DNA of 64,000 nucleotides, from contig JAQYWC010000065.1 of NCBI GenBank assembly GCA_030145245.1, positions 1 through 64,000 of the forward strand, given 5' to 3'. This DNA is from Desulfobacterium sp. (GTDB taxonomy: Bacteria > Desulfobacterota > Desulfobacteria > Desulfobacterales > Desulfobacteraceae). Positions 1-64,000 of the stretch are shown one piece after another (position 1 is the stretch's first letter; every line of letters begins with the position of its first letter). A model generated the notes under the pieces. The model did not search any database, was not told where the DNA came from, and saw nothing but the letters and a program-made list of their open reading frames with translations. Position numbers and translations under genes: made by a program.

Positions 1-162
1 GATGAAGCAGAGGAACTGGCTGTATATGAAAGCCAAGACGACATGACTGATTCCGAGGAAACCCCTGTCCAGGTCAGCGAGGATGAAGCAGAGGAACTGG
101 CTGTATATGAAAGCCAAGACGACATGACTGATTCCGAGGAAACCCCTGTCCAGGTCAGCGAG
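1..162 (+). repeat. Two tandem identical 81-bp coding repeats
   Basis: Bases 1-81 and 82-162 are identical units of 81 bp (27 codons), and a third, diverging unit begins at 163 with the same first bases. Identity at the DNA level implies recent duplication or gene conversion. More units may lie upstream of the window edge. Confidence 0.9.
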
Positions 163-507
163 GATGAACCTGCTCCGCTATTGACACCCAATAGCAATAT
201 TGATTTCAGCAACTTACCCGACCCCGACAGCAACAATGAGCCCCCCCCCGCCTTGGTTACCAGTGAGGCCCAGCCAATTGGTTTGACCATGGATGACGTA
301 CTTGACATGGCCGGTAATGATCATGTGCTGCAGTCCACCGACAGCGAAGATGAGCTGATGACCTTGGATGCAAATGAACCGCTACCTTCAAACCTTGAAG
401 GTAGCGGTTCCATGACCAATATAGGTGCTCCAGTACAGATTGGCCCCATCGATGATACGGACAATCCGATTAAGAGCTTTACAGATGACGGGAACCCGAT
501 CGGGTAA
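1..507 (+). CDS. C-terminal end of an acidic repeat protein, possible type I-secreted adhesin (partial)
   Basis: The frame is open from the first base, so the gene starts outside the window; only the last 168 residues are present. The visible part is very acidic. It begins with two identical 27-residue units rich in D, E, T and V, followed by a Pro/Asn-rich stretch. Near residues 90-120 is a segment of the type L-x-x-DDVLD-x(3)-ND-x-x-L, which resembles the conserved end segment of RTX/VCBS-type giant adhesins (family resemblance from memory). The convergent operon downstream encodes a full Lap secretion and retention system, so this may be its adhesin substrate (inference). No RTX nonapeptides and no LapG cleavage motif are visible here; the latter would lie at the missing N-terminus. 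Confidence 0.6.
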   Translation, partial: DEAEELAVYESQDDMTDSEETPVQVSEDEAEELAVYESQDDMTDSEETPVQVSEDEPAPLLTPNSNIDFSNLPDPDSNNEPPPALVTSEAQPIGLTMDDVLDMAGNDHVLQSTDSEDELMTLDANEPLPSNLEGSGSMTNIGAPVQIGPIDDTDNPIKSFTDDGNPIG

Positions 508-510
508 CAA

Positions 511-541
511 TAAAAAAAGCCCCCGGCCGCCCAGCCGGGGG
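511..541 (-). terminator. Rho-independent terminator of the lap operon
   Basis: The arms CCCCCGGC (520-527) and GCCGGGGG (534-541) form an 8-bp stem with a 6-nt loop. On the minus strand the stem is followed by a U-run, seen as A-run 512-518 on the plus strand. It lies about 110 bp beyond the lapC stop codon and just after the stop of the convergent gene. The U-tract direction assigns it to the minus-strand operon. Confidence 0.8.
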
Positions 542-652
542 GCAAATTGCTAACAACGGCAAAAAGACCCTAACCAATTACTTTACTTTATCCGTGACAC
601 AGAAATACACAGCGCCTGGTCAACCATGCATTTTCACTACACACAATGACCA

Positions 653-2014
653 TTATCTTTCCCTTAATGCATTTTCTTTTGCCCGGAAAATCGGTTTCAT
701 CAAGTACTGCATAATTGTTTTGTTACCCGTAATAATATCGACTTGTGCAGTCATACCCACCAGTATATCCTTCATATTATCCTCCGTGCCCAGATAGTTT
801 TTATCTGTCTCTATACGAACCAGGTAAAACTCCTCCTTACGCTCATCGGTAATGGTATCTGCGCTGATATGCTTCACCCGTCCTTCAAGCCCCCCATAGA
901 TTGCAAAATCATAGGCCGTGAGCTTGGCAACAGCCTTCAGTCCCGGATAGAGGAAGGCGATATCAGAGGGTTTTATCTTGGCTTCCACCAGTAGGTTCTC
1001 TTCATTGGGGACAATCTCAATAATATCCATTCCAGGTCTGACAACCCCGCCCACCGTATTGATCAACAGCTGCTTGACCGTACCGTCAACAGGCGATCGC
1101 ACATTGGTCCTGGCGACCCGGTCTGCAATGGCCAATTGGGTTTTGTCCATGCGTTCCAATTCAGCCATTATTTTATTATACTCTTCCTGGGCTTCACCCC
1201 GGTGCCGGTCTTCCAGCTCCGCTATCTGGTTTTCAGCCTCAAGAATCTTTGAGTTTAAGGCATCGTTACTCTTTCTGGCACTTTGCAGTTGATATTTTTT
1301 ATCCAGCGCCTTCTGCTTCAGTTGAATCAGTTCCAGTTCGGAGACAAGCTGCTTTCGATACAAGGGCTTCAGCAGCGCCATCTCCCGTGCAATCATTTTT
1401 GTACTGCTTTTCAGGGTTACGATATTCAACCGGGCATCGGAAAGCTCGATTTTCCGCTGTTTCAACCGTTGCCTCAATACAGCGATGGCACTGTTTTTCA
1501 TGCGGAGATTGGTGTCATACAATCTTTTTTCTTTAATAATAAGCCCGGTCAGATCTTTAAACTCCGCTGAATCATACTCAAACGGCCGGATCCCGGCTTC
1601 CGCCCTGAGACGGACGGCCCGGGCCTTGAGTTCATTGATCTTGGATTTGCTTTCCTCAAAGGTGCTTCCCGCGCCGGTATCATCAATGGTGACCAGCACC
1701 AGTCCCTTTGTGACAGTGTCTCCCTCACCCACCAGTATCTCTTTTATAATGCCGCCTTCAAGATTCTGTACCACCTGAATCTGTCTGGAGGTTATCACAC
1801 GGCCCACCCCCCGGGTCCTTTCATCCAGTTTCGCAAAACCTGCCCAGGTAAGAAAAGCCGCAACCACCAGGGAGATGATATAGAGTAAAAGATTCGATCT
1901 GGCCGGATTCCCCGCCAGAACAGCCGCACTCAGGCTGTTCATGAAAGCGATGTCCTCTTTGCTGAACCGTTCCCGGGCCTGGCGCCCTTTATGAAATTTA
2001 TTGTAGAAAGTCAT
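653..2014 (-). CDS. lapC: Type I secretion membrane fusion protein (LapC/HlyD family)
   Basis: A 453-residue periplasmic adaptor that links the inner-membrane ABC exporter to the TolC-like outer-membrane pore. One membrane helix lies around residues 40-60. A lipoyl-like half motif follows (NLEGGIIKEILVGEGD region), then a long alpha-helical hairpin (about 110-290), the second lipoyl half with the typical VRSPVDG start, and a beta-barrel end. Length and order match HlyD/LapC. The start codon overlaps the lapB stop by one base (TGATG), so translation is probably coupled. It is the last gene of the operon lapE-G-D-B-C. Confidence 0.88.
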   Translation of the reverse strand: MTFYNKFHKGRQARERFSKEDIAFMNSLSAAVLAGNPARSNLLLYIISLVVAAFLTWAGFAKLDERTRGVGRVITSRQIQVVQNLEGGIIKEILVGEGDTVTKGLVLVTIDDTGAGSTFEESKSKINELKARAVRLRAEAGIRPFEYDSAEFKDLTGLIIKEKRLYDTNLRMKNSAIAVLRQRLKQRKIELSDARLNIVTLKSSTKMIAREMALLKPLYRKQLVSELELIQLKQKALDKKYQLQSARKSNDALNSKILEAENQIAELEDRHRGEAQEEYNKIMAELERMDKTQLAIADRVARTNVRSPVDGTVKQLLINTVGGVVRPGMDIIEIVPNEENLLVEAKIKPSDIAFLYPGLKAVAKLTAYDFAIYGGLEGRVKHISADTITDERKEEFYLVRIETDKNYLGTEDNMKDILVGMTAQVDIITGNKTIMQYLMKPIFRAKENALRER

Positions 2015-4158
2015 CAGCTTTTTCCTCCAAGTCTGGCCAGGATCTCGTCTTTCGGACCATCCATGGCGATCCTGCCATTGTCCATGACGATGACACGGTC
2101 CACGATTTCAAGGATCGTGGGTTTATGGGTGATGATGATCGTGGTTCTCCCGTGGCTGAGTTCCCTGAGGCTTGCAATCACCTGGAGTTCCGTATTGAAA
2201 TCCATGGCATTTGTCGGTTCATCCAGCAGGACAATGGGACCTTTCTCGAGAAAGCCCCTGGCCACGGCAACCGACTGGCGCTGACCGCCGGAGAGGTTCC
2301 CACCCCTTTCTCCCACCTGGAGATCCATGCCCATGGGGTGACGATCGGTAAAGCTGCTGACCTTGCCGGCCTCAGCTGCGGTAATGATCGCCTGATCACT
2401 GACATGGGGGGACTTGAGGGTGATGTTATCCCGTACGGTCCCGGAAAAAAGGACCACATCCTGGGGCACATAATTAAAATTATGGCGCAGATCCGCCGGA
2501 TCGATCTGCTTGATATCCAATCCATCAATGAAAGCCGCGCCCTGGTTTGATTCATAAAATCCCATCATAATTTTGCTGATGGTGGATTTCCCCGACCCCA
2601 CCTGCCCGATAATCCCCACCCTTTCACGGGGCCTGATTTTAAAACTGACGTCTGCCAGGGCTTTTCTCTGTTCATCCGGGTAGCAGAAGCTGATATCTTT
2701 AAACTCAATATCCCCCTGGAATTCCGGCCTGCGGATAAACTGCTTTTTTTCCGGACGCTCCACGTCTTTTCCCATCAAACCATTCAGGGATTTCAGCCCG
2801 GCCTTCATCTGTTCAAACCCTGACAGCAGGGAAACCACCTGGCTCATGGGTGCAATGGCACGGGATGAGAGCATATTAACGGCAATAAGGCCTCCCATGG
2901 ACAACTCTCCTTTTTTAATCAGATAGACGCCCAGCACGATGATAACCATGGAGGAGATTTGTGCCAGAAAAGCGGATACGGTGGACAGGGCATTGCACAT
3001 GATTCTCGACCGAAGGCTTTTGGAAGCGATATCGCCGGTGCTCTCTTCCCAGCGCCACTGCATGCCGCTGCTGGCATTAAAGGCCTTGATTGTTTCCAGG
3101 TTGGCCAATGCTTCCACCAGAATACCGTTGCGGCGGGAGGTGGCCTCATGGGTACTCTCGACAATTTTATAGATGGAATTCTTCATGGAAACACTGACCA
3201 TGAGAATCAGCAAAATCACCACCAGGGGAACACTTGCCATGGTAGCGTTGATGGAATAGATGACCAATAGAAAAATAATCGCAAAAGGGAGCTCTATGAA
3301 CGCGGTGATTGCACTGGATGCAAAGAAAGAACGAATGCTGTCAAAATCTTTTATATTACTGGTAAAGGAGCCCACGGAGCGCGGCTTATCTTTCAGCTTC
3401 AGGTTCATGGACTGTTCAAAGAGGAGTGAGGAGAGAATGATATCGCTTTTTTTAGCGGCCATTTCCAGAAAGGTGGTCCGGATGAACTTCAGTATCAGAT
3501 CAAAGAAATAAATCAGTGCAATACCGCTTGCCAGCACCCACAGGGTGTCAATGGCGTTATGGGGAATGACCCGGTCATAGACATTCATGGTAAAGAGCGG
3601 TCCTGCCACCACAAACAGATTAACAATAAAGGTGGCCAGCAGCACCCGGGCGTATATTCCCCTGAAGTTCAGCAGGGTGCCGAAGAACCAGTTGTCGCTG
3701 TCCACAATTTTATCCACCTGCTTACCGTGAATACCCCCTTCATATTTTCGCTTCAGGAAAAACACAAAGCCGAGGTATTGCTCCTCCAGCTTTTTCAGAT
3801 CAATTTCCATGGCTGTCTCATCCACAGTGGGGATAACGATCTCTGCCACCCCCTTCTCGTATGAGATCTCTTTGAGGACACAGGCATTATCGCCCTTCAG
3901 GACAAGGATTACGGGCAAAACCACAGGAGGAATTTCTCTCAATGTCCGCTCCTGCAAGCGCGAAAAAAATCCTGCCCTGCCTGCGGCCCGGGAGAAATTT
4001 GATTTGGGCTTGTCTATGCTGAAAAGCCGTTGTTTCTCCTCCTTTGGATCAAAGGGTAATCCGTGGGCCAGGGCTTCGGCGGAAGCCGGTTTATTGGTCA
4101 ATCTGGTCAAGATGACCAGGCACTGCATCAACGGGTCTGTGGAGATAATACGTTTCAT
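2014..4158 (-). CDS. lapB: Type I secretion ABC transporter with degenerate C39 domain (LapB)
   Basis: A 714-residue inner-membrane ATPase/permease that powers export of a large adhesin. The N-terminal 120 residues resemble a C39 peptidase (DPLMQCLVILTRL) but lack the catalytic Cys. This C39-like domain is typical of exporters for LapA/RTX-type substrates that are not cleaved during export. Six membrane helices occupy about 165-430. The ATPase domain has Walker A GQVGSGKST, signature LSGGQRQ and Walker B followed by DEPTNAMD. The gene is packed between lapD (1-base gap) and lapC (1-base overlap). Confidence 0.92.
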   Translation of the reverse strand: MKRIISTDPLMQCLVILTRLTNKPASAEALAHGLPFDPKEEKQRLFSIDKPKSNFSRAAGRAGFFSRLQERTLREIPPVVLPVILVLKGDNACVLKEISYEKGVAEIVIPTVDETAMEIDLKKLEEQYLGFVFFLKRKYEGGIHGKQVDKIVDSDNWFFGTLLNFRGIYARVLLATFIVNLFVVAGPLFTMNVYDRVIPHNAIDTLWVLASGIALIYFFDLILKFIRTTFLEMAAKKSDIILSSLLFEQSMNLKLKDKPRSVGSFTSNIKDFDSIRSFFASSAITAFIELPFAIIFLLVIYSINATMASVPLVVILLILMVSVSMKNSIYKIVESTHEATSRRNGILVEALANLETIKAFNASSGMQWRWEESTGDIASKSLRSRIMCNALSTVSAFLAQISSMVIIVLGVYLIKKGELSMGGLIAVNMLSSRAIAPMSQVVSLLSGFEQMKAGLKSLNGLMGKDVERPEKKQFIRRPEFQGDIEFKDISFCYPDEQRKALADVSFKIRPRERVGIIGQVGSGKSTISKIMMGFYESNQGAAFIDGLDIKQIDPADLRHNFNYVPQDVVLFSGTVRDNITLKSPHVSDQAIITAAEAGKVSSFTDRHPMGMDLQVGERGGNLSGGQRQSVAVARGFLEKGPIVLLDEPTNAMDFNTELQVIASLRELSHGRTTIIITHKPTILEIVDRVIVMDNGRIAMDGPKDEILARLGGKS

Positions 4159-4159
4159 T

Positions 4160-6097
4160 TCAGCCCCATAAAGGCGTAATATTTACGATATCGCGTCCCT
4201 GAAAATAGTTAACGTTTTTCGCAGTCAGCGCCAGCCGCTGGGCCTCATTTTCGATCTTCACAGCGATCAGTTTAATGTCAAGGCTGTCGGTGATCGTAGT
4301 AAGAGAGTTCAACCCAGCGTCACTGCCCCCCGGAGTCTCGCTGTCCAGCAAATAGCCTTGGTCTACCTTGATATAGTGCGGCTTCAGATCTTTCAGAAGA
4401 TCCAGGGCAATATCACTTATGGTAAACTGATCAATACCCAGCTCATAGCCCATCCCCTGGATAAGTCCGGCAAGGTCAAGGCAGATATCGGAATACTGGA
4501 CCAGGGTATTTTCATGGATCTCAAAAACAATATTTTTCGCAAGGGATTTGCCGGCAGCAAGAAACTGTCTGAACCAGAGGAAGGACAGCCGGTCCCTGCA
4601 GAATTCAGTGGTGATATTAACAGCGAGCACACTCCCCGGATGCCCGGAAAGGTAGGCAACCGAGCGTTCCAGAACATATTGATCCAGCGTGACGGCAAGG
4701 CCCAGGGTGATCACCATGGGCATAAAGAAACCGGCTTTGTGCTGAACGCCCTGGGGATCGATCAGGTTGATATAGACCTCCTTGTGCAACTCTTCCGTGC
4801 CGGCCATGACCGGTTGAGCCATCAAGACAAACCGGTCCTGGGAGAGAGCCTCCTGGATCATTGTTTTCCACGCCAATTTGCCGGGAACCGCCCGGCTGCC
4901 CTCTCCCGTGAACGCCTCAACCGTCCCGGAAGGACCGCTTTTGGCCATGGAGAGCGCATAGTCTGTTTTGGAAAGAACGGCGCTCAGGTCATCCCCATGG
5001 TCATAGGATGCCATCCCCCCAGATACACAAACAGAACCGGACAGTTCCGGTTGCCGGGCAATCAGTTGCTGGAATCGGTTCACCGTCTCCTTTGCAATGG
5101 CAAGCCCCTTTTCCCGGGTACAGCCTGGCAGCAGACAGGCGAATTCATGCCGGGGAAGTTGTGCAACAACAGCATCTGCAACCGCCCGGCTCTCTTTTTT
5201 AAGCACATTGGCAAGATCGTTATAAAAACTGTTGAGAAAAGTGTGTCCCGGAGAGATGTTCATTGTATCCATTTCAACAAGACCCATGAGAACAACCTGC
5301 CCCCACGCCTTGTCATTATCACTGTCAAGGAAATGGGCGAGTTGCCTGACAAGAAATTTTCGGTTATGGAGTCCGGACCGGGTGTCCTTAAATTTCAATT
5401 CCTGATAGTTCTTCAGGTATTCCAACTGTCTGTTGTAGATTGTCTGTACTTTTTCAACCATGGTGTTCATGGCGATCACAACTTTTTTCAACTCCGGCGT
5501 TTCCGGAATTGAAGCGTTAATAATGAATTCATTGCGGCTGATCCCTTCGGCCTGATGCCGGATCAAAACCAGGGACCGCAGAAGGTATCTCAAGATCAGG
5601 TAACTGACGATAATGGAAACACTGCCCAGAAGAACAAACAAGAGACAGAGCTGTTTAAATGTTTCCCACAACTTCAGATAAGACGAACCGGGGTGGGGTT
5701 TCACCTGAAGTGTGCCCATGACAGACCAGCCATCCATCACCTGAGCCGCTGCAACGGGTATCTGCAGATTAACAAACTCTATAAACAGAGCCGGAACACC
5801 ATCCACAATGATTTTTTCATGCCTTTTGAACAGATCCCCACCGTCCTCACCGACCAGGGTGATATCCTCAAAATATCCGCCGTCAAACATGGCGTTGATG
5901 CTTGATTCCAGAAAGACACCATCCGACGGCTGGGAGCTGAGTGACAGGGCCAGGACATTGGCGATGTTCTTGCCATTATTAAACAGTTGCCTGGCAGTGA
6001 ATTCCCGGGCATTGTCAAAATTGATCTTCAGAACAATTGTCAACGTGGCCAGCAGCAGCAAGGTAATCAATATCTGAATCTGCTTAAAAAGGCTCAT
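4160..6097 (-). CDS. lapD: c-di-GMP receptor LapD (LapD_MoxY_N-HAMP-GGDEF-EAL, degenerate)
   Basis: A 645-residue inner-membrane receptor that, in the Pseudomonas system, sequesters the protease LapG when c-di-GMP is high. Seen here: a first helix at residues 5-25, a periplasmic domain ending in a GW-containing hairpin (MDGWSVMGTLQV) like the LapG-binding loop, a second helix near 150-170 and a HAMP-like linker. The GGDEF motif is degenerate (RHEFACLL) and the EAL domain lacks the EAL signature and other catalytic residues but keeps a KVDQ-type strand. Loss of both catalytic signatures fits a receptor rather than an enzyme. It overlaps lapG by 4 bp. Confidence 0.9.
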   Translation of the reverse strand: MSLFKQIQILITLLLLATLTIVLKINFDNAREFTARQLFNNGKNIANVLALSLSSQPSDGVFLESSINAMFDGGYFEDITLVGEDGGDLFKRHEKIIVDGVPALFIEFVNLQIPVAAAQVMDGWSVMGTLQVKPHPGSSYLKLWETFKQLCLLFVLLGSVSIIVSYLILRYLLRSLVLIRHQAEGISRNEFIINASIPETPELKKVVIAMNTMVEKVQTIYNRQLEYLKNYQELKFKDTRSGLHNRKFLVRQLAHFLDSDNDKAWGQVVLMGLVEMDTMNISPGHTFLNSFYNDLANVLKKESRAVADAVVAQLPRHEFACLLPGCTREKGLAIAKETVNRFQQLIARQPELSGSVCVSGGMASYDHGDDLSAVLSKTDYALSMAKSGPSGTVEAFTGEGSRAVPGKLAWKTMIQEALSQDRFVLMAQPVMAGTEELHKEVYINLIDPQGVQHKAGFFMPMVITLGLAVTLDQYVLERSVAYLSGHPGSVLAVNITTEFCRDRLSFLWFRQFLAAGKSLAKNIVFEIHENTLVQYSDICLDLAGLIQGMGYELGIDQFTISDIALDLLKDLKPHYIKVDQGYLLDSETPGGSDAGLNSLTTITDSLDIKLIAVKIENEAQRLALTAKNVNYFQGRDIVNITPLWG

Positions 6098-6753
6098 TGC
6101 TCTTTTCCTCTGTCATGTATCTCCAGATCGATCGCTTTAAAGTTCTTCTGGGTTTTCAACGATGTTCTGTTGATGCGCCTGCCAAGCCCCTGCTGCTTCT
6201 GCAGGTAGAGGTCATTGGCAGTAAAACTGTAGACAGGAACCAGGTCTTTTCGCTGGGTGGCGGGTAATATTCTCTTGTTGTAGTTGTCCAGGACAAACGG
6301 TATTGTGCCCGGCTTCTTGTAATAACTCACCACCAGATGGGCCGCCTCCGGATACCCGACGGCCTTAACATAGGTCAGGAACAGCTTTTTTCCCGGAATG
6401 CCGAGCTGCATCATGGTCAGGTATTTGGCAACGGCATAATCCTCACAGTCCCCCTGCCCCTTGCCGAGGAATTCCAGGCGGCTGGCCCAATAATCTTTTC
6501 TCTTCCACGTCTTTATATCAAACTGGTATTCCAGCTGATTATAAAACCGGTTGACCTCAATCACCTTGGTCTCTTCCGGTGAGTCGATCAGGCTCTCCAT
6601 CAGCGCAAGCAGGCTGTCCAACCGCCTGCCCGCCTGTCCCCCATACTCCTTGTTGAAACGAACCATGCGATTTTCCGGAACAAAAAACCGACTGACCGGT
6701 TGAGCAACAACACCCTGGGTTAAAAAGAGGAGTAAAAGAACAACCCGAGCCAT
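6094..6753 (-). CDS. lapG: Periplasmic transglutaminase-like cysteine protease LapG
   Basis: A 219-residue protease of the BTLCP (DUF920) family with an N-terminal signal peptide ending near QGVVAQ. The Cys-His-Asp triad is visible: C103 in GDCEDYAV, H139 in AAHLVV and D156 in VLDNYN. The spacing is close to that of the Pseudomonas LapG triad, and D102 corresponds to a calcium-binding acidic residue there (from memory). Known role: it cleaves the N-terminal retention module of a LapA-type adhesin, releasing it, and is held inactive by LapD. Its position directly before lapD supports the pairing. Confidence 0.92.
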   Translation of the reverse strand: MARVVLLLLFLTQGVVAQPVSRFFVPENRMVRFNKEYGGQAGRRLDSLLALMESLIDSPEETKVIEVNRFYNQLEYQFDIKTWKRKDYWASRLEFLGKGQGDCEDYAVAKYLTMMQLGIPGKKLFLTYVKAVGYPEAAHLVVSYYKKPGTIPFVLDNYNKRILPATQRKDLVPVYSFTANDLYLQKQQGLGRRINRTSLKTQKNFKAIDLEIHDRGKEQ

Positions 6754-6756
6754 GGA

Positions 6757-8337
6757 TCAGTTTGTTTTGTCTAGCTTCAGCTTAAGCTCTTCAGGCTGAA
6801 TATAGGGACTCAGGCCGGTGGGTTGCTTATAGCCCACAGCAATGGCACTCTCCGGATCACATCCGGAAGGCAGGACAGGGCTTCCTTTAATGGAGTTATC
6901 ACACTGGTCCCATCTGTCTTCAACAAAATCAGCGTCCCGGTCACGGGCAAGCTCATCATAGCCCTTGAGGTCGAATCGTTTGTCAGACGAAAGCTTCATC
7001 TTTTCCCGCAATCCGGTGTCATACTCATGGAGTAATATCCCTGTGGCCTGGGAGATCCGGTAATAGGCGGTCAGGTATGAATAAACAGATTCGGTTCTGG
7101 AATTTTTCGCAGCGGTGTATTCGTTCTCCATATTGAGAAGATCAAGCAGTGTTCTCCGGCCGATATGGTACTCCTCCCGGAATGCGTCCAGTGTCGCGGC
7201 ACTCATGTCGACATAATCGGTCAGGTATTTTCTTTTATGGGTTTCAGCCTGCAGAATATTCCATGCCAGACGGGCCGCCTGGTTTACATTGCGGATCTCC
7301 ACATAGGAGCGTTGGTTTTCCTTGCGTAAAATTTCGTAAGTCTTTACCTTTTCGCCCTTACGCAGGCCACCGTCGAAAAAAGTGTAGTTTAACTTAAGCA
7401 TGGCAGATGCCTGATCCGTATCGCCCTCGTCTCCACCGGTATTATTCCGATGCTGGGCCTTTAATTCCAGATCCACCCTGGGCAGATAATCGGCTTTCGC
7501 TTTTTCATGGGTGTATTTTCGTACCTGGATATTATATTTTGCCACGTCAAGGGCAGGATGGGCATCAAAGGCGATGGCCAGGATCTCATCCACCGTGTCA
7601 GGGAACTGATACCCGGGAGTGGGTGTGACAAACGCTTCCAGACCGATAAAACGGCCCACCTGGCGATGGACCGTGACAACCGCCTGGTTCAAGTCCTGCT
7701 GCCTTGAGATATAATTACTTCTGGCCAGAGCCAACCGGGCCTCTGAGTTTTTCAAATCCGATATCCGGTTGAAGCCGGAGGCTGTTTTTTCCCTGACCTG
7801 TCCCAGGATTTTCTCCTGGGTCAACACATTTTCCCTGGCAAGCTCAAGCAACTCACGGGTTTTAAGGACATTGAGATACGCTTCCGCGGTTTCCAGAAAG
7901 ACCCTGTTGGCAACGGTTAAGACCTCATATGCGGCGGCCAGGATACGGGCATCGGTTTCCTTAACAAATGCCGAGGTCTTGCCCCCGTTATAAAGGTTTT
8001 GCCGTGCATAAAGGGTTGCTGAACTTGCTGTAAGATTTTCGCGCTTGTCACCGGAGGCAACCCCGTCGGTTATCTCCCGCCCCCCCATAAGTTCGGTACC
8101 AATCGTTGGCAGGTAACCGCTGGTGGCAATTGAGCGCTCCCCCACCACACTGTTGTATCGGCGCTGGGCCTCCAATATTTCCGGGTGTGTCCGGGTAACG
8201 ATCTCCAGCACTTTGCTCAAAGGCATCCCTTCGGAGGGTTTGTCTTCACCTGCGGCCCCAATAACCGGACGACAGAACAGCATTATCATAAAAACAACCC
8301 GCACAGACCACCTGAAACAGTCACGTTTTGTTTGCAT
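6757..8337 (-). CDS. lapE: TolC-family outer membrane secretion pore (LapE) with calcium-repeat tail
   Basis: A 526-residue outer-membrane efflux protein, first gene of the lap operon, with a signal peptide (residues 1-27) and two OEP repeats (about 35-230 and 240-440) rich in coiled coil. The family usually ends soon after the second repeat. Here about 65 further residues include DRDADFVEDRWDQC and a later Gly-Cys-Asp-Pro, the pattern of a thrombospondin type 3/OmpA-linker calcium-binding repeat. The tail would sit at the periplasmic end of the pore. The start is the first Met before the signal peptide; the ribosome site is weak (GGTGAC). Confidence 0.87.
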   Translation of the reverse strand: MQTKRDCFRWSVRVVFMIMLFCRPVIGAAGEDKPSEGMPLSKVLEIVTRTHPEILEAQRRYNSVVGERSIATSGYLPTIGTELMGGREITDGVASGDKRENLTASSATLYARQNLYNGGKTSAFVKETDARILAAAYEVLTVANRVFLETAEAYLNVLKTRELLELARENVLTQEKILGQVREKTASGFNRISDLKNSEARLALARSNYISRQQDLNQAVVTVHRQVGRFIGLEAFVTPTPGYQFPDTVDEILAIAFDAHPALDVAKYNIQVRKYTHEKAKADYLPRVDLELKAQHRNNTGGDEGDTDQASAMLKLNYTFFDGGLRKGEKVKTYEILRKENQRSYVEIRNVNQAARLAWNILQAETHKRKYLTDYVDMSAATLDAFREEYHIGRRTLLDLLNMENEYTAAKNSRTESVYSYLTAYYRISQATGILLHEYDTGLREKMKLSSDKRFDLKGYDELARDRDADFVEDRWDQCDNSIKGSPVLPSGCDPESAIAVGYKQPTGLSPYIQPEELKLKLDKTN

Positions 8338-8726
8338 AAGTCACCATATGAGTCAATAATCCGCCTGGGCCTGGGCCTGGGAGAGCCTGGCAGATAAATC
8401 GACCTTAATTATAGTCGTTTATGGATTCAAATTATAGTTTCATGATGAATGATAGATGCTACCCATCAACATACACCAGCCCCGGATCTATTTCAATAAC
8501 ATTATACCCCCTAATCCACCGCCCAATTTTGCCGGGCGGTTCCAGGCACGTTATCCTGAGCCGTGTTTTCTCTTCTTCATACTTGAATGGTCATACACCC
8601 TATGTCATACTGTTTTTCACCTCGTTGACAATCCGCCCGGCTATAAATAAGGAGTTTTAAATTTGGAAAAAACCAATAATCCTATGTGCCGGGAAGGTTA
8701 TCGACTCAAACCGGAAGGAGATTCAG
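8338..8726. other. Intergenic region between lap operon and EEP gene
   Basis: This is the divergent control region for lapE (minus) and the downstream plus-strand gene. It holds a triple CCTGGG direct repeat (about 8364-8382) and a CCGCCC/GGGCGG inverted repeat (8519-8524 and 8534-8539). I see no well-spaced promoter. A 34-codon frame from a TTG near 8662 with an upstream AAGGAG is possible, but nothing else supports it. Confidence 0.5.
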
Positions 8727-10154
8727 ATGCCGTTTTATACATGGCTACGTCCCCGCTCAGGCGATAACGCCGACACACTGAAGACGAAACAACGGGCAGC
8801 CCAAAAGATAAAAGCCCTGGGTGCTGCGCTCAAGGCGCACATCAACGCTGCAGACCTGCCGGACAATATGGAACTGCCATCCGACATGTCAAGGTCCGTC
8901 CGAATCGCAACATGGAACATCCGCGAGTTTGACTCATCAAGCTATGGATACCGGAGCCAGGAGTCAAAAGCATACATCGCTGAGATCCTGTCCCACTTTG
9001 ACCTGATTGCATTGCAGGAGATCCGCCGTGACCTCGGCGCCCTTGACGACGTAAAATGGCTGCTGGGTCCTAACTGGGATTATATAGCCACCGATGTCAC
9101 GGAAGGTGCCTCCGGAAACAAGGAGCGCATGGCCTTTCTCTTCAACCGCGATAAGGTACGGTTCCGTAACGTCGCAGGAGAGCTTACGCTTCCCAAAGGC
9201 AAAAAAATCACCGACCCGTTTGGCGATCGTTTCAAGGTCAAGGGCGGCGCCCAGCTGGACCTTCCCCCAGGGCAGATCCTCACATCTCCCAAGGGGCTGA
9301 AAACCGGCACCCTCGCCTCCGGCAAGACAAAGGTCACAGAGGATGTTGAAATCCCGCTGCCCGAGAGGACAAAGATCGCCCTGCCGCCCGGCTCGTCCAT
9401 CCGCTTTCCCAAAAACGCCCGGGTGCCCATCACCCCCGACAACGGGATCGATATCGAAGCAACGGCCACGCCGACCCTGGCCGAAGCCGTGGAGATTGTG
9501 TTGCCCCCGAACTCGCTCCCGGGAGGTCCGCAACAGTTCGCCCGAACACCATTCTTCGCATCGTTCCAGGCCGGATGGCTGAAAATCAACCTGGCCACCG
9601 TGCACATATACTACGGTACCAGTACCGCCGGAATCGAACGGCGTAAGGAGGAAATCCGCCGCCTCACCGCACTCCTCGCCGATCGAGCCAAGAGCGACAA
9701 TGACTCGGACGCCGACGCGTACTTCATTGCCCTCGGGGACTTCAATATCGTAACGCCCGAGCATGAGACAATGGAGGCCCTCCTGACCAACGACTTCACG
9801 ATCCCGGAGCCCCTGCAAAATGTCCCAGGTTCCAACGTCAGGCAAAACAAGTTTTACGACCAGATTGCACTGTGGACAGGAACGTCCGGCCGTCGCAAGA
9901 CCTACACCCGGATCCGCCCCTGCCGCGCCGGTGTCTTTGACTTCTTTGATATCATTTACCGGGCGGACGAGGAAGAGACCTACCGACCGTTCATGGGCAA
10001 GCCCGGCTCGGACGACACATACGACAGCTACCCAAGCTGGCGGACACACCAGATGTCCGATCACCTGCCCATGTGGGTCGAATTCCCCATTGATTTCGCC
10101 AAGAACTACCTGGACCAGGTCGAGGCGGATATCCAGGCCCGGCTTGACGGCTGA
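8727..10154 (+). CDS. Endonuclease/exonuclease/phosphatase-fold protein with large beta-rich insert
   Basis: A 475-residue cytoplasmic protein (no signal peptide). EEP motifs are clear: IATWNIREF (about 58-66), ALQEIRRD with the metal-binding Glu (about 96-102), ALGDFNI (about 336-342) and SDHLPMWVEF near the C-terminus. Between the N- and C-terminal halves of the fold, about 110 residues (roughly 150-265) are inserted. They are rich in short hydrophobic strands broken by LPxG/LPPG turns. The flanking ends (NVAGEL and QFARTPFFASFQAGW) are normally near each other in EEP relatives. The substrate is unknown; nuclease or phosphodiesterase activity is expected. A strong GGAAGGAG ribosome site precedes the start. 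Confidence 0.8.
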   Translation: MPFYTWLRPRSGDNADTLKTKQRAAQKIKALGAALKAHINAADLPDNMELPSDMSRSVRIATWNIREFDSSSYGYRSQESKAYIAEILSHFDLIALQEIRRDLGALDDVKWLLGPNWDYIATDVTEGASGNKERMAFLFNRDKVRFRNVAGELTLPKGKKITDPFGDRFKVKGGAQLDLPPGQILTSPKGLKTGTLASGKTKVTEDVEIPLPERTKIALPPGSSIRFPKNARVPITPDNGIDIEATATPTLAEAVEIVLPPNSLPGGPQQFARTPFFASFQAGWLKINLATVHIYYGTSTAGIERRKEEIRRLTALLADRAKSDNDSDADAYFIALGDFNIVTPEHETMEALLTNDFTIPEPLQNVPGSNVRQNKFYDQIALWTGTSGRRKTYTRIRPCRAGVFDFFDIIYRADEEETYRPFMGKPGSDDTYDSYPSWRTHQMSDHLPMWVEFPIDFAKNYLDQVEADIQARLDG

Positions 10155-10184
10155 TATCCCGGGATTGTCCTGAACCAGGACCGA

Positions 10185-10250
10185 CCATCAGGGACTCGTT
10201 CCACCATGTCCCTGATGGTAAATAAGGGACAGCAGGCTGCCCCTTTTTTT
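10185..10250 (+). terminator. Double hairpin and U-tract after the EEP gene
   Basis: A perfect 11-bp stem (10185-10195 with 10208-10218, 12-nt loop) is followed by a second short hairpin (10226-10243) and T7 at 10244-10250. The second hairpin plus T-run is a typical intrinsic terminator. It separates this gene from the convergent amidohydrolase. Confidence 0.8.
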
Positions 10251-10267
10251 ATTGCGCAATGTACTGA

Positions 10268-11104
10268 TTAATGGTCCAGACCGAGGAGGCGGCGGGCGTT
10301 TTTGTACATCACTTTTTCCCGCACCTCTTCAGTAAAGGGGAGGGATTCGTAGATTTTAAGCGCATCCTTCTGCTCTACGAATGGGTGGGCGCTTGCAAAA
10401 ATGAACTGATCCTGAATAACGGTGTTGGCCGCCTGGATGTATGCGTCTGCCTGGGGGGAGAGTTCAAATTCAGAAACGTCGAGGAACACGTTTGCGTTGC
10501 GCTGGGTGACGAAGATCGCTTCGTTCACCCAGGGATAACCGCCGTGGCTGATGACGATTTTCAATTCCGGGAAGTCCCGGGCCACAAAGTCGATGTAGCG
10601 GGGTGCCACGTGGTCCATGACGGCACCGTCCACCAGGGTGGCAGGACCGGTGGTCATGATGATGGGGATGTTGAGCTCGCAGCATTTTGCATAGATGGGG
10701 TAGTACTTGGCATCGTTGGGATAGATCTGGGCAAGGTAGGGGTCGATTGCAGCCCCCCGCATGCCAAGCTCTTTGACCGCATGTTCAAGCTCCCTTACGG
10801 CATCCATGCCCTTGTGGGGATCAAGGCCGTAGAACCCGATGAACTTATCCGGGTATGCCGAGCAAAACGCCAATACGCTTTTGTTGTTGGCAGGGACACC
10901 GTAGGTTTTTTCACAATCCCGGCCCGTGATGACAGCGGCTTCAACGTTTCTCTCATCCAGATCTTTCACGATCTCTTCAAGGGTCTGTTTGGGTCTGTCA
11001 TCAAAGTTGATGGCCTTGCAAAGTCCTGCAAACATGCTGCTGTTTTTGATGCCGTCGATTATTTCCGGTGTGTTGGGTCGAAAACGAAAATCAATAACTT
11101 TCAC
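10268..11104 (-). CDS. Amidohydrolase-related TIM-barrel protein, metal ligands altered
   Basis: A 278-residue protein of the amidohydrolase_2 family. Barrel strands and the SHGGYPW motif (about 185-191) are kept. The first metal site, usually D-x-H-x-H, reads DFRFRP here, so both His are Arg. The usual catalytic Asp in the last strand (G-T/S-D-Y-P) is replaced by ASAHPF. Relatives with RxR in this place exist, but I know of no proven function, so metal-dependent hydrolysis is doubtful. A well-formed minus-strand sigma-54 promoter lies about 55 bp upstream and shares the activator sites of the isethionate operon, so the gene is probably expressed with isethionate use (inference). Confidence 0.8.
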   Translation of the reverse strand: MKVIDFRFRPNTPEIIDGIKNSSMFAGLCKAINFDDRPKQTLEEIVKDLDERNVEAAVITGRDCEKTYGVPANNKSVLAFCSAYPDKFIGFYGLDPHKGMDAVRELEHAVKELGMRGAAIDPYLAQIYPNDAKYYPIYAKCCELNIPIIMTTGPATLVDGAVMDHVAPRYIDFVARDFPELKIVISHGGYPWVNEAIFVTQRNANVFLDVSEFELSPQADAYIQAANTVIQDQFIFASAHPFVEQKDALKIYESLPFTEEVREKVMYKNARRLLGLDH

Positions 11105-11158
11105 TGTATATTCTCCTTGTAATCAAAATTTGGGGCAATCCCGTTTCCCTGCCCTACA

Positions 11159-11173
11159 GCAAAATACATGCCT
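11159..11173 (-). promoter_or_regulatory. Sigma-54 promoter of the amidohydrolase gene
   Basis: On the minus strand AGGCAT, five bases, TTGC matches the -24/-12 consensus TGGCAC-N5-TTGC with the invariant GG and GC at correct spacing. Predicted transcription start is near 11147, about 43 bp before the ATG. Confidence 0.65.
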
Positions 11174-11340
11174 TGTTTCTGAGGCAATGGAGATATCTTC
11201 TGCCTGCCCGGAGAAACAGGGTAAAATGGCAATCCTTAAGATCGCTTTTCTAATAGGTAGCAAAAGAGGGGAAAAATATTTTTTCCCCCTTGGGCAACGG
11301 CCATGTAAATCAGGCTAAAACACGCTGGGAACAGGGTCGG

Positions 11341-11435
11341 GTTGCAGAAGAGAAACATGGTTGCAGAATCGCAACATGAGGTGAATCCCTGGTTCCATGG
11401 GAGATTCAGCGGCATGGATGCAAAAATGCAACATG
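11341..11435. promoter_or_regulatory. Three 19-bp upstream activator sites shared by divergent sigma-54 promoters
   Basis: Related 19-mers start at 11341, 11360 and 11417. The second reads GTTGC, six bases, GCAACATG and is an inverted repeat; the third keeps the dyad as ATGC/GCAA; the first is a weaker copy. They lie about 170-275 bp upstream of the minus-strand sigma-54 promoter and 270-375 bp upstream of the plus-strand one. They are the likely binding sites of the sigma-54 activator encoded at 18612-19994. Confidence 0.7.
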
Positions 11436-11702
11436 CGTGAATCGTAAAAACATTGAATGGGGCGTTCAATTATTTTTCACAGCCCCGGACTTGAAATATT
11501 TTTTCAACTTTTTTCCGGGAATGTTTGCACCTGCTGGATTTGAAAAGTTTTTCGCAACGCCCCAACGGATATCCGCCTGATAACAAAGGAGATATCAACT
11601 TTCCTCCGAAGCATGGTCCGCATTTTCAGGCGGGGGGACAGCATGGCTCAGACAGAGCGTTGCCGGGCTGAATTTCACAAACCCACGGGGTCTTCCAGGT
11701 GT

Positions 11703-11717
11703 TGGCATCACAATTGC
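11703..11717 (+). promoter_or_regulatory. Sigma-54 promoter of the isethionate operon
   Basis: TGGCAT (11703-11708), five bases, then TTGC (11714-11717) matches the -24/-12 consensus closely with exact spacing. Transcription would start near 11729, giving a leader of about 70 nt before dctP. Confidence 0.8.
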
Positions 11718-11758
11718 TATGTTGGGAGGACAATGAGTGAATTTTAATAAAACGTTAA

Positions 11759-12805
<1,047 letters not shown>

Positions 12806-12860
12806 TTCCAGTGGGGGGCAAACGCCTGCCCCCCCATGCTGAAATCTTTGAGGAGACACC

Positions 12861-14735
12861 ATGGCTACCATAGCTCGTGATGACAATAGCCCCAACGCTT
12901 TTATGGCCGCTTTAAAGTGGCTGGATGAGAATTTTGAAAAGCCGTTCCTGTTCATGGGAATGCTCAGCATCATTCTCATCATTACCTTCCAGACCTTCTA
13001 CCGCTATGTAGGAACCTATTTTTCCGCAAATGCAAGCGGTGCCATCTGGACGGAGGAACTTGCACGGTTCATTTTTATCTGGATCTCTTATCTTGCGATT
13101 CCATCTGCAATCAAGAAGAGAAACAACATCCGTGTAGATATTATTTACGACCGGCTTCCGCCGCGATTCCAGGCCATCAGCTGGATCATCGTGGATCTTT
13201 GCTTCCTCGCCCTTGTCGGGGTGGTGGTGATCATGGGAATGAACCACCTTGAGATGCTCCAGGAGTTCCCCCAGGTGGCCCCTGCCACGGGCATGTCCTA
13301 CCTTTTTCCTTACCTTGTGCTGCCGGTGGGTTTCGGCCTCATGGGGATCCGCCTGCTCCAGGACCTGTTCAAGCAGGTCAGAGAATGCGGCTTTGTGGAC
13401 AGCCTCATTGGCGCGGCGTTCTCCGTTGCCATCGCACTGCCTGCATACTACTGCGAAGATGCCGGCACCCTTGCCATCCTGTTCGGCTACTTCCTGCTCT
13501 TCCTTGTTATCGGGGTGCCCATCGCCATCAGCCTGGGGCTTGCGGCCACCGCAACCATTGTAAACGCAGGCACCCTTCCCATTGAGTATGTGTCCCAGAT
13601 CGCATTTACCTCCATTGACAGCTTCCCCATCATGGCGATCCCCTTCTTTATCGCAGCGGGGGTGTTCATGGGGGCCGGCGGCCTTTCCAAGCGGCTGCTG
13701 AACCTTGCGGACGAACTGCTCGGCGCCCTCCACGGCGGTATGGCCCTGGGGGCAATTGCCACCTGCATGTTCTTTGCCGCCATCAGCGGCTCAGGCCCGG
13801 CCACAGTTGCGGCCATCGGATCGCTCACCATCCCCGCCATGGTTGAGCGGGGGTATGACAAGCTGTTTGCCGCCGCCATCGTGGCCGCCTCCGGTGCCAT
13901 TGGCGTTATGATTCCACCGAGTAACCCCTTTGTGGTGTACGGTGTTTCCGCCCAGGTATCCATTGGCAAGCTCTTCATGGGCGGTCTGGTCCCGGGCGTG
14001 CTCACCGGTCTCTCCCTGATGCTCTTCAGCTATCTCTATTCCAAAAAGCGCGGCTGGAAAGGGGTTGAACGGGAACGGAACCTTAAGACCTTCATCAAGG
14101 CATTCTGGGATGCCAAATGGGCGCTCATGGTGCCCGTGATCATCCTCGGCGGCATCTACGGCGGCATCATGACCCCCACGGAAGCTGCGGCCCTGGCGGC
14201 CTTCTACGGCCTGGTCGTGGGCGTGTTTGTCTACCGGGAGCTCAATTTGACGAACATCATGCCCTGCTTCATGGATGCATGCAGCACCTCCGCCATCGTC
14301 ATCATCCTCATGTCCATGGCCACGATCTTCGGCAACATCATGACCATTGAGCAGGTGCCGGCCACCATTGCGGCGGCCATGCTGAGCTTCACCAGCAACA
14401 AGATCATGATCCTGCTGCTCATCAACATCCTTTTGCTGATTGTGGGTACCTTTATGGAGGCACTTGCCGCCATCGTGATCCTCACCCCGATTCTGCTGCC
14501 CATCGTACTGAAAGTGGGGGTGGACCCGGTTCATTTTGGCGTACTCATGGTCGTAAACCTTGCCGTGGGATTTGTAACGCCCCCCGTAGGCGTAAACCTC
14601 TTTGTGGCAAGCGGTGTGGCCAATGTGAAAATAGAGGATCTGTCCAAGGTGGCACTGCCCCTGGTGGGTCTGATGATTCTGATTCTCTTGCTGATCACTT
14701 ACATACCGGCAATTCCGCTGATACTTGTAAACTAA
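12861..14735 (+). CDS. dctQM: Fused TRAP transporter permease (DctQ-DctM)
   Basis: A 624-residue membrane protein. Residues about 1-185 form a DctQ-type small subunit with four helices (FQTFYRYVGTYF and WTEELARFIFIWISYL). Residues about 190-624 form the DctM subunit with 11-12 helices and typical motifs such as AAISGSGPATVAAIG and GVMIPPSNPFVVYG. Fusion of the two subunits is common in TRAP systems. It lies 55 bp after dctP with ribosome site GAGGAGA. It works as the sodium-driven permease partner of the upstream binding protein. Confidence 0.93.
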   Translation: MATIARDDNSPNAFMAALKWLDENFEKPFLFMGMLSIILIITFQTFYRYVGTYFSANASGAIWTEELARFIFIWISYLAIPSAIKKRNNIRVDIIYDRLPPRFQAISWIIVDLCFLALVGVVVIMGMNHLEMLQEFPQVAPATGMSYLFPYLVLPVGFGLMGIRLLQDLFKQVRECGFVDSLIGAAFSVAIALPAYYCEDAGTLAILFGYFLLFLVIGVPIAISLGLAATATIVNAGTLPIEYVSQIAFTSIDSFPIMAIPFFIAAGVFMGAGGLSKRLLNLADELLGALHGGMALGAIATCMFFAAISGSGPATVAAIGSLTIPAMVERGYDKLFAAAIVAASGAIGVMIPPSNPFVVYGVSAQVSIGKLFMGGLVPGVLTGLSLMLFSYLYSKKRGWKGVERERNLKTFIKAFWDAKWALMVPVIILGGIYGGIMTPTEAAALAAFYGLVVGVFVYRELNLTNIMPCFMDACSTSAIVIILMSMATIFGNIMTIEQVPATIAAAMLSFTSNKIMILLLINILLLIVGTFMEALAAIVILTPILLPIVLKVGVDPVHFGVLMVVNLAVGFVTPPVGVNLFVASGVANVKIEDLSKVALPLVGLMILILLLITYIPAIPLILVN

Positions 14736-14823
14736 TCATACTGACACTGCGATAGTTGAAGGCTTAAAGCACAATCTCTATCGAAAATACGAACGAATAA
14801 AGAAATAAAATAGGAGTAACACC

Positions 14824-17304
14824 ATGTCTTGTTGCGTATCACCCCATGAACAACGTCTGTTGGACAAAATTGAAGGTAAAGAAGATATCTACCGCGCATC
14901 CCATCCCCGGGTATTCAAGATCCTTGAGACCTTTGACGGTTTACGGCCGATCATCGATGTGGAACGTGCCCGTTATTTCACCCAGTCCATGATGGAGACG
15001 GAAGGGGAGATGCTTTGCCTGCGCTGGGCAAAAGCGTTAAAGCACATTGCTGAGAACATCACGGTTTACATTGATGAAGACAACCTTGTTTGCGGCCGGG
15101 GCGGTGTAAAAGGCCGTTACGGTCTGCTCTATCCTGAGCTTGACGGCGACTTCCTTGATATCGCCATTAAGGATCTTCCCAACCGTACCGAGTCTCCCTT
15201 CTCCATCTCAAAGGAAGATGCCCGGATCGTTGTTGAGGAGATTGCGCCCTACTGGAAAGGCAAGACCTACCACGAAGCGTTGAACGCGGCCTTCCCTGAA
15301 GAGGTTCACAAGCTTTCCTATGACGATCCCGAAGGGCTTACCTCCCGTTTCATCGTCAACGAGACCTCCTCCTTCCGTTCATCCATCCAGTGGGTACATG
15401 ACTACGAGAAGATCCTGAAACGCGGGTTTGGCGGGATCAAGAAAGAGGCCCTTGAAAAGATCGAGGCCCTGGATCCCCTCTCCCCCATCGATAACGTTGA
15501 AAAGAAACCGTTCCTCCAGGCCATCGTGATTGTCTGTGACGCCATCATCACCTGGGCCCGGCGCCACGCGGTTCTGGCCCGGGAAGAGGCAGAGAAAGAG
15601 ACCGATCCGGTTCGCAAGGCAGAGCTCCTGAAGATGGCCGACGTGTGCGAACGGGTGCCTGAGCATCCGGCCCGTAACTTCCATGAGGCGGTCCAGTCCC
15701 AGTGGTTCACCCAGATGTTCTCCCGCATGGAGCAGAAAACCGGTACCATTGTTTCCAACGGCCGCATGGACCAGTACCTCTACCCCTACTACAAGGCGGA
15801 TGTGGAAGCCGGTATCCTGGATGAGGACCAGGCCCTTGAGCTCCTGGAGTGCCTCTGGGTGGGCATGGCCCAGTTCATTGACCTTTATGTATCCCCCACC
15901 GGCGGTGCTTTCAACGAAGGGTATGCCCACTGGGAAGCGGTCACCATCGGCGGCCAGACCCCGGAAGGCCGGGACGCCACCAACGAGCTGACCTACCTCT
16001 TTCTCAAGTCAAAACGGGAGTTCCCCCTCCACTACCCCGACCTTGCAGCCCGGATCCATTCCCGGTCCCCCGAGCGCTATGTTGCCGACGTTGCCGAAAC
16101 CATCAAAGACGGTTCCGGCTTTCCCAAGCTGATCAACGACGAAGAGGTTGTTCCCCTCTACGTCTCCAAGGGTGCCACCTTTGAAGAAGCCTATGACTAC
16201 GCTGTTTCCGGGTGTACTGAAGCGCGCATGCCCAACCGGGACACCTACACCTCGGGCGGTGCATACATCAACTTTGTGGCCGCCCTGGAAATGGTGCTCC
16301 ACAACGGTAAAATGCTCAAGCACGGGGACGAGCAGCTGGGCCTTGAAACCGGCAACCCCTGTGAATTCAAGACCTGGGATGCGTTCTGGACAGCCTACCA
16401 GCAGCAGCACAAGCTGTTCCTCAAGACCGCGTTCCATCAGCAGTATGTGATCAACAACCTGCGGGCCAAGCATTTTGCCCAGCCCATGGGTTCTGCCATG
16501 CATGACCTGTGCATGAAGCATTGCCTTGACCTGCATACCCCCCAGATCCCGGAGGGCATCAACCTTGGCTACTTTGAGCACATGGGTTTTGGTACCCTTG
16601 TGGACTCCCTCAGTGCCATCAAAAAACTTGTGTTCGAAGAGGAAAAACTCACCCTGGCTGAGATCATTGAAGCCTGCGATGGCAACTTCGAAGGCAAGGA
16701 AGATGTGCGTCAGCTCCTCATGACCGCGCCTTGCTACGGCAACGACGACCCCTATGCCGATGAGATTGCAAGACAGGTGGATGAACTCAACGTTCTCTTT
16801 GGCCAGAAGTACAGCAAAGAGCTCGGCATGCACAACGATATCCGTTACGTGCCCTTCACCTCCCATGTTCCATTTGGTAAGGTTGTCGGTGCCACCCCCA
16901 ACGGCCGTTTTGCATGGACCGCGCTTTCCGACGGGTCTTCCGCGTCCCATGGTGCGGACAAAACCGGCCCCACCTCTGTGCTGCTGTCCAACTGCAACTC
17001 CAAGAACTACGGCCACCGGGATCGTGCGGCACGCATGCTGAACATCAAGTTCACGCCCAAGTGCCTTGAAGGCGAAGAAGGCACCGAAAAGATGGTTGCC
17101 TTTATCCGCACCTTCTGCGACCTGAAACTCTGGCACGTACAGTTCAACGTTATCAACAAGAGCACCCTGCTCGCAGCCCAGAAAGATCCTGAAAAGTACC
17201 GCAACCTCATTGTTCGCATTGCGGGTTACTCAGCCTACTTTGTGGATCTTTCTCCGGATCTCCAGAACGACCTCATTGCCCGTACCGGCCATGACAGCAT
17301 CTAG
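14824..17304 (+). CDS. islA: Isethionate sulfite-lyase (glycyl radical enzyme)
   Basis: An 826-residue glycyl radical enzyme, cleaving isethionate to acetaldehyde and sulfite. The glycyl loop is [10 protein letters not shown] (G801) and the thiyl Cys is C464 in SGCTE with E466 as general base. Residues I recall as isethionate-binding in Desulfovibrio/Bilophila IslA (R189, Q193, W374, C468, E470, R678, F682) all appear here with a uniform offset of four: R185, Q189, W370, C464, E466, R674, F678. This separates it from choline, glycerol or hydroxyproline lyases. The related dihydroxypropanesulfonate lyase HpsG is the main alternative. The neighbouring TRAP genes, activase and sulfite exporter fit. 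Confidence 0.87.
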
Positions 17305-17360
17305 TACCAACTTTAGCTGCTTGCACCCGAATTGATACCCAATTACCAATTGTAATAAGA

Positions 17361-17395
17361 AATGGGCTCTGTTCATATGCGAGGAGCTATAAGAC
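17361..17395 (+). repeat. Dispersed 35-bp intergenic element, copy 1
   Basis: This stretch contains TTCATATGC and AGCTATAA and matches 53185-53219 at 28 of 35 positions. Six of the seven differences are G here against A there. It lies between islA and islB, upstream of the strong hairpin. Confidence 0.6.
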
Positions 17396-17407
17396 AGCAT
17401 CCTGATC

Positions 17408-17435
17408 GGGAGCCCGCAGCGGGCGGGCTCCCTTT
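17408..17435 (+). terminator. Strong hairpin between islA and islB (attenuator)
   Basis: A perfect 9-bp stem GGGAGCCCG (17408-17416) with CGGGCTCCC (17424-17432), a 7-nt loop and a short TTT tail. It probably stops or stalls part of the transcription, or protects the islA mRNA 3' end. Either would make much more lyase than activase. Confidence 0.65.
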
Positions 17436-17461
17436 ACCAATTGATGAACACAGGCGACAAA

Positions 17462-18385
17462 ATGACAAACAAAGAAATTCAGAACACGACAGGCACGGTT
17501 TTTAATATTCAAAAATACTCGGTTCACGACGGCCCCGGCATTCGAACTGTTGTCTTTTTAAAAGGGTGTCCCTTGTCCTGCATGTGGTGCAGCAACCCTG
17601 AATCTCAGTCTTTCAAGCCCCAGCTTGCCTATAACAGCAACAAGTGCATCTCCCTGGCCGAGTGCGTACGCTGTGCCGAGGTCTGCACAGCCGGGGCGCT
17701 CATCCAGGGGGAGGGGGACAAGATCCACGTAAACTGGGACACCTGCACCAACTGTCTTTGCTGCGCAGATTCCTGCCCGTCCGGTGCGCTGATTACCTAT
17801 GGCGACAAACAGGCGGTCAGGGATGTGATCGATCAGGTGGAAAAGGATGCCGCGTTCTATGCCCGGTCCGGTGGCGGCATGACCCTGGGCGGCGGTGAAC
17901 CCTTAGCCCAGCCGGAGTTTGCCCTGGCATTGCTCAAAGAAGCAAAACGACGCTACATCAAAACAGCGGTTGAAACCTGCGGCCACGTATCAACTGAAGC
18001 CCTGCTCGAGGCCTGCAAATACCTGAACATGATGATGTTTGACATCAAGAGCATGGACAGTGAAAAACATAAGGAGTTCACCCAGGTCGGCAACGAGCGG
18101 ATACTGGAGAACCTGAAAGCGGTTCGGCAAGCGTTCCCGAAATTGCATATCCGTGTCCGAACCCCGGTTATTCCCGGGTTTAACGACACCACAGAAGATA
18201 TCCAGGCAATTGTGGATTTCCTGAAAGCCTATGATGTGGAGTATGAACTGTTACCCTATCACCGCCTTGGCACACAGAAGTATACCAACCTTGGCCTGGG
18301 GTATCCATTGGGTGATACCTCCCTTGAGAATGACGCATTCCTGCCCCTCCTGGAGATAGCCGGGCAGATTGGTTTCTCCAAGTAA
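17462..18385 (+). CDS. islB: Isethionate sulfite-lyase activating enzyme (radical SAM)
   Basis: A 307-residue activase that installs the glycyl radical on IslA using S-adenosylmethionine. The radical SAM motif CPLSCMWC gives C36, C40 and C43. An eight-Cys ferredoxin-like insert follows (CISLAECVRCAEVC and CTNCLCCADSC), as in glycyl-radical activases. GGGEP (about 145) is the SAM-binding motif. I prefer the ATG at 17462; an in-frame ATG at 17444 is possible, but neither has a strong ribosome site. It follows islA after about 155 bp that hold a hairpin, which suggests lower expression. Confidence 0.9.
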   Translation: MTNKEIQNTTGTVFNIQKYSVHDGPGIRTVVFLKGCPLSCMWCSNPESQSFKPQLAYNSNKCISLAECVRCAEVCTAGALIQGEGDKIHVNWDTCTNCLCCADSCPSGALITYGDKQAVRDVIDQVEKDAAFYARSGGGMTLGGGEPLAQPEFALALLKEAKRRYIKTAVETCGHVSTEALLEACKYLNMMMFDIKSMDSEKHKEFTQVGNERILENLKAVRQAFPKLHIRVRTPVIPGFNDTTEDIQAIVDFLKAYDVEYELLPYHRLGTQKYTNLGLGYPLGDTSLENDAFLPLLEIAGQIGFSK

Positions 18386-18611
18386 TACAGCCGTCCACCC
18401 AGAGGGGGGAGGAGACACCACCACAACGCACTGTAATAACGGAAAGAAAACCTTGTTTACTAGAATAAACTTAGACTTTTGTCATCAATTCTGGTAATCC
18501 TCCAACCATGGAAACAACCAATACCGGTTCCTGTCACAAGATGCGTCATTGAGCCGGATTTAAGATCCCCGGCCAGGTTGAAGTAAATCCCCCCCTGAAT
18601 GGATATGGGCA

Positions 18612-19994
18612 ATGAACAAATACCACAATTTTTTAGCCCCTTACCTGGAGAACATATTAGCGGCTTTAGACGATGGCGTTTATATTACCGACAATGAGGG
18701 AACAACCCTCCACGTAAATGCCATATATGAAAAGCTTACCGGGCTTACGTCTGATGAGCTTTTGGGAATGAATGTCCGCGTCCTCAAAGAGAAAGGCATT
18801 TTTGACGCTGTTGTAAACCCGGAAGTTGTAAATACCCGGAAGCCCCAAACAAGTGTTCAGCTGTTAAAAGGCGGAAAACGCGTTGTACTGCGGGGGTTCC
18901 CGGTATTTGACGATAACCATGAGCTTGTCCTGGTCATCACCCTTGTGCGGGATGTCACCCTTATCGGGCAGATGCGGGAACAGATCCTCAGGCAAAAGGA
19001 ACTGATCTCCATCTACCATGATCAGATCGGGCACCTTTCGGCCAAGTCTCCGGCCACCAAGGGTTCCTACGAATCGCCCCAGATCAAGCAGCTTTCTGAA
19101 CTGGTAAAACGGGTGGCTTCAACCGACGCCACCATTCTTCTGCTGGGTGAAACCGGTGTGGGTAAGGACTGGTTCGCCCGCATGGCCCATGAGAACAGTC
19201 CGCGTAAGGATGAAATCTTCTTAAAAGTCGACTGCGGCAGCATCTCTGAAAACCTGATTGAGTCTGAATTGTTCGGGTATGTGCCCGGGGCGTTTACAGG
19301 GGCCATGAGCAAAGGGAAACTCGGCCATTTTGAAATCGCAAACAAGGGCACGGTCTTTCTGGATGAGATCGGGGATCTGCCGTTGATGATGCAGACAAAA
19401 TTATTACGGGTATTGCAGGATCAGGAGGTCATGCGGGTGGGGTCCTCTGCGCCCAAAAAGGTGGATGTCCGCATTATTGCCGCCACCAACAGAAACCTTG
19501 AACAGGAGATGGAAAAGGGCAACTTCCGAAGAGACCTGTTTTACCGGCTGCGGGTGGCGGTTGTGGATATTCCCCCCTTGCGTGAAACGCCCCAGATGAT
19601 TCCGGGGCTGGTGAACCATTTCCTGAAACGGTTTGGGGCAAAATATAAAAAAGATATTCTGTGTCCGGAGAGTACAATGGATATCTTTCTGACCTACCGG
19701 TGGCCCGGAAACATTCGAGAGCTTGAAAACACCATCCAAAGCCTTGTTGTAACCTGTGAAGGAAACGAGATCCACCCCCAGGACCTGCGTCCGTCCATGC
19801 ACAGGGCAACCTCCCATGAACTGAAAAGCCCGACAGGCGCGTTAGGCGGCGGCTCCGGAAGACCCCTGAAGGAGATCATGGGGGATCTTGAAAAGCAGGT
19901 GATCCAGCAGGCATTGGACAAATACGGGTCCGTAAACAAAGCGTCAAAGGTGCTGGGCGTTAACAGGACAACCATTTTTCGGAAAATGCGGTAA
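18612..19994 (+). CDS. PAS-domain sigma-54-dependent transcription activator
   Basis: A 460-residue activator. Residues about 10-120 form a PAS sensor domain and 155-385 the AAA+ ATPase. Walker A is GETGVGKD (179-186) and the sigma-54 contact loop GAFTGA (226-231) is intact. The C-terminus (about 420-460) is a Fis-type helix-turn-helix ending VNKASKVLGVNRTTIFRKMR. There is no receiver domain, so it probably senses a small ligand directly through PAS. It follows islB by 226 bp and most likely acts on the two sigma-54 promoters and three 19-bp sites upstream of dctP (inference from location). Confidence 0.9.
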   Translation: MNKYHNFLAPYLENILAALDDGVYITDNEGTTLHVNAIYEKLTGLTSDELLGMNVRVLKEKGIFDAVVNPEVVNTRKPQTSVQLLKGGKRVVLRGFPVFDDNHELVLVITLVRDVTLIGQMREQILRQKELISIYHDQIGHLSAKSPATKGSYESPQIKQLSELVKRVASTDATILLLGETGVGKDWFARMAHENSPRKDEIFLKVDCGSISENLIESELFGYVPGAFTGAMSKGKLGHFEIANKGTVFLDEIGDLPLMMQTKLLRVLQDQEVMRVGSSAPKKVDVRIIAATNRNLEQEMEKGNFRRDLFYRLRVAVVDIPPLRETPQMIPGLVNHFLKRFGAKYKKDILCPESTMDIFLTYRWPGNIRELENTIQSLVVTCEGNEIHPQDLRPSMHRATSHELKSPTGALGGGSGRPLKEIMGDLEKQVIQQALDKYGSVNKASKVLGVNRTTIFRKMR

Positions 19995-20046
19995 TGGGAC
20001 AACAAGGTTTCATCCCATCCATCGTTTTTCTCTTCCAGGAGTAAAT

Positions 20047-20796
20047 ATGCCGGAGTTGGTATTGATAATGTTGGGCTGGTTTGCCGGCGGGTTTATCAAC
20101 GGGGTTGCAGGCTTTGGGGCGGCCATGGTTGCCATGCCTCTGATTGCACCGTTCATGGATCTGTCTGTGGCCGTGCCAAGTTGCACCTTGATCGTACTGA
20201 CCTTGAATTGCCAGGTGGGCTGGACGTTTCGGAAATATATCGAATGGCATTACGTGAAAGGCATTTTCATTGGCGCCATTCCCGGTGTGATCCTGAGCGT
20301 GTTTATTCTGGAATATCTGTCAGAAACCTACCTCAAGGCCGGCATGGGGGCATTCATTGCCTGCTACGCCCTGTGGAGCCTGTATGCTGACAAGGGGGGT
20401 GAGCGAACCATCCGTCCGGCATGGGGGTACCTGGCAGGCCTCCTCTCCTCTGCCCTGGGCATGGCCTTTGGTTTTAACGGACCGCCCCTTGCCGCCTATA
20501 TTGCCTATAGCGGGTGCCCGGCACCCGCTGTAAAAGGAATCCTGGGGGCAGGGTTCATCATCACAGGTTTTTTCATTGTTACGGCAAAGGCCGTAACCGG
20601 GCAGATCACGCCAACCGTTTTACTCACCTATGCGGTTGCAACCCCTGCGGTGATACTGGGCAGCAGGCTTGGAAACTGGCTCTCATCTTATCTGAATGAG
20701 CATTCCTATCGTAAGGTGCTGTTTGTTGCCCTGGCCGGAATGGGACTGAAGATCGTGTGGCAGACCCTGGCCCACACCGGGCTCCTGTTATTCTAG
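20047..20796 (+). CDS. tauE: TauE/SafE-family membrane transporter, probable sulfite exporter
   Basis: A 249-residue integral membrane protein with about eight helices. It carries typical TauE/SafE features such as the N-terminal GFINGVAGFGAAMVAMP and an internal AGLLSSALGMAFGFNGPPLAAY repeat half. It lies 52 bp after the activator gene with ribosome site CAGGAG. Because IslA releases sulfite, the likely role is export of excess sulfite. Direction and substrate are inferred from context; the family also moves other organosulfur or C2 acids. Confidence 0.82.
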   Translation: MPELVLIMLGWFAGGFINGVAGFGAAMVAMPLIAPFMDLSVAVPSCTLIVLTLNCQVGWTFRKYIEWHYVKGIFIGAIPGVILSVFILEYLSETYLKAGMGAFIACYALWSLYADKGGERTIRPAWGYLAGLLSSALGMAFGFNGPPLAAYIAYSGCPAPAVKGILGAGFIITGFFIVTAKAVTGQITPTVLLTYAVATPAVILGSRLGNWLSSYLNEHSYRKVLFVALAGMGLKIVWQTLAHTGLLLF

Positions 20797-20799
20797 GCC

Positions 20800-21699
20800 T
20801 TACACCCCAAAGAACTCTTCGCAATGGCGGGTAAAGCTGATGAACTCCCTGAGAAGGGAACTGATATACTTGTTCCGGTGCCGGATGGTATACAAAGAAC
20901 GGGTAAAGGTGAGCCCCTCGATATTGAGCCGGTATAGGAGCCCGTATTTCAGCTCGTTTCTCACACTGAACCGGGAGAGGCAGGCCAGGGTGTCCTTGTT
21001 TGAAAGCACGGATTTTACCCCGCCGGTTTCATCAAGTTCCATAAAGATGTTCAGCAGTTTTGCATGATCCCCCAGGTGGCGCAGGAACGCCTCCCGGGTG
21101 CCGGACCCCTTTTCCCTCAAGATCCAGCGTTTGGCCCAAAGCTCCTCCATGGGATAGCTTTTTTCCCGGGCAAGCGCCATATCCCCGGTCACCACATAAA
21201 GTTCGTCGGTTCCAAACACTTCCTTTTCAATATCAACACTGTGGCACTCTCCCTCGATAAACCCCATATCCACCCGGCCTTTTTCGATGAGATCCACCAC
21301 CTCCCGGGTGTTGCCTGTCTCCATTTTAAAAGTGACCCCCTCGTATTTCTCCATGAACCGGTAAATCATGGGGGGAAGAATGTAATTGGCGATGGAGGAA
21401 CTCACCCCGATGCGGATCTCCCCATGAAGGAGCTCATCCCGGAATATTTTCTCACTCTCCTTCAGCCCCATGATCAGGTGCTCCACCCGGCCCAAAAAAA
21501 GACGCCCATCTTCGTTCAGGATGATCTTTTGGTTTATCCTGTCGAACAATCGGGTTTCAAGGGTCTCTTCCAGGTTCTTGATCGCCATGGAAACCGCCGA
21601 AGGAGTAAGCCCCACCGCCGAAGCCACCTGGCCCAGGTGGGGGGTTCCCGCCAGGGCAAGAAACAGTTCCAATTGTCTTAAGGTCATACGACTCTGCAC
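20800..21699 (-). CDS. LysR-family regulator (CysB/YeiE-like)
   Basis: A 299-residue LysR protein: winged helix-turn-helix at residues 6-65 (LTPSAVSMAIKNLEE) and a periplasmic-binding-fold effector domain at 90-290 with IRIGVSSSIANYILPP and REKGSGTREAF, a pattern common in CysB/YeiE/CbbR members that sense anions such as sulfite. It starts at GTG 21699 with GGAGG eight bases upstream; a downstream ATG at 21687 is less well placed. It is convergent with the TauE gene, three bases apart. A role in sulfite-responsive control is an inference from this location. Confidence 0.85.
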   Translation of the reverse strand: MQSRMTLRQLELFLALAGTPHLGQVASAVGLTPSAVSMAIKNLEETLETRLFDRINQKIILNEDGRLFLGRVEHLIMGLKESEKIFRDELLHGEIRIGVSSSIANYILPPMIYRFMEKYEGVTFKMETGNTREVVDLIEKGRVDMGFIEGECHSVDIEKEVFGTDELYVVTGDMALAREKSYPMEELWAKRWILREKGSGTREAFLRHLGDHAKLLNIFMELDETGGVKSVLSNKDTLACLSRFSVRNELKYGLLYRLNIEGLTFTRSLYTIRHRNKYISSLLREFISFTRHCEEFFGV

Positions 21700-22089
21700 C
21701 CTATATTCCTCCTATGGCATGGCTCTGTAGCAAAACCAAAACCCATACTGTTCAATATTATTGATAAACTTGTCAGAAACGATCAATTTAACTTACCACA
21801 ACTTTTCCCCGAATTAAAGACCGTACAGATGATTTCACCCGGTTGATATTTTTCAACCCAATAATTGGAGGCAAAAATCTTTTGTAAAACGGTTTGATTT
21901 GAATTATTTGAAAATAGCCGGAATTCTGTTTGCCATGCCGATTTGAGTGGTATACTGTTAAAAAATATAGTTTCCCCCTGCCATAGTTGATCTCAAATGA
22001 GCGTTATCCGACAAACGGCGTTTAGCTGAAGGACAGGTATCATAATTTGCGTCAATTAGCATATTCCGTAAACTTACAGGAAATCATCC
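21700..22089. other. AT-rich intergenic region
   Basis: Upstream region of the LysR gene (minus) and of the binding protein (plus). Apart from the sigma-70-like promoter listed at 21943-21971, I see no gene or strong structure. Confidence 0.5.
21943..21971 (+). promoter_or_regulatory. Sigma-70-type promoter
   Basis: TTGAGT (21943-21948), a 17-bp spacer and TATAGT (21966-21971), followed by 118 bp to the ATG of the binding-protein gene. Confidence 0.5.
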
Positions 22090-22887
22090 ATGTATTATTT
22101 CTGTAAACATTATCACCATTTTTGGAAAATAATCCGGCTTCTTTTCCCTGTACTCATTCTTCTGTGCGGCAATCTTCAAGCCCAACCGTTGAAAGTCGTG
22201 ACCACTATTGACCCTCCTCTGGTGTATTATGATGAAGAGGGAAAACTGACAGGAGCCACTGTCGAACTGATCCGGGAAGTCGCCAGCCGCCTTAACCGCG
22301 AAATCTCAATTGTTCTTGTTCCCTGGAAACGGGCGTTGCATCTTGCAAAAAACGGAAAAAGTGAGGCCATATGCTGTGCCGGAATAAATGAAGAACGTCT
22401 TGAATACCTTTATTTCCCCGACATAAACATAACCTCTGAGGAAAACGTTTTTTTTATTAAAAAAGGGAGAACAATCAAACTCAATGAGGATTTAAAAGAT
22501 GTAAGCGCTATCAGAATCGGCGTGATGCTTGGATATCTTTACGGTCAACTCCAGAGTGCGATAGATAATGATAAATTCAAAAGAGTTCAGCGGGTACCGA
22601 CAATTGAACAGAATATTAAGCTGCTTCTGGCAGAAAGAACGGATATCTTTATAGGGAATAAAATTGTGGTTATCCATGTCCTTAAAAAGATGAAGCTTTA
22701 TGACAAAGTGGTTATCCTTAAAAGACCAGGAACAGATGAGAATTGGATCATAACTGACTGGCCGGTCTATTTGGCATTCTCGAAAACAGTATTGAAAAAT
22801 CCATCTTATATGGAGAAAGTCTCACAGATAATAAAGAAGATAAAAGAGGATGGAACATACAGGCGTATTCTCAGCAAATATGAATAG
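22090..22887 (+). CDS. Periplasmic solute-binding protein, family 3 (orphan)
   Basis: A 265-residue amino-acid-type binding protein (SBP_bac_3). A signal peptide covers about residues 1-33 (IIRLLFPVLILLCGNLQAQ) and is followed by LKVVTTIDPPLVYYDEEGKLTG, the usual first strand and loop. No permease or ATPase genes are nearby, so it may deliver ligand to a sensor or be an orphan, as often seen in Desulfobacterota. The gene is visibly more AT-rich than its neighbours, which could mean recent acquisition. Ligand unknown. Confidence 0.8.
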   Translation: MYYFCKHYHHFWKIIRLLFPVLILLCGNLQAQPLKVVTTIDPPLVYYDEEGKLTGATVELIREVASRLNREISIVLVPWKRALHLAKNGKSEAICCAGINEERLEYLYFPDINITSEENVFFIKKGRTIKLNEDLKDVSAIRIGVMLGYLYGQLQSAIDNDKFKRVQRVPTIEQNIKLLLAERTDIFIGNKIVVIHVLKKMKLYDKVVILKRPGTDENWIITDWPVYLAFSKTVLKNPSYMEKVSQIIKKIKEDGTYRRILSKYE

Positions 22888-22945
22888 CACAAGAATAAGA
22901 GACTCCCAAGTTTTTGGTGATCGTGGGAAGAAAAGGAGGAGAGGG

Positions 22946-23683
22946 ATGAAATCTATCGCGACATTTTTTTTTATACTGATTGCGGTATCGACTGCCAGTG
23001 CTTCCGCCAGGGCAGTTTCCTACGTGGTGGATGGAAAACCCTTTGAAGGATATTTCATCAACCAGTCTTCTAAAGCGCCTCTGATATTACTTATCCACGA
23101 CTGGGACGGACTGACGGCCTACGAAGTCAAACGTGCCAACATGCTGGCGGATCTCGGGTATTCGGTTTTTGCCGCCGACCTGTTTGGCCGAGGCGTAAGA
23201 CCAACCGAGATGAAGGATAAACGACAGCACACGGGTGAACTGTACGCAAACCGTGGAAAAATGCGTTCCCTGCTGCAGGGCGCACTTGAAGCGGCAAAAA
23301 ACAACGGTGCCAATATTCATAATGCGGTAGTAATGGGCTATTGCTTTGGTGGTGCGGCAGTACTTGAACTTGCAAGGTCCGGAGCAAACCTGAAAGGGTT
23401 TGTCACCTTCCATGGCGGATTAAAGACACCGGCAGGCCAAGACTACTCAAAAGCAAAGGGAAAATTGCTGATTTTACATGGCACGGCAGATACAAACATC
23501 ACCATGGATCATTTTGCGAAACTTGCCACAGAGTTGGAGAAGAATAGTGTTTCCCACGAAATGATCACCTACAGCGGAGCACCCCATGCGTTTACCGTGT
23601 TTAATTCCAGCCGGTACCGGGAAGATGCGGATAAGAAATCATGGAAACGGTTTACTGAATTCCTCACCGAAACCCTTGACTGA
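22946..23683 (+). CDS. Dienelactone hydrolase family protein, exported
   Basis: A 245-residue alpha/beta hydrolase. The start is the ATG at 22946 with AAAAGGAGG upstream, giving a signal peptide (KSIATFFFILIAVSTASASA). The longer upstream frame overlaps the previous gene and lacks a ribosome site. The dienelactone hydrolase triad is visible: nucleophile C133 in GYCFGG, D182 in HGTADTN and H214 in GAPHAFT. The substrate is not evident. Its 3' end overlaps the convergent kinase gene by 20 bp. Confidence 0.82.
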   Translation: MKSIATFFFILIAVSTASASARAVSYVVDGKPFEGYFINQSSKAPLILLIHDWDGLTAYEVKRANMLADLGYSVFAADLFGRGVRPTEMKDKRQHTGELYANRGKMRSLLQGALEAAKNNGANIHNAVVMGYCFGGAAVLELARSGANLKGFVTFHGGLKTPAGQDYSKAKGKLLILHGTADTNITMDHFAKLATELEKNSVSHEMITYSGAPHAFTVFNSSRYREDADKKSWKRFTEFLTETLD

Positions 23684-24938
23684 TAATTTTATGGTGTCCC
23701 CGTATTGGCAGACGAATAATGAACCGGGCTCCCCGGTCCGGTATCGATTCAACGGTCATGGTACCGCCGTGGCACTCGGTGATGATGAAATAGGCGACCG
23801 AAAGCCCAAGTCCCACGCCCTTGCCCACCTTGTGAGTGGTAAAAAACGGTTCGGAACATAGTTTCCTCACCTCTTCCACCATTCCAGGGCCGTTGTCTTC
23901 CACCTCGATCACTGCCAGCCCCTTTTCGCGCCGCAACCGCAATATGAATTGGGGCGGTCTCTCCGGGACCTTCTGTTCCCCCATGGCCTGGGCCCCGTTC
24001 CTGAGAATGTTCAGCATGGCCTGCTGCAGCCTGCCTGGATCACAGGGCACCAGGGGCATATCCGGGTCATACGCCCGGATAATCTTTATGTTCCTGAGAA
24101 CCTGTTTCCTCTTCAGCACATAATCGTTTTCAGCCAGGGTCACGGTTCTGTCCATCAGCACTTTCAGATCCACGGGGGTAACAGCAGGACCACTGTCGCG
24201 ACTGAAGGAGAGCAAATTGTCAACGATGGATGCGGCACGCCCGCCCGCCTCCAGGATCAATTCAAGCATTTTCACGATACCCCGTTTTTCCAGATACCGC
24301 CCCAGGGCATCCATACGGATTCCGCACTGTTCGGCCGCATCCCGGTTTTTCACAAGCTCCGTTGCAATCCTATTCTGAATCACCTGGGCATTCTGGAGCA
24401 TCCCGGCCAGGGGGTTGTTGAGTTCATGTGCCATTCCCGTGGCCAGCCTGCCCACGGAGAGCATTTTTTCAGTATGAATCATCTTCTCCTGGATACGTAC
24501 CCGCTCGGCAATTTCCTGCCTGAGCCGCTCATTTATATCCCCCAGCTCCTTTTGAAGCCTGCGCAGCTTGAGGTGTGTTTCAATACGGGCCAGCACCTCC
24601 TCTTCCTGAAAAGGCTTGGTGATGTAGTCCACGCCCCCCAGGGAAAAGCCCTTGACCTTGTCTGTGATATCATCCATGGCACTGATAAAAATCACCGGTA
24701 TCTCCCGGGTCTTTTCATCTGCCTTGAGGCGTTCGCACACCTCATACCCGTCCATGCCGGGCATCTGGATATCCAGGAGTATCAGTTCCGGAGGCTTTGC
24801 CAAAATGGTGGAAAGCGCCATGGTTCCGCTGGTGGTGGGACGAACCACATAGCCCTGCTTGGAAAGAATGGCTGCCAGGGTTCGCAGGTTGTTCTGGTTA
24901 TCGTCAACCAGCAGGATATCCGCCTTGGTTTCGTTCAT
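23664..24938 (-). CDS. Receiver-histidine kinase (REC-HisKA-HATPase)
   Basis: A 424-residue soluble signalling protein. The N-terminal receiver domain (1-120) has a DD pair (VDDNQNN), phospho-acceptor Asp in LLDIQMPGMDG and the Lys in ITKPF. A coiled linker leads to HisKA (MAHELNNPLAGM, phospho-His near 180) and a HATPase with N, G1 (DNGPGM) and G2 (GKGVGLGLS) boxes. It carries no output domain. It overlaps the upstream hybrid kinase by 4 bp (ATGA) and is likely its next relay partner. Confidence 0.9.
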   Translation of the reverse strand: MNETKADILLVDDNQNNLRTLAAILSKQGYVVRPTTSGTMALSTILAKPPELILLDIQMPGMDGYEVCERLKADEKTREIPVIFISAMDDITDKVKGFSLGGVDYITKPFQEEEVLARIETHLKLRRLQKELGDINERLRQEIAERVRIQEKMIHTEKMLSVGRLATGMAHELNNPLAGMLQNAQVIQNRIATELVKNRDAAEQCGIRMDALGRYLEKRGIVKMLELILEAGGRAASIVDNLLSFSRDSGPAVTPVDLKVLMDRTVTLAENDYVLKRKQVLRNIKIIRAYDPDMPLVPCDPGRLQQAMLNILRNGAQAMGEQKVPERPPQFILRLRREKGLAVIEVEDNGPGMVEEVRKLCSEPFFTTHKVGKGVGLGLSVAYFIITECHGGTMTVESIPDRGARFIIRLPIRGHHKIISQGFR

Positions 24939-27454
24939 TTTGCTTCTCCTGCCTGCCGGATCCCGGCCAGAATTTTATCATAGGCAAAATCGTTGGCCAG
25001 TTTTGTCAACAGACCGGCCAGTTGAGGGTTGTGTTTTCTGATTTCATCGATCCGGGCCGTGACCCGATCCATTTCAGCATAACTTGCCGCCTCTTCCAGG
25101 CGTTCCAGCAAGCCTTGGGGTAATTCTCCAAGGGCGGCCGGTGTCAGCACTTCCCTTGAAGATATTACTTCCGGAACATGCTCCCCGGGCGCTTTTTCAT
25201 GGATAAACCCCACCCCCAGGTTTTTCTCCAGCATATCGAACAGATCGGTTTCACGAAAGGGTTTTCGCAGAAAATCATCACACCCTGCCGCCATGATCCT
25301 CTCGCGATCTTCATCAAAAACACTCGCCGTTACCGCGAGAATGACGGTATCTTTTCCCATAGGTGAGGCTTTAATCCTTCTGGTCGCCTCACACCCGTCC
25401 ATGACCGGCATCCTTATATCCATGAAGATCAGGTGGGGCCGGAAGATTTCACACAGGTTCCACGCTTCCCGGCCGTTGGCAGCCTCCTTAAGTTTGAATC
25501 CCAGGGGAGCGAGGATCTTGAGGAGCAATTGACGCGCCTCCGGGTTATCGTCGACAATAAGCAGGCGCCAGGAGGGGCTGCCGGGTTTCAGGCCGACGAC
25601 CCGGGAAACAGGCCGAATGGTTGGGACAGGTGTGTCAGTGGCAATATCAACCTTGATATGAAACAGAAACACAGTACCTTTACCGGGCTCACTCCGGAGG
25701 GTTATCCCGCCGCCGAGAAGTTCGACAAACCTACGACAGATCGGGAGGCCCAGGCCTGTTCCTTCCTGCCCGTGATCTGTGGAAGCGGCCTGGGCAAAGG
25801 CATCGAAGATCCCCTCCAGCTCTTCCGGGACGATGCCGGGGCCGGTGTCCTCAATTTCAAACCGGATCACCTGTTGCCTGGCTTCTTCCGTATCTGATAT
25901 CCCATTTTTGACCCGGACCGTTACACCCCCCTCCCGGGTAAATTTGAAGGCATTGCCAATCAGGTTGATCAGAATCTGACGCAGCTTGATCTCATCGGTT
26001 CGTACATAACGGGGAACCCCGGGCTCCATCTCCAGCAAAAATGTAAGGCTCTTGTCCGCGGCCTTTACCCGGAACATGGACTGCAGTTCATCCATCAGAT
26101 GATAGAGATCGAAATCCTGTTTGTTGAGGATGATTCTTCCGGCCTCGATCTTGGACATGGTCAACACATCGTTGATCAGCGTCAGAAGATGTTTTCCGCT
26201 ATTCCCAATGATGTCTAGGTTTTGCTTTTCCTCTTTCCCCATGTTTGGACTGTGGGTCATCAACTGGGAGAAACCGAGAATAGCGTTCAGGGGGGTACGC
26301 AATTCATGGCTCATGTTGGAAAGAAAAACACTCTTGGCTCTGTTGGCGGATTCGGCAACATCCCTGGCTTGGGCAAGTTCTACGGTCTGCTTTTCAAGGC
26401 GCTCTGTTCGTTCAGCAACCAGCTCCTCCAGATTTTCCGAGTACTTTCTGATTTTACTTAACGCACTGTTATATGTATTCTCAAACAACTGCCATTCCCT
26501 GTAGGAGGACCCCAATGTGACCTCATTCATGGCATCCTTATTGATCGAGGCTAAAAAGACGCGCAGGGGATTGTAAAAGGATCTGTTGATCCAGATGCGT
26601 CTGAAGAGGTGTAATATCAATACCAGTCCGCCAAGTATGGCGAAGGATCTGGTTACGATCACGAAAGATCTCCGGTAAAGTCTTTCGGGGGTCAGTACGA
26701 CAAGTTGAAGATTCAATACTTTCAGCATCTGCCGGTCATAATAGTACACTTGGTTGTTTATCTTTGTTTGCTTTTGTTCCCGGGGAAGAAATTCCCAGTA
26801 GGGATATTGATCCGAGGAACGATAGAGAATCTTATGGGAATCGGGTTTCAGCAGGAGAATGACAGCATCGGTGTACAGGCCGGATAAACCGGTCTGATTC
26901 ATGATGGCAAACAATCCAAGGATATCCAGTTCCGCGATAACAACAGATGAATTTAAAGGAAAGATAAAACTGACGGACTCTTTGCCGGTGAAAATAGACC
27001 TGTGAACCTTGGTGATAACCGTAGTTTTTCTTTTCCGGGCCAGATCAATATATGAGGTTATCTGACTTTCCGACATGTCGATCTGTTCCATGTATTTCCT
27101 GCCATCCTGATATTCAAACACATGTTCGATGACCATCTCTTCATTTACGCTGTAAAGGGCCTGGAGTGATTCAATATGTCCGAGAAAGGATCTGTTCTTT
27201 ACCAGGCTGGGGGAGAGTTCGTAAAGAAAAGGAATTGTGGTCTGAATATGTCTTGATTCCCTGACGATGAAATTGTTGACGACTTGGTTAATGTTCTCTA
27301 TCAGCAGTTTATGTTCTCTCTCCTTTTGCATGAAAAGGGATTGTTTCAGATCGGCATATATCATCCCAAAGGCGATAATGATAAAGGCAACCAGGATTAA
27401 ATCCATGATTTCGGAAATCCGTTTGAGGCTGGGTCCGCTATTCCAGATATTCAC
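24935..27454 (-). CDS. Membrane hybrid sensor histidine kinase
   Basis: About 840 residues. One membrane helix at the N-terminus (LILVAFIIIAFGMIYADL), a long periplasmic domain, a second helix, then HisKA (SNMSHELRTPLNAILGFSQ), HATPase (DTGPGIVPEEL and GTGLGLPICRR), a receiver (LIFMDIRMPVMDG) and a short helical tail. The start is uncertain. GTG 27454 follows a GGTGG and overlaps the upstream binding-protein gene by a few codons; an ATG at 27406 would begin directly at the membrane helix. The operon with a membrane-tethered binding protein suggests the periplasmic input is the loaded binding protein (inference). Confidence 0.88.
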   Translation of the reverse strand: MNIWNSGPSLKRISEIMDLILVAFIIIAFGMIYADLKQSLFMQKEREHKLLIENINQVVNNFIVRESRHIQTTIPFLYELSPSLVKNRSFLGHIESLQALYSVNEEMVIEHVFEYQDGRKYMEQIDMSESQITSYIDLARKRKTTVITKVHRSIFTGKESVSFIFPLNSSVVIAELDILGLFAIMNQTGLSGLYTDAVILLLKPDSHKILYRSSDQYPYWEFLPREQKQTKINNQVYYYDRQMLKVLNLQLVVLTPERLYRRSFVIVTRSFAILGGLVLILHLFRRIWINRSFYNPLRVFLASINKDAMNEVTLGSSYREWQLFENTYNSALSKIRKYSENLEELVAERTERLEKQTVELAQARDVAESANRAKSVFLSNMSHELRTPLNAILGFSQLMTHSPNMGKEEKQNLDIIGNSGKHLLTLINDVLTMSKIEAGRIILNKQDFDLYHLMDELQSMFRVKAADKSLTFLLEMEPGVPRYVRTDEIKLRQILINLIGNAFKFTREGGVTVRVKNGISDTEEARQQVIRFEIEDTGPGIVPEELEGIFDAFAQAASTDHGQEGTGLGLPICRRFVELLGGGITLRSEPGKGTVFLFHIKVDIATDTPVPTIRPVSRVVGLKPGSPSWRLLIVDDNPEARQLLLKILAPLGFKLKEAANGREAWNLCEIFRPHLIFMDIRMPVMDGCEATRRIKASPMGKDTVILAVTASVFDEDRERIMAAGCDDFLRKPFRETDLFDMLEKNLGVGFIHEKAPGEHVPEVISSREVLTPAALGELPQGLLERLEEAASYAEMDRVTARIDEIRKHNPQLAGLLTKLANDFAYDKILAGIRQAGEAK

Positions 27455-28550
27455 GATGGCCACCGACGATTCTGAAAAAATGCAGCTTTCCCACCAGATC
27501 ACCATACTGGTTGAATTTTATCCTGCCGGTGGTCCCATCATATGAACCGGAGAGGATCTCCTTTTTCAGCAGGTCGCCTTTAGCGGATCTACACCTGTGA
27601 ACCGCCTTGAACAGTATCCTTGCCATGTCGTAGCAGAGAAGTGATTCAATGGCCTCGCCTGGGGAAGAGCCGTATCTTGCACTATAGCTGTTCATAAACT
27701 TCAGATATTGCCTGTTGGAGAGCCGGACATATGTGGGGATAATAACGTTCTCCCGGCTTCGCCCCATGGCCTCCATGAAGATCTCCCCTTTGCTCCAGGG
27801 GGTTGTCATGATCTGAACGGTTGAATCGATATTGCGCAGGTGCTGGATAATGATCCCCTCTTCCCTGGGACAGCCGCCTGCAATGAGATAGACATATCTG
27901 AAATTTCCCTGGCTGAATGTTTCCAGGGGCACCCTGAAATCCATCTCTGACGGGGAAAAGGTGGTGTGCACAACCCCATGATCATAATATTCTGAGAATC
28001 GTTTAAAGGCCACCCCGTTATATTGCAGGTTTTTTTTGCTATCCTGTATAACAAGGATTTCACCGGCATTTCGGGCTTCAAGAAAGGCGGCAATGTTTTT
28101 TTGCTCCAGTCTGTCGTCGATCCCGTTTCTGATGACATTATCATCCCTGTCGCTGATGGAGGAATTGATGCTGCCCGCCAGCAGGTGAAGCATATCGGTA
28201 TGGGACACGACCTCGTCAAATATGGCCAGAAAAGCCGTGGAACTGGTCAGAAACAGGATGAAATCACTTTGAACCTTTAAAATATCGTAGGCCTTCCCGA
28301 TTTTAGCCGGATCCCAGCTGTCGTCAACCGGCAGAATCTGCAGATTAAAACTTGAAGGATGTTCCTGTTTGAATTCCGCAAAGGCAAGTTTTACGGATTT
28401 CAGGGCATTGACGGCGGATTGGGTGTTTTTCCCCTCAAAATTGGATATAACACCGAGTGTATAGGTCGGTTCCGGTTTGCCCATAAAAAAAAGGATTATT
28501 GCAATCCCCGCAATAATTAATCCTGCCAGGTATATTTTCTGTTTTTTCAT
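27438..28550 (-). CDS. Membrane-anchored ABC-type (Leu/Ile/Val-like) binding protein
   Basis: A 370-residue periplasmic binding-fold protein (Peripla_BP_6 type) with an uncleaved-looking N-terminal anchor (IYLAGLIIAGIAIILFFMG) and no lipobox. The start of the fold, YTLGVISNFEGKN, is typical of the family. No transporter genes follow; instead a hybrid kinase and a receiver-kinase do. This implies a sensory rather than uptake role. Ligand unknown. A good sigma-70 promoter lies 107 bp upstream of the start codon. Confidence 0.82.
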   Translation of the reverse strand: MKKQKIYLAGLIIAGIAIILFFMGKPEPTYTLGVISNFEGKNTQSAVNALKSVKLAFAEFKQEHPSSFNLQILPVDDSWDPAKIGKAYDILKVQSDFILFLTSSTAFLAIFDEVVSHTDMLHLLAGSINSSISDRDDNVIRNGIDDRLEQKNIAAFLEARNAGEILVIQDSKKNLQYNGVAFKRFSEYYDHGVVHTTFSPSEMDFRVPLETFSQGNFRYVYLIAGGCPREEGIIIQHLRNIDSTVQIMTTPWSKGEIFMEAMGRSRENVIIPTYVRLSNRQYLKFMNSYSARYGSSPGEAIESLLCYDMARILFKAVHRCRSAKGDLLKKEILSGSYDGTTGRIKFNQYGDLVGKLHFFRIVGGHREYLE

Positions 28551-28656
28551 CGCTTCAGGAAACCGGGTTTAAAAATTGATTGAGCCGATGGGTTTGTCTC
28601 ACCCCCAACAGCATCGGATGGAAAGGGGTAAAGGGGCTGACCAAATCTAATTGTTT

Positions 28657-28685
28657 ATCGTATAGAGGAACCCGTTTTTTGTCAA
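28657..28685 (-). promoter_or_regulatory. Sigma-70 promoter of the binding-protein/kinase operon
   Basis: On the minus strand TTGACA (28685-28680), a 17-bp spacer and TACGAT (28662-28657). The first box is a perfect consensus. It lies between the 23-bp dyad at 28783-28805 and the start codon at 28550. Confidence 0.7.
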
Positions 28686-28782
28686 TGGAAGCATGGGAAA
28701 CAGATTAAACCGCTTTCAAATAGTCCATTGGCTCTTATGGCGGCACAGGTTTGGATCAGCACCATGGGGAGGGCACGGTCGG

Positions 28783-28805
28783 AATGCGTAAGAGATCTAC
28801 GCATT
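28783..28805. promoter_or_regulatory. 23-bp dyad operator, copy A
   Basis: AATGCGTA, seven bases, TACGCATT: a perfect 8-bp inverted repeat. It lies about 100 bp upstream of the -35 box of the binding-protein/kinase operon and just beyond the stop of the LuxR gene. Two more copies lie at 34346 and 34430. Confidence 0.7.
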
Positions 28806-28827
28806 CACAAGAAAGAGTCCTGGACAG

Positions 28828-29784
28828 TTACAAGGTCGTCAGATAGGTCGCAAGATTGACCTTTTTGTTGGTGATCCCAAGCTTTTTGCGGATGTAGTTG
28901 CGATAGGTTTCAACGCTTCGGTAAGAGATGTTCAAAAGCTTTGCCACCTCCTTGGAGCTGAGGCCGCTTCGGATCATATTGCAGATCTCGTTCTCCCTGG
29001 GGGTGAGCCTGGGGACCTTTTTTGAGATCTGGGTGCCAAAGGATGAGGTGAGCTGCCTGATGTTGTCCTCCAACAGGGCAAGATACTCCCTGTCAATGGC
29101 CGAGCCCTTGTTCTCGAGCTTCTTCAGCAGGGGGAGCAGAAGCTGGTCCACATTGGCCATCACCTTTGTTTCCAGGTTGTTCTTCTCCGTGATGAGCTGG
29201 TCCATCACCTCCCGGAGGGCAATGTTCTTATCCTTTAACAGGAGATTCTGCTCCTTGAGCTTCTGTTCGCTCTGGCTTAAGGCCTTTTCCGCCTGCTTGC
29301 GTTCGCTGGTCCTGCCAAGCCTTTCTGCAATGGCGTTGATCAGGGATCGCTCCTCGGCCAGGAAGGGCCCCTCCTCCCGCTCCGGCCGTTTCTCAAGGTA
29401 GCAGACCGTGAGAACACCGATGGTCTGTCCGTAGGCCACGACCTCGGCCCGCTGCTTCCAGAAGGTGTTCTTGTAGTTGGCTGTCCGGTAGCTCTGGTCG
29501 TTGATGAGGAGTTGGGCGCAGGTGATCTCCGGGTATTGCCATGAAGCGGGGATGAGGTCCACCACCTGCTGAAAGATCGTTGCAAGGGAGAGATCGGTCT
29601 GCTCCACGATCTTTGAGATGCCGTAAAGGCAGTTGATCTCCTTGATGCGCTCCTTCAGGTCGCTGGCCTGCCGCTTCAGGGCCTGCTCCATGCGGCTGTG
29701 GGCAAGTTCGAGCTGTTCCAGCTCCTGGTTCCTCTTGAGTAGCGCCTCCATATTGAGCCGCTCTGGGTCGTTGGTTCTAATCAT
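28828..29784 (-). CDS. LuxR-type regulator with coiled coil and GAF-like sensor
   Basis: A 318-residue regulator. Residues 10-45 and 165-215 are coiled coil. The middle (about 48-155) looks like a GAF domain (LFGISKIVEQ-like start, VAYGQTIGVLTVCYLEKRP core), and the C-terminus (about 255-318) is a GerE/LuxR helix-turn-helix: LTPRENEICNMIRSGLSSKEVAKLL and SVETYRNYIRKKLGI. There is no receiver domain. It lies downstream of gdhA in the same direction and next to dyad copy A, so it is the first candidate to bind the 23-bp dyads (inference). Confidence 0.85.
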   Translation of the reverse strand: MIRTNDPERLNMEALLKRNQELEQLELAHSRMEQALKRQASDLKERIKEINCLYGISKIVEQTDLSLATIFQQVVDLIPASWQYPEITCAQLLINDQSYRTANYKNTFWKQRAEVVAYGQTIGVLTVCYLEKRPEREEGPFLAEERSLINAIAERLGRTSERKQAEKALSQSEQKLKEQNLLLKDKNIALREVMDQLITEKNNLETKVMANVDQLLLPLLKKLENKGSAIDREYLALLEDNIRQLTSSFGTQISKKVPRLTPRENEICNMIRSGLSSKEVAKLLNISYRSVETYRNYIRKKLGITNKKVNLATYLTTL

Positions 29785-29802
29785 GGCTCCGTCGTTGTCG
29801 GG

Positions 29803-29831
29803 CCCCTTTCCCCAGGGGCTGGGGAAAGGGG
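29803..29831 (-). terminator. Hairpin between gdhA and the LuxR gene
   Basis: A perfect 11-bp stem CCCCTTTCCCC (29803-29813) with GGGGAAAGGGG (29821-29831) and a 7-nt loop. It has no U-tract, so it may slow transcription or protect the gdhA mRNA end rather than fully terminate. Confidence 0.5.
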
Positions 29832-29874
29832 CATGGGTCCAAATGAAAATCCCTACATATCAGGATTTAATGAT

Positions 29875-31224
29875 CTATACAAGGCCCTGGTCGAGCATGG
29901 CGTCTACCACCTTGACAAAGCCTGCGATGTTGGCTCCGGCAACGTAGTTTCCTTCCTGGCCGTACTCGCTTGCCGCATCAACGCAGGAGGTATGGATGCT
30001 CTTCATGATCTGCTTGAGGCGGTTGTCAACCTCCTCCCTGGGCCAGTTGATGCGCATGCTGTTCTGGGACATCTCAAGGCCGGACACGGCCACACCGCCG
30101 GCATTGGCTGCCTTGCCCGGTGCATAGAGGATCTTCCGGTCAAGGAAGATATCCACGGCCTTGGGGGTGGAGGGCATGTTGGCACCTTCGCCCACGACAA
30201 ACACGCCGTTTTCAATCATGTTGATGGCATCTTTTTCATTGATCTCGTTCTGTGTGGCGCTGGGGAAGGCGCAATCGGCCTTGATGTTCCACAGGGGATT
30301 GTGGTCCTGGGAGGAATCTGTCTCGGTGTATACGGCCTCCGGGTAAGTCTCGACATACTCCTTGATCCTGCCGCGCTTGACGTTCTTGAGGTTCATGACA
30401 TAGGCAAGCTTCTCCCGGTCAATTCCTTTTTCGTCATAGATGAAGCCTGCGGAGTCGGACAGGGTGACAACCTTGCCGCCAAGGTCGAGGATCTTCTCGA
30501 CCGTGTACTGGGCAACGTTTCCTGAACCGGAAACAATGCAGGTCTTGCCTTCAAAGGAGTCATTCCGTGTGGCTAGCATCTCAGCGGCAAAGTAAACGCA
30601 GCCATAACCTGTTGCCTCGGGCCGGATGAGGCTTCCGCCCCAGTTGAGGCCCTTGCCGGTCAGAACGCCTGTGAACTCGTTGGTCAGCTTTTTGTACATG
30701 CCGAACATATAGCCGATCTCGCGACCGCCAACACCGATGTCGCCTGCGGGAACGTCTGTGTTCGGCCCGATATGGCGGTAGAGCTCTGCCATGAAGGCCT
30801 GGCAGAACCGCATCACCTCGGCGTCTGACTTGCCCTTGGGATCAAAGTCGGATCCGCCCTTTCCGCCGCCCATGGGCAGGGTGGTCAATGCGTTCTTGAA
30901 CACCTGCTCAAAGGCCAGGAACTTGAGGATACTCAGGTTTACAGAGGGGTGGAAGCGAAGTCCGCCCTTGTAGGGACCAATGGCGCTGTTCATCTCGATC
31001 CTGAAACCACGGTTCACCTGGACCTTGCCGGCATCGTCCATCCAGGGCACCCTGAACATGATCATGCGCTCGGGCTCGGCGATCCGCTCAAGGATCCTTG
31101 ACTGCCGGTATTCAGGATTGCGGTCCAGGACCGGCTGAACAGTCTCCACTACTTCCTTAACTGCCTGGTGAAACTCTTTTTGCTCGGGATCCTTATCGAT
31201 GATTCGTGCTAATTCCTCTGACAT
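29875..31224 (-). CDS. gdhA: NADP-type glutamate dehydrogenase
   Basis: A 449-residue hexameric-type enzyme interconverting 2-oxoglutarate plus ammonium and glutamate. The catalytic Lys region GGGKGGSDFDPKGKS and the Rossmann motif GSGNVAQYTVEK are present, and length matches the bacterial NADP-dependent class. The start has a strong AAGGAGG site. It is 76 bp downstream of the receiver-PPDK gene in the same direction with a small hairpin between. This suggests shared control of nitrogen assimilation with that protein and with the LuxR regulator downstream. Confidence 0.95.
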   Translation of the reverse strand: MSEELARIIDKDPEQKEFHQAVKEVVETVQPVLDRNPEYRQSRILERIAEPERMIMFRVPWMDDAGKVQVNRGFRIEMNSAIGPYKGGLRFHPSVNLSILKFLAFEQVFKNALTTLPMGGGKGGSDFDPKGKSDAEVMRFCQAFMAELYRHIGPNTDVPAGDIGVGGREIGYMFGMYKKLTNEFTGVLTGKGLNWGGSLIRPEATGYGCVYFAAEMLATRNDSFEGKTCIVSGSGNVAQYTVEKILDLGGKVVTLSDSAGFIYDEKGIDREKLAYVMNLKNVKRGRIKEYVETYPEAVYTETDSSQDHNPLWNIKADCAFPSATQNEINEKDAINMIENGVFVVGEGANMPSTPKAVDIFLDRKILYAPGKAANAGGVAVSGLEMSQNSMRINWPREEVDNRLKQIMKSIHTSCVDAASEYGQEGNYVAGANIAGFVKVVDAMLDQGLV

Positions 31225-31250
31225 GTTGTACCCTCCTTAAAGTTTGAAAG

Positions 31251-31267
31251 GACCGGCCAGGCCGGTC
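31251..31267 (-). terminator. Short GC hairpin between PPDK-like gene and gdhA
   Basis: GACCGGCC and GGCCGGTC form a perfect inverted repeat with one central base (in practice about a 6-bp stem and 5-nt loop). No real U-tract follows. It could be an attenuator or an mRNA-processing element. Confidence 0.35.
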
Positions 31268-31300
31268 GTAAATAGTGTTCTGTTATTTAATGTTCTATTA

Positions 31301-34276
31301 TCAGGCACCAAGAATAACGCACCTTGATTGCTTTCCGTCGATCTTGACCACAAGCGGCGTGTCGAGCCGCACATGGCGTAAAAAAGTGGTCTCATTGACA
31401 GCCGGAAGCCCCTCCAGCCATTCCCAGTCAACCCGGTCCAGGGACGATGCCAGGGTCTCATTGACCGTAATGTATGGGATGCCCAGGGAGGTGATGTTGT
31501 GAAAAAAATGAGATCCCTGGGAGGGGTCGGCGTTGATGGCTTTGCTTCTTGTTTCCAGGATGGCACCCGCTCCCGAGATATTGCGCCACTTGACCGGAAT
31601 GCCGAGCCAGGGATCCGAAGCGCCCCACCGGCCCGGGCCTGCCAGAATATACCGCCGGTTTTCATTAACAAGCCCGGCATTAATGGTGTTGATCTCCCTG
31701 GCCATCTCCCGGGTCATGCCGGCCTTGAACCCCCCGGGCTTGACATAGACGATATCCGCCATGGTATCGATGATACCGTTGCCAAGGGCCTTGTCAGAGA
31801 AGCAGACAGCAGCGTCGATCTCCTCCTGGGTGATGGGCACGGAAACGCGGTTTTCACTTGTCACCGTGGGCCGGATCTGGAGAAAGAAGAAGTCGCAGGG
31901 TTGATCTTTCCCGTCATAGAGATTTGCCGAAAATTCGATCTCCACCGGCGCCCCAAGCCCCTTTCTCCCAAGCTCCAGAAGATCGTTGATCAAGTCCGTG
32001 AGGGGGGGTGTGTCATACTTCAGCACCCGGGCAAAGGTGAGCACCTTTGGCCCCGGGCAGTACCAGGTGTCCCGGATGCGATCCTCATCTGCCACATAGG
32101 TGCTGGAAAGCGTCTTGACCGGGAACTCCTCCAGGGCGTCCGCCACCTCCCTGCGCTCCAGGTTCGACAGGGTCGGGAAATGGAGATCCTCGGGATAGCC
32201 TTTGGTCTTTAATGCGTAAAACGAGCGCTGGGTATTGTCCAGATAATCCCTGGCCGTTGCAAACTGGGGGGTGATGTGGGGGTGTCTGGGCGAAACCCTG
32301 AAGCTTTGTTCCCCCTCCACCACGGTCTTGCCCAACCCCAGGGCCAGGTGGACCACCCCGTCCTCGGCCTTCATGTGGGAGAACGGGTAGAAATTGTAGG
32401 ACTGGGCCACCCCGGAAATTGCCGGATAGAAATAATCGTTGTAGTGCTCCCCGCCCACCTCCTGGATAATAACAGCCATGGAGTCGTTAAAGGGCTGGGT
32501 GGAGGTGCTCCTGTAAAAGGCCTTGGCATCCTCGTAGTAGGTGGATGCGAACACAAGTTTGATGGCCGTGACAAGATGGTCCAGCCGGGTCAACGGCTCC
32601 GGGTGGTTGTTTGGAATCTTGTAAGTCTTGTAGAGCCCGGCATAGGGCTGAAAATGGGCATCCTCCAGCTGGCTTGAGGAGCGAACGGCCAGGGGCACGG
32701 TCACCTGGTCAAGGAACACGGCAAGCTTTTGGGTCACATGGTCGGCCAGGGGGGCGTCGATAAATGCCTGGACGATCTCTCTCACCTTGAATCCCGGCTT
32801 GGCAAAGCCCTGGAGGTTGTTGTCGCTGACAAACCGGTCAAAGATGTCCGTGCAGATCACCAGGGTCTTTGGAATCTTGACGTTGATTGCAGGATAGCGC
32901 TCCTGGATCTCGGGGTGCTGGCGGAGCAGGCCTGCCATGAAAGCCAGCCCCCTGGCCTTGCCCCCGAGGGAACCCCGGCCGATCTTGACAAAGGCCATCA
33001 CTTCGGCATCGAACAAATTCCGGTCAAACTGCAGGATGATGCCATGGTAACGCTGTATCCTGAGCTCGTGGATATTGGTGATGATGTAGGTGCGAAGCGC
33101 GTCCACATTCTTGAAATCCGCACTTTTCACGGCCCGGAACTTAAGCCCCAACCCGATTTCAGACCGGGCCATGAGCCAGTTTGAGAACTGATCCCGATCC
33201 GCATGGTACATGAGGGATTCATCCGGGATGGTGGCAAGTTTTTCCTCGAGTTTCATGAGGTTGGTTGCCCGGTCGATCTCCTCCCCATTGGCTGCGCAGA
33301 AGACAAAATCGCCAAATCCCAGGTGGTTCAGAAAAAAGCTGTGGGTTTCGAGATACAGGTCCTGGGCGTTTTTATCAAGGAACACAGCGGGGATCTTTTC
33401 GGCCCTGGCCCGGTTCTCCTCCTCGGCGCTCATGAGAAGAAGCGGGATCTCAGGGATCTCTTTCCGAATCCTTGCAAGGATGGAGATGCCTGCTCCCCGA
33501 TCCTCTTTTCCGGCCTTTGAAAGCCGGGTGTCCGAGATCACGCAGAGAAGATAGGAGCGATATTTTTCGTAGAGGTCCATGGCCTCTTCATAGGTGGTTG
33601 CCAGGAGAACCTTGGGCCGTGCCCGCATGGTCAGAAGTTTAAGGGTGTCGTTGCATCCGATCTCAAGCAGGGCCTGGGTCTGGGTCACGATCTCCTTGTA
33701 GATGATGGGCAGAAAATAGGAGGCATACTCCGGGGAATCCTCCACCAGGATCACCACCCGGACATTGCCGGACCGGGTGTCATGGGCAACATTGAGATGG
33801 TCCTCGGTGCTCTTTACCATGGCAAGAAGCATGTCCGGGTTGCCGGACCAGATAAAGGTCCGGTCGATACCCTCAATCCGTTGAAGCCTCAGCTCGGGAA
33901 AGATGCCCCGGGTGCTGGGGGAAAGAAGGATAACCGGAAGTTCGGGGCGGATCATCTTGATCTCTGCCCCGAGAGTAAGGGGGTCCATCCCTTCCAGGTG
34001 GGGCACCATGAAGACCAGGTCGAACTTTTTCTCCCTAAGAAGGGTGAGCGCCCGTTCCACCGAGGAAACGCCGGTGATCCTCGGGGGGTGGGAGAGGCTG
34101 AGCCCCCTGTACTCGTTGACAATCTTCGAGGTGAGGCTGCCGTCCTCCTCCATGTTGTAGATATTATAGAGACTTGAAATGAGGAGGATCTCCCGGATCT
34201 GCAGGGGCATCAGCTCCCTGAAAATTTCAGGCTTCACATGAAGTTCGGTTTTTGATACTCTCTCGTTTCTGTCCAT
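31301..34276 (-). CDS. Receiver-like domains fused to PEP synthase/PPDK nucleotide-binding domain
   Basis: About 991 residues from the ATG at 34276; an in-frame GTG at 34339 would add 21, and neither has a clear ribosome site. Residues about 25-150 and 170-330 resemble two response-regulator receivers (FDLVFMVPHLEGMD and LCVISDTRLSKAGKEDRG). The rest holds a PPDK/PEP synthase ATP-grasp domain (PLAVRSSSQLEDAHFQPYAGLYKTY near 590-620) and a C-terminal domain with AGPGRWGASDPWLGIPV. I see no TH(A/S) phosphohistidine swivel domain and no PEP-binding barrel, so classic PEP synthesis is unlikely. A regulatory phosphotransfer role is possible but unproven. Confidence 0.75.
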   Translation of the reverse strand: MDRNERVSKTELHVKPEIFRELMPLQIREILLISSLYNIYNMEEDGSLTSKIVNEYRGLSLSHPPRITGVSSVERALTLLREKKFDLVFMVPHLEGMDPLTLGAEIKMIRPELPVILLSPSTRGIFPELRLQRIEGIDRTFIWSGNPDMLLAMVKSTEDHLNVAHDTRSGNVRVVILVEDSPEYASYFLPIIYKEIVTQTQALLEIGCNDTLKLLTMRARPKVLLATTYEEAMDLYEKYRSYLLCVISDTRLSKAGKEDRGAGISILARIRKEIPEIPLLLMSAEEENRARAEKIPAVFLDKNAQDLYLETHSFFLNHLGFGDFVFCAANGEEIDRATNLMKLEEKLATIPDESLMYHADRDQFSNWLMARSEIGLGLKFRAVKSADFKNVDALRTYIITNIHELRIQRYHGIILQFDRNLFDAEVMAFVKIGRGSLGGKARGLAFMAGLLRQHPEIQERYPAINVKIPKTLVICTDIFDRFVSDNNLQGFAKPGFKVREIVQAFIDAPLADHVTQKLAVFLDQVTVPLAVRSSSQLEDAHFQPYAGLYKTYKIPNNHPEPLTRLDHLVTAIKLVFASTYYEDAKAFYRSTSTQPFNDSMAVIIQEVGGEHYNDYFYPAISGVAQSYNFYPFSHMKAEDGVVHLALGLGKTVVEGEQSFRVSPRHPHITPQFATARDYLDNTQRSFYALKTKGYPEDLHFPTLSNLERREVADALEEFPVKTLSSTYVADEDRIRDTWYCPGPKVLTFARVLKYDTPPLTDLINDLLELGRKGLGAPVEIEFSANLYDGKDQPCDFFFLQIRPTVTSENRVSVPITQEEIDAAVCFSDKALGNGIIDTMADIVYVKPGGFKAGMTREMAREINTINAGLVNENRRYILAGPGRWGASDPWLGIPVKWRNISGAGAILETRSKAINADPSQGSHFFHNITSLGIPYITVNETLASSLDRVDWEWLEGLPAVNETTFLRHVRLDTPLVVKIDGKQSRCVILGA

Positions 34277-34345
34277 GTTTGTTCTGCCGCAATGGTTGTT
34301 CAGGCTTAGGGCCGATCCCGGGTTTGGGTTGTTGACCACAATAAG

Positions 34346-34368
34346 AATGCGATACTCTCTTACGCATT
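34346..34368. promoter_or_regulatory. 23-bp dyad operator, copy B
   Basis: Its reverse complement begins AATGCGTAAGAGA, identical to copy A over 13 bases, and ends CGCATT. It lies 70 bp upstream of the PPDK-like start codon. Confidence 0.65.
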
Positions 34369-34429
34369 CACGTGGGGTTCTTTTTATTTTAAATTATTGT
34401 TTTAGGCAACACGACAAAAACATGGAGAA

Positions 34430-34452
34430 AATGCGTATAAAATCTACGCACT
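34430..34452. promoter_or_regulatory. 23-bp dyad operator, copy C
   Basis: AATGCGTA, seven bases, TACGCACT. Its centre is 84 bp from copy B, about eight helical turns. The AT-rich stretch between copies B and C has a weak promoter-like element on the minus strand (TTGCCT and TAAAAA boxes). Confidence 0.6.
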
Positions 34453-34549
34453 TTCTCCCAAGAGGTAGGTTTTACAGTGCTGAAAGACAGGTTCTAACTG
34501 CAGAATATCTCCTTTTCACCCTCTTCAAGCGCCATCTGACCTGACAGAA

Positions 34550-36556
34550 TCAGAGTCGCTTCAGGGCTTTACTAGCCTCCTCCCTGGTTTCGTAGATATG
34601 GGGGGCGACATTACGCTTTTCCAGGGCATCACCAATTTTCATACGGGAAAAGGCCGACGTTGTGTACCGGGTGACCCCGGAATAGAACCGCTCCACAAGT
34701 CCTTTTACCATTTCAGTATACTCGTCCAGGAGTTCATCATGGATGGTGAAGTTGTCATAGTTGACAATGGCGTAGACCTGTTTTCCCAGGGGAGTCAACA
34801 TCGCCTCAACCCCCTGCCGGACCTGGGCGATCTCAGACCTGCTTCGGATGGATAATCCTTCAAAATTTACAAAAAAGAGATTTTCCTCAGCATTGTAGGT
34901 GAGCCGGTTTTCCAGGGAGAGTTCAAGCAGATCCTCCTTAAGCCCCATGACATCTTCCCTGAAGATCCGCGGATCCATCTCACAGGGTGGCGTGTTCATG
35001 ATGGGCACAAAATCCATTTGAGACAGGATATGCTTCTCAATATCGATTCCCGGGGCCACCTCCACAAGTTCCATCCCGTTTTCCGTAAGAGAGAACACAC
35101 ACCGCTCGGTAACATAGAGCACAGGTTGTCCCTTTTCCACCGCATACCTGCCGCTGAAGCTCACCTGCTCCACCTGCCCCACGAACTTTCTCACCGTGCC
35201 TTCGGTGTCGATATTAAGCTTGCCGTCATGGACGGACGTCTTTAAACCATGGGCCGTGAACGTTCCCACAAAGATCACGGTTTTAGCATTCTGGCTGATG
35301 TTTATGAACCCGCCGGCACCGGCCAGCCGGGAGCCGAACTTGCTGACATTCAGGTTGCCCTGCCCGTCGGCCTGGGCAAGTCCGAGAAAAGCCAGGTCCA
35401 GGCCGCCGCCGTCATAGAAATCAAACTGGGAGGGTTGATCAATAAGGGCATCCGTATTGACTGCCGCACCAAAATTGAGCCCCCCTGCAGGCAGGCCGCC
35501 GATGACACCTGGTTCTGCTGTCAGGGTCAGGAAATCAAGGATCTTTTCTTCATTAGCCACACTGGAAAGGCCCTCGGGCATGCCGATCCCCAGGTTAACC
35601 ACGCTGTTGGCCTTGAGTTCCAGGGCTGCCCTGCGGGCAATAATTTTTCGCTCGCCCATGGGCATGGGGTTGATGAACTGCATGGGCACCTTGACTTCGC
35701 TGCTGAAGGCAGGGTTATAAATTTCAGCAAAGGTCTGCCAGTGATGTTCGGGTTTCGAGACAACAACACTGTCCACCAGGATTCCCGGAATCTTGACCTG
35801 GCGGGGATCAAGGGAACCCCGCTCGGCGATTCGCTCCACCTGTACAATGACAAGCCCTCCCGAATTCCGGACCGCTGTGGCAATGGCCAGGGACTCCAGG
35901 GTCAACGCCTCTTTTTCCATGGTGATGTTGCCGTCGGTGTCTGCCGTGGTGCCCCGGAGCAGGGCAATATCAATGGGCAGGGTTTTGTATGCCAGGTACT
36001 CGTTGCCGTCAAATTCAACAAGCTCCACCATCTCTTCGGTGGTCATCCCATTTATTTTCCCGCCGCCGTTGCGGGGATCCACAAAGGTGCCCAGTCCCAC
36101 GGTGGTGATGGTTCTGGGTTTGCCAGCAGCAATGTCCCGGTACATGTGGGAGATCACCCCCTGGGGAAGGTTGTAGGCGGCAATTTTGTTCCCAATGGCC
36201 AGCGCCTGGAGTTTGGGAACAAGTCCCCAGTGCCCGCCAATCACTCGCCGGACAAGGCCTTCGTGTCCCAGGTGATTCAGCCCTTTGGTTTTTCCGTCCC
36301 CCTGGCCTGCGGCATAGAGAAGGGTGAGGTTCCGGGGGGTGCCCGTTCGCAAAAAACCGGACTCCAGGTCAACGGCGATCTGCTCTGGAAATCCAATGCC
36401 GACAAATCCGCCCGTGGCAACGGTGTCGCCATCCCGAATCAGCTGAATCGCCTCCTCGCTGGAGATGATTTTCCCCTTTTTCACCCTGGCGGGGGAAAGG
36501 GCGGACAGCATGGGGTGACCGCTCTTCTTCATTCCGGTTTTGATCTCTGTCATCAT
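34550..36556 (-). CDS. Acetate/propionate-type CoA-transferase with C-terminal extension
   Basis: About 668 residues from ATG 36556 (AAGGAG six bases upstream). Residues about 25-520 are a fused alpha-beta CoA-transferase of the YdiF/propionate CoA-transferase type: [11 protein letters not shown] in the first half, and NLGIGMPEG with the catalytic Glu in the second. The last 145 or so residues (from about [11 protein letters not shown]) are an added domain not part of the minimal enzyme. Expected role: moving CoA between short-chain acyl groups and acetate or propionate. No other acyl-CoA genes adjoin it. Confidence 0.85.
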
Positions 36557-36961
36557 GAGAATCTCCTTGTAGCCCCCGGACGGGGGTGTAAACATTTAGA
36601 AACAGGGTCGCCTCTGACCGGGTGACCTTGCGGTGCCATCAAACAAGCCCACCGTTGTTCAATGGAAAAATCGATTTGCCGATCAGAAAAGAATCCTGCC
36701 TGAAAAGAACCAAACCAGGGGAGTAATAAAGTATCATGGGGAGAAACTGGAAGGATTGAAACCCAAAGCCTTTATTCAATAACCATGGGTACCATATTTT
36801 TGATTTTTTTGAAATCCTGAAGTCGTACCGGTCTCTCTCCTCTGTTGTTAAAAGCCGCGCCACCGGGAAAGCGAAAAACGGCTATAAAACAAGTTGAACA
36901 AATATAGATTTGCCTCCATAATAAAACAAGTTACCCCCCTTTTTTTCATGAGGAGAAGAAA
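36557..36961. other. Intergenic region, CoA-transferase to binding protein
   Basis: Divergent control region. A 74-codon minus-strand frame (36639-36863) starts with GTG, lacks a ribosome site and resembles nothing I know. A promoter for the plus-strand gene is listed separately. Confidence 0.5.
36894..36922 (+). promoter_or_regulatory. Sigma-70 promoter of the binding-protein gene
   Basis: TTGAAC (36894-36899), a 17-bp spacer and CATAAT (36917-36922), 40 bp before the ATG at 36962. Confidence 0.65.
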
Positions 36962-37972
36962 ATGAAAAAATCCATTTTATTCGGTTTAATTATTTCAATT
37001 CTACTTTGCGGCATGGTCTCAGCTGAACCCGCAAAAAAACTTTTGATCCTTGATTCACAAGGTGGTGAACCCTATGACCCAGCGCGAATTGCCATGATCC
37101 AGGAACTCGAAACACAGGGTTTTGTTGCCGGCAGGAATATCGAGATCAACAGGTTCAATGCTCAGAACAGAGAAGGATTGGCAAAGCGAATCTTAATGGA
37201 TGAAGCAGATAAAGGCTATGATCTGTTTTTCATAAACGGAACCGTTGCCAATAAATCTGCTTATAAATTCGGCTACAATAATCCCAAATATAAATTTGTA
37301 TTTTGCAGTATTACGGATCCGGTAGGTGTCGGATTAGTAGACAAACTTAACGCGCCCACGAATTCAAATTTTACTGGAATATCATATCCTGTATCTGTTG
37401 AAACAAGGCTCAGGTTTCTCAAAGAAGCATTGCCGGATGCAAAAAAAGTGGGGCTCATCTATGCAGACATGCCGCAATCACATAGTTATATTGTGTGGTT
37501 AAAGGAGGCCTTAAAGAAACCTGAGTTTAATGATTTAGAAATAATATACAGAGAAATAACCTTTGTAGAAGGCGACAAAGGACATCTTAGAATGGCTAAA
37601 CTTGCAAAAAGCCATGTGATAGAACTCGACGCTGTTGTTGATGTTTTTTTAACCCCCAGCGATCAGTTTGGAACCAAAAAATCTTTTGCACAAGTTGTTT
37701 CCGACAACTCAAATAAGCCGTTAATGGGACTGAGTGAAAAAGAGATCAAAGAGAACTGGGGGGCACATTTCGGCGTTTATATGGTTCAGAGTCTTTCCGG
37801 CAAACAGGCTGGAAAGATGATTGTCAGACTGTTAAAAGGGGAATCCATTAAAACGATCATTCCTACAAATCCATCGGGTGAATATGGGATAAATATGAAA
37901 CGTTCCAAAGCGATTGGCTTAAAATACCCCGAATCTGTTTTGAAAAAAGCAGGTCAAAATATTTTTTATTAA
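36962..37972 (+). CDS. ABC-type substrate-binding protein (ABC_sub_bind/TrpX-like), orphan
   Basis: A 336-residue exported protein with a signal peptide (SILFGLIISILLCGMVSAEP). The pattern of two alpha/beta lobes (KLLILDSQGGEPYDPARIAMIQELETQGF, later KKVGLIYADMPQSH and MGLSEKEIKENWGAHFGVYMVQ) fits the ABC_sub_bind family, which binds aromatic amino acids or related compounds. No cognate permease is present. The gene is clearly more AT-rich than the flanking genes. It has its own promoter and a GAGGAGAAGAAA leader. Confidence 0.8.
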   Translation: MKKSILFGLIISILLCGMVSAEPAKKLLILDSQGGEPYDPARIAMIQELETQGFVAGRNIEINRFNAQNREGLAKRILMDEADKGYDLFFINGTVANKSAYKFGYNNPKYKFVFCSITDPVGVGLVDKLNAPTNSNFTGISYPVSVETRLRFLKEALPDAKKVGLIYADMPQSHSYIVWLKEALKKPEFNDLEIIYREITFVEGDKGHLRMAKLAKSHVIELDAVVDVFLTPSDQFGTKKSFAQVVSDNSNKPLMGLSEKEIKENWGAHFGVYMVQSLSGKQAGKMIVRLLKGESIKTIIPTNPSGEYGINMKRSKAIGLKYPESVLKKAGQNIFY

Positions 37973-37990
37973 AGAGATTGTACATACCCC

Positions 37991-38716
37991 TTAGGCCTTG
38001 GTTTGTGCCACATAGACGGCACCCTCAGACGATCCGCCTGTTATTGGATTTTTAAACTCAATGGTGTGGGACTCGGCCGTTGCAAAGACCCGGGCCAGGT
38101 GGTTGGTAAAAGATGCCTCCGGGAAACCGTCGGCCCAAAGAGCAAACACCCCGCCAGGCTTTAAATGTTGGGCCAGTTCCGCAAGTCCCTCCTCACTATA
38201 GAAACGCGTGTTTGTCTGGTGTAATACCCGGGTGGGTGTGTGGTCTATATCCAGAAGAATGGCGTCATGTTTTTTTTCCGGATACGCCGGGTCAAAGCTT
38301 TTCGACACGTTGCGGGACAGGGCAAAAAAGTCGGCATGCACCAGTTGGCAACGGGGATCTTTTGTCAAAATCTTGCCCAGGGGGACAAGCCCGTTCTGGT
38401 GCCACTCAATGACCCCCTCTAAAAAATCCACGACCACAAGCGAGGTGACCCGCTTATCTTCCAATGCGGAAACAGCCGTGTAGCCGAGACCGAGACCGCC
38501 GACCACAACGTCGAGCTCTTCTTTTTCCAACATGCCAAGTCCAAGCTTGGCGAGCTGGGATTCCGCCTCATGGAACAGGCTTGACATGAGAAACTCTTCG
38601 CCAAGCTTCACTTCATATATTTCAAGCCCCCCGAGTTGGAGCAACCGGCGGCGCCGTAACATCAGATCCCCAAGGGACGTCTCTCTAAAATCTAATTCCT
38701 CGTAGTTTAAACCCAT
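37991..38716 (-). CDS. Spermidine synthase-like methyltransferase-fold protein
   Basis: About 241 residues from ATG 38716, chosen because GGGGGAAGA lies just upstream; the frame extends 42 codons further without a ribosome site. The N-terminal part has a small beta domain (LQLGGLEIYEVKLGEEFLMSS). The core carries the nucleotide-binding motif VVVGGLGLGYTA and DFLEGVIEWHQNG, as in spermidine-synthase relatives. The aminopropyltransferase gatekeeper loop is not evident, so a methyltransferase or unknown role is as likely. It is convergent with the binding-protein gene. Confidence 0.7.
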   Translation of the reverse strand: MGLNYEELDFRETSLGDLMLRRRRLLQLGGLEIYEVKLGEEFLMSSLFHEAESQLAKLGLGMLEKEELDVVVGGLGLGYTAVSALEDKRVTSLVVVDFLEGVIEWHQNGLVPLGKILTKDPRCQLVHADFFALSRNVSKSFDPAYPEKKHDAILLDIDHTPTRVLHQTNTRFYSEEGLAELAQHLKPGGVFALWADGFPEASFTNHLARVFATAESHTIEFKNPITGGSSEGAVYVAQTKA

Positions 38717-38989
38717 TCTTCCCCCTTCCAATAAAGTAGCGTTACAGTCCCCCCCTTGGAAACGATCCATGAAGTGGGCCAAGGCTTTATTACCACCACT
38801 TCCACTTTTTTCATAGCGTAAAGACCCCCATGGCGCGGCCATTCCACCTGGCGTTTACCCGCCTCTCCCCTGGGCGGAGGCCAATCCCATAAATCTGAGC
38901 CAGCCCGGAGGCACCGCGATCTTGACATTTCAGTCGGCCCGGCTTATGGTTAGGCCACTAACTAAACAACAGCTTGAGAAAGGAGAGAC

Positions 38990-39535
38990 ATGGTTACGCG
39001 TTTGGAAAAAAAGAATTCCAGGACTGTTCAGCCAACAGCATCCCCTAAGGTGGAGATCACCCCCTTTTCTCCTGAACATGGAAAAATGGTGGTTAATCTC
39101 ATTGTCGGGATCCAGCAAAACGAATTCAACATTCCCATCACCATCGATGATCAGCCCGATCTTTTGACGATCCCGGCATTTTACCAGAAGAGTAACGGCA
39201 ATTTCTGGGTGGCCCTTGACAAGGGCAAGGTGGTTGGCACCATCTCCCTCCTGGATATCGGCAATGGCCAAGTGGCCCTGAGAAAGATGTTTGTTGCAAA
39301 GGCGTACCGGGGAGGCAAAACAGCCACCGCCCAACAGCTGTTGAACCAAGCCTTGACCTGGTCCCGGGAGCAGGGGATTGATGGGATATTTCTCGGAACC
39401 ACCGCAAAATTCAAGGCGGCCCATAACTTTTACGAGAAAAGCGGTTTTCTTTTGATCTCCAAAAGCCACTTGCCCCAAAGCTTTCCCGTCATGACCGTGG
39501 ATACCCGGTTTTACTCTTACAGCATCCGGGCCTGA
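38990..39535 (+). CDS. GNAT-family N-acetyltransferase
   Basis: A 181-residue protein with the GNAT order: FWVALDKGKVVGTISLLDI (strands 2-4), LRKMFVAKAYRGGKTATAQQLL (motif A, acetyl-CoA pyrophosphate loop) and AHNFYEKSGFLLISKS (motif B). GAAAGGAGAG precedes the ATG. The substrate is unknown. The 273 bp upstream is GC-rich with several possible stems, but I could not assign a known RNA family. Confidence 0.82.
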   Translation: MVTRLEKKNSRTVQPTASPKVEITPFSPEHGKMVVNLIVGIQQNEFNIPITIDDQPDLLTIPAFYQKSNGNFWVALDKGKVVGTISLLDIGNGQVALRKMFVAKAYRGGKTATAQQLLNQALTWSREQGIDGIFLGTTAKFKAAHNFYEKSGFLLISKSHLPQSFPVMTVDTRFYSYSIRA

Positions 39536-39676
39536 AGTCTTAGGGTCACAAAGGGTGGCCATGGTGTCAGCGGTTCATATTCCATCCGACCTATTTCAGT
39601 AAAGTTGTGATCAACAAAAAGCCACCGGGTTCAATCAGGTAAAAATCACACATAAATTTATCCCCCTGACCGGTTT

Positions 39677-40381
39677 TTACTTACGTCTGGGATTCGTATT
39701 GCCGACAAGGCCACTGGTTTTTTCAAAGATGAAAACCCAGTTGTTCAGCCCCACAATCCAGGCCAGAATCCAGTATGGCCAGGACTCGTCAATAAGGTCC
39801 ATTGGAATGATGGGAAGAAACATCTGTACGATTCCAAAAAAAATACCGGCCATCACGACAGCGATGGGTGGATTGATGATAAACCAGACCGTTAAATGAT
39901 AGCTTGAAGGTTTTATTCCCCCGAGATTATGTAATTTGACGTACATGCTCACAAGGCTTCCGATCAATCCCATTAAAAGGACAGAATAAGGAATGTTGAA
40001 ACTCGGGAGCATGATACTGGCCGATGAGGTGAGGAATAAGAATGAGAGCAGGGCGACAAGGGTATATAGGGAGACGATAATGGAGATGCTTTTTTTCATT
40101 CTGTGGGTGGGGTTTTCAATGTCCATGGTAATCTCCCCAAGTTCTTTTTCAACCATGTCCAGGTCATCGCTGGAATTGGCTTCCTCCCTCATCTTCATCA
40201 GTCTGAGGTTGTACAATATCCCTTTTTTGTTGGCTTTCTGGAGGTCGAGTTTTTTACGTATTATATCAATATTCTTGATGATTTCGTCTCTGTACGCCCT
40301 GCTGTTGGAGATATAGCTATCCGGATTTATTCTATCTCGATCGCTGTGGATGAGCTTATGTGGACCTTCGGGTACAGCCAT
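39677..40381 (-). CDS. Four-helix membrane protein of the motor-like operon
   Basis: A 234-residue protein not assigned to a family. The N-terminal 100 residues are charged and probably coiled (YRDEIIKNIDIIRKKLDLQK and similar). Four membrane helices follow, around residues 100-118, 130-146, 163-185 and 197-215. The start has AAGGAGG. It is 35 bp downstream of the MotA/TolQ-like gene in the same direction, so it is probably a membrane partner of that complex. It is not similar to ZorC, ZorD or TolR as far as I can tell. Confidence 0.75.
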   Translation of the reverse strand: MAVPEGPHKLIHSDRDRINPDSYISNSRAYRDEIIKNIDIIRKKLDLQKANKKGILYNLRLMKMREEANSSDDLDMVEKELGEITMDIENPTHRMKKSISIIVSLYTLVALLSFLFLTSSASIMLPSFNIPYSVLLMGLIGSLVSMYVKLHNLGGIKPSSYHLTVWFIINPPIAVVMAGIFFGIVQMFLPIIPMDLIDESWPYWILAWIVGLNNWVFIFEKTSGLVGNTNPRRK

Positions 40382-40416
40382 CGGTTAATCCTCCTTATCT
40401 ATCAATCATCACGGGA

Positions 40417-41223
40417 TCAGGCATTTGTATCTTTCCAGATAAGTTCCAATGAATGGGTGAATTTGTCAACAAGTCTTAAATAGACTGAATCAACGGCGAG
40501 AAATGTATTCATGATTGTAAAGCAGACCGAAAGAAAAATCCCCACCACCGAGCTGTTCATGGCAAATGTCATACTTTCAAGAAATTGCCCAAGGGTTGCC
40601 TGTGCGGCCATAACATTCCCCGGATCAATGGCTTTCAAAGCCGGCAACCCCTTGCTGATCCCAAGAAATGTTCCTAGAATGCCTCCAATAATAAAGAGAC
40701 TGGGCAATATGGAGAGCACGCTGTTCATCATCCCGATGGGGATCACCCCCCACAGCTTGTTGAAATAGGGATTGGACATAAAGACATATCTTGAAATGCT
40801 CTTAAAATCAGGCTTATTGTCTTCATGGTGATACCGGGTCTGATTCAGGGTGTCAGCGATCAGGGAACGGGCACCGTCCTCCACCAGAAAAATTTTATGA
40901 AGAACAGCCACCTGGGGATCCCCCTTTCTCTTCCTGAACATTCTCTTCCGTTTCAGGTAGAGTTCCTCATAGGTTCTCCGCAAAATCGATTCCACAACAC
41001 CCGGAAAGGTGACAGATTCTTCTTTTCCACCACTATTGCTTTTCAGGTAACGGTGTGTTCTGGTTTCAATGGCCGAGGAGAGGTTGAACTCACAGCGTAT
41101 CAAATAATACATGAGCATCTTCAACACCACGCCCACCAAAAAGACCAGGAACATTAACAGCATCAGGTTTTCCGTACCATATTGGATCAGGTAGGTGCAC
41201 ATGTCGTTAATCATAATAGTCAT
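40417..41223 (-). CDS. MotA/TolQ/ExbB-like proton channel protein
   Basis: A 268-residue inner-membrane protein. A first helix at about 18-40, a long cytoplasmic loop with basic stretches (LKRKRMFRKRKGD), then two helices with the family pattern: LPSLFIIGGILGTFLGISKGL (about 172-192) and MTFAMNSSVVGIFLSVCFTIMN (about 218-239). These match the pore helices of MotA, TolQ and ZorA. The C-terminus is short, without the long tail of ZorA. The partner is the adjacent MotB-like protein, 11 bp away. The pair would form an ion-driven rotary or force-generating unit (family knowledge). Confidence 0.82.
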   Translation of the reverse strand: MTIMINDMCTYLIQYGTENLMLLMFLVFLVGVVLKMLMYYLIRCEFNLSSAIETRTHRYLKSNSGGKEESVTFPGVVESILRRTYEELYLKRKRMFRKRKGDPQVAVLHKIFLVEDGARSLIADTLNQTRYHHEDNKPDFKSISRYVFMSNPYFNKLWGVIPIGMMNSVLSILPSLFIIGGILGTFLGISKGLPALKAIDPGNVMAAQATLGQFLESMTFAMNSSVVGIFLSVCFTIMNTFLAVDSVYLRLVDKFTHSLELIWKDTNA

Positions 41224-41234
41224 GGCAATTTCTC

Positions 41235-43511
41235 CTATTTTATAAGATTAAACCTGATAACAGCTCTATGAAATTTTTCGCAATCATAATTTTTGCAAAA
41301 ATCATCCATCTTTATATCGGCGCCGGCCATCTCTTTTATTGGGGCTGTTTCCAGATAGCTGCGCCCGGCGACTTTAAGGTACATCATAAGATCTTTCTGC
41401 TTTCCGTAGTTCATATTACCCTTGTCCAAAATATACTTAAATATTGAACGCGCCCTTCTGTAACTAAGGTCCATATTGTAATTAAGAGCAGCCCTGGATT
41501 CATTTTTCAGGCTGTAGGGATCCACATATTTCCCCTTGTAGATCGGAGATGCAAATCCGACGACCTCGATGGACTGAATGTATTTGTAAATATCATTCTC
41601 ACCAAAGATGCTTTCTGCGTAAACCGGAATGATTTTTTGAAGGTAGTCCTTCATCTCGGTTTTCAAGTTGGCGCTGTCAAAATCAAAGTAGGCTTTTTCA
41701 AAGGGCAGGGTGACCTCACCGCTCTTCTCATCTATTTGTGCAGTGATTTTATTCCTGTCGAAATTGTCCTTCAGGCTTGAGATGATTTTATCCCTGAGTT
41801 TCTCTTTTTTCTTGTAATCCCCCAGTTCTTTCTGGAGGTCTTTGCGGGTTGCAGCCAGTTTCTGTTTTTCGTCCTCGGCCGCCTTTTTATCCTTTTCCAT
41901 GCTTTTCAGTTTTGAGAGTTTATCATCAAGGTTTTTCTCAAGCATTTCCTGGGCGGCAATGAGCCGGTCTTTCTCATCATCGGACGCTTTTTTCCCTTTT
42001 TCTATATCCCTGAGCCTGTTAGCCGTCTGCTTCAACTCGTCTTCAAGTGCTCTCTGGGCTGCTGCCAATTTATCTTTTTCAGCATCAGCAATTTCCTTGC
42101 CCTTCTCCATTTCCTGATATCTGGCTTTGCTTTCCCCCAGCTCCTCCAGGACCCTTTGTTTGTCAGCGAGGAGTTTCTCCTTGTCAGCATCTGCCTTTGC
42201 ATTTATCTTCTCCATGGCCTGGAGCTTATTTTCCGTTTTAAGGAGTTCTTTTTTAAGCTTGTTCTGAGCGGCGACAAGTTCCCTTTTATCTGCAGTCGCA
42301 GCATTCTTACCCTTTTTGAGGGAAAGGAGGCGGGCATTGTTCTTTTTCAGGTCTGCTGAAAGTTTTTTATGGGAGTCATAGAGCTTTCCTTTTTCAGCAT
42401 CGGCCATACGTCTTTTTTTCTCCATGACTTTTAGTTTTGTCTTGCTTTTCCCCAACTCTTTCTCAAGGCTTTTCTGGAGGGATGCCAGTCTCTTTTTTTC
42501 AGTAATAGCGACTTTCTTGTCCCTTTCGATGCGTTCTATCCTGGACCTGCTGTTGCCCAGCTGTGTTTCTAATTTTTTCTGAATAACTGCCAGCTGTTTT
42601 TTCTCCGCAACGGCATTTTGTCTATCCCTCTCCTGCTTCCGTAAAAGGACCATGCTACGGTTCAGGTCATCCTCAAGTTTCTCATGGGCGGCGAGGAGTC
42701 TCTTTTTTTCTGCCTTACCTATCTCTTTTGCCTTAATCAGCTCTTTTACACGACCCTGCTTTTCAGATAACTCCTGCCTGAGCTCTGCCTGGGCCATTTG
42801 AAGCTTTTCTTTGTCTTCGGCAATATCCGATTTTTCCGATTCCAGGGTTATAAGCTCCGACTCCTGGCTTTTCATCTTCTCTTCCAGGGATTCCCTCAGC
42901 ATTCGCAGTTCCGCGTTGCTCTCGGCAATTTCGTTTGAGGCCTCACTCAGGTCTTTGAGCTCCCTTTCCCGCTGTGCAAGCCGGTTGCGGACATCAGTCA
43001 CATCCGCCTGATGCCTTTGTTGTTCCTGATTAAGGGTTTCATCAAATTTGATTCTGTTCTGATTATTGAGGATTTTCTGCTGGGACAAAGAAGAGGCCAG
43101 AAAGTTATTTCTGTCTTTTATATGCTTGAATACAGTCTGGTAATTGTTGAAAAGATCTTTTTCCTTCTCCTGGTAGGAATTGATCTGCTGGGAAAAATTC
43201 TCTGCAGCCTCCCGGGCATTATTCTCCAGCAAAGCCAGTCGTATCAGAACCTTTTCAAGGTCAATCTCTTCGGGTTCATCCCCAGAAGCCCCATCATCCT
43301 CCTGGGCGATAACTTCGTATTCCTTGAGCTGTGTCTCAAATTTGCTGAATTCAATCCTCGACGAGATGGATTCAAGGCTCAACTGGAGGACCGAAATCAC
43401 GTAGAGAAAAAGAAACACAAAGGCAAGGGCCGCAAAGAGATCGCTGTATGAGCTCATCGACGTTTGAGGCGACTCTTCCGTCTGACTGATTTGATCATAA
43501 TTCAGACTCAT
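41235..43511 (-). CDS. MotB/OmpA-like protein with ten 35-residue coiled-coil repeats
   Basis: A 758-residue protein. The single membrane helix (about 22-48) starts with an Asp (D24 in SYSDLFAALAFVFLF), at the place of the proton-binding Asp of MotB. After an acidic linker comes coiled coil from about 100 to 585, of which 233-582 are ten perfect-length 35-residue repeats. Residues about 595-758 form an OmpA/MotB-type peptidoglycan-binding domain (PFEKAYFDFDSANLK, EVVGFASPIYKGK, NMDLSYRRARSIFKYIL). It is first in an operon with the MotA-like and four-helix proteins. The function of the complex is unknown. Confidence 0.85.
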   Translation of the reverse strand: MSLNYDQISQTEESPQTSMSSYSDLFAALAFVFLFLYVISVLQLSLESISSRIEFSKFETQLKEYEVIAQEDDGASGDEPEEIDLEKVLIRLALLENNAREAAENFSQQINSYQEKEKDLFNNYQTVFKHIKDRNNFLASSLSQQKILNNQNRIKFDETLNQEQQRHQADVTDVRNRLAQRERELKDLSEASNEIAESNAELRMLRESLEEKMKSQESELITLESEKSDIAEDKEKLQMAQAELRQELSEKQGRVKELIKAKEIGKAEKKRLLAAHEKLEDDLNRSMVLLRKQERDRQNAVAEKKQLAVIQKKLETQLGNSRSRIERIERDKKVAITEKKRLASLQKSLEKELGKSKTKLKVMEKKRRMADAEKGKLYDSHKKLSADLKKNNARLLSLKKGKNAATADKRELVAAQNKLKKELLKTENKLQAMEKINAKADADKEKLLADKQRVLEELGESKARYQEMEKGKEIADAEKDKLAAAQRALEDELKQTANRLRDIEKGKKASDDEKDRLIAAQEMLEKNLDDKLSKLKSMEKDKKAAEDEKQKLAATRKDLQKELGDYKKKEKLRDKIISSLKDNFDRNKITAQIDEKSGEVTLPFEKAYFDFDSANLKTEMKDYLQKIIPVYAESIFGENDIYKYIQSIEVVGFASPIYKGKYVDPYSLKNESRAALNYNMDLSYRRARSIFKYILDKGNMNYGKQKDLMMYLKVAGRSYLETAPIKEMAGADIKMDDFCKNYDCEKFHRAVIRFNLIK
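41766..42815 (-). repeat. Ten 105-bp (35-codon) coiled-coil repeats
   Basis: Units begin at residues 233, 268, 303, 338, 373, 408, 443, 478, 513 and 548 of the protein. The pattern is (E/D)K-x-x-L-x-x-x-Q-x-x-L, later MEK-x-K. Each unit equals five heptads. The register is never broken, although the sequences have diverged, so length is under selection. Confidence 0.88.
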
Positions 43512-43938
43512 GATTAAACCCCTTAGTATGGCTTATTTTGGTGATGACACCCACCGCTGTTAACGGTCACTTATTATTGCTAATAACAATGAATATGCCA
43601 GAGGTCGCTTAATTGAGATAGAGTTTAACAGAAGCCGATTTATATTGAGATTGCGGCATTTTTGAACCGGCATAAAGAAAAGTTAGTTATTGGGGAATAC
43701 CACGTCAGCTTAACCGCTTCTTCTTTGAATTTATTTGACACCTCCAGGTGGTTTTTTTACCCCACTCTTAACAAGTGCCCACAAATAAGTTACCATCTCA
43801 AGTGATTTTTTGTCAACAAAAGTATCAAAGAAAAATTAAACCACTGAAAGATGCGTCGCGTCCGGCACAGACACAACATTTTGGGTATATCAAGGGATTT
43901 ACCCCATACACTTTCTGAATTAATTTCTCACCAGCCCC
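43512..43938. other. Intergenic region upstream of the motor-like operon
   Basis: AT-rich, no gene seen. A minus-strand TTGACA (43816-43811) with a 17-bp spacer and a poor -10 (GTAACT, 43793-43788) could drive the operon with a leader of about 270 nt. A small hairpin followed by T7 (about 43739-43759) points in the plus direction, where no gene needs it. Confidence 0.4.
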
Positions 43939-44769
43939 TTAGGGAGCGATCACCTTGTCATCCCCTCCGTTGTGGGATTTTGCTTTCAGGTATCCGTCTC
44001 CGTTCTCCTGGGAAACCATAATAAGGGACTCTTTACCGTTTTTGTTGAGTAGGGAAATGTAACCGCCGTCCGAATCTGATTTTAAGGTAACCAGATCATT
44101 TTTTTGGTGTACCAGGCTTAAAAATGGGCCGCCGTTATCGCGGTACATGCCGGCGGTCAGGAACGCTTCGTTTTGTGAAGAGAAAAGTTTGATGTAGCCA
44201 CTGTTTCCGGCAGACGAATAGAGCTGGAGTTTATTCTCTGCATTCCCGTTATTGATATCAATACAGCCCGATCCGCCGATGGCGGAACATATTTTGACCG
44301 CTTCCTTATTATCGCTGTTTTTAACCGATATGGAATCGACGATGATGTCTCCCAGATTGAAAGGAAACTCTTGCTTGAACCTGGCCAGGTATTCTTCGTA
44401 CCGGGCACCCATCTCTTCCTGTTTTTTCAGGTTGATGGCTTCAACGGTTTCCAGGTAGTCGGTCGATGCCTGCCCAGCTTCAAAAGCCACTCTTCCGATT
44501 GCAGAACGCATCTCCTGATGGATATCGTTTGACAATGCTGCGAATTTTTCGTCGCCGTCTGAGAGTCTCTTTTCCAATGCGGTGATTTCAGCCCGGAGTG
44601 CTTCGATCTCAGAGGATGCCGCCTTGAGAAGCTTCAAGCCGTAGGCACCGCAGAAAACGAAAGCAACAATAATGAGCGCTGCAGTCCACGATTTCTTATC
44701 ATGGGGACCCGTATTTCTTTCAGCGTTGTGTGTTATTTCTTCCAATGTAATGTTTTTCTCTTCTGTCAT
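43939..44769 (-). CDS. Membrane-anchored coiled-coil protein with beta repeats
   Basis: About 276 residues from ATG 44769 (GGAAGGTG upstream). One membrane helix (SWTAALIIVAFVFCGAYGLKLL) is followed by coiled coil (about 50-135). From about residue 165 to the end come five repeats of roughly 23 residues with alternating hydrophobics and G-Y/C-I/L starts (SGCIDINN, SGYIKLFS, GYISLLNK, GYLKAKS). The layout suggests an oligomeric stalk carrying a beta-solenoid or triple beta-helix outside the inner membrane. No family recognised. It is co-oriented with the motor-like operon but separated from it by 427 bp. Confidence 0.65.
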   Translation of the reverse strand: MTEEKNITLEEITHNAERNTGPHDKKSWTAALIIVAFVFCGAYGLKLLKAASSEIEALRAEITALEKRLSDGDEKFAALSNDIHQEMRSAIGRVAFEAGQASTDYLETVEAINLKKQEEMGARYEEYLARFKQEFPFNLGDIIVDSISVKNSDNKEAVKICSAIGGSGCIDINNGNAENKLQLYSSAGNSGYIKLFSSQNEAFLTAGMYRDNGGPFLSLVHQKNDLVTLKSDSDGGYISLLNKNGKESLIMVSQENGDGYLKAKSHNGGDDKVIAP

Positions 44770-44967
44770 GATGCACCTTCCTTTATGGTTGTATGGTGGG
44801 CGTTGAATGGATCGGAAGCGTGGTTGATTTTCATTAATATAATATATACGGGGCATTAAATAAATAGTTCTTTGAAATGACAGATGAGGGGGGATAGGCT
44901 TTAAGGGTGTTGGTCGGTCTTAAAATACCTTTATAGCCAAATAACACCTGAAACGGTAAATCTGAAA

Positions 44968-45075
44968 CTATACCATGGAGATGGATTGAGCAACGCCCTT
45001 TTGCGCCAAGACCTTAAGTCCAGCCTCAAGTATTTGCATTTTTCTGATCGCTTCCAGCTCCGGTACGGGAAGCAT
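44968..45075 (-). pseudogene. Remnant of a TetR-family regulator N-terminus
   Basis: A 35-codon frame with GAAGGA seven to eleven bases upstream of the ATG. It contains RKMQILEAGLKVLAQKGVAQ, the typical first helix of TetR-type DNA-binding domains (I-L-x-A-A-x-x-x-F-A-x-x-G), then stops before the helix-turn-helix is complete. No continuation is found in other frames downstream. Confidence 0.55.
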
Positions 45076-45094
45076 TGCCTATCCTTCTCTTTTG

Positions 45095-45137
45095 TTTGGG
45101 AGTCCGGACGCCTCGTACGGCCTGGGGACTCCCCAAA
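45095..45137 (-). terminator. Hairpin downstream of the HIT gene
   Basis: The arms TTTGGGAGTCC (45095-45105) and GGACTCCCCAAA (45126-45137) form a nearly perfect stem. It lies just after the HIT stop codon. There is no U-tract on the minus strand. Confidence 0.45.
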
Positions 45138-45149
45138 GGTATATCAGTG

Positions 45150-45569
45150 TTATTTGATGGCGGCGCTTATCTTCTCCGCCCGCGCCTTGATCTCATCCAT
45201 GTTGCCGGGTTTGATATCCCACTTGGCAATGGGAAGGGCGGGCTGGTCGTCTCTCCTGGGCACCAGGTGAAGGTGGTAGTGCATCACCTCCTGTTGAACC
45301 GCACGGCCGTTGAGCTGCATGCAGGCGATGCCGTCGACGTTCAGGGCCTCCTTGATGCCCCTGGCAATTTTTCTGGATGCCCGTTGCACGGCCAGCAGGT
45401 CTTCCTCGGATATATCCCAGATGTTTTCAGCGTGGTTTTTGGGAATCACCAGGGTGTGGCCCGGCGAGATGGGGTTGATGTCCTCAAAGGCAAACACCTT
45501 TTCATCCTCATACACCTTGAAGCTTGGTATCTCGCCCTTGATGATTTTACAAAAAATACAGTCGTCCAT
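45150..45569 (-). CDS. HIT-family (histidine triad) nucleotide-binding protein
   Basis: A 139-residue protein of the HinT branch: a zinc-type CIFC (C4, C7) at the N-terminus and the histidine triad HYHLHLVPR (H97, H99, H101). Relatives hydrolyse adenosine phosphoramidates or related nucleotide conjugates. AAGGAG precedes the ATG. It lies 86 bp downstream of sbcC in the same direction. Confidence 0.92.
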   Translation of the reverse strand: MDDCIFCKIIKGEIPSFKVYEDEKVFAFEDINPISPGHTLVIPKNHAENIWDISEEDLLAVQRASRKIARGIKEALNVDGIACMQLNGRAVQQEVMHYHLHLVPRRDDQPALPIAKWDIKPGNMDEIKARAEKISAAIK

Positions 45570-45655
45570 TTGTCGCTCCTTATGGGTAATTGATGTTCGT
45601 ATCGATGGTTCCTTTGTTAGTCGTTTTTTTGGCCTTTATCAATATATAATTTTCC

Positions 45656-48600
45656 TCACTCGCCCATCACCCTGATGGTGCTGGTACCTCCGGACACGGG
45701 CACCACGTCGATCTTGGCCGTAATGCGTTCTTTTAAGGCATCCACGTGGGAGATGATGCCCACGGTCTTGCCGGAGGCGTTGAGGGTGTCCAGGGCGGCA
45801 AGGGCCGTCTCCAGGGTTTCGGTGTCCAGGGTGCCGAACCCTTCGTCAAGGAAGAGGGATTCGATGTTGGTGCGCTGGCTTGTGAGATCGGACAGTCCCA
45901 AGGCAAGGGAAAGGCTCACAAGGAAGGACTCCCCGCCTGAGAGGTTTTCCGTGGGCCTGATCCTGTCACCGAAATAGGTGTCGATCACCGTGATCCCGAG
46001 GTCATGCTCCCGGCTTCGCTTGAGAAGGTAGCGCTGGCTCAGCATGGCAAGGTAGGTGTTGGCCTTGAGGGTGAGCCTGTCCAAAGTGAGTCCCTGGGCA
46101 AATTTCCGGAACTTTCCCCCGTCCTGCTGCCCGATCAACTGGTTAAGGCCGTTCCACCGCCTTGTCTCGGCCCGCTGGCGCTCCTCCTGCTCAAGCTTTT
46201 CCTGGTGCTCGGCGCACCGTTTCCGATTTTCCTCAAGCTTAAACTCGTCCCCATGCTTCATCCGGGTAAGCTCGGTCATGGTTTTGGAGAGCACGGCCTC
46301 GGCCTCCTGGAGCGCCTCCAGGGTCTCCTCCGTTTCCGGGTTCTCCACAAGGGCTTCAAGCCTTGCCTCGTTGTCCCGGGCCAGGGCCTCGAGTTTGACC
46401 CTCTGGTTGTTGAGGGTCCTGGCAAGGGATTCCAGGTGCTCAAGCTCCTTTTGGGCAATCCTGGCCCCCAGGAAATCGTTCTCATGGGCAAATCCGGCTG
46501 CCTGAATCTCCGTGTTAAACCGCTCTCCAAGGGTTTTGGCCTTTTCCCTGGCAGCCGCAAGCTCGTTTTCGGACGTTGCGATCCCCTCGAGGGTTCCCTG
46601 GAGCCCGGCCTCGGTGCGGGTGATGGCTTTTTCCAGCGCTGCAAGGCCTTGCTCCCCCTGCTTCAACTGACCCTTGAGTCGCTCCTTAAGATCTTTCAGC
46701 TCCTTTTCAACCACATGGGGGTGTTCAACCATGGACGCGGTTTCAAGATCGGCTTTTTGGGCCCTTGTTCCGCATTGCTCCATGAGCGCTGCCAGATTAT
46801 TGCGCTTCTCCGTCAGGAGGGCGTTGATCTCGCCGATCTCCGTCCCAAGGCCGGCCGCCTTTTCCTCAAGTTTTTCCGCCATGGCAAGGGCGTTAACAGC
46901 GTCAACTTCGGCACGGCCCCGGGCTTTCTCCCCCTGCTGGATCAGCTTGTCCGACCGGACCTGGGCCTGGTTCAACTGTTTCAGCGCTTTCAGGGTATCG
47001 CCTGCCGCAACCAGGGCCTGCTTCACCTCCTCTTCATGGTGTTCAAGTGCCTGCCATTGGGAGATGGGAAGGGTGATCCCGGTCTGGTCGGCAAGGATGC
47101 CGGCCTCGTTTCGGGCACGGATGACACCGGCCTCCTCCTCGGCAATTCTTTCCGTATGGTTCTTGATGGTGTTGGCAAGCTCCACCCGTTGTGCTGCAAG
47201 CGCCTGTTTTTCCATATTCAACTTAGACAGGAGTTCCTCTGTTGCAACAATGGCCTTTGCCGTGGTCCCGGTTTCAGGGAGCTCCCCTGCAAAGGGGTGG
47301 TCTGTGGAACCGCAAAGGGGACAGGGCGAATCCTTGACCAGCTCTTTTCGCATCTCTTCCAGGCTCACTATCTTGAGCTCGATCTCCCGGGCCGCCTTGA
47401 GATCCCCAAGGGATCGTGTGAGCGCCTCCTCCCTTTCAGCAAGGGGGGATTCCATTTTTAAAACCTGGTCCAACCGTTCCCGGCACCCCTTGACCGAAGC
47501 GGTAAGCATCCCAATCTTTTCGGATCGCCCGTGAGCCTCTTTTGCCCGCTCCTTCTGTTTCTCAATCAGGCGTTTCCGGGTCTCCATATTTCCCAGGGAC
47601 GCTTCAAGGGCGGTTTCATCGGTATTGCCAAACCCTTTCGCAAGCTCATTGGCAATCTTTTGCTTTTCAGCGACCCGCATTTGAAGTTCCTGGGTCAGGC
47701 GCTCAACCGTTTTCTTACGCTCCAGGGCGGTTTGCTCCGCGATTTTGAGACTCCCAAGGGTGCTCTTTTTATCCGTGGCTTTCCGGGCCAGCCGGACCTC
47801 CTCGTTATGAAGTTCCTGACCACGCTCGCGGATCAGGGGAAGAAAACGCCCGATCTCCTCAAGGAGTTCCAGACGGATTTCAACGGTTTTCCCCAGGGTG
47901 TCGACACGCTTTGCATCCAGCCCGTGCTGTGCCTTGAGGTTCTTGAGCTCATGGTTGATCCGGGGGAGGGCTTCTTTGCCCGTGAGGATCTTCTTTTCAA
48001 GGGCCTGGCAGATATCCCGTGATCCTGCAAGGGTGGCATGGGCAGCCGAAAAAGGAGATGCCCTCCGGGCCTGTTGCAGGCGTTCAAGATCCGGGGCGGC
48101 CTGTTTTTCACCCGTCACAAGCTGTTCAAGATCATTCCTGCACTTGAGGGCCGTTGCCCTGCATGCCGCAACGTCCATGAGAAACTGCTTCTGGGTAAGA
48201 AGAGCCTTGCCCTTTTCTTCGGCACGGGTGATCTCCCCATTTTTTTCTTCGATCCTCTCCTTGAGCCCATCAATCTCATCCCCGGAGAGAAGATTGAAAT
48301 TGGCCAGCATCTGCTGGATGGCCGCAAGCTTGAGCTCCTCCTCCTTGTTCCGTTCAAAGCTCTTTTGGGAGATGAGGGAGTAGATCCGGGTACCGGTGAT
48401 CTTCTCAAGCAGCACGGCCCGCTCGTCGTCGCTTGCCTTGAGAAAGGCGGCAAAGTTGCCCTGGGCCAGGAGCATGGAGCGGCAAAACCGGTCAAAATCT
48501 AGCCCGGTGAGATCCTCCACCGCCTTGGGCACCTTGGATTTGGATGCCATGATGGTCCCGGTCGCAACATCGATGAGCTCCATATTGGCCGCCTGGATCG

Positions 48601-48919
48601 CTCCGTCCGGTTTTTTGCGCGCCCTGTGGCGGCCGTACCAGGAGCGGTATTGCTTCCCGTTCACGGTAAAGGTCACCTCGCAGGCGCACTCACCGGTGTG
48701 GTGGGTCATGAGCTCCTCCATCTCCCCGGCCCTGGGAAGCCTGGGGGTCCTTCCGTAGAGGGCGGCACAGAGCCCGTCAAGGATGCTTGTCTTGCCGGCG
48801 CCGGTGGGACCGGTGATGGCGAACACCCCGGCCTTGCCCGGCATGAATTGATCGAAATCGATCAGGAAACTTCCCTTCAGGGAATTGATGTTGGTCAGGG
48901 CAATGGTCAGAATTCTCAT
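45656..48919 (-). CDS. sbcC: SbcC, ATPase subunit of the SbcCD nuclease
   Basis: A 1087-residue SMC/Rad50-type ATPase. The N-terminal Walker A GPTGAGKTS (about 37-45), two long coiled-coil arms, the zinc-hook CPLC near residue 530, the signature LSGGESFLVSLSLALGL and the Walker B LFLDEGFGTLD are all present. With SbcD it opens hairpins and processes double-strand ends. It overlaps sbcD by 4 bp, so translation is coupled. Confidence 0.96.
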   Translation of the reverse strand: MRILTIALTNINSLKGSFLIDFDQFMPGKAGVFAITGPTGAGKTSILDGLCAALYGRTPRLPRAGEMEELMTHHTGECACEVTFTVNGKQYRSWYGRHRARKKPDGAIQAANMELIDVATGTIMASKSKVPKAVEDLTGLDFDRFCRSMLLAQGNFAAFLKASDDERAVLLEKITGTRIYSLISQKSFERNKEEELKLAAIQQMLANFNLLSGDEIDGLKERIEEKNGEITRAEEKGKALLTQKQFLMDVAACRATALKCRNDLEQLVTGEKQAAPDLERLQQARRASPFSAAHATLAGSRDICQALEKKILTGKEALPRINHELKNLKAQHGLDAKRVDTLGKTVEIRLELLEEIGRFLPLIRERGQELHNEEVRLARKATDKKSTLGSLKIAEQTALERKKTVERLTQELQMRVAEKQKIANELAKGFGNTDETALEASLGNMETRKRLIEKQKERAKEAHGRSEKIGMLTASVKGCRERLDQVLKMESPLAEREEALTRSLGDLKAAREIELKIVSLEEMRKELVKDSPCPLCGSTDHPFAGELPETGTTAKAIVATEELLSKLNMEKQALAAQRVELANTIKNHTERIAEEEAGVIRARNEAGILADQTGITLPISQWQALEHHEEEVKQALVAAGDTLKALKQLNQAQVRSDKLIQQGEKARGRAEVDAVNALAMAEKLEEKAAGLGTEIGEINALLTEKRNNLAALMEQCGTRAQKADLETASMVEHPHVVEKELKDLKERLKGQLKQGEQGLAALEKAITRTEAGLQGTLEGIATSENELAAAREKAKTLGERFNTEIQAAGFAHENDFLGARIAQKELEHLESLARTLNNQRVKLEALARDNEARLEALVENPETEETLEALQEAEAVLSKTMTELTRMKHGDEFKLEENRKRCAEHQEKLEQEERQRAETRRWNGLNQLIGQQDGGKFRKFAQGLTLDRLTLKANTYLAMLSQRYLLKRSREHDLGITVIDTYFGDRIRPTENLSGGESFLVSLSLALGLSDLTSQRTNIESLFLDEGFGTLDTETLETALAALDTLNASGKTVGIISHVDALKERITAKIDVVPVSGGTSTIRVMGE

Positions 48920-50175
48920 GGCAGTTCCTGGTTCTCCTGGTCAATCATTGCGGTTATCTCCCTGAAGGCCAGGGTCAACTCCTCTTTCACGTCAGGCGCC
49001 ATCTCCCCTTCCGCCGCAAGCCGTCTCTCAAACACCTCTTCCGGTGTAAAGTGGGCAAGCTCGGTGGTACTATCCATCTCCTCCCCGCACAGGATGGCCA
49101 GCTTTTTCAAGCGCTTGATGGCAAAGATTTCAAGGGTTGACCCTTCCACGCTAAGGTTGATCCTCTCCTCGGTGTCCGGCTGCCAGGTCTCGCTGTCCAC
49201 GGAGATCTCCACCCAGGTGGTGGGAAAATCTGCCCCGGGGTCTCCCGCCTCGGATTTAAGGGTCCCAAGGGTCTCAAGAACGCTGTCCAGATCGCCCTTG
49301 ACGGCCCTGAGCCGCTGGAACTCAGGCACCTCCAGGGATTGAATCTCCATGGTTTCATTGCCTTGTGCAAACGTGATGGAGAGCACCTGTTTTTTGCTGC
49401 CGGCCTCGCTGAAGCTTAAGGGAATGGGGGAGCCGGAATAACGGACATGGTCCAGCCCACCAGCGGTCTGGGCCCGGTGTAGATGGCCCAGGGCCACGTA
49501 GTCAAAGGCCACCGGAATCTGGGCGACGTTAAACTTATCAAGGCTTCCCACATGGATATCCCGGATATGCTCCCCCTCCTTGACCTCGCCCCCGGCGGCA
49601 AACAGGTGGCCCGTGGCAATGATGGGAACCGGCCGGGACCTGTCCCACCCTTCCAGGGCTTTTGCGGCAATTTCCTCATAGTGCGCCTTTATCCCCTGGG
49701 CCAGGGCCTTGTTCTTCTCCTCATAGCTTTCCCCGGGAAGGGAGCGCCGGATGTCCCGGTCCCTGAGGAAGGGTACGGCGCAGACAATGGCCGATGTCTG
49801 GCCTGACCCGTCCCTGACCGTGATGATCTCCTCTTCCGGATCCCCGGTGATGCCGCCGACAACATGGATATCCATGGTCTCAAGGATCTCCCTGGGTGCG
49901 TTGAGGCAGGCCACGGAGTCGTGGTTTCCCCCGGTGATGACGATCTTTCTGCAGCAGGTCGCGGATGCCCGGGACAGAAACCTGTAATACATGGACAAAG
50001 CGTAGTTGGGAGGGGTGGCCGTGTCAAAGATGTCCCCTGAAACGATCAAGAGATCAATGGCCCTGGTTTCTATTGTTGCAAGGAGCCAGTCAAGGAAATG
50101 CCCGTGCTCCTTTTTTCTCTCCCTGAACATGAAGTTCTGGCCCAGATGCCAGTCAGACGTGTGCAGTATGTTCAT
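48916..50175 (-). CDS. sbcD: SbcD, nuclease subunit of the SbcCD complex
   Basis: About 419 residues from ATG 50175 (GGAAGACC upstream). Mre11-type metallophosphoesterase motifs: HTSDWHLGQ at the N-terminus, SGDIFD, GGNHDS, a GHLF-type motif and GHLHRAQ. The open frame runs 25 codons further upstream, but those codons match a tyrosine recombinase motif and are not part of SbcD (listed separately). Confidence 0.94.
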   Translation of the reverse strand: MNILHTSDWHLGQNFMFRERKKEHGHFLDWLLATIETRAIDLLIVSGDIFDTATPPNYALSMYYRFLSRASATCCRKIVITGGNHDSVACLNAPREILETMDIHVVGGITGDPEEEIITVRDGSGQTSAIVCAVPFLRDRDIRRSLPGESYEEKNKALAQGIKAHYEEIAAKALEGWDRSRPVPIIATGHLFAAGGEVKEGEHIRDIHVGSLDKFNVAQIPVAFDYVALGHLHRAQTAGGLDHVRYSGSPIPLSFSEAGSKKQVLSITFAQGNETMEIQSLEVPEFQRLRAVKGDLDSVLETLGTLKSEAGDPGADFPTTWVEISVDSETWQPDTEERINLSVEGSTLEIFAIKRLKKLAILCGEEMDSTTELAHFTPEEVFERRLAAEGEMAPDVKEELTLAFREITAMIDQENQELP

Positions 50176-50187
50176 TAAATAGGTCTT

Positions 50188-50247
50188 CCTTTCCAAAAGA
50201 TGGGTTGCAAAGCTGTGACGGAATGTATGGGAACGGATGTTTTTTCT
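50188..50247 (-). pseudogene. Remnant of an integron/XerC-type tyrosine recombinase box
   Basis: The codons directly upstream of sbcD, in its frame, read RSHTFRHSFATHLLE. This is the catalytic box 2 of integron-type integrases (H-x-x-R-H-S-F-A-T-H-L-L-E). The similarity stops abruptly after the LLE, where sbcD begins. Only about 18 residues remain. Confidence 0.6.
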
Positions 50248-50391
50248 CAACCTAAAAAAAACAAAGGAGGGATAGAGGGGCGAATGGGGATCCGGCCCAA
50301 AGTTGCCGGACCGTTGAATTCCATGCCAAAATCCTTATTTTAAGTATGAATGTTGGTTGTTTAAGTCCAACACGTATCAAAGGAGGACGTT

Positions 50392-50589
50392 ATGAAACTT
50401 AGAAAATGCCTTCCCCAGAGAGTCTCCATCGTACTGGTTGCCATCTTCATGCTGGTCGGGGCCGCTGGTTTTTCGGTGCTCGCTTTTTCCTTTCTCCCCA
50501 TGGTAGGATTTCTGGTGGCCGTCCCGATGTTCATACTGGCCGTCTGGGTTATTCGGCTCCGGTTGAACAGCCAGTGTGAAATCGTCTGA
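50392..50589 (+). CDS. Small two-helix membrane protein
   Basis: A 65-residue protein with a very strong ribosome site (AAAGGAGG) before the ATG. Two membrane helices cover about residues 12-32 and 36-56, with a basic N-terminus (KLRKCLPQR) and a basic end of the second helix. No family recognised. It stands alone between the divergent sbcD region and the convergent chemoreceptor. Confidence 0.65.
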   Translation: MKLRKCLPQRVSIVLVAIFMLVGAAGFSVLAFSFLPMVGFLVAVPMFILAVWVIRLRLNSQCEIV

Positions 50590-50669
50590 AACGGTGAATC
50601 AATCATTGTGTCCATTGGAGAAGCAGCAGTGACGGTAGTAAGAACTGCGGCATTGACAGGCTGAGGCCC

Positions 50670-50711
50670 CAGGCCTTCCACCCGATTCCCGGGGAATGGG
50701 GTGAAAGGCCT
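50670..50711. terminator. Long inverted repeat between convergent genes
   Basis: CAGGCCTT (from 50670) pairs with AAGGCCTG (ending 50711), with inner CACCC/GGGTG and ATTCCC/GGGAAT pairs making an extended, nearly continuous stem. It lies between the small membrane protein (plus) and the chemoreceptor (minus) and could serve both. No U-tract. Confidence 0.55.
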
Positions 50712-50755
50712 GTCAGAGCGTAATGTCAAACCAAGGGGCGCTTCTGGCAACGCAT

Positions 50756-53119
50756 CTAAAAATCCTGAAACTCGTCATCCTCCATGGGAATGATCTGGTC
50801 AGGAGTCACTTCCTTTGCCTTATTTCCCAACAGCTTGCGGGTTCCAGCTGTTTCTTCTGAAGGGGCAAGGGTGTCGTGCGCCGGGCGGTTTACCGATTTC
50901 CCTCCTGTTGCGCCTGTTGCCAAAAATTGGCGATCCCTTTTTCCTGCACCTCCGACCATTGCCATCAGTTCGTCCGACACTGATTTCATCTGTTCTGCCT
51001 GGGAGTTCATCTCTTCTGAGGCGGATGCGGCCTCCTCGGCATTGGCCGCATTCTGCTGAACAATCCTGTCCATTTCGGCGATGGCTTTATTGATCTGTTC
51101 AATTCCCTGGGCCTGTTCCCCTGATGCGGCCGAGATCTCCCCAACCAGCTCTCCCACTTTCCGGGAGCTTTCCGCAACCTGGACAAAAGCATCATTGGTA
51201 TCGCTTACAAGCCCGGAGCCGTCATTCACCTTTTTCACGGTGCCCTCGATCAGGTCTGCCGTGTTCCTGGCGGCATCGGCGGCGCGTATGGCAAGGTTTC
51301 TCACTTCATCTGCCACAACGGCAAATCCAGCCCCGGCTTCTCCGGCACGGGCAGCCTCCACCGCGGCATTCAATGCCAAAAGGTTGGTCTGGAAAGCGAT
51401 TTCGTCAATGGTCTTGATGATCTTGGATGTCTCCACGCTGGCCTTGCTGATCTCATCCATGGAAGAGGTGAGCTGGGTCATGGACTCATTTGCCTTTGAA
51501 ACAACCTGGTTGGCCTCTTTCATGAGATTGTCGGCCTGGTCGGCATTGTCCGCGTTCTGTTTGGTCATGGAAGAGAGCTCTTCCATGGAGGAGGAGGTCT
51601 CCTCAATGGATGCCGCCTGTTCGTATGCGCCCTCGGCCTGCTCCTCGCTGGAAGAGGCGACCTGAGCGGATGCCGCTGCCACCTGGGCTGCGCCCTGGTT
51701 CATCTGGAAGGAGATCTGCTGCAGCACAAAGGTGATGCCCCTTGCAATAACAAAGGCCAGCAAGAGACCCAGGACAATGGCCACAGCACCCACGATGGTC
51801 ACGTTACGCTTGGTGCCCTGGGCTGCTTTCAGCATCACAACATCGGTCATGATGTTGTTTTTAGCCTCCCGGCGAAGCCTGACAATAAGTTCCTGGGTTT
51901 GATGAAGCGCCGGCAGCGTCTCCCCGGCATAGGTTCTCCTGGCATGGTTCATTCCATCGAGCATGGCATCTGCCCGGCGGGCAAGATTTTCCATGGCGGC
52001 TTGAGTCTCTCCAAGGGCTGTCAGCGTTTCGGTTTCAAAGATATAGCGGGCGCGGTTGCCGGCATCGATGTTCTTTTGTTCAAGCCTGATCAGTTGCTCG
52101 AAATACCTGACAACGTTTTCAAGCTCTGGGAACAGCTCTGTCTCAAAGATACGAACCCTGGCATCGTGGCCGGCGGCATCGATAATCTTGACTGCTGTGT
52201 GGTGAAGATCTCCATGGGGCTCGAGAACCTTGGCGATAATGGCGCCAAATTCCGGCCACCTGGCGGACAAATCCTTGCAGTCGCTGCTGTTGAGCCAGTT
52301 GCCGAATTCGCACTTTACAGGGTCGGTGGTAACATGGATATTTTTATTGGTAAGGAGACCGGTGGAAATCACGGCCGCCCATTTCCGGTGAGCGTCCATC
52401 AGGGCTCTCAAGTTATCTATCAGGCCTGGATGGGACTGCTTCCATCTCTTCTGAATTTTACCTGCCGAGGCATGCAGCCTGGCATGGGGGCCTTTAAGCT
52501 CAGCGATCAGCCGGGCCAGTTCCGGATCTGAAGCAGCGGCGTTACGGCCGGCATCGCCATCGAGGAACTTACCCAGCCCGCAACCATGCTCATCAATCGT
52601 GACATCAAGTTCCGGGAGATTCTTTATGAAAAGCGCCTGAACTTTGTTTATCCAGTTGAGATGATCCACCGCTTTCTCCACAAGAAATAAGGGAAGCTTC
52701 TCATCTGCCTGAACAAAATGTTTTTTGATATCAATGGCCGAGTCGTGCACTCTTTTGTGGGGTTCCTCGATCTCCTTCAGCAGGGGAGCCATGGTGGGAA
52801 CCAGGGCTTCTGCCTCCCTGCGGCCTTCACCGTAAAGCCACTTGCCAAACGCGCACAAACGGTGATCGGTCTGAACATCCAGCCCTGTCACGTTTTCATC
52901 GGTCAAGAGCGCATTGACCTTGTTGGCCCAGTTCAGGTGATCAACCTCTTTCTGGGCCAGATTCGCATCCAGTTTGTTGCCCTCAATGACCTGACCTGCA
53001 TTTTTGACAATCCCGCCAACGCCGTTATAGCTCAGCAAACCGACAACCCCCAGCAGGGTTAATGTTACGCCAAAGCCAATGGCAATCTGTTTGCCAACGG
53101 TTAAATCGTTCCTGTTCAC
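50756..53119 (-). CDS. Methyl-accepting chemotaxis protein with three tandem CZB domains
   Basis: About 787 residues from GTG 53119 (AGGAGG eight bases upstream). A first membrane helix (about 11-31), then three CZB zinc-binding domains with the full His-Cys-HxxxH pattern: H61/C89/H121-H125, H153/C180/H212-H216 and H244/C270/H302-H306. A second membrane helix ([23 protein letters not shown]) and the signalling domain follow, the hairpin tip being near [29 protein letters not shown] domains are usually single and cytoplasmic; here they would be periplasmic. Likely ligand: zinc, or a zinc-reactive oxidant such as HOCl (family knowledge). Confidence 0.9.
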
Positions 53120-53184
53120 GGCCGCCACCTCCTAATAGATGTTTGCATTCGCAATTGATGCCAGCTTTACTTTTTATAAAAAGG

Positions 53185-53219
53185 AATGAGCTCTATTCAT
53201 ATGCAAAAAGCTATAAAAA
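53185..53219. repeat. Dispersed 35-bp intergenic element, copy 2
   Basis: Matches 17361-17395 at 28 of 35 positions (shared TTCATATGC and AGCTATAA cores). It lies between the cheW stop and the chemoreceptor start. Confidence 0.6.
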
Positions 53220-53228
53220 CTATTCTTG

Positions 53229-53714
53229 TCAGGCTGCTTTTTCTATGGCGGCGATCTCTTCAGCGTTCAGCACCCGGTCGATATCCAGGAGGATCTTCAC
53301 CCCCCCTTCCATCTTGGCCATGCCAAGGATATAATCGGTATCAAGCTTTGTGCCGAATGTGGGAGGGGGTTCCACATCGTCCCCTTTAATGCTCAGCACC
53401 TCAGATACGGAATCCACCACAATGCCGATCTGAACGGTCCCGGAATCTTTTTCAATCTCCACCACAATGATGCAGGTGCGCTCCGTGTAATCCATGGCTT
53501 CCATGCCGAATTTCAGCCTTAAATCAATGACAGGAATCACCTTTCCCCGGAGATTGATCACACCTTTCACAAAACCAGGAGTTTGGGGCACCGTGGTTAT
53601 GGCCATCATCCCGATGCCATACTCCTCACCGGCAAGGGTGAAGCTTAAATATTTCCCTTCCTTTTCGACCATGGCTTTTGCTGTATTGCCTGTTGCTTCG
53701 TTTGTTTCAGACAT
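53229..53714 (-). CDS. cheW: CheW-type chemotaxis coupling protein
   Basis: About 161 residues from ATG 53714 (AGGAGG nine bases upstream; an upstream in-frame start lacks a site). The single CheW domain shows YLSFTLAGEEYGIGM, VPQTPGFVKGVINLRGKVIPVIDLRLKFGM and VDSVSEVLSI. It links chemoreceptors to CheA, which is not in the window. It lies 110 bp upstream of the receptor gene in the same direction and probably forms a dedicated pair with it. Confidence 0.93.
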   Translation of the reverse strand: MSETNEATGNTAKAMVEKEGKYLSFTLAGEEYGIGMMAITTVPQTPGFVKGVINLRGKVIPVIDLRLKFGMEAMDYTERTCIIVVEIEKDSGTVQIGIVVDSVSEVLSIKGDDVEPPPTFGTKLDTDYILGMAKMEGGVKILLDIDRVLNAEEIAAIEKAA

Positions 53715-53849
53715 TTGAAGATGCCTCCTTTTTGTGATTATATTTTTTTCTATTGAAGTACCCTGTTTTATAAACAAATTCGCCACAGATCCCAGGAAGA
53801 CCAACCAAAGGTAACTATTGGTATAGACCCATATATTGCAAACAAAAAA

Positions 53850-54809
53850 TCACTTCCAATGCCATGGTTGAAAGATCATGGCAGGAAGGCTGAATCGCGG
53901 CATTCGGTAAAATGAGAGAGGGGTATGATTGGAGATCGCACCTGCCGCGGCAATGCCGCTTGTGATGGCGGCAAAGATCCCCTCGCCCATGTCAAGGGTG
54001 GACAGGCCGGCGGCATCGCCGATCACAACGGCGTTGTCGATCCTCCCCCCGGAACTGGGTTGCCTGAGATAGTAGGTATGCCCCCTGGGTGCAGGCGGCA
54101 TGGACCGGATGAGGCCTTGAAGACAGAGGGTTTCAATGAAGCGTCGCCAGTGGTCCATGATGGTTCGTCCCTGTTTTCTCAGCCTGGCAAGTTTTCCTCC
54201 GATGCCGATGTTCAGGTAGCCGCCGGCCTTTGGAAGGTACCAGGCATAACCGGGAAGGCTGTCGTGGAAAAACCAGATATGGCATCGCCTGTCAGGGCAG
54301 TCGCAGGGATACTCCGCTTCCACGGCTGCGACCAGGGCTTGGCCGGACCGGGGGTGGGAACTGCTGAAAAAAGTCCTCCGGACAGGACAGTGGGTGCCGC
54401 CTGCGCCGATGAGATAGCGGCAGCAATAGGTATCATCAATGGTGTACCCCCCCTTTTCCCGGGTGATGGTTTCGACCCTGTGGGTGTGGACCGGCACCTT
54501 GGCCCTGGCAATCATCCAGGGATCGAACTCGTATCGCCGGATGGCGTACTGGCAGGTCTTGACAGCGAGGGTCGCCCCCCAAAGATGGAACAAAAGCCGG
54601 TCAAACCGGGTCATGGCATGGGGATACCGCCCGGGTGTAAGGTCGAGGAGGTCAAGCACCCGGGGGGTGATCCAGCCGGCACACACCTTGTGCCTGGGAA
54701 ACGAAAACCGATCCAGGACAAGGGTCTGGATCGACCGTTGCCTTAACTCAAAGGCGCAGGCAGCCCCTGCGGGTCCTGCGCCGACAACAATGGCTTCAGA
54801 CGAGATCAT
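53850..54809 (-). CDS. Geranylgeranyl reductase-like FAD oxidoreductase
   Basis: A 319-residue flavoprotein. The N-terminal dinucleotide motif GAGPAGAACAFELR and the later GDAAGLSTLDMGEGIFAAI match the geranylgeranyl reductase/FixC group. A C-x-G-W-I-T segment (CAGWITP) follows the KVCAG motif typical of the family. Placed 12 bp after a cyclopropane-fatty-acid synthase gene, it may act on unsaturated or modified lipid chains (inference). Confidence 0.82.
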   Translation of the reverse strand: MISSEAIVVGAGPAGAACAFELRQRSIQTLVLDRFSFPRHKVCAGWITPRVLDLLDLTPGRYPHAMTRFDRLLFHLWGATLAVKTCQYAIRRYEFDPWMIARAKVPVHTHRVETITREKGGYTIDDTYCCRYLIGAGGTHCPVRRTFFSSSHPRSGQALVAAVEAEYPCDCPDRRCHIWFFHDSLPGYAWYLPKAGGYLNIGIGGKLARLRKQGRTIMDHWRRFIETLCLQGLIRSMPPAPRGHTYYLRQPSSGGRIDNAVVIGDAAGLSTLDMGEGIFAAITSGIAAAGAISNHTPLSFYRMPRFSLPAMIFQPWHWK

Positions 54810-54821
54810 GGTTCAAATGCC

Positions 54822-55943
54822 TCATGGGAGCCGGCACTCCGGCCGGGCCCGGCCCTGTTTGGTCATGACGATCTGCCACAGCTGCATGCTCCTTGAGCGA
54901 AATCCCCCTGCCGAGCTTAACAGGTAGTATTCCCACATGCGATGGAAGCGTTCGCCGTAACTGTTTTCAAGGTCCGGCCACGCCCTGACGAAGTTGGCAT
55001 GCCAGGCCATCAGGGTCTTGTCGTAATCTTCGCCAAAGTTGTGCCAGTCCTCCATGACAAAGAGGCCCTCCATGGCCTTTGCCAGCTGGGAGATGGAGGG
55101 AAGCATTCCGTTTGGAAAGATATACTTTGTGGTCCAGGGGTTGGAGGTGACGTTGCTGACATTGCTTCCGATGGTGTGAATGAATGCAATGCCGTCATCC
55201 TTTAACAGGTCGGAGGCAAGCTTCATGTAGGTGCGGTAATTCTTGTATCCCACATGCTCCATGATTCCGATGGAGACCACCCGGTCAAAACATCCCCGGG
55301 CCTCCCGGAAATCCGCAAGCTTTATGGTAACGGGAAGCCCCCTGCAGTACTCTTTTGCGAATTTTGCCTGCTCCCTTGAGATGGTGTAGCCGACGACCCG
55401 GACCCCATGATGCTTGGCCGCATACCGTGCAAACCCGCCAAAACCGCAGCCGAGCTCGACAATCTCCATTCCAGGCGCGAGGGCCAGCTTGTCGCAGATC
55501 ATCCGGAGCTTTGCCTTCTGGGCCAGGTTCAGGTCAACGGTATCCTTAAAATAAGCGCAGGAATACTGCATCCTTTTATCCAGCATCCTCTGGTAGAGAT
55601 CGTTACCAATGTCGTAGTGCACCTTGCCTACCTTGAACGCAAGCCCCGGGCGCTGGAGGTTGAACACCGCAGCCTTGACGATCTCCCAGGCGGTGACCCA
55701 GTCTTGCCTCAGCCGCTCCCTGATGTTCATTCGCAGGATTTTTTCAAAGAACTGGTCAATGGCGTTGCACTCCCACCACTTGTCCATATACGACTCGCCA
55801 AGTCCCAGGGCTCTCTGGCTCAACACCCGCTGGTAGAAGCTGTCGTTGTTGACCCGGATGTCAAAAGGCCGGTCTCCGTTCACGGTGATACCTGCGAACC
55901 CCATCAATCTCGCGACGGTCTCTTTTTCCTTGTGTCCTGTCAT
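54822..55943 (-). CDS. cfa: Cyclopropane-fatty-acid-phospholipid synthase
   Basis: A 373-residue SAM-dependent methyltransferase: MYMDKWWECN-like N-terminal region (ESYMDKWW), YDIGNDLYQRMLDKRMQYSCAYF, the SAM-binding VELGCGFGGFARYAA, and SIGIMEHVGYKNY. It adds a methylene bridge to unsaturated fatty acids in membrane phospholipids. Flanked by a small membrane protein gene (23 bp upstream) and a reductase gene (12 bp downstream). Confidence 0.93.
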   Translation of the reverse strand: MTGHKEKETVARLMGFAGITVNGDRPFDIRVNNDSFYQRVLSQRALGLGESYMDKWWECNAIDQFFEKILRMNIRERLRQDWVTAWEIVKAAVFNLQRPGLAFKVGKVHYDIGNDLYQRMLDKRMQYSCAYFKDTVDLNLAQKAKLRMICDKLALAPGMEIVELGCGFGGFARYAAKHHGVRVVGYTISREQAKFAKEYCRGLPVTIKLADFREARGCFDRVVSIGIMEHVGYKNYRTYMKLASDLLKDDGIAFIHTIGSNVSNVTSNPWTTKYIFPNGMLPSISQLAKAMEGLFVMEDWHNFGEDYDKTLMAWHANFVRAWPDLENSYGERFHRMWEYYLLSSAGGFRSRSMQLWQIVMTKQGRARPECRLP

Positions 55944-55966
55944 GTTGTCGTTGTTCTCCGTTGAGG

Positions 55967-56416
55967 TTACCTGCCTGTTTCGATCTTTTCCTTCAGAAGA
56001 TCGACCAGGGCTTCCTGGTCATTGGTTCCCACGCGAACCGGCCCCTGCTCCATCTGAATCCTCACGCACTTGAATCCCCAGATGTTATAGGTCCAACCCC
56101 TCCAGGGAATATAATGGATCCCCCATCCGTCCAGGAGGGAGGAACGGGCCCGGTCCACCCCGGTGATATCTGAGTAAACGATATAGGCCCTGAAGACCGG
56201 CAGGGGACCGAACCTGAGGCTCAGGTGATCCCCGGCGTCACTGACGGTCAATGTGCTGAAAAAAAGGGAGGCAAAGAGCAGCACCAGGGTGATCACCAGC
56301 AGGGTCGCCCCTACCACGGTTCTGTCCGAAAAGAGCATGGCGATGACCACCAGGCCAAAGCCTGCCCCGGTAAGAATCCAGCCCAACCATGATCTCTGGG
56401 TGTGTTTGTAGCCCAT
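55967..56416 (-). CDS. Small membrane protein with PH-like domain
   Basis: About 149 residues from ATG 56416 (GGAGGTGACACC upstream). Two membrane helices (about 13-30 and 35-57) precede a soluble domain with strands such as LSLRFGPLPVFRAYIVYSDITGV and CVRIQMEQGPVRVGTNDQEALVDLL. This layout matches bacterial PH-like (bPH) membrane proteins. Probably the first gene of a three-gene lipid-related operon with cfa and the reductase. Specific role unknown. Confidence 0.7.
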   Translation of the reverse strand: MGYKHTQRSWLGWILTGAGFGLVVIAMLFSDRTVVGATLLVITLVLLFASLFFSTLTVSDAGDHLSLRFGPLPVFRAYIVYSDITGVDRARSSLLDGWGIHYIPWRGWTYNIWGFKCVRIQMEQGPVRVGTNDQEALVDLLKEKIETGR

Positions 56417-56750
56417 GGTGTCACCTCCAATACCCAAATTTTCCGGGATAAACAGGATCGCCATTCTATTCTATCGGTGAGTTATGGTGAATTGTATCAT
56501 GGAAACACGATGTTTAAAATCCCTTTTTCGCATTATCGTATCCGGCTGCGTTCACCGCCCATAGGGAATAGAAGGCCGGACGGGTCAGATTTTGAGAGGT
56601 ATAGGTATGTTCTATCAGAACGCCTTATTGAATCATAACTATCAATTAGAAATTATAGAACAGATGTGCAATTAACAACCGTCACTCAAACGAGTCATGA
56701 TTCAAAACATAGGGTCAATATTTAATTTTACTGTCGGAGGTTATGCACAA
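56417..56750. other. Divergent intergenic region
   Basis: Control region between the PH-like protein (minus) and YedE-like transporter (plus). AT-rich with several near-promoter sequences but none with good spacing; no gene seen. Confidence 0.4.
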
Positions 56751-57836
56751 ATGGTGAAAAATTTCTTTGCCAGTCGCTGGGGGATCATCGGGGTCGGGGC
56801 GTTCATCGGCATTGCGGCAGCCCTGCTGCAAAAACTTGGGAACCCCGGAAACATGGGCATCTGTGTGGCCTGCTTCGAGCGGGACATTGCAGGAGCCCTG
56901 GGATTCCACAGGGCCGGTGTGGTGCAATACATTCGCCCTGAGATCATCGGGTTTGTCGCAGGGTCGCTGATTGCGGCCTTAAGTTTCAAGGAGTTCCGGC
57001 CCAGGTGCGGATCAGCCCCGGTGGTCCGGTTCATCCTCGGCATCATCGCCATGATCGGCGCCCTGGTATTCCTGGGTTGTCCCTGGCGGGCCGCGCTTCG
57101 CCTGGCCGGCGGGGACGGCAATGCCGTGATAGGACTTTTGGGACTTGCGGCCGGCATCGGGATCGGGGTGCAGTTCCTGAAAAACGGCTACACCCTGGGC
57201 CGAACCCAGGATAGCCCCCGGGCGGCTGGCTTTATGCTGCCCCTTTTCATGCTTGGGCTGCTTGTGCTCATGCTCATCTATCCCGGGGGGGAGGCCCAGG
57301 CCAAGAGCGGGGTGCTCTTTTACAGCCTCAAGGGACCGGGTGCCATGCACGCGCCCCTTCTGGTATCACTGGGAGTTGCCCTGGTCATTGGATTTCTGGC
57401 CCAGAGAAGCCGGTTCTGCACCATGGGGGCGCTCCGGGATCTGATACTGTTCCGCCAGGTTCACCTGCTATCGGGATTTATCTCCCTTGTGGTGTTCGCC
57501 TTTTTAGCCAACCTCCTGCTTGGCCAGTTTCATCCGGGATTTGCAGGCCAGCCCGTGGCCCATACCATGCATCTCTGGAACTTTGCCGGAATGGTGGTTG
57601 CCGGTTTAGCCTTTGCCCTGGCAGGCGGATGCCCCGGGCGCCAGCTCTTTCTGGCCGGAGAAGGGGACGGGGATGCCGCCGTGTTTGTCTTTGGAATGAT
57701 AACAGGTGCCGCCATTGCCCACAATTTCGGGCTTGCAAGTTCGCCCAAGGGGGTCGGCCCCCACGGGATTGCGGCCGTAATCGTGGGACTTGCCATCTGC
57801 CTGATTATCGGATTTACCATGAGGAAAAAAGCCTAG
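56751..57836 (+). CDS. yedE: YeeE/YedE-family membrane protein (selenium/sulfur metabolism type)
   Basis: About 361 residues from ATG 56751 (TCGGAGG upstream; the frame extends 18 codons further back). About ten membrane helices. Conserved Cys-containing motifs: GNMGICVACFERDIAG, FLGCPWRAALRLAGGD, QRSRFCTMGALRD and GGCPGRQLF. These match the selenium-associated YedE subgroup of the TsuA thiosulfate-transporter family (from memory). Likely imports a reduced sulfur or selenium species. First of five close or overlapping genes. Confidence 0.87.
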   Translation: MVKNFFASRWGIIGVGAFIGIAAALLQKLGNPGNMGICVACFERDIAGALGFHRAGVVQYIRPEIIGFVAGSLIAALSFKEFRPRCGSAPVVRFILGIIAMIGALVFLGCPWRAALRLAGGDGNAVIGLLGLAAGIGIGVQFLKNGYTLGRTQDSPRAAGFMLPLFMLGLLVLMLIYPGGEAQAKSGVLFYSLKGPGAMHAPLLVSLGVALVIGFLAQRSRFCTMGALRDLILFRQVHLLSGFISLVVFAFLANLLLGQFHPGFAGQPVAHTMHLWNFAGMVVAGLAFALAGGCPGRQLFLAGEGDGDAAVFVFGMITGAAIAHNFGLASSPKGVGPHGIAAVIVGLAICLIIGFTMRKKA

Positions 57837-57846
57837 GAGCCTGAAA

Positions 57847-58065
57847 ATGAGTACAACCATCGATGCAAGGGGACTCTCCTGTCCCCAACCGGTCCTGATG
57901 ACCATGGACGAGATCAAAAAGAGAACAGAGAACGAAATCATTGTGGTGGTGGACAGCGAAGCCTCAAAGGAAAACGTCTCCCGGGCAGCCGCAAGCCAGG
58001 GCTGCGGGGTGAGGAAAATCACCCAGGATGGGGATGAATACAGGATCACCATTGTCAGGGATTAA
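57847..58065 (+). CDS. yedF: TusA/YedF-type sulfur carrier
   Basis: A 72-residue SirA/TusA-fold protein with the conserved N-terminal IDARGLSCPQPVLMT, including the CPxP Cys that carries a persulfide or selenium. The later part, VDSEASKENVSRAAASQGC, is typical of the YedF branch. It lies ten bases after yedE and is expected to accept the imported atom from that transporter. Confidence 0.9.
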   Translation: MSTTIDARGLSCPQPVLMTMDEIKKRTENEIIVVVDSEASKENVSRAAASQGCGVRKITQDGDEYRITIVRD

Positions 58066-58084
58066 TCTTCTCCAACGGGTGACC

Positions 58085-58639
58085 ATGGGGTTTAAGCGGG
58101 GGCTGTTCAAGAAAAAGAGACGAAAGCTGCCGGAACGAACAAGGGAGGATCTCGGTATCCTCGTGTTTGAGAACACAAGCGAGGTGATCCAGGCCGAACG
58201 AATTCTCAAGGCCCAGGGGTGGAAGGTCCGGGTGATGGGGCCGCCCCCGGGCATCCAGAGCGGATGCGATCTTGTGATCGAAATTCCCCTTATCGAGGAG
58301 CTCCACCTTTGGCGGCTCCTGGACCAGGAAGGCATTCCTCCCCTTGAGATGGTCCCGGTGACAGCCCCCCTTCTTAAGCCGGTGGACCTGTTTCATGTCA
58401 AGGATTTCGGCGACTATCTCATGGTGAGGGCGGCCAACATGAAGCTGACCGTGGAGAAAAAGAGCCTTGTGATCGTCAATGTTTCAGGCGGCGGGTGCCC
58501 GGATGTCCCCTATCTTGCCCGGATGATGGTGGGCAAACCCCTTGGGGAGGCAGCAAGGCCCAACACCATGGGGCATACCCTCTGCGGCTACGCCCTGGAA
58601 CTTGCCCTTCAGGAGATGGAGAGACAATGCTTGCAATAG
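58085..58639 (+). CDS. DUF3343-type protein with Cys-rich C-terminal half
   Basis: About 184 residues. The N-terminal half (about 18-95) is DUF3343-like (GILVFENTSEVIQAERILKAQG). The C-terminal half holds SGGGCPDVPYLA and GHTLCGYAL, two motifs with one Cys each. The ATG at 58085 has only a weak site; an ATG at 58028 inside the previous gene is possible. DUF3343 proteins commonly sit with YedE and YedF, and the two Cys could handle sulfur or selenium (inference). Confidence 0.75.
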   Translation: MGFKRGLFKKKRRKLPERTREDLGILVFENTSEVIQAERILKAQGWKVRVMGPPPGIQSGCDLVIEIPLIEELHLWRLLDQEGIPPLEMVPVTAPLLKPVDLFHVKDFGDYLMVRAANMKLTVEKKSLVIVNVSGGGCPDVPYLARMMVGKPLGEAARPNTMGHTLCGYALELALQEMERQCLQ

Positions 58640-59496
58640 TCGGAACCGTACCGGACCAGGCGTTTCCCCTGGTTTCAGGCAGGGTAACCCTGGAAAAGGA
58701 AGATCTGTCCATTGAGGGAAAGAGCGTCTCTGTGAACCGGGGCACTCCGGCGCTTCTCGCAGCCGTGGTAAAGGCCTGTGAAGTCCTGGGGGATCAAGGG
58801 GTCACAGGTTTCCTTGTGGGGGATATCGGGCTTGGCAACGGCAGCCGGAAGCTCTATCGCTACCTCACCGAAAACCTTCCCGCCATGGCGGTTCACACCA
58901 TGGCGTTTCATTACCTTCAGCCGGATGTGGACTGGCACAACAAAATCGTGTTCGCCGTGGAGGCCATGGAGCAAAAACCAGTGATGATCGCGGACGCAGG
59001 GTTCATGTATGCGGCCAAGATGAGCGGCCAGGCCGGTTTTTATGACCTCTTCACCCCGGATGCCGGGGAACTTGCATTTCTTGCGGATGAGACAGCCCCC
59101 CACCCCTTTTACACCCGGGGATTCATTCTCCATGACAATAACACGGTTGAGGATCTCATCCACCGGGCCTATCACCATGAAAACGGGGCCAGCTATCTCC
59201 TGGTAAAGGGCATGGCCGACCATGTTGCCAATGCAGGCGGGGTGATCGCCACGGTGGATGCGCCGGCTGTGGCGGCCATGGAAGCCATGGGGGGAACCGG
59301 GGACACCCTTACCGGGATTGCAACGGCCCTGGTGGGCACCGGCATGGCCATTCCCAGGGCCGCAAAGCTTGCGGCAAAGACCAACCGCCTTGCCGGGTTC
59401 TATGCCGACCCCACCCCTGCCACCCAGATCATAGACGTGATCCGGGAGATCCCAAGGGCCCTTGCCCAGGTGTTGAACGAAGATGACACAAAATAA
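58627..59496 (+). CDS. NAD(P)HX dehydratase/YjeF C-domain-like kinase-fold protein
   Basis: A 289-residue ribokinase-fold protein. GGTGDTLTG (about 222-230) is the ATP/anion-hole motif of the YjeF C-terminal family. Upstream are a DAGFMYAAKM and a TPDAGELAFLADE segment, the latter like the usual TPNxxE motif. It stands alone without the epimerase domain and overlaps the DUF3343 gene by 13 bp and the next gene by 14 bp. Its presence in a YedE operon suggests a role other than, or besides, NADHX repair. Confidence 0.75.
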   Translation: MLAIVGTVPDQAFPLVSGRVTLEKEDLSIEGKSVSVNRGTPALLAAVVKACEVLGDQGVTGFLVGDIGLGNGSRKLYRYLTENLPAMAVHTMAFHYLQPDVDWHNKIVFAVEAMEQKPVMIADAGFMYAAKMSGQAGFYDLFTPDAGELAFLADETAPHPFYTRGFILHDNNTVEDLIHRAYHHENGASYLLVKGMADHVANAGGVIATVDAPAVAAMEAMGGTGDTLTGIATALVGTGMAIPRAAKLAAKTNRLAGFYADPTPATQIIDVIREIPRALAQVLNEDDTK

Positions 59497-59719
59497 AAAC
59501 CATGACAAAAAGGTCGTCCCAACACCCGTCATTGATCCATCCATGACGGTCCTGGACGTTGTGGCAGCCCATGGGGCGACCCAGGCGGTGTTCAAGCGCT
59601 ACGATGCCATGGCGGGAGAGTGCATCTGCTGCCATTCGCTGTTTGACTCCCTTGACCGTGTGGCCGAAAAATACGGTCTTGACCTGGCAGATCTGCTCAC
59701 GGATTTAGGGAACGCCTGA
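59483..59719 (+). CDS. DUF1858-type small protein
   Basis: A 78-residue protein. The core is VLDVVAAHGATQAVFKRYDAM...CICCHSLFDSLDRVAEKYGLDLADLLTDL (shown in part). This matches the DUF1858/ScdA N-terminal pattern with paired Cys (CICC). Members often bind or deliver metal or sulfur in redox proteins. The start codon lies inside the end of the kinase-like gene, so translation is coupled. Confidence 0.75.
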   Translation: MTQNKNHDKKVVPTPVIDPSMTVLDVVAAHGATQAVFKRYDAMAGECICCHSLFDSLDRVAEKYGLDLADLLTDLGNA

Positions 59720-59784
59720 CTCAACGCTGGGAATTTTCCATGGACCGCCGGCGTTCACCCACTCAACACGAAAGACCATGGAGA

Positions 59785-59833
59785 TAAAAAAAGTCCCCTG
59801 ATCAATATTCGGAAATAAAGATAACAGGGGACT
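59785..59833 (-). terminator. Intrinsic terminator of the minus-strand gene at 59870
   Basis: AGTCCCCTG (59792-59800) pairs perfectly with CAGGGGACT (59825-59833). On the minus strand a U-run follows (A-run at 59786-59791 on the plus strand). It may also act as a barrier for the convergent YedE operon. Confidence 0.75.
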
Positions 59834-59869
59834 CCACATTCATTTTGAATTTGCCGGCAATTACACAGG

Positions 59870-60244
59870 CTAATTCATTCCGGGAATAATAATCCTGGAG
59901 TCATTAGCACTTTTCTGCTGGTCCTGCATTTGCTGCATCCGCTTTAAATTCTCAATGACCTTCTGGGTTTCAACTTCCATGGCCTTCGGAAATTGCTCCA
60001 TGGCCTCTTCAAGTGTGGTGGCGTCAAGTTCTGCCTGCATGGGGATCGGACCCTGGGGGGTGCCAAGCTGTGTACTGCCCAGGAAAATGGTTTCCCGGCT
60101 GCTGTCGTCGGATCCGTCAAGCTTCACAGGAATCAGCTGCCGTATGGTGGCGATCTTGAGATCTGTGACAGACTCTTCGCGATAGAGGTTATCTTTATCA
60201 ACTACAAAATCGTTACTGCTGGGTGCTCCGCCGTTATCAGTCAT
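59870..60244 (-). CDS. Small cytoplasmic protein of unknown function
   Basis: About 124 residues from ATG 60244 (TTGGAGACC upstream). Acidic N-terminus, a strand-rich middle (KIATIRQLIPVKLDGSDDSSRETIFLGSTQL) and a C-terminal amphipathic helix rich in Met and Gln (VIENLKRMQQMQDQQK). No family recognised and no membrane segment. It has its own terminator, and 228 bp separate it from the aminopeptidase gene, so it is probably transcribed alone or as a weak distal gene. Confidence 0.65.
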   Translation of the reverse strand: MTDNGGAPSSNDFVVDKDNLYREESVTDLKIATIRQLIPVKLDGSDDSSRETIFLGSTQLGTPQGPIPMQAELDATTLEEAMEQFPKAMEVETQKVIENLKRMQQMQDQQKSANDSRIIIPGMN

Positions 60245-60355
60245 GGGTGGTCTCCAATATTGTTTTTTATTTAAACGCCTGACCTTTTTTACCAGAATTA
60301 TGAACCATGTCAATTCGTAATATGGGTAAAATGATGATGGCTGGTAATTTCGAGT

Positions 60356-60463
60356 CTACCGGAGCAGCCATAAAAGGGGAATCTCCCAAACGTTACCCAG
60401 GACCTTTTGCCCCAATTTGCCACTGCCGTCGGGCCGGCGTCGTTTCACCATTGCGATAGACAT
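60356..60463 (-). pseudogene. Remnant of a helicase C-terminus (copy 1)
   Basis: A 35-codon frame that starts ten bases after the aminopeptidase stop and reads IAMVKRRRPDGSGK...KVLGNVWEIP in its first 30 residues. This aligns with IAMVKRRRSDCKGG...KILCDDWEIP at the end of the helicase remnant at 62539-63328. Only the last part of the gene is left. Confidence 0.6.
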
Positions 60464-60472
60464 GCCTTTCTT

Positions 60473-62503
60473 CTACTTTTGATCAAACGGCTGGTTCAGT
60501 ATCCCTGTGCCGTCAAGAACAAACCGGCCGTCCCTGATGATCTCAATTTCATCGCCTTCTTCAGTCAATACCGCAATTTGTGCCAAGCCCCCATAGGGAA
60601 GCGTAATATCCGTATGGCAATGGGTATACGCCTTAGCGATATCTTCCTTGCGCAGGATGGATCTCTCATTATCACGTGCCACGATCTCCTTGCCGTCCAT
60701 GGCATTATGGACCGGATTGTCTTCACCAAAAGAGAAGCATGTGTCGCCCAGGGCAAAGTGGGGCCCCATCTTCTCAACAATCAGGATGGGAAGCTTATCC
60801 CGGATATCATACTTCTCAGAGATCACATATGCCAGGGTGTTGGTGCCGATGGCAAACTCTCCCAAGGGAAGGGTGTCATGGGGAAATAGGAGATTCTCCT
60901 GAATATATTTTTTATTGGCTGCTTCATCCTCAAAATTGGCACAGGTGTAATCGGTGACATATCCATCCTTGAATGTGAGCTTCAGATCTTTGTAATTGAA
61001 TCCTTCAAGGTATACCCTTTCAAGATGAAGCACCCCTTCTGTATTTTTTAACACAGGCGATGTAAACACCTCGCCCACCGGGATGTTGACATCTGCGACA
61101 CAATTGACAAAGTTGGTCTGTTTTTCAGGATTTTCAAGCCGGCCCAGGGCAACAATCATATCGGTTTCATTGTTGCCCCGTCCAAGCACACGAACCTTTG
61201 AGCCCTTATCAAGGGCATCGATGATTCGCTTCTGAACAGGCTCAAACGCCTCGCTGCTCTGCATATTAATCAAGGCCGTATCTTCAAATATCGCTTCAAA
61301 CCGCTCTCCGATTTCAGGGGTAGGGAACGCCACAATACAGAAGCTGCGCTCTTTTTCCGGAATGAACTCTTCAATGAGCTGGCGATGCCCCCCCATCAGT
61401 TTCCGGGAAAGCCCCTGCTGTTCCGTGTCAAGGGTCACCCTTGCCCCGTTGTTCTTTGGAGTGAAAGGCGTTTCACCAAAACGCTCCACAAAGAGAACCC
61501 CTGAATAGTCCCGGATCAGGGATTCATGGGCAAGGGCTTTTTCCCGCCTTGAGTCCAGGCAATCCCGGACATAGACCTCTGTAAGATACAGCCCGATATC
61601 AAATTTATGGTCATACCCACATTGCCTGTTGATGGTCGTTGTTACAATTTCGCCGACATAACCGTTCAGATGCTTCTCCTTCATCAGCTCAACAATACGC
61701 CGGGTCAGCCGTTCCTGGCCGGCATTGGCAATGATTCGCACATTATGGCGCAGACTGATATCTTTGTTCTCCCGCCTGAAACCATCCACGTATGCCTTAA
61801 CTATTGTATCTGCCAGTTTTTCCAGCTTGTCTTTGGCATACCCTCTTAAAAAAGCGGCTGTCTGGATCTCATGGTCTGTAATGTACACCCCATAATCGTA
61901 CAAATAACGAAGATCAGACAGATCTGCTTCTAAGGTAATATCCGTCAGGCGCATGTTCCGGGCACCATGGGTCTCCCGGATGAACGCTTCGGAATCAAAT
62001 GGGATCTGGTCATTTCGATAATCTACCACCGCCTGCTTTAATGCCTTTACATCCTGGTTTTTCACAGCGTCATGGGCATGGATAAACAACGAAAACACAC
62101 CGGCCATTCTGAACCGTCTATGCTCATACGCGTATCCAAAACATTCACGGGCCTGCACATGAACATAGGAAAGCAACGGACCAAAGAGGTCTCCGTACCG
62201 CTCCACGCAAAAGACAGGATTGGCAAAACTTTCGCCATAATTTTCCGGCAAGAGATCCATGTACCGCTCAAGGTTCTCCTTTTTCAACTGATCCAGGCCC
62301 ATATCCGCCCGGATACCCTCGTCCAACTGAGCCTCCAATACGGATGCCTGGATGAGACGCTCCCCGGTGGCCTCAAAACAGGCCCCATACGGGCTCTCCT
62401 CTTTTTCAGCTGCATCCACGATTCCATGGATCGCTTTGAGACGGGTCTCATATGCTGACCTATACTGTTCATTATAGCGTTTATAAATATCTTTAGATTT
62501 CAT
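60473..62503 (-). CDS. M29-type (thermophilic) aminopeptidase family protein
   Basis: A 676-residue protein. The C-terminal half (about 300-676) carries M29 features: NCVADVNIPVGEVFTSPVL with the metal-binding Glu, then EFAIGTN, and HFALGDTCFSFGED with a metal-binding His. The N-terminal 300 residues are longer than in minimal AmpS/PepS enzymes and largely helical. Expected role: cytoplasmic metal-dependent removal of N-terminal residues from peptides. AAGGA precedes the ATG. It is flanked on both sides by remnants of the same helicase 3' end. Confidence 0.78.
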   Translation of the reverse strand: MKSKDIYKRYNEQYRSAYETRLKAIHGIVDAAEKEESPYGACFEATGERLIQASVLEAQLDEGIRADMGLDQLKKENLERYMDLLPENYGESFANPVFCVERYGDLFGPLLSYVHVQARECFGYAYEHRRFRMAGVFSLFIHAHDAVKNQDVKALKQAVVDYRNDQIPFDSEAFIRETHGARNMRLTDITLEADLSDLRYLYDYGVYITDHEIQTAAFLRGYAKDKLEKLADTIVKAYVDGFRRENKDISLRHNVRIIANAGQERLTRRIVELMKEKHLNGYVGEIVTTTINRQCGYDHKFDIGLYLTEVYVRDCLDSRREKALAHESLIRDYSGVLFVERFGETPFTPKNNGARVTLDTEQQGLSRKLMGGHRQLIEEFIPEKERSFCIVAFPTPEIGERFEAIFEDTALINMQSSEAFEPVQKRIIDALDKGSKVRVLGRGNNETDMIVALGRLENPEKQTNFVNCVADVNIPVGEVFTSPVLKNTEGVLHLERVYLEGFNYKDLKLTFKDGYVTDYTCANFEDEAANKKYIQENLLFPHDTLPLGEFAIGTNTLAYVISEKYDIRDKLPILIVEKMGPHFALGDTCFSFGEDNPVHNAMDGKEIVARDNERSILRKEDIAKAYTHCHTDITLPYGGLAQIAVLTEEGDEIEIIRDGRFVLDGTGILNQPFDQK

Positions 62504-62538
62504 TGCTGTTTTCCTTGTGGGTTATAACTTCATGTACA

Positions 62539-63328
62539 TTAGAAACTGCCCCAGGATGCAACCAGGCCCACCTCCATGATGGGGATCTCCCAGTCGTCGC
62601 ACAGGATCTTTGCCTCATATCCGCCTTTGCAGTCGGACCTGCGCCGCTTCACCATGGCGATCACCCTGGCCCGGCTGACCCTTGGTAAAAGGGTGCCCCA
62701 CTCTTCCCTGGCACTGGCGGCAACGGCTGCCACGGGGGTTCCTGCCGGGGTTAACAGGCAGAGTTTTGCGTTAACAAAACCAAAACCTAACTCGTCCCCC
62801 GCATTCAGGTCCTTAAGGGCGGTGAGCACCGGATGACCGGGATGGCAGCGGCCGGCAAAATCCATAAACAGCTCCTTGAGCCCGAGAATCCGGTGGCGAA
62901 GGAGGGATGGACCCGGGCCGGCCAGACGGGCCGGGGAGGGAACAAATGTCAGCCCCTGCTCCTTGCCAAGGATGGCAAGGTGGGGGTTGCATTCCCCGGC
63001 CAGGCGAAACAGCCCGAGAAAGCGCTTGGCCCTTGTCATGGCCACATAAAAGAGCCGCCGCTCCTCCTCCATCTCTTCAGATTTTGCAGGCAGGTTCCAG
63101 CCCCCGTCCAGGATGAACAGATGGGAGAACTCAAGTCCCTTGGCACTGTGGACCGTTCCGAGGAACACCCCGGTTCCCAGGCGCTGTTCCCGTTTCTGTT
63201 CAGCCAGCAACCGGGTTAAAAACTGGTGGGCCTGGAACCGCTCCCATGTGATAGATCCTGCCACTGGGATCGACCTCAAGATCAATAAACCCGATCTCAT
63301 TCCCTATGTCCTTGTCTGCCGCAGCCAT
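62539..63328 (-). pseudogene. RecQ/UvrD-type helicase with large internal deletion (copy 2)
   Basis: From ATG 63328 one frame reads IGFIDLEVDPSGRIYHMGAV, the start of a DEDD exonuclease domain as found at the N-terminus of very large RecQ-family proteins, and then ends at a stop. In another frame, from about 63254, comes the C-terminal part: VFLGTVHSAKGLEFSHLFILDGGWNLP and RRLFYVAMTRAK, UvrD motifs V and VI, then about 160 more residues to 62539. The helicase core between them is missing and the ends are out of frame. The C-terminal 253-codon frame could still be translated from ATG 63300. Confidence 0.65.
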
Positions 63329-63407
63329 GGATGTTTTTCTATCAGAAATGGGGGCAGCAGGACAAGCATTTCCTCACGGTACAAGGACGTTTCAAGTGAC
63401 CGTTCCC

Positions 63408-63584
63408 TCAAGGAAAACCCAACGGGTCAGATTCGTTTCGGCCTTCAGGGTCTCGGCCCCACCCCTTGTTGTGATCCATGCCTGGGATGTCCCGCTCAAA
63501 CTCGTTGTTCCAGACCCCATAGAGAAACTGAAAAATCCGTTCCAAGTCCATGGGATCCCTTGGAGGGGTTACGGAAACGGTCAT
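63408..63584 (-). pseudogene. Short frame, probable N-terminal remnant of a lost gene
   Basis: 58 codons with a good GGAAAGGAG site. The first 35 residues (MDLERIFQFLYGVWNNEFERDIPGMDH region) look like a real protein start, vaguely of the GNAT/FeeM-like type. The rest loses similarity and ends at a stop. Another frame downstream (to about 63309) also looks protein-like (YREEMLVLLPPFLIEKHPW), so the middle may be deleted as in the neighbouring helicase. Confidence 0.4.
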
Positions 63585-63603
63585 GGAAATTCTCCTTTCC
63601 GGG

Positions 63604-64000
63604 TTAATCGAGAAGATTTCTGATGCTTCTGCTAAAGGTGTGCATGGTGACAGGCTTCATCAAAAAATCGTCAATCACCTCGGTGGAATAATTTTTTCTC
63701 GAAATTTTTTCGCTGAAACCGGTGCAGAGAATGATCGGGGTGGAGGTGCTGAGATTCTTGATTTCGGCGGCCAGGATATCGCCGGTCATGTTGGGCATGG
63801 TCATATCGGTGATCACAAGATCAAACCGGTCTGACTCGGCCTTAAAGGCCTCCAGCGCCTTGAGGCTGTCGGTATAGATGGTGACGCTGTAACCGTGCTT
63901 TTCCAGCATCTGCCTGCCCATCTCGGCGATGCTCACCTCATCGTCCACCCAAAGGATGTGCTCGGTGCCTTTAACGATGGGCTCCCCGGGAAATCTTTCC
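63604..64000 (-). CDS. C-terminal receiver domain of a hybrid sensor kinase (partial)
   Basis: The frame continues to the window edge, so the N-terminal part lies outside. Visible: HILWVDDEVSIAEMG (acidic pair), LVITDMTMPNMTG with the phospho-acceptor Asp, LCTGFSE and DFLMKPV with the conserved Lys. The residues before the receiver (ERFPGEPIVKGTEHIL) form the usual linker between a kinase ATPase domain and a C-terminal receiver. The stop codon lies 20 bp before the next short frame. Confidence 0.85.
   Translation of the reverse strand, partial: ERFPGEPIVKGTEHILWVDDEVSIAEMGRQMLEKHGYSVTIYTDSLKALEAFKAESDRFDLVITDMTMPNMTGDILAAEIKNLSTSTPIILCTGFSEKISRKNYSTEVIDDFLMKPVTMHTFSRSIRNLLD

What the first reader, a model, noticed from the sequence alone, without database searches (positions are those of the whole stretch)
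39677..43511. Possible undescribed ion-driven envelope machine with a very long repeat stalk
The operon pairs a MotA/TolQ/ZorA-like channel protein with a MotB-like protein that keeps the membrane Asp and an OmpA domain, but places ten uninterrupted 35-residue coiled-coil repeats (about 350 residues) between them. In Zorya the long tail is on the ZorA side; here it is on the MotB side, and no ZorC/D/E-like nuclease follows. A four-helix membrane protein is the third member. A straight coil of this size is far longer than the periplasm is wide, so it must fold back, lie flat or sit elsewhere.
Basis: partly seen in the sequence, partly recalled or inferred. Interest (0 to 1): 0.65.

Follow-up and report, generated by a model that had tools for sequence, protein, structure and literature searches.

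The report
Ion-driven motor with periplasmic stalk
A three-gene set found in a few deltaproteobacterial genomes appears to encode a relative of the Zorya and Tol ion-driven motors whose long rod sits on the other subunit, probably between the two membranes, with an unknown membrane protein where Zorya has its DNA-acting partners.

Summary
B (758 aa) has one membrane helix with Asp24, ten in-register 35-residue coiled-coil repeats (residues 230-579) and a ZorB/OmpA-like C-terminal domain. A (268 aa) is a tail-less ZorA/TolQ/ExbB-type protein. C (234 aa) is a membrane protein, probably with four helices, that matches no known family. The B-A-C order recurs in five other deltaproteobacterial MAGs; a scan of 84,980 species found only those five, with narrow patterns. 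Array length differs between species, with no gap inside any of the five complete arrays. Residues matching the ZorA Thr/Ser ring and the ZorB Asp are kept. Neighbouring genes tested show no ZorC/D/E, while control Zorya loci do. It is a ZorAB-clan 5:2-type motor that fails Zorya membership: rod on B instead of A, gene order reversed, effectors absent. Most likely it is an accessory envelope machine that turns ion flow into motion or tension of a long periplasmic rod, with C as membrane partner (inferred). The main rival is an anti-phage system with C as effector. A same-genus genome has the same flanks without these genes. Some residues that ZorB needs to bind peptidoglycan appear changed, so anchoring there is open.

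The parts
41235..43511 (-). Gene B, 758 aa: membrane helix with Asp24, 35-residue repeat stalk, ZorB/OmpA-like C-terminal domain
43362..43454 (-). B residues 20-50: hydrophobic segment holding D24
   Evidence: D24 in 5 of 5 complete B proteins
41775..42824 (-). B residues 230-579: ten contiguous 35-residue coiled-coil units (a weaker unit precedes, residues 195-229)
41238..41774 (-). B residues 580-758: ZorB/OmpA-like C-terminal domain
   Evidence: PADLOC ZorB1 match covers residues 555-722, E 1e-28; alignment A3 of six
40417..41223 (-). Gene A, 268 aa: tail-less ZorA/TolQ/ExbB-type protein
   Evidence: three hydrophobic regions
39677..40381 (-). Gene C, 234 aa: membrane protein of no known family, probably four helices

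Best explanation
B-A-C encodes an accessory ion-driven motor of the ZorAB/TolQR/MotAB type with its rod on the periplasmic side. By homology, five A subunits surround two B helices, and ion flow past B Asp24 and the A Thr185/Ser225 ring turns A and B relative to each other. The two B chains continue into a coiled coil of 35-residue units in the periplasm and end in ZorB/OmpA-like domains that hold on to the cell wall or another envelope partner. Because A lacks the cytoplasmic tail that Zorya uses, the output would be mechanical (twist, pull or reach) through the rod to the envelope. C would be the inner-membrane partner that anchors or gates the A ring. Shown here: the gene set, its conservation, the repeat array, the kept ion-path residues, no Zorya effector among the neighbours tested. 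Inferred: stoichiometry, rotation, side of the rod, envelope output, role of C.
For: B-A-C order in 6 of 6 loci read, B complete in 5. ZorB1 E 1e-28 and ZorA1 E 1.4e-8 for the window pair; 4 of 4 further B proteins scanned match ZorB1 (E 3e-26 to 3e-31) and 2 of 2 further A proteins match ZorA1. A T185 and S225 lie opposite ZorA T147 and S184 (counted by hand) and are invariant in 6 of 6; D24 in 5 of 5 complete B. A model: 49 of 50 listed Foldseek hits are from TolQ, ExbB or ZorAB entries. Stalk periodic in 5 of 5 complete B, without gaps in the arrays. A has no tail: 268-270 aa against 684-787 aa in four ZorA read in full. Invariant Cx4C pair in the C-terminal domain in 6 of 6 fits an oxidising compartment, weakly.
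Against: No experiment and no complex model. The A model is weak (pLDDT 64, best Foldseek E 3.9e-3, none below 0.001) and the C model unusable (pLDDT 56). The N-terminus of B is net acidic, so charge alone does not fix the side of the rod. GHTD/GHTS of ZorB reads G(F/Y/S)ASP and the RR before the last strand is changed, so wall anchoring is uncertain. Patchy occurrence and a variable site would equally suit a defence system.
Confidence: 0.5

Rival explanations
1. A Zorya-like anti-phage system: B with its long rod senses envelope damage during DNA entry, ion flow through A-B signals it, and C is a membrane effector in place of ZorC/D/E.
For: Closest profile matches are ZorA and ZorB. Sparse: C in 7 of 389 genomes of the order, one of them a weak hit without the set. 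The flanks are shared with a same-genus genome that lacks the set.
Against: The cytoplasmic extension of ZorA, needed for Zorya I and II defence (PMC11890865, section 6), is missing. No defence system among ten neighbouring genes tested, only three weak hits. C has no PADLOC match in 3 of 3 C proteins and one C fusion scanned. Not found on plasmids (A, B domain), phages (C) or viral contigs (A).
Confidence: 0.33
2. A surface-movement or cell-shape motor of the Agl or Gld kind, working with an MreB or a periplasmic MORN protein.
For: A second MreB lies downstream of C in G444 and G515; a secreted-looking MORN gene follows C in G485, and a related one follows a ZorAB pair in G405.
Against: G444 and G515 are of one genus; neither neighbour occurs in the window, L026 or L029; in G451 the MORN gene is not beside a motor. 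No other motility partner was recognised.
Confidence: 0.12
3. Decaying or artefactual reading: a chance coiled coil fused to an OmpA-type gene.
Against: Six loci, 61-68% identity to the window in A and 62-69% in the B C-terminal domain, open frames and gap-free arrays.
Confidence: 0.02

Closest known systems
ZorAB core of Zorya type I/II (PADLOC ZorA1/ZorB1; PDB 8QYD, 8VVN, 8VVI)
   Same: Best profile matches for both A and B; ion-path Asp and Thr/Ser positions; Cx4C before the last strand, also in ZorB of L034, L052, L053, L054 and L056
   Different: Long rod on B instead of on A; B precedes A; no ZorC/D/E among neighbours tested; changed peptidoglycan-site residues; extra protein C
TolQR/TolA and ExbBD/TonB
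   Same: A model resembles TolQ/ExbB chains; short tail-less A; force carried across the periplasm (recalled)
   Different: No TolA/TonB recognised beside the set; the Asp helix, rod and end domain are one protein with an OmpA/ZorB-like domain; the genome has other PF01618 loci, 10 hits, of which 8 were read
GldLM (gliding, type 9 secretion)
   Same: Inner dimer extended as a periplasmic shaft, 18 nm for GldM (PMC9389320, passages)
   Different: GldM is built of folded domains, here a coiled coil of 35-residue units with an OmpA-like end; no sequence match to Gld proteins seen
TPH-vWA force transducers (PMC12204202, section 8)
   Same: Pore helix with the Asp and the transducing part are one protein, with a TolQ-like partner
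   Different: End domain vWA there, OmpA/ZorB-like here; linker described there as about 100 residues for a related vWA family, here about 500 residues of coil
Flagellar MotAB
   Same: OmpA-like end domain on B and Asp in the membrane helix
   Different: MotA has four membrane helices and a torque interface (recalled); here three hydrophobic regions in A; the genome has a separate MotAB-like pair (L005)

Membership tests
Zorya anti-phage system | ZorA- and ZorB-like pair | tested here: met
   PADLOC ZorB1 E 1e-28, ZorA1 E 1.4e-8; below NCBIfam cut-offs for ZorA and ZorB2
Zorya anti-phage system | Long cytoplasmic tail on ZorA, needed for defence | tested here: not met
   A is 268-270 aa in 6 of 6; ZorA 684-787 aa in four loci read in full; need for the tail from PMC11890865
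Zorya anti-phage system | ZorC/ZorD or ZorE beside ZorAB | tested here: not met
   No match in C or the upstream gene nor in ten neighbours across five loci; not every neighbour was scanned. Positive control: ZorC and ZorD in L032 and L033, ZorD in L034
Zorya anti-phage system | Anti-phage activity | not testable with these tools
   needs plating assays
Zorya anti-phage system | ZorB peptidoglycan-site residues (H186, L199, R203, R254, R259 in ZorB I) | tested here: inconclusive
   Residue list from PMC11890865. By alignment, equivalents of H186 and R254 changed, L199, R203 and R259 kept; alignment near the last strand is uncertain
5:2 ion-driven motors (Mot/Tol/Exb/Zor clan) | Asp in the B membrane helix and Thr/Ser ring in A | tested here: met
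5:2 ion-driven motors (Mot/Tol/Exb/Zor clan) | Five A around two B | not testable with these tools
   no complex prediction available
Tol/Exb (PF01618 MotA_ExbB) | MotA_ExbB above Pfam's cut-off | tested here: not met
   12.8 bits against 22.9; not among the 10 hits in the own genome
Flagellar MotAB | Flagellar-type A subunit with a large torque interface | tested here: inconclusive
   three hydrophobic regions, hits to TolQ/ExbB/ZorA entries; interface not modelled with confidence

The most novel reading that the evidence does not exclude
A new class of ion-driven envelope machine in which a rotary core winds, swings or tensions a very long (50-80 nm if straight) periplasmic coiled-coil dimer of 35-residue units, whose length evolves by adding whole units, acting at a distance along the cell wall together with a dedicated membrane partner C.
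Probability: 0.35. Interest if true: 0.85.

Novelty: new variant of a known kind. Interest (0 to 1): 0.6.

Why it matters
In Zorya the cytoplasmic tail of ZorA is needed for defence (PMC11890865), and how motor motion becomes a signal is open. A related pair with the rod on the other subunit, probably on the other side of the membrane, and no nuclease beside it, separates the motor core from the defence effectors. It allows a direct test of what a ZorAB-type motor does on its own and whether such a motor can drive a long periplasmic rod. It also warns that ZorA/ZorB profile hits need not mean Zorya defence: a ZorAB pair followed by a MORN gene, with no ZorC/ZorD seen in the genes beside it, was found in genome G405.

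Tried and rejected
Rejected: a housekeeping Tol, Exb or Mot pair. The own genome has 10 PF01618 hits and this locus is not among them; the flanks of 8 of the 10 were read and show Tol/Exb-type and MotAB-like sets (by eye).

Rejected: long-stalk B proteins as a common feature of the class. Eight further ZorB-profile hits, six of them chosen for long frames, were read: in seven no MotA-like gene was recognised beside the hit, and L097 is a MotAB-like pair. Eight of a long, capped list; not exhaustive.

Led nowhere: AlphaFold of C (pLDDT 56, pTM 0.31), not used for a fold search. A profile of C over 395 genomes of the phylum found the own copy and six weak hits (E 0.002-0.01), judged chance and not followed. 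The tree of B domains (30 rows; the stalk and Z_L049, where a wrong frame had been picked, left out; L028 too short; L055, L060 and the second copies of our own loci not entered) makes the family one clade (100/100) on a branch of 2.8 changes per column; its place among ZorB and MotB rows is unresolved. SMC matches to B are generic coiled coil. The MORN link was checked in seven genomes: one match beside B-A-C in G485, one beside ZorAB in G405, one gene away from any motor seen in G451, none in four. Low GC as a sign of transfer is weak: another gene nearby, 36962-37972, has GC 0.39.
Full report
Observation. The window holds three closely spaced minus-strand genes: B 41235-43511 (758 aa), A 40417-41223 (268 aa) and C 39677-40381 (234 aa), with gaps of 11 and 35 bp. 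B has one hydrophobic segment at residues 20-50 with Asp24, then a coiled-coil region, then a C-terminal domain. The 35-residue period is strong: identity at lag 35 is 0.260 against at most 0.179 in 500 shuffles that keep heptad blocks, and the hydrophobic period is 3.5. Written in blocks of 35 counted back from the C-terminal domain, residues 230-579 give ten units without a gap; 195-229 is a weaker unit. If all helical, residues 61-579 would be about 77 nm long and the ten units about 52 nm (arithmetic, 0.1485 nm per residue, recalled).

What the proteins are. Against Pfam, B reaches OmpA at E 4.3e-4 and A reaches MotA_ExbB at E 0.1, both below cut-offs; C reaches nothing convincing. Against PADLOC, B matches ZorB1 at E 1e-28 (best stretch 555-722) and A matches ZorA1 at E 1.4e-8; C has no match. 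NCBIfam gives ZorA and ZorB2 hits below cut-offs. A profile of six A proteins matches solved ZorA chains at E 7.8e-5, with A T185 and S225 opposite ZorA T147 and S184 (positions counted by hand on the printed alignment). Both are invariant in 6 of 6. In Zorya, ZorB D24 packs against a Ser/Thr ring of ZorA (PMC11890865, section 6). The A model is weak (pLDDT 64, pTM 0.46), all helical, and 49 of the 50 listed Foldseek hits are from TolQ, ExbB or ZorAB entries, best E 3.9e-3, none below 0.001. PMC12505986 describes a beta-sheet in the cytoplasmic part as unique to Zorya-type A proteins (passage); the weak A model shows none, which counts against Zorya membership but not firmly. Hydropathy marks three regions in A and three in C above threshold; a fourth C helix (201-227) comes from the low-confidence model. 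Loop charges of C under a four-helix reading (loop 2 +1 to +2, loop 3 -2 to -3 in 6 of 6) fit N-in and C-in, but its N-terminal part is net acidic in 6 of 6 and its C-terminus runs from +3 to -3.

Relatives. C was sought in 389 genomes of the order: 7 match at E 0.001. One is the own copy, five have C next to A and B, one (G411, E 3.4e-4) is a weak hit without the set. The A profile scanned against genome contigs gave five relatives. The scan used two peptide patterns, so distant relatives may be missed. The records are four 'Deltaproteobacteria bacterium' MAGs and one 'Desulfobacteraceae bacterium' MAG. A sought in 395 genomes of the phylum matched 8, the own one and seven weak; of these seven, L032 and L033 carry ZorC and ZorD and L034 carries ZorD; the other four were not profile-tested. 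Nothing was found in plasmids (A; B domain), phages (C) or viral contigs (A profile).

The layout is constant. In 6 of 6 loci the order is B-A-C on one strand. B is complete in five (722-864 aa) and cut by the contig end in L028; A is 268-270 aa, C 234-271 aa. Identity at lag 35 exceeds every heptad shuffle in 5 of 5 complete B. From a conserved anchor to the motif LKDNF the distances are 456 (window), 561, 491 and 421, all 1 modulo 35, and 469 in L027, whose part before the repeats is shorter; inside the arrays no gap was seen (by eye). Tandem repeats expand by whole units anyway, so this does not prove selection on length, but the lack of smaller gaps fits a rod that stays in register.

Difference from Zorya. 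In four loci where both genes were read in full, ZorA is 684, 787, 755 and 761 aa and precedes a ZorB of 246, 261, 238 and 236 aa (L032, L033, L034, L098). Here A is tail-less, B precedes A, and the long coil is in B. The ZorA extension is required for defence by Zorya I and II (PMC11890865). In the C-terminal domain the ZorB GHTD/GHTS motif reads G(F/Y/S)ASP in 6 of 6, the Arg of LSxxRA is kept, the RR before the last strand reads QS or HR, and a Cx4C pair is invariant; the same Cx4C spacing occurs in ZorB of L034, L052, L053, L054 and L056. Of the ZorB I residues reported as needed for peptidoglycan binding (H186, L199, R203, R254, R259; PMC11890865), the equivalents of H186 and R254 look changed and the others kept. 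The alignment near the last strand is uncertain, and GFAD occurs in one other row (L057), so peptidoglycan binding is unproven, not excluded. A tree of 30 B-type rows, stalk left out, makes the family one clade (100/100) on a long branch with unresolved placement.

Surroundings. The set is accessory. In same-genus G722 the flanks match (window 37989-39536 at 83%, 45148-49443 at 88%), but the stretch between holds other genes and no B-A-C. C was found in neither of the two same-genus genomes (G718, G722). The three genes have GC 0.44-0.45 against 0.505-0.58 in speE, GNAT, HIT, SbcC and SbcD, though a gene at 36962-37972 has 0.39. Ten neighbouring genes from the window, L025, L026, L027 and L029 gave no defence system; three had weak hits (HEAT repeat, methylase-like, PDC). 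A secreted-looking MORN-repeat gene follows C in L025, and a related one (35% identity, E 7e-57) follows a ZorA-ZorB pair in G405; there the MORN gene and one further neighbour have no PADLOC match and the rest look like housekeeping genes by eye. A second MreB lies downstream of C in G444 and G515, two genomes of one genus. In G451 a second C copy is fused behind a DnaJ domain, next to a MinD/ParA-type ATPase.

Mechanism. By homology the core is an A5:B2 ion-driven motor. As the A tail is missing, a force or signal can leave through the B rod, through C, or through the small cytoplasmic part of A. I favour an envelope output through the rod (0.5) over a defence system with C as effector (0.33) and a surface-movement or shape motor (0.12). 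If the C-terminal domains are anchored, A with C would turn around B and twist or tension the coil; if A is held by C, the rod would turn. This cannot be decided here. A straight rod of this length cannot stand upright in a periplasm of about 25-30 nm (recalled), so it would lie along the wall, tilt or fold.

Literature. Searches for the layout (open-licence papers only, mostly listings seen) showed no description. Seen in more depth: PMC11890865 abstract and section 6; PMC12505986 abstract and passages; PMC9389320 passages; PMC12204202 passages and section 8. PMC12204202 describes vWA proteins whose pore helix carries the Asp inside a TolQ-like pentamer and states that further 5:2-motor systems remain to be discovered. 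PMC9389320 notes that A-before-B order is well kept, with an exception in Desulfovibrio magneticus. The Nature 2025 Zorya paper was not held; T147 and S184 as its ion-path residues are recalled.

Verdict. A real, conserved layout that I did not find described; a ZorAB-clan motor, but not Zorya by gene content and tail position; function open. New variant of a known kind, interest 0.6.

Noticed in passing
L030:6984-7955 (G451): Second copy of C fused behind a DnaJ domain (323 aa, DnaJ E 1.5e-7), next to a MinD/ParA-type ATPase gene.
   Followed up: partly
L098:4720-8550 (G405): ZorA (761 aa) and ZorB (236 aa) followed by a secreted-looking MORN-repeat protein, with no ZorC/ZorD recognised beside them.
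   Followed up: partly
L027:3377-4459 and L028:2634-3827: An additional MreB gene downstream of C, besides a stronger MreB match elsewhere in each genome.
   Followed up: partly
window 43520-43938: Gap upstream of B reads, in one frame, a short stretch resembling the start of an IS3-type transposase OrfA (resemblance recalled).
   Followed up: no
window 43939-44856: 305-aa protein with one hydrophobic segment and a coil, no family match above cut-off.
   Followed up: no
L029:6648-7160: 170-aa protein with an HSDR_N_2 (type I restriction R-subunit N-terminus) domain on the opposite strand beside C; no PADLOC match.
   Followed up: no
L002 and L003 (own genome): Two ExbB-type proteins of 461 and 487 aa with a long extra part before the MotA_ExbB domain.
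   Followed up: no
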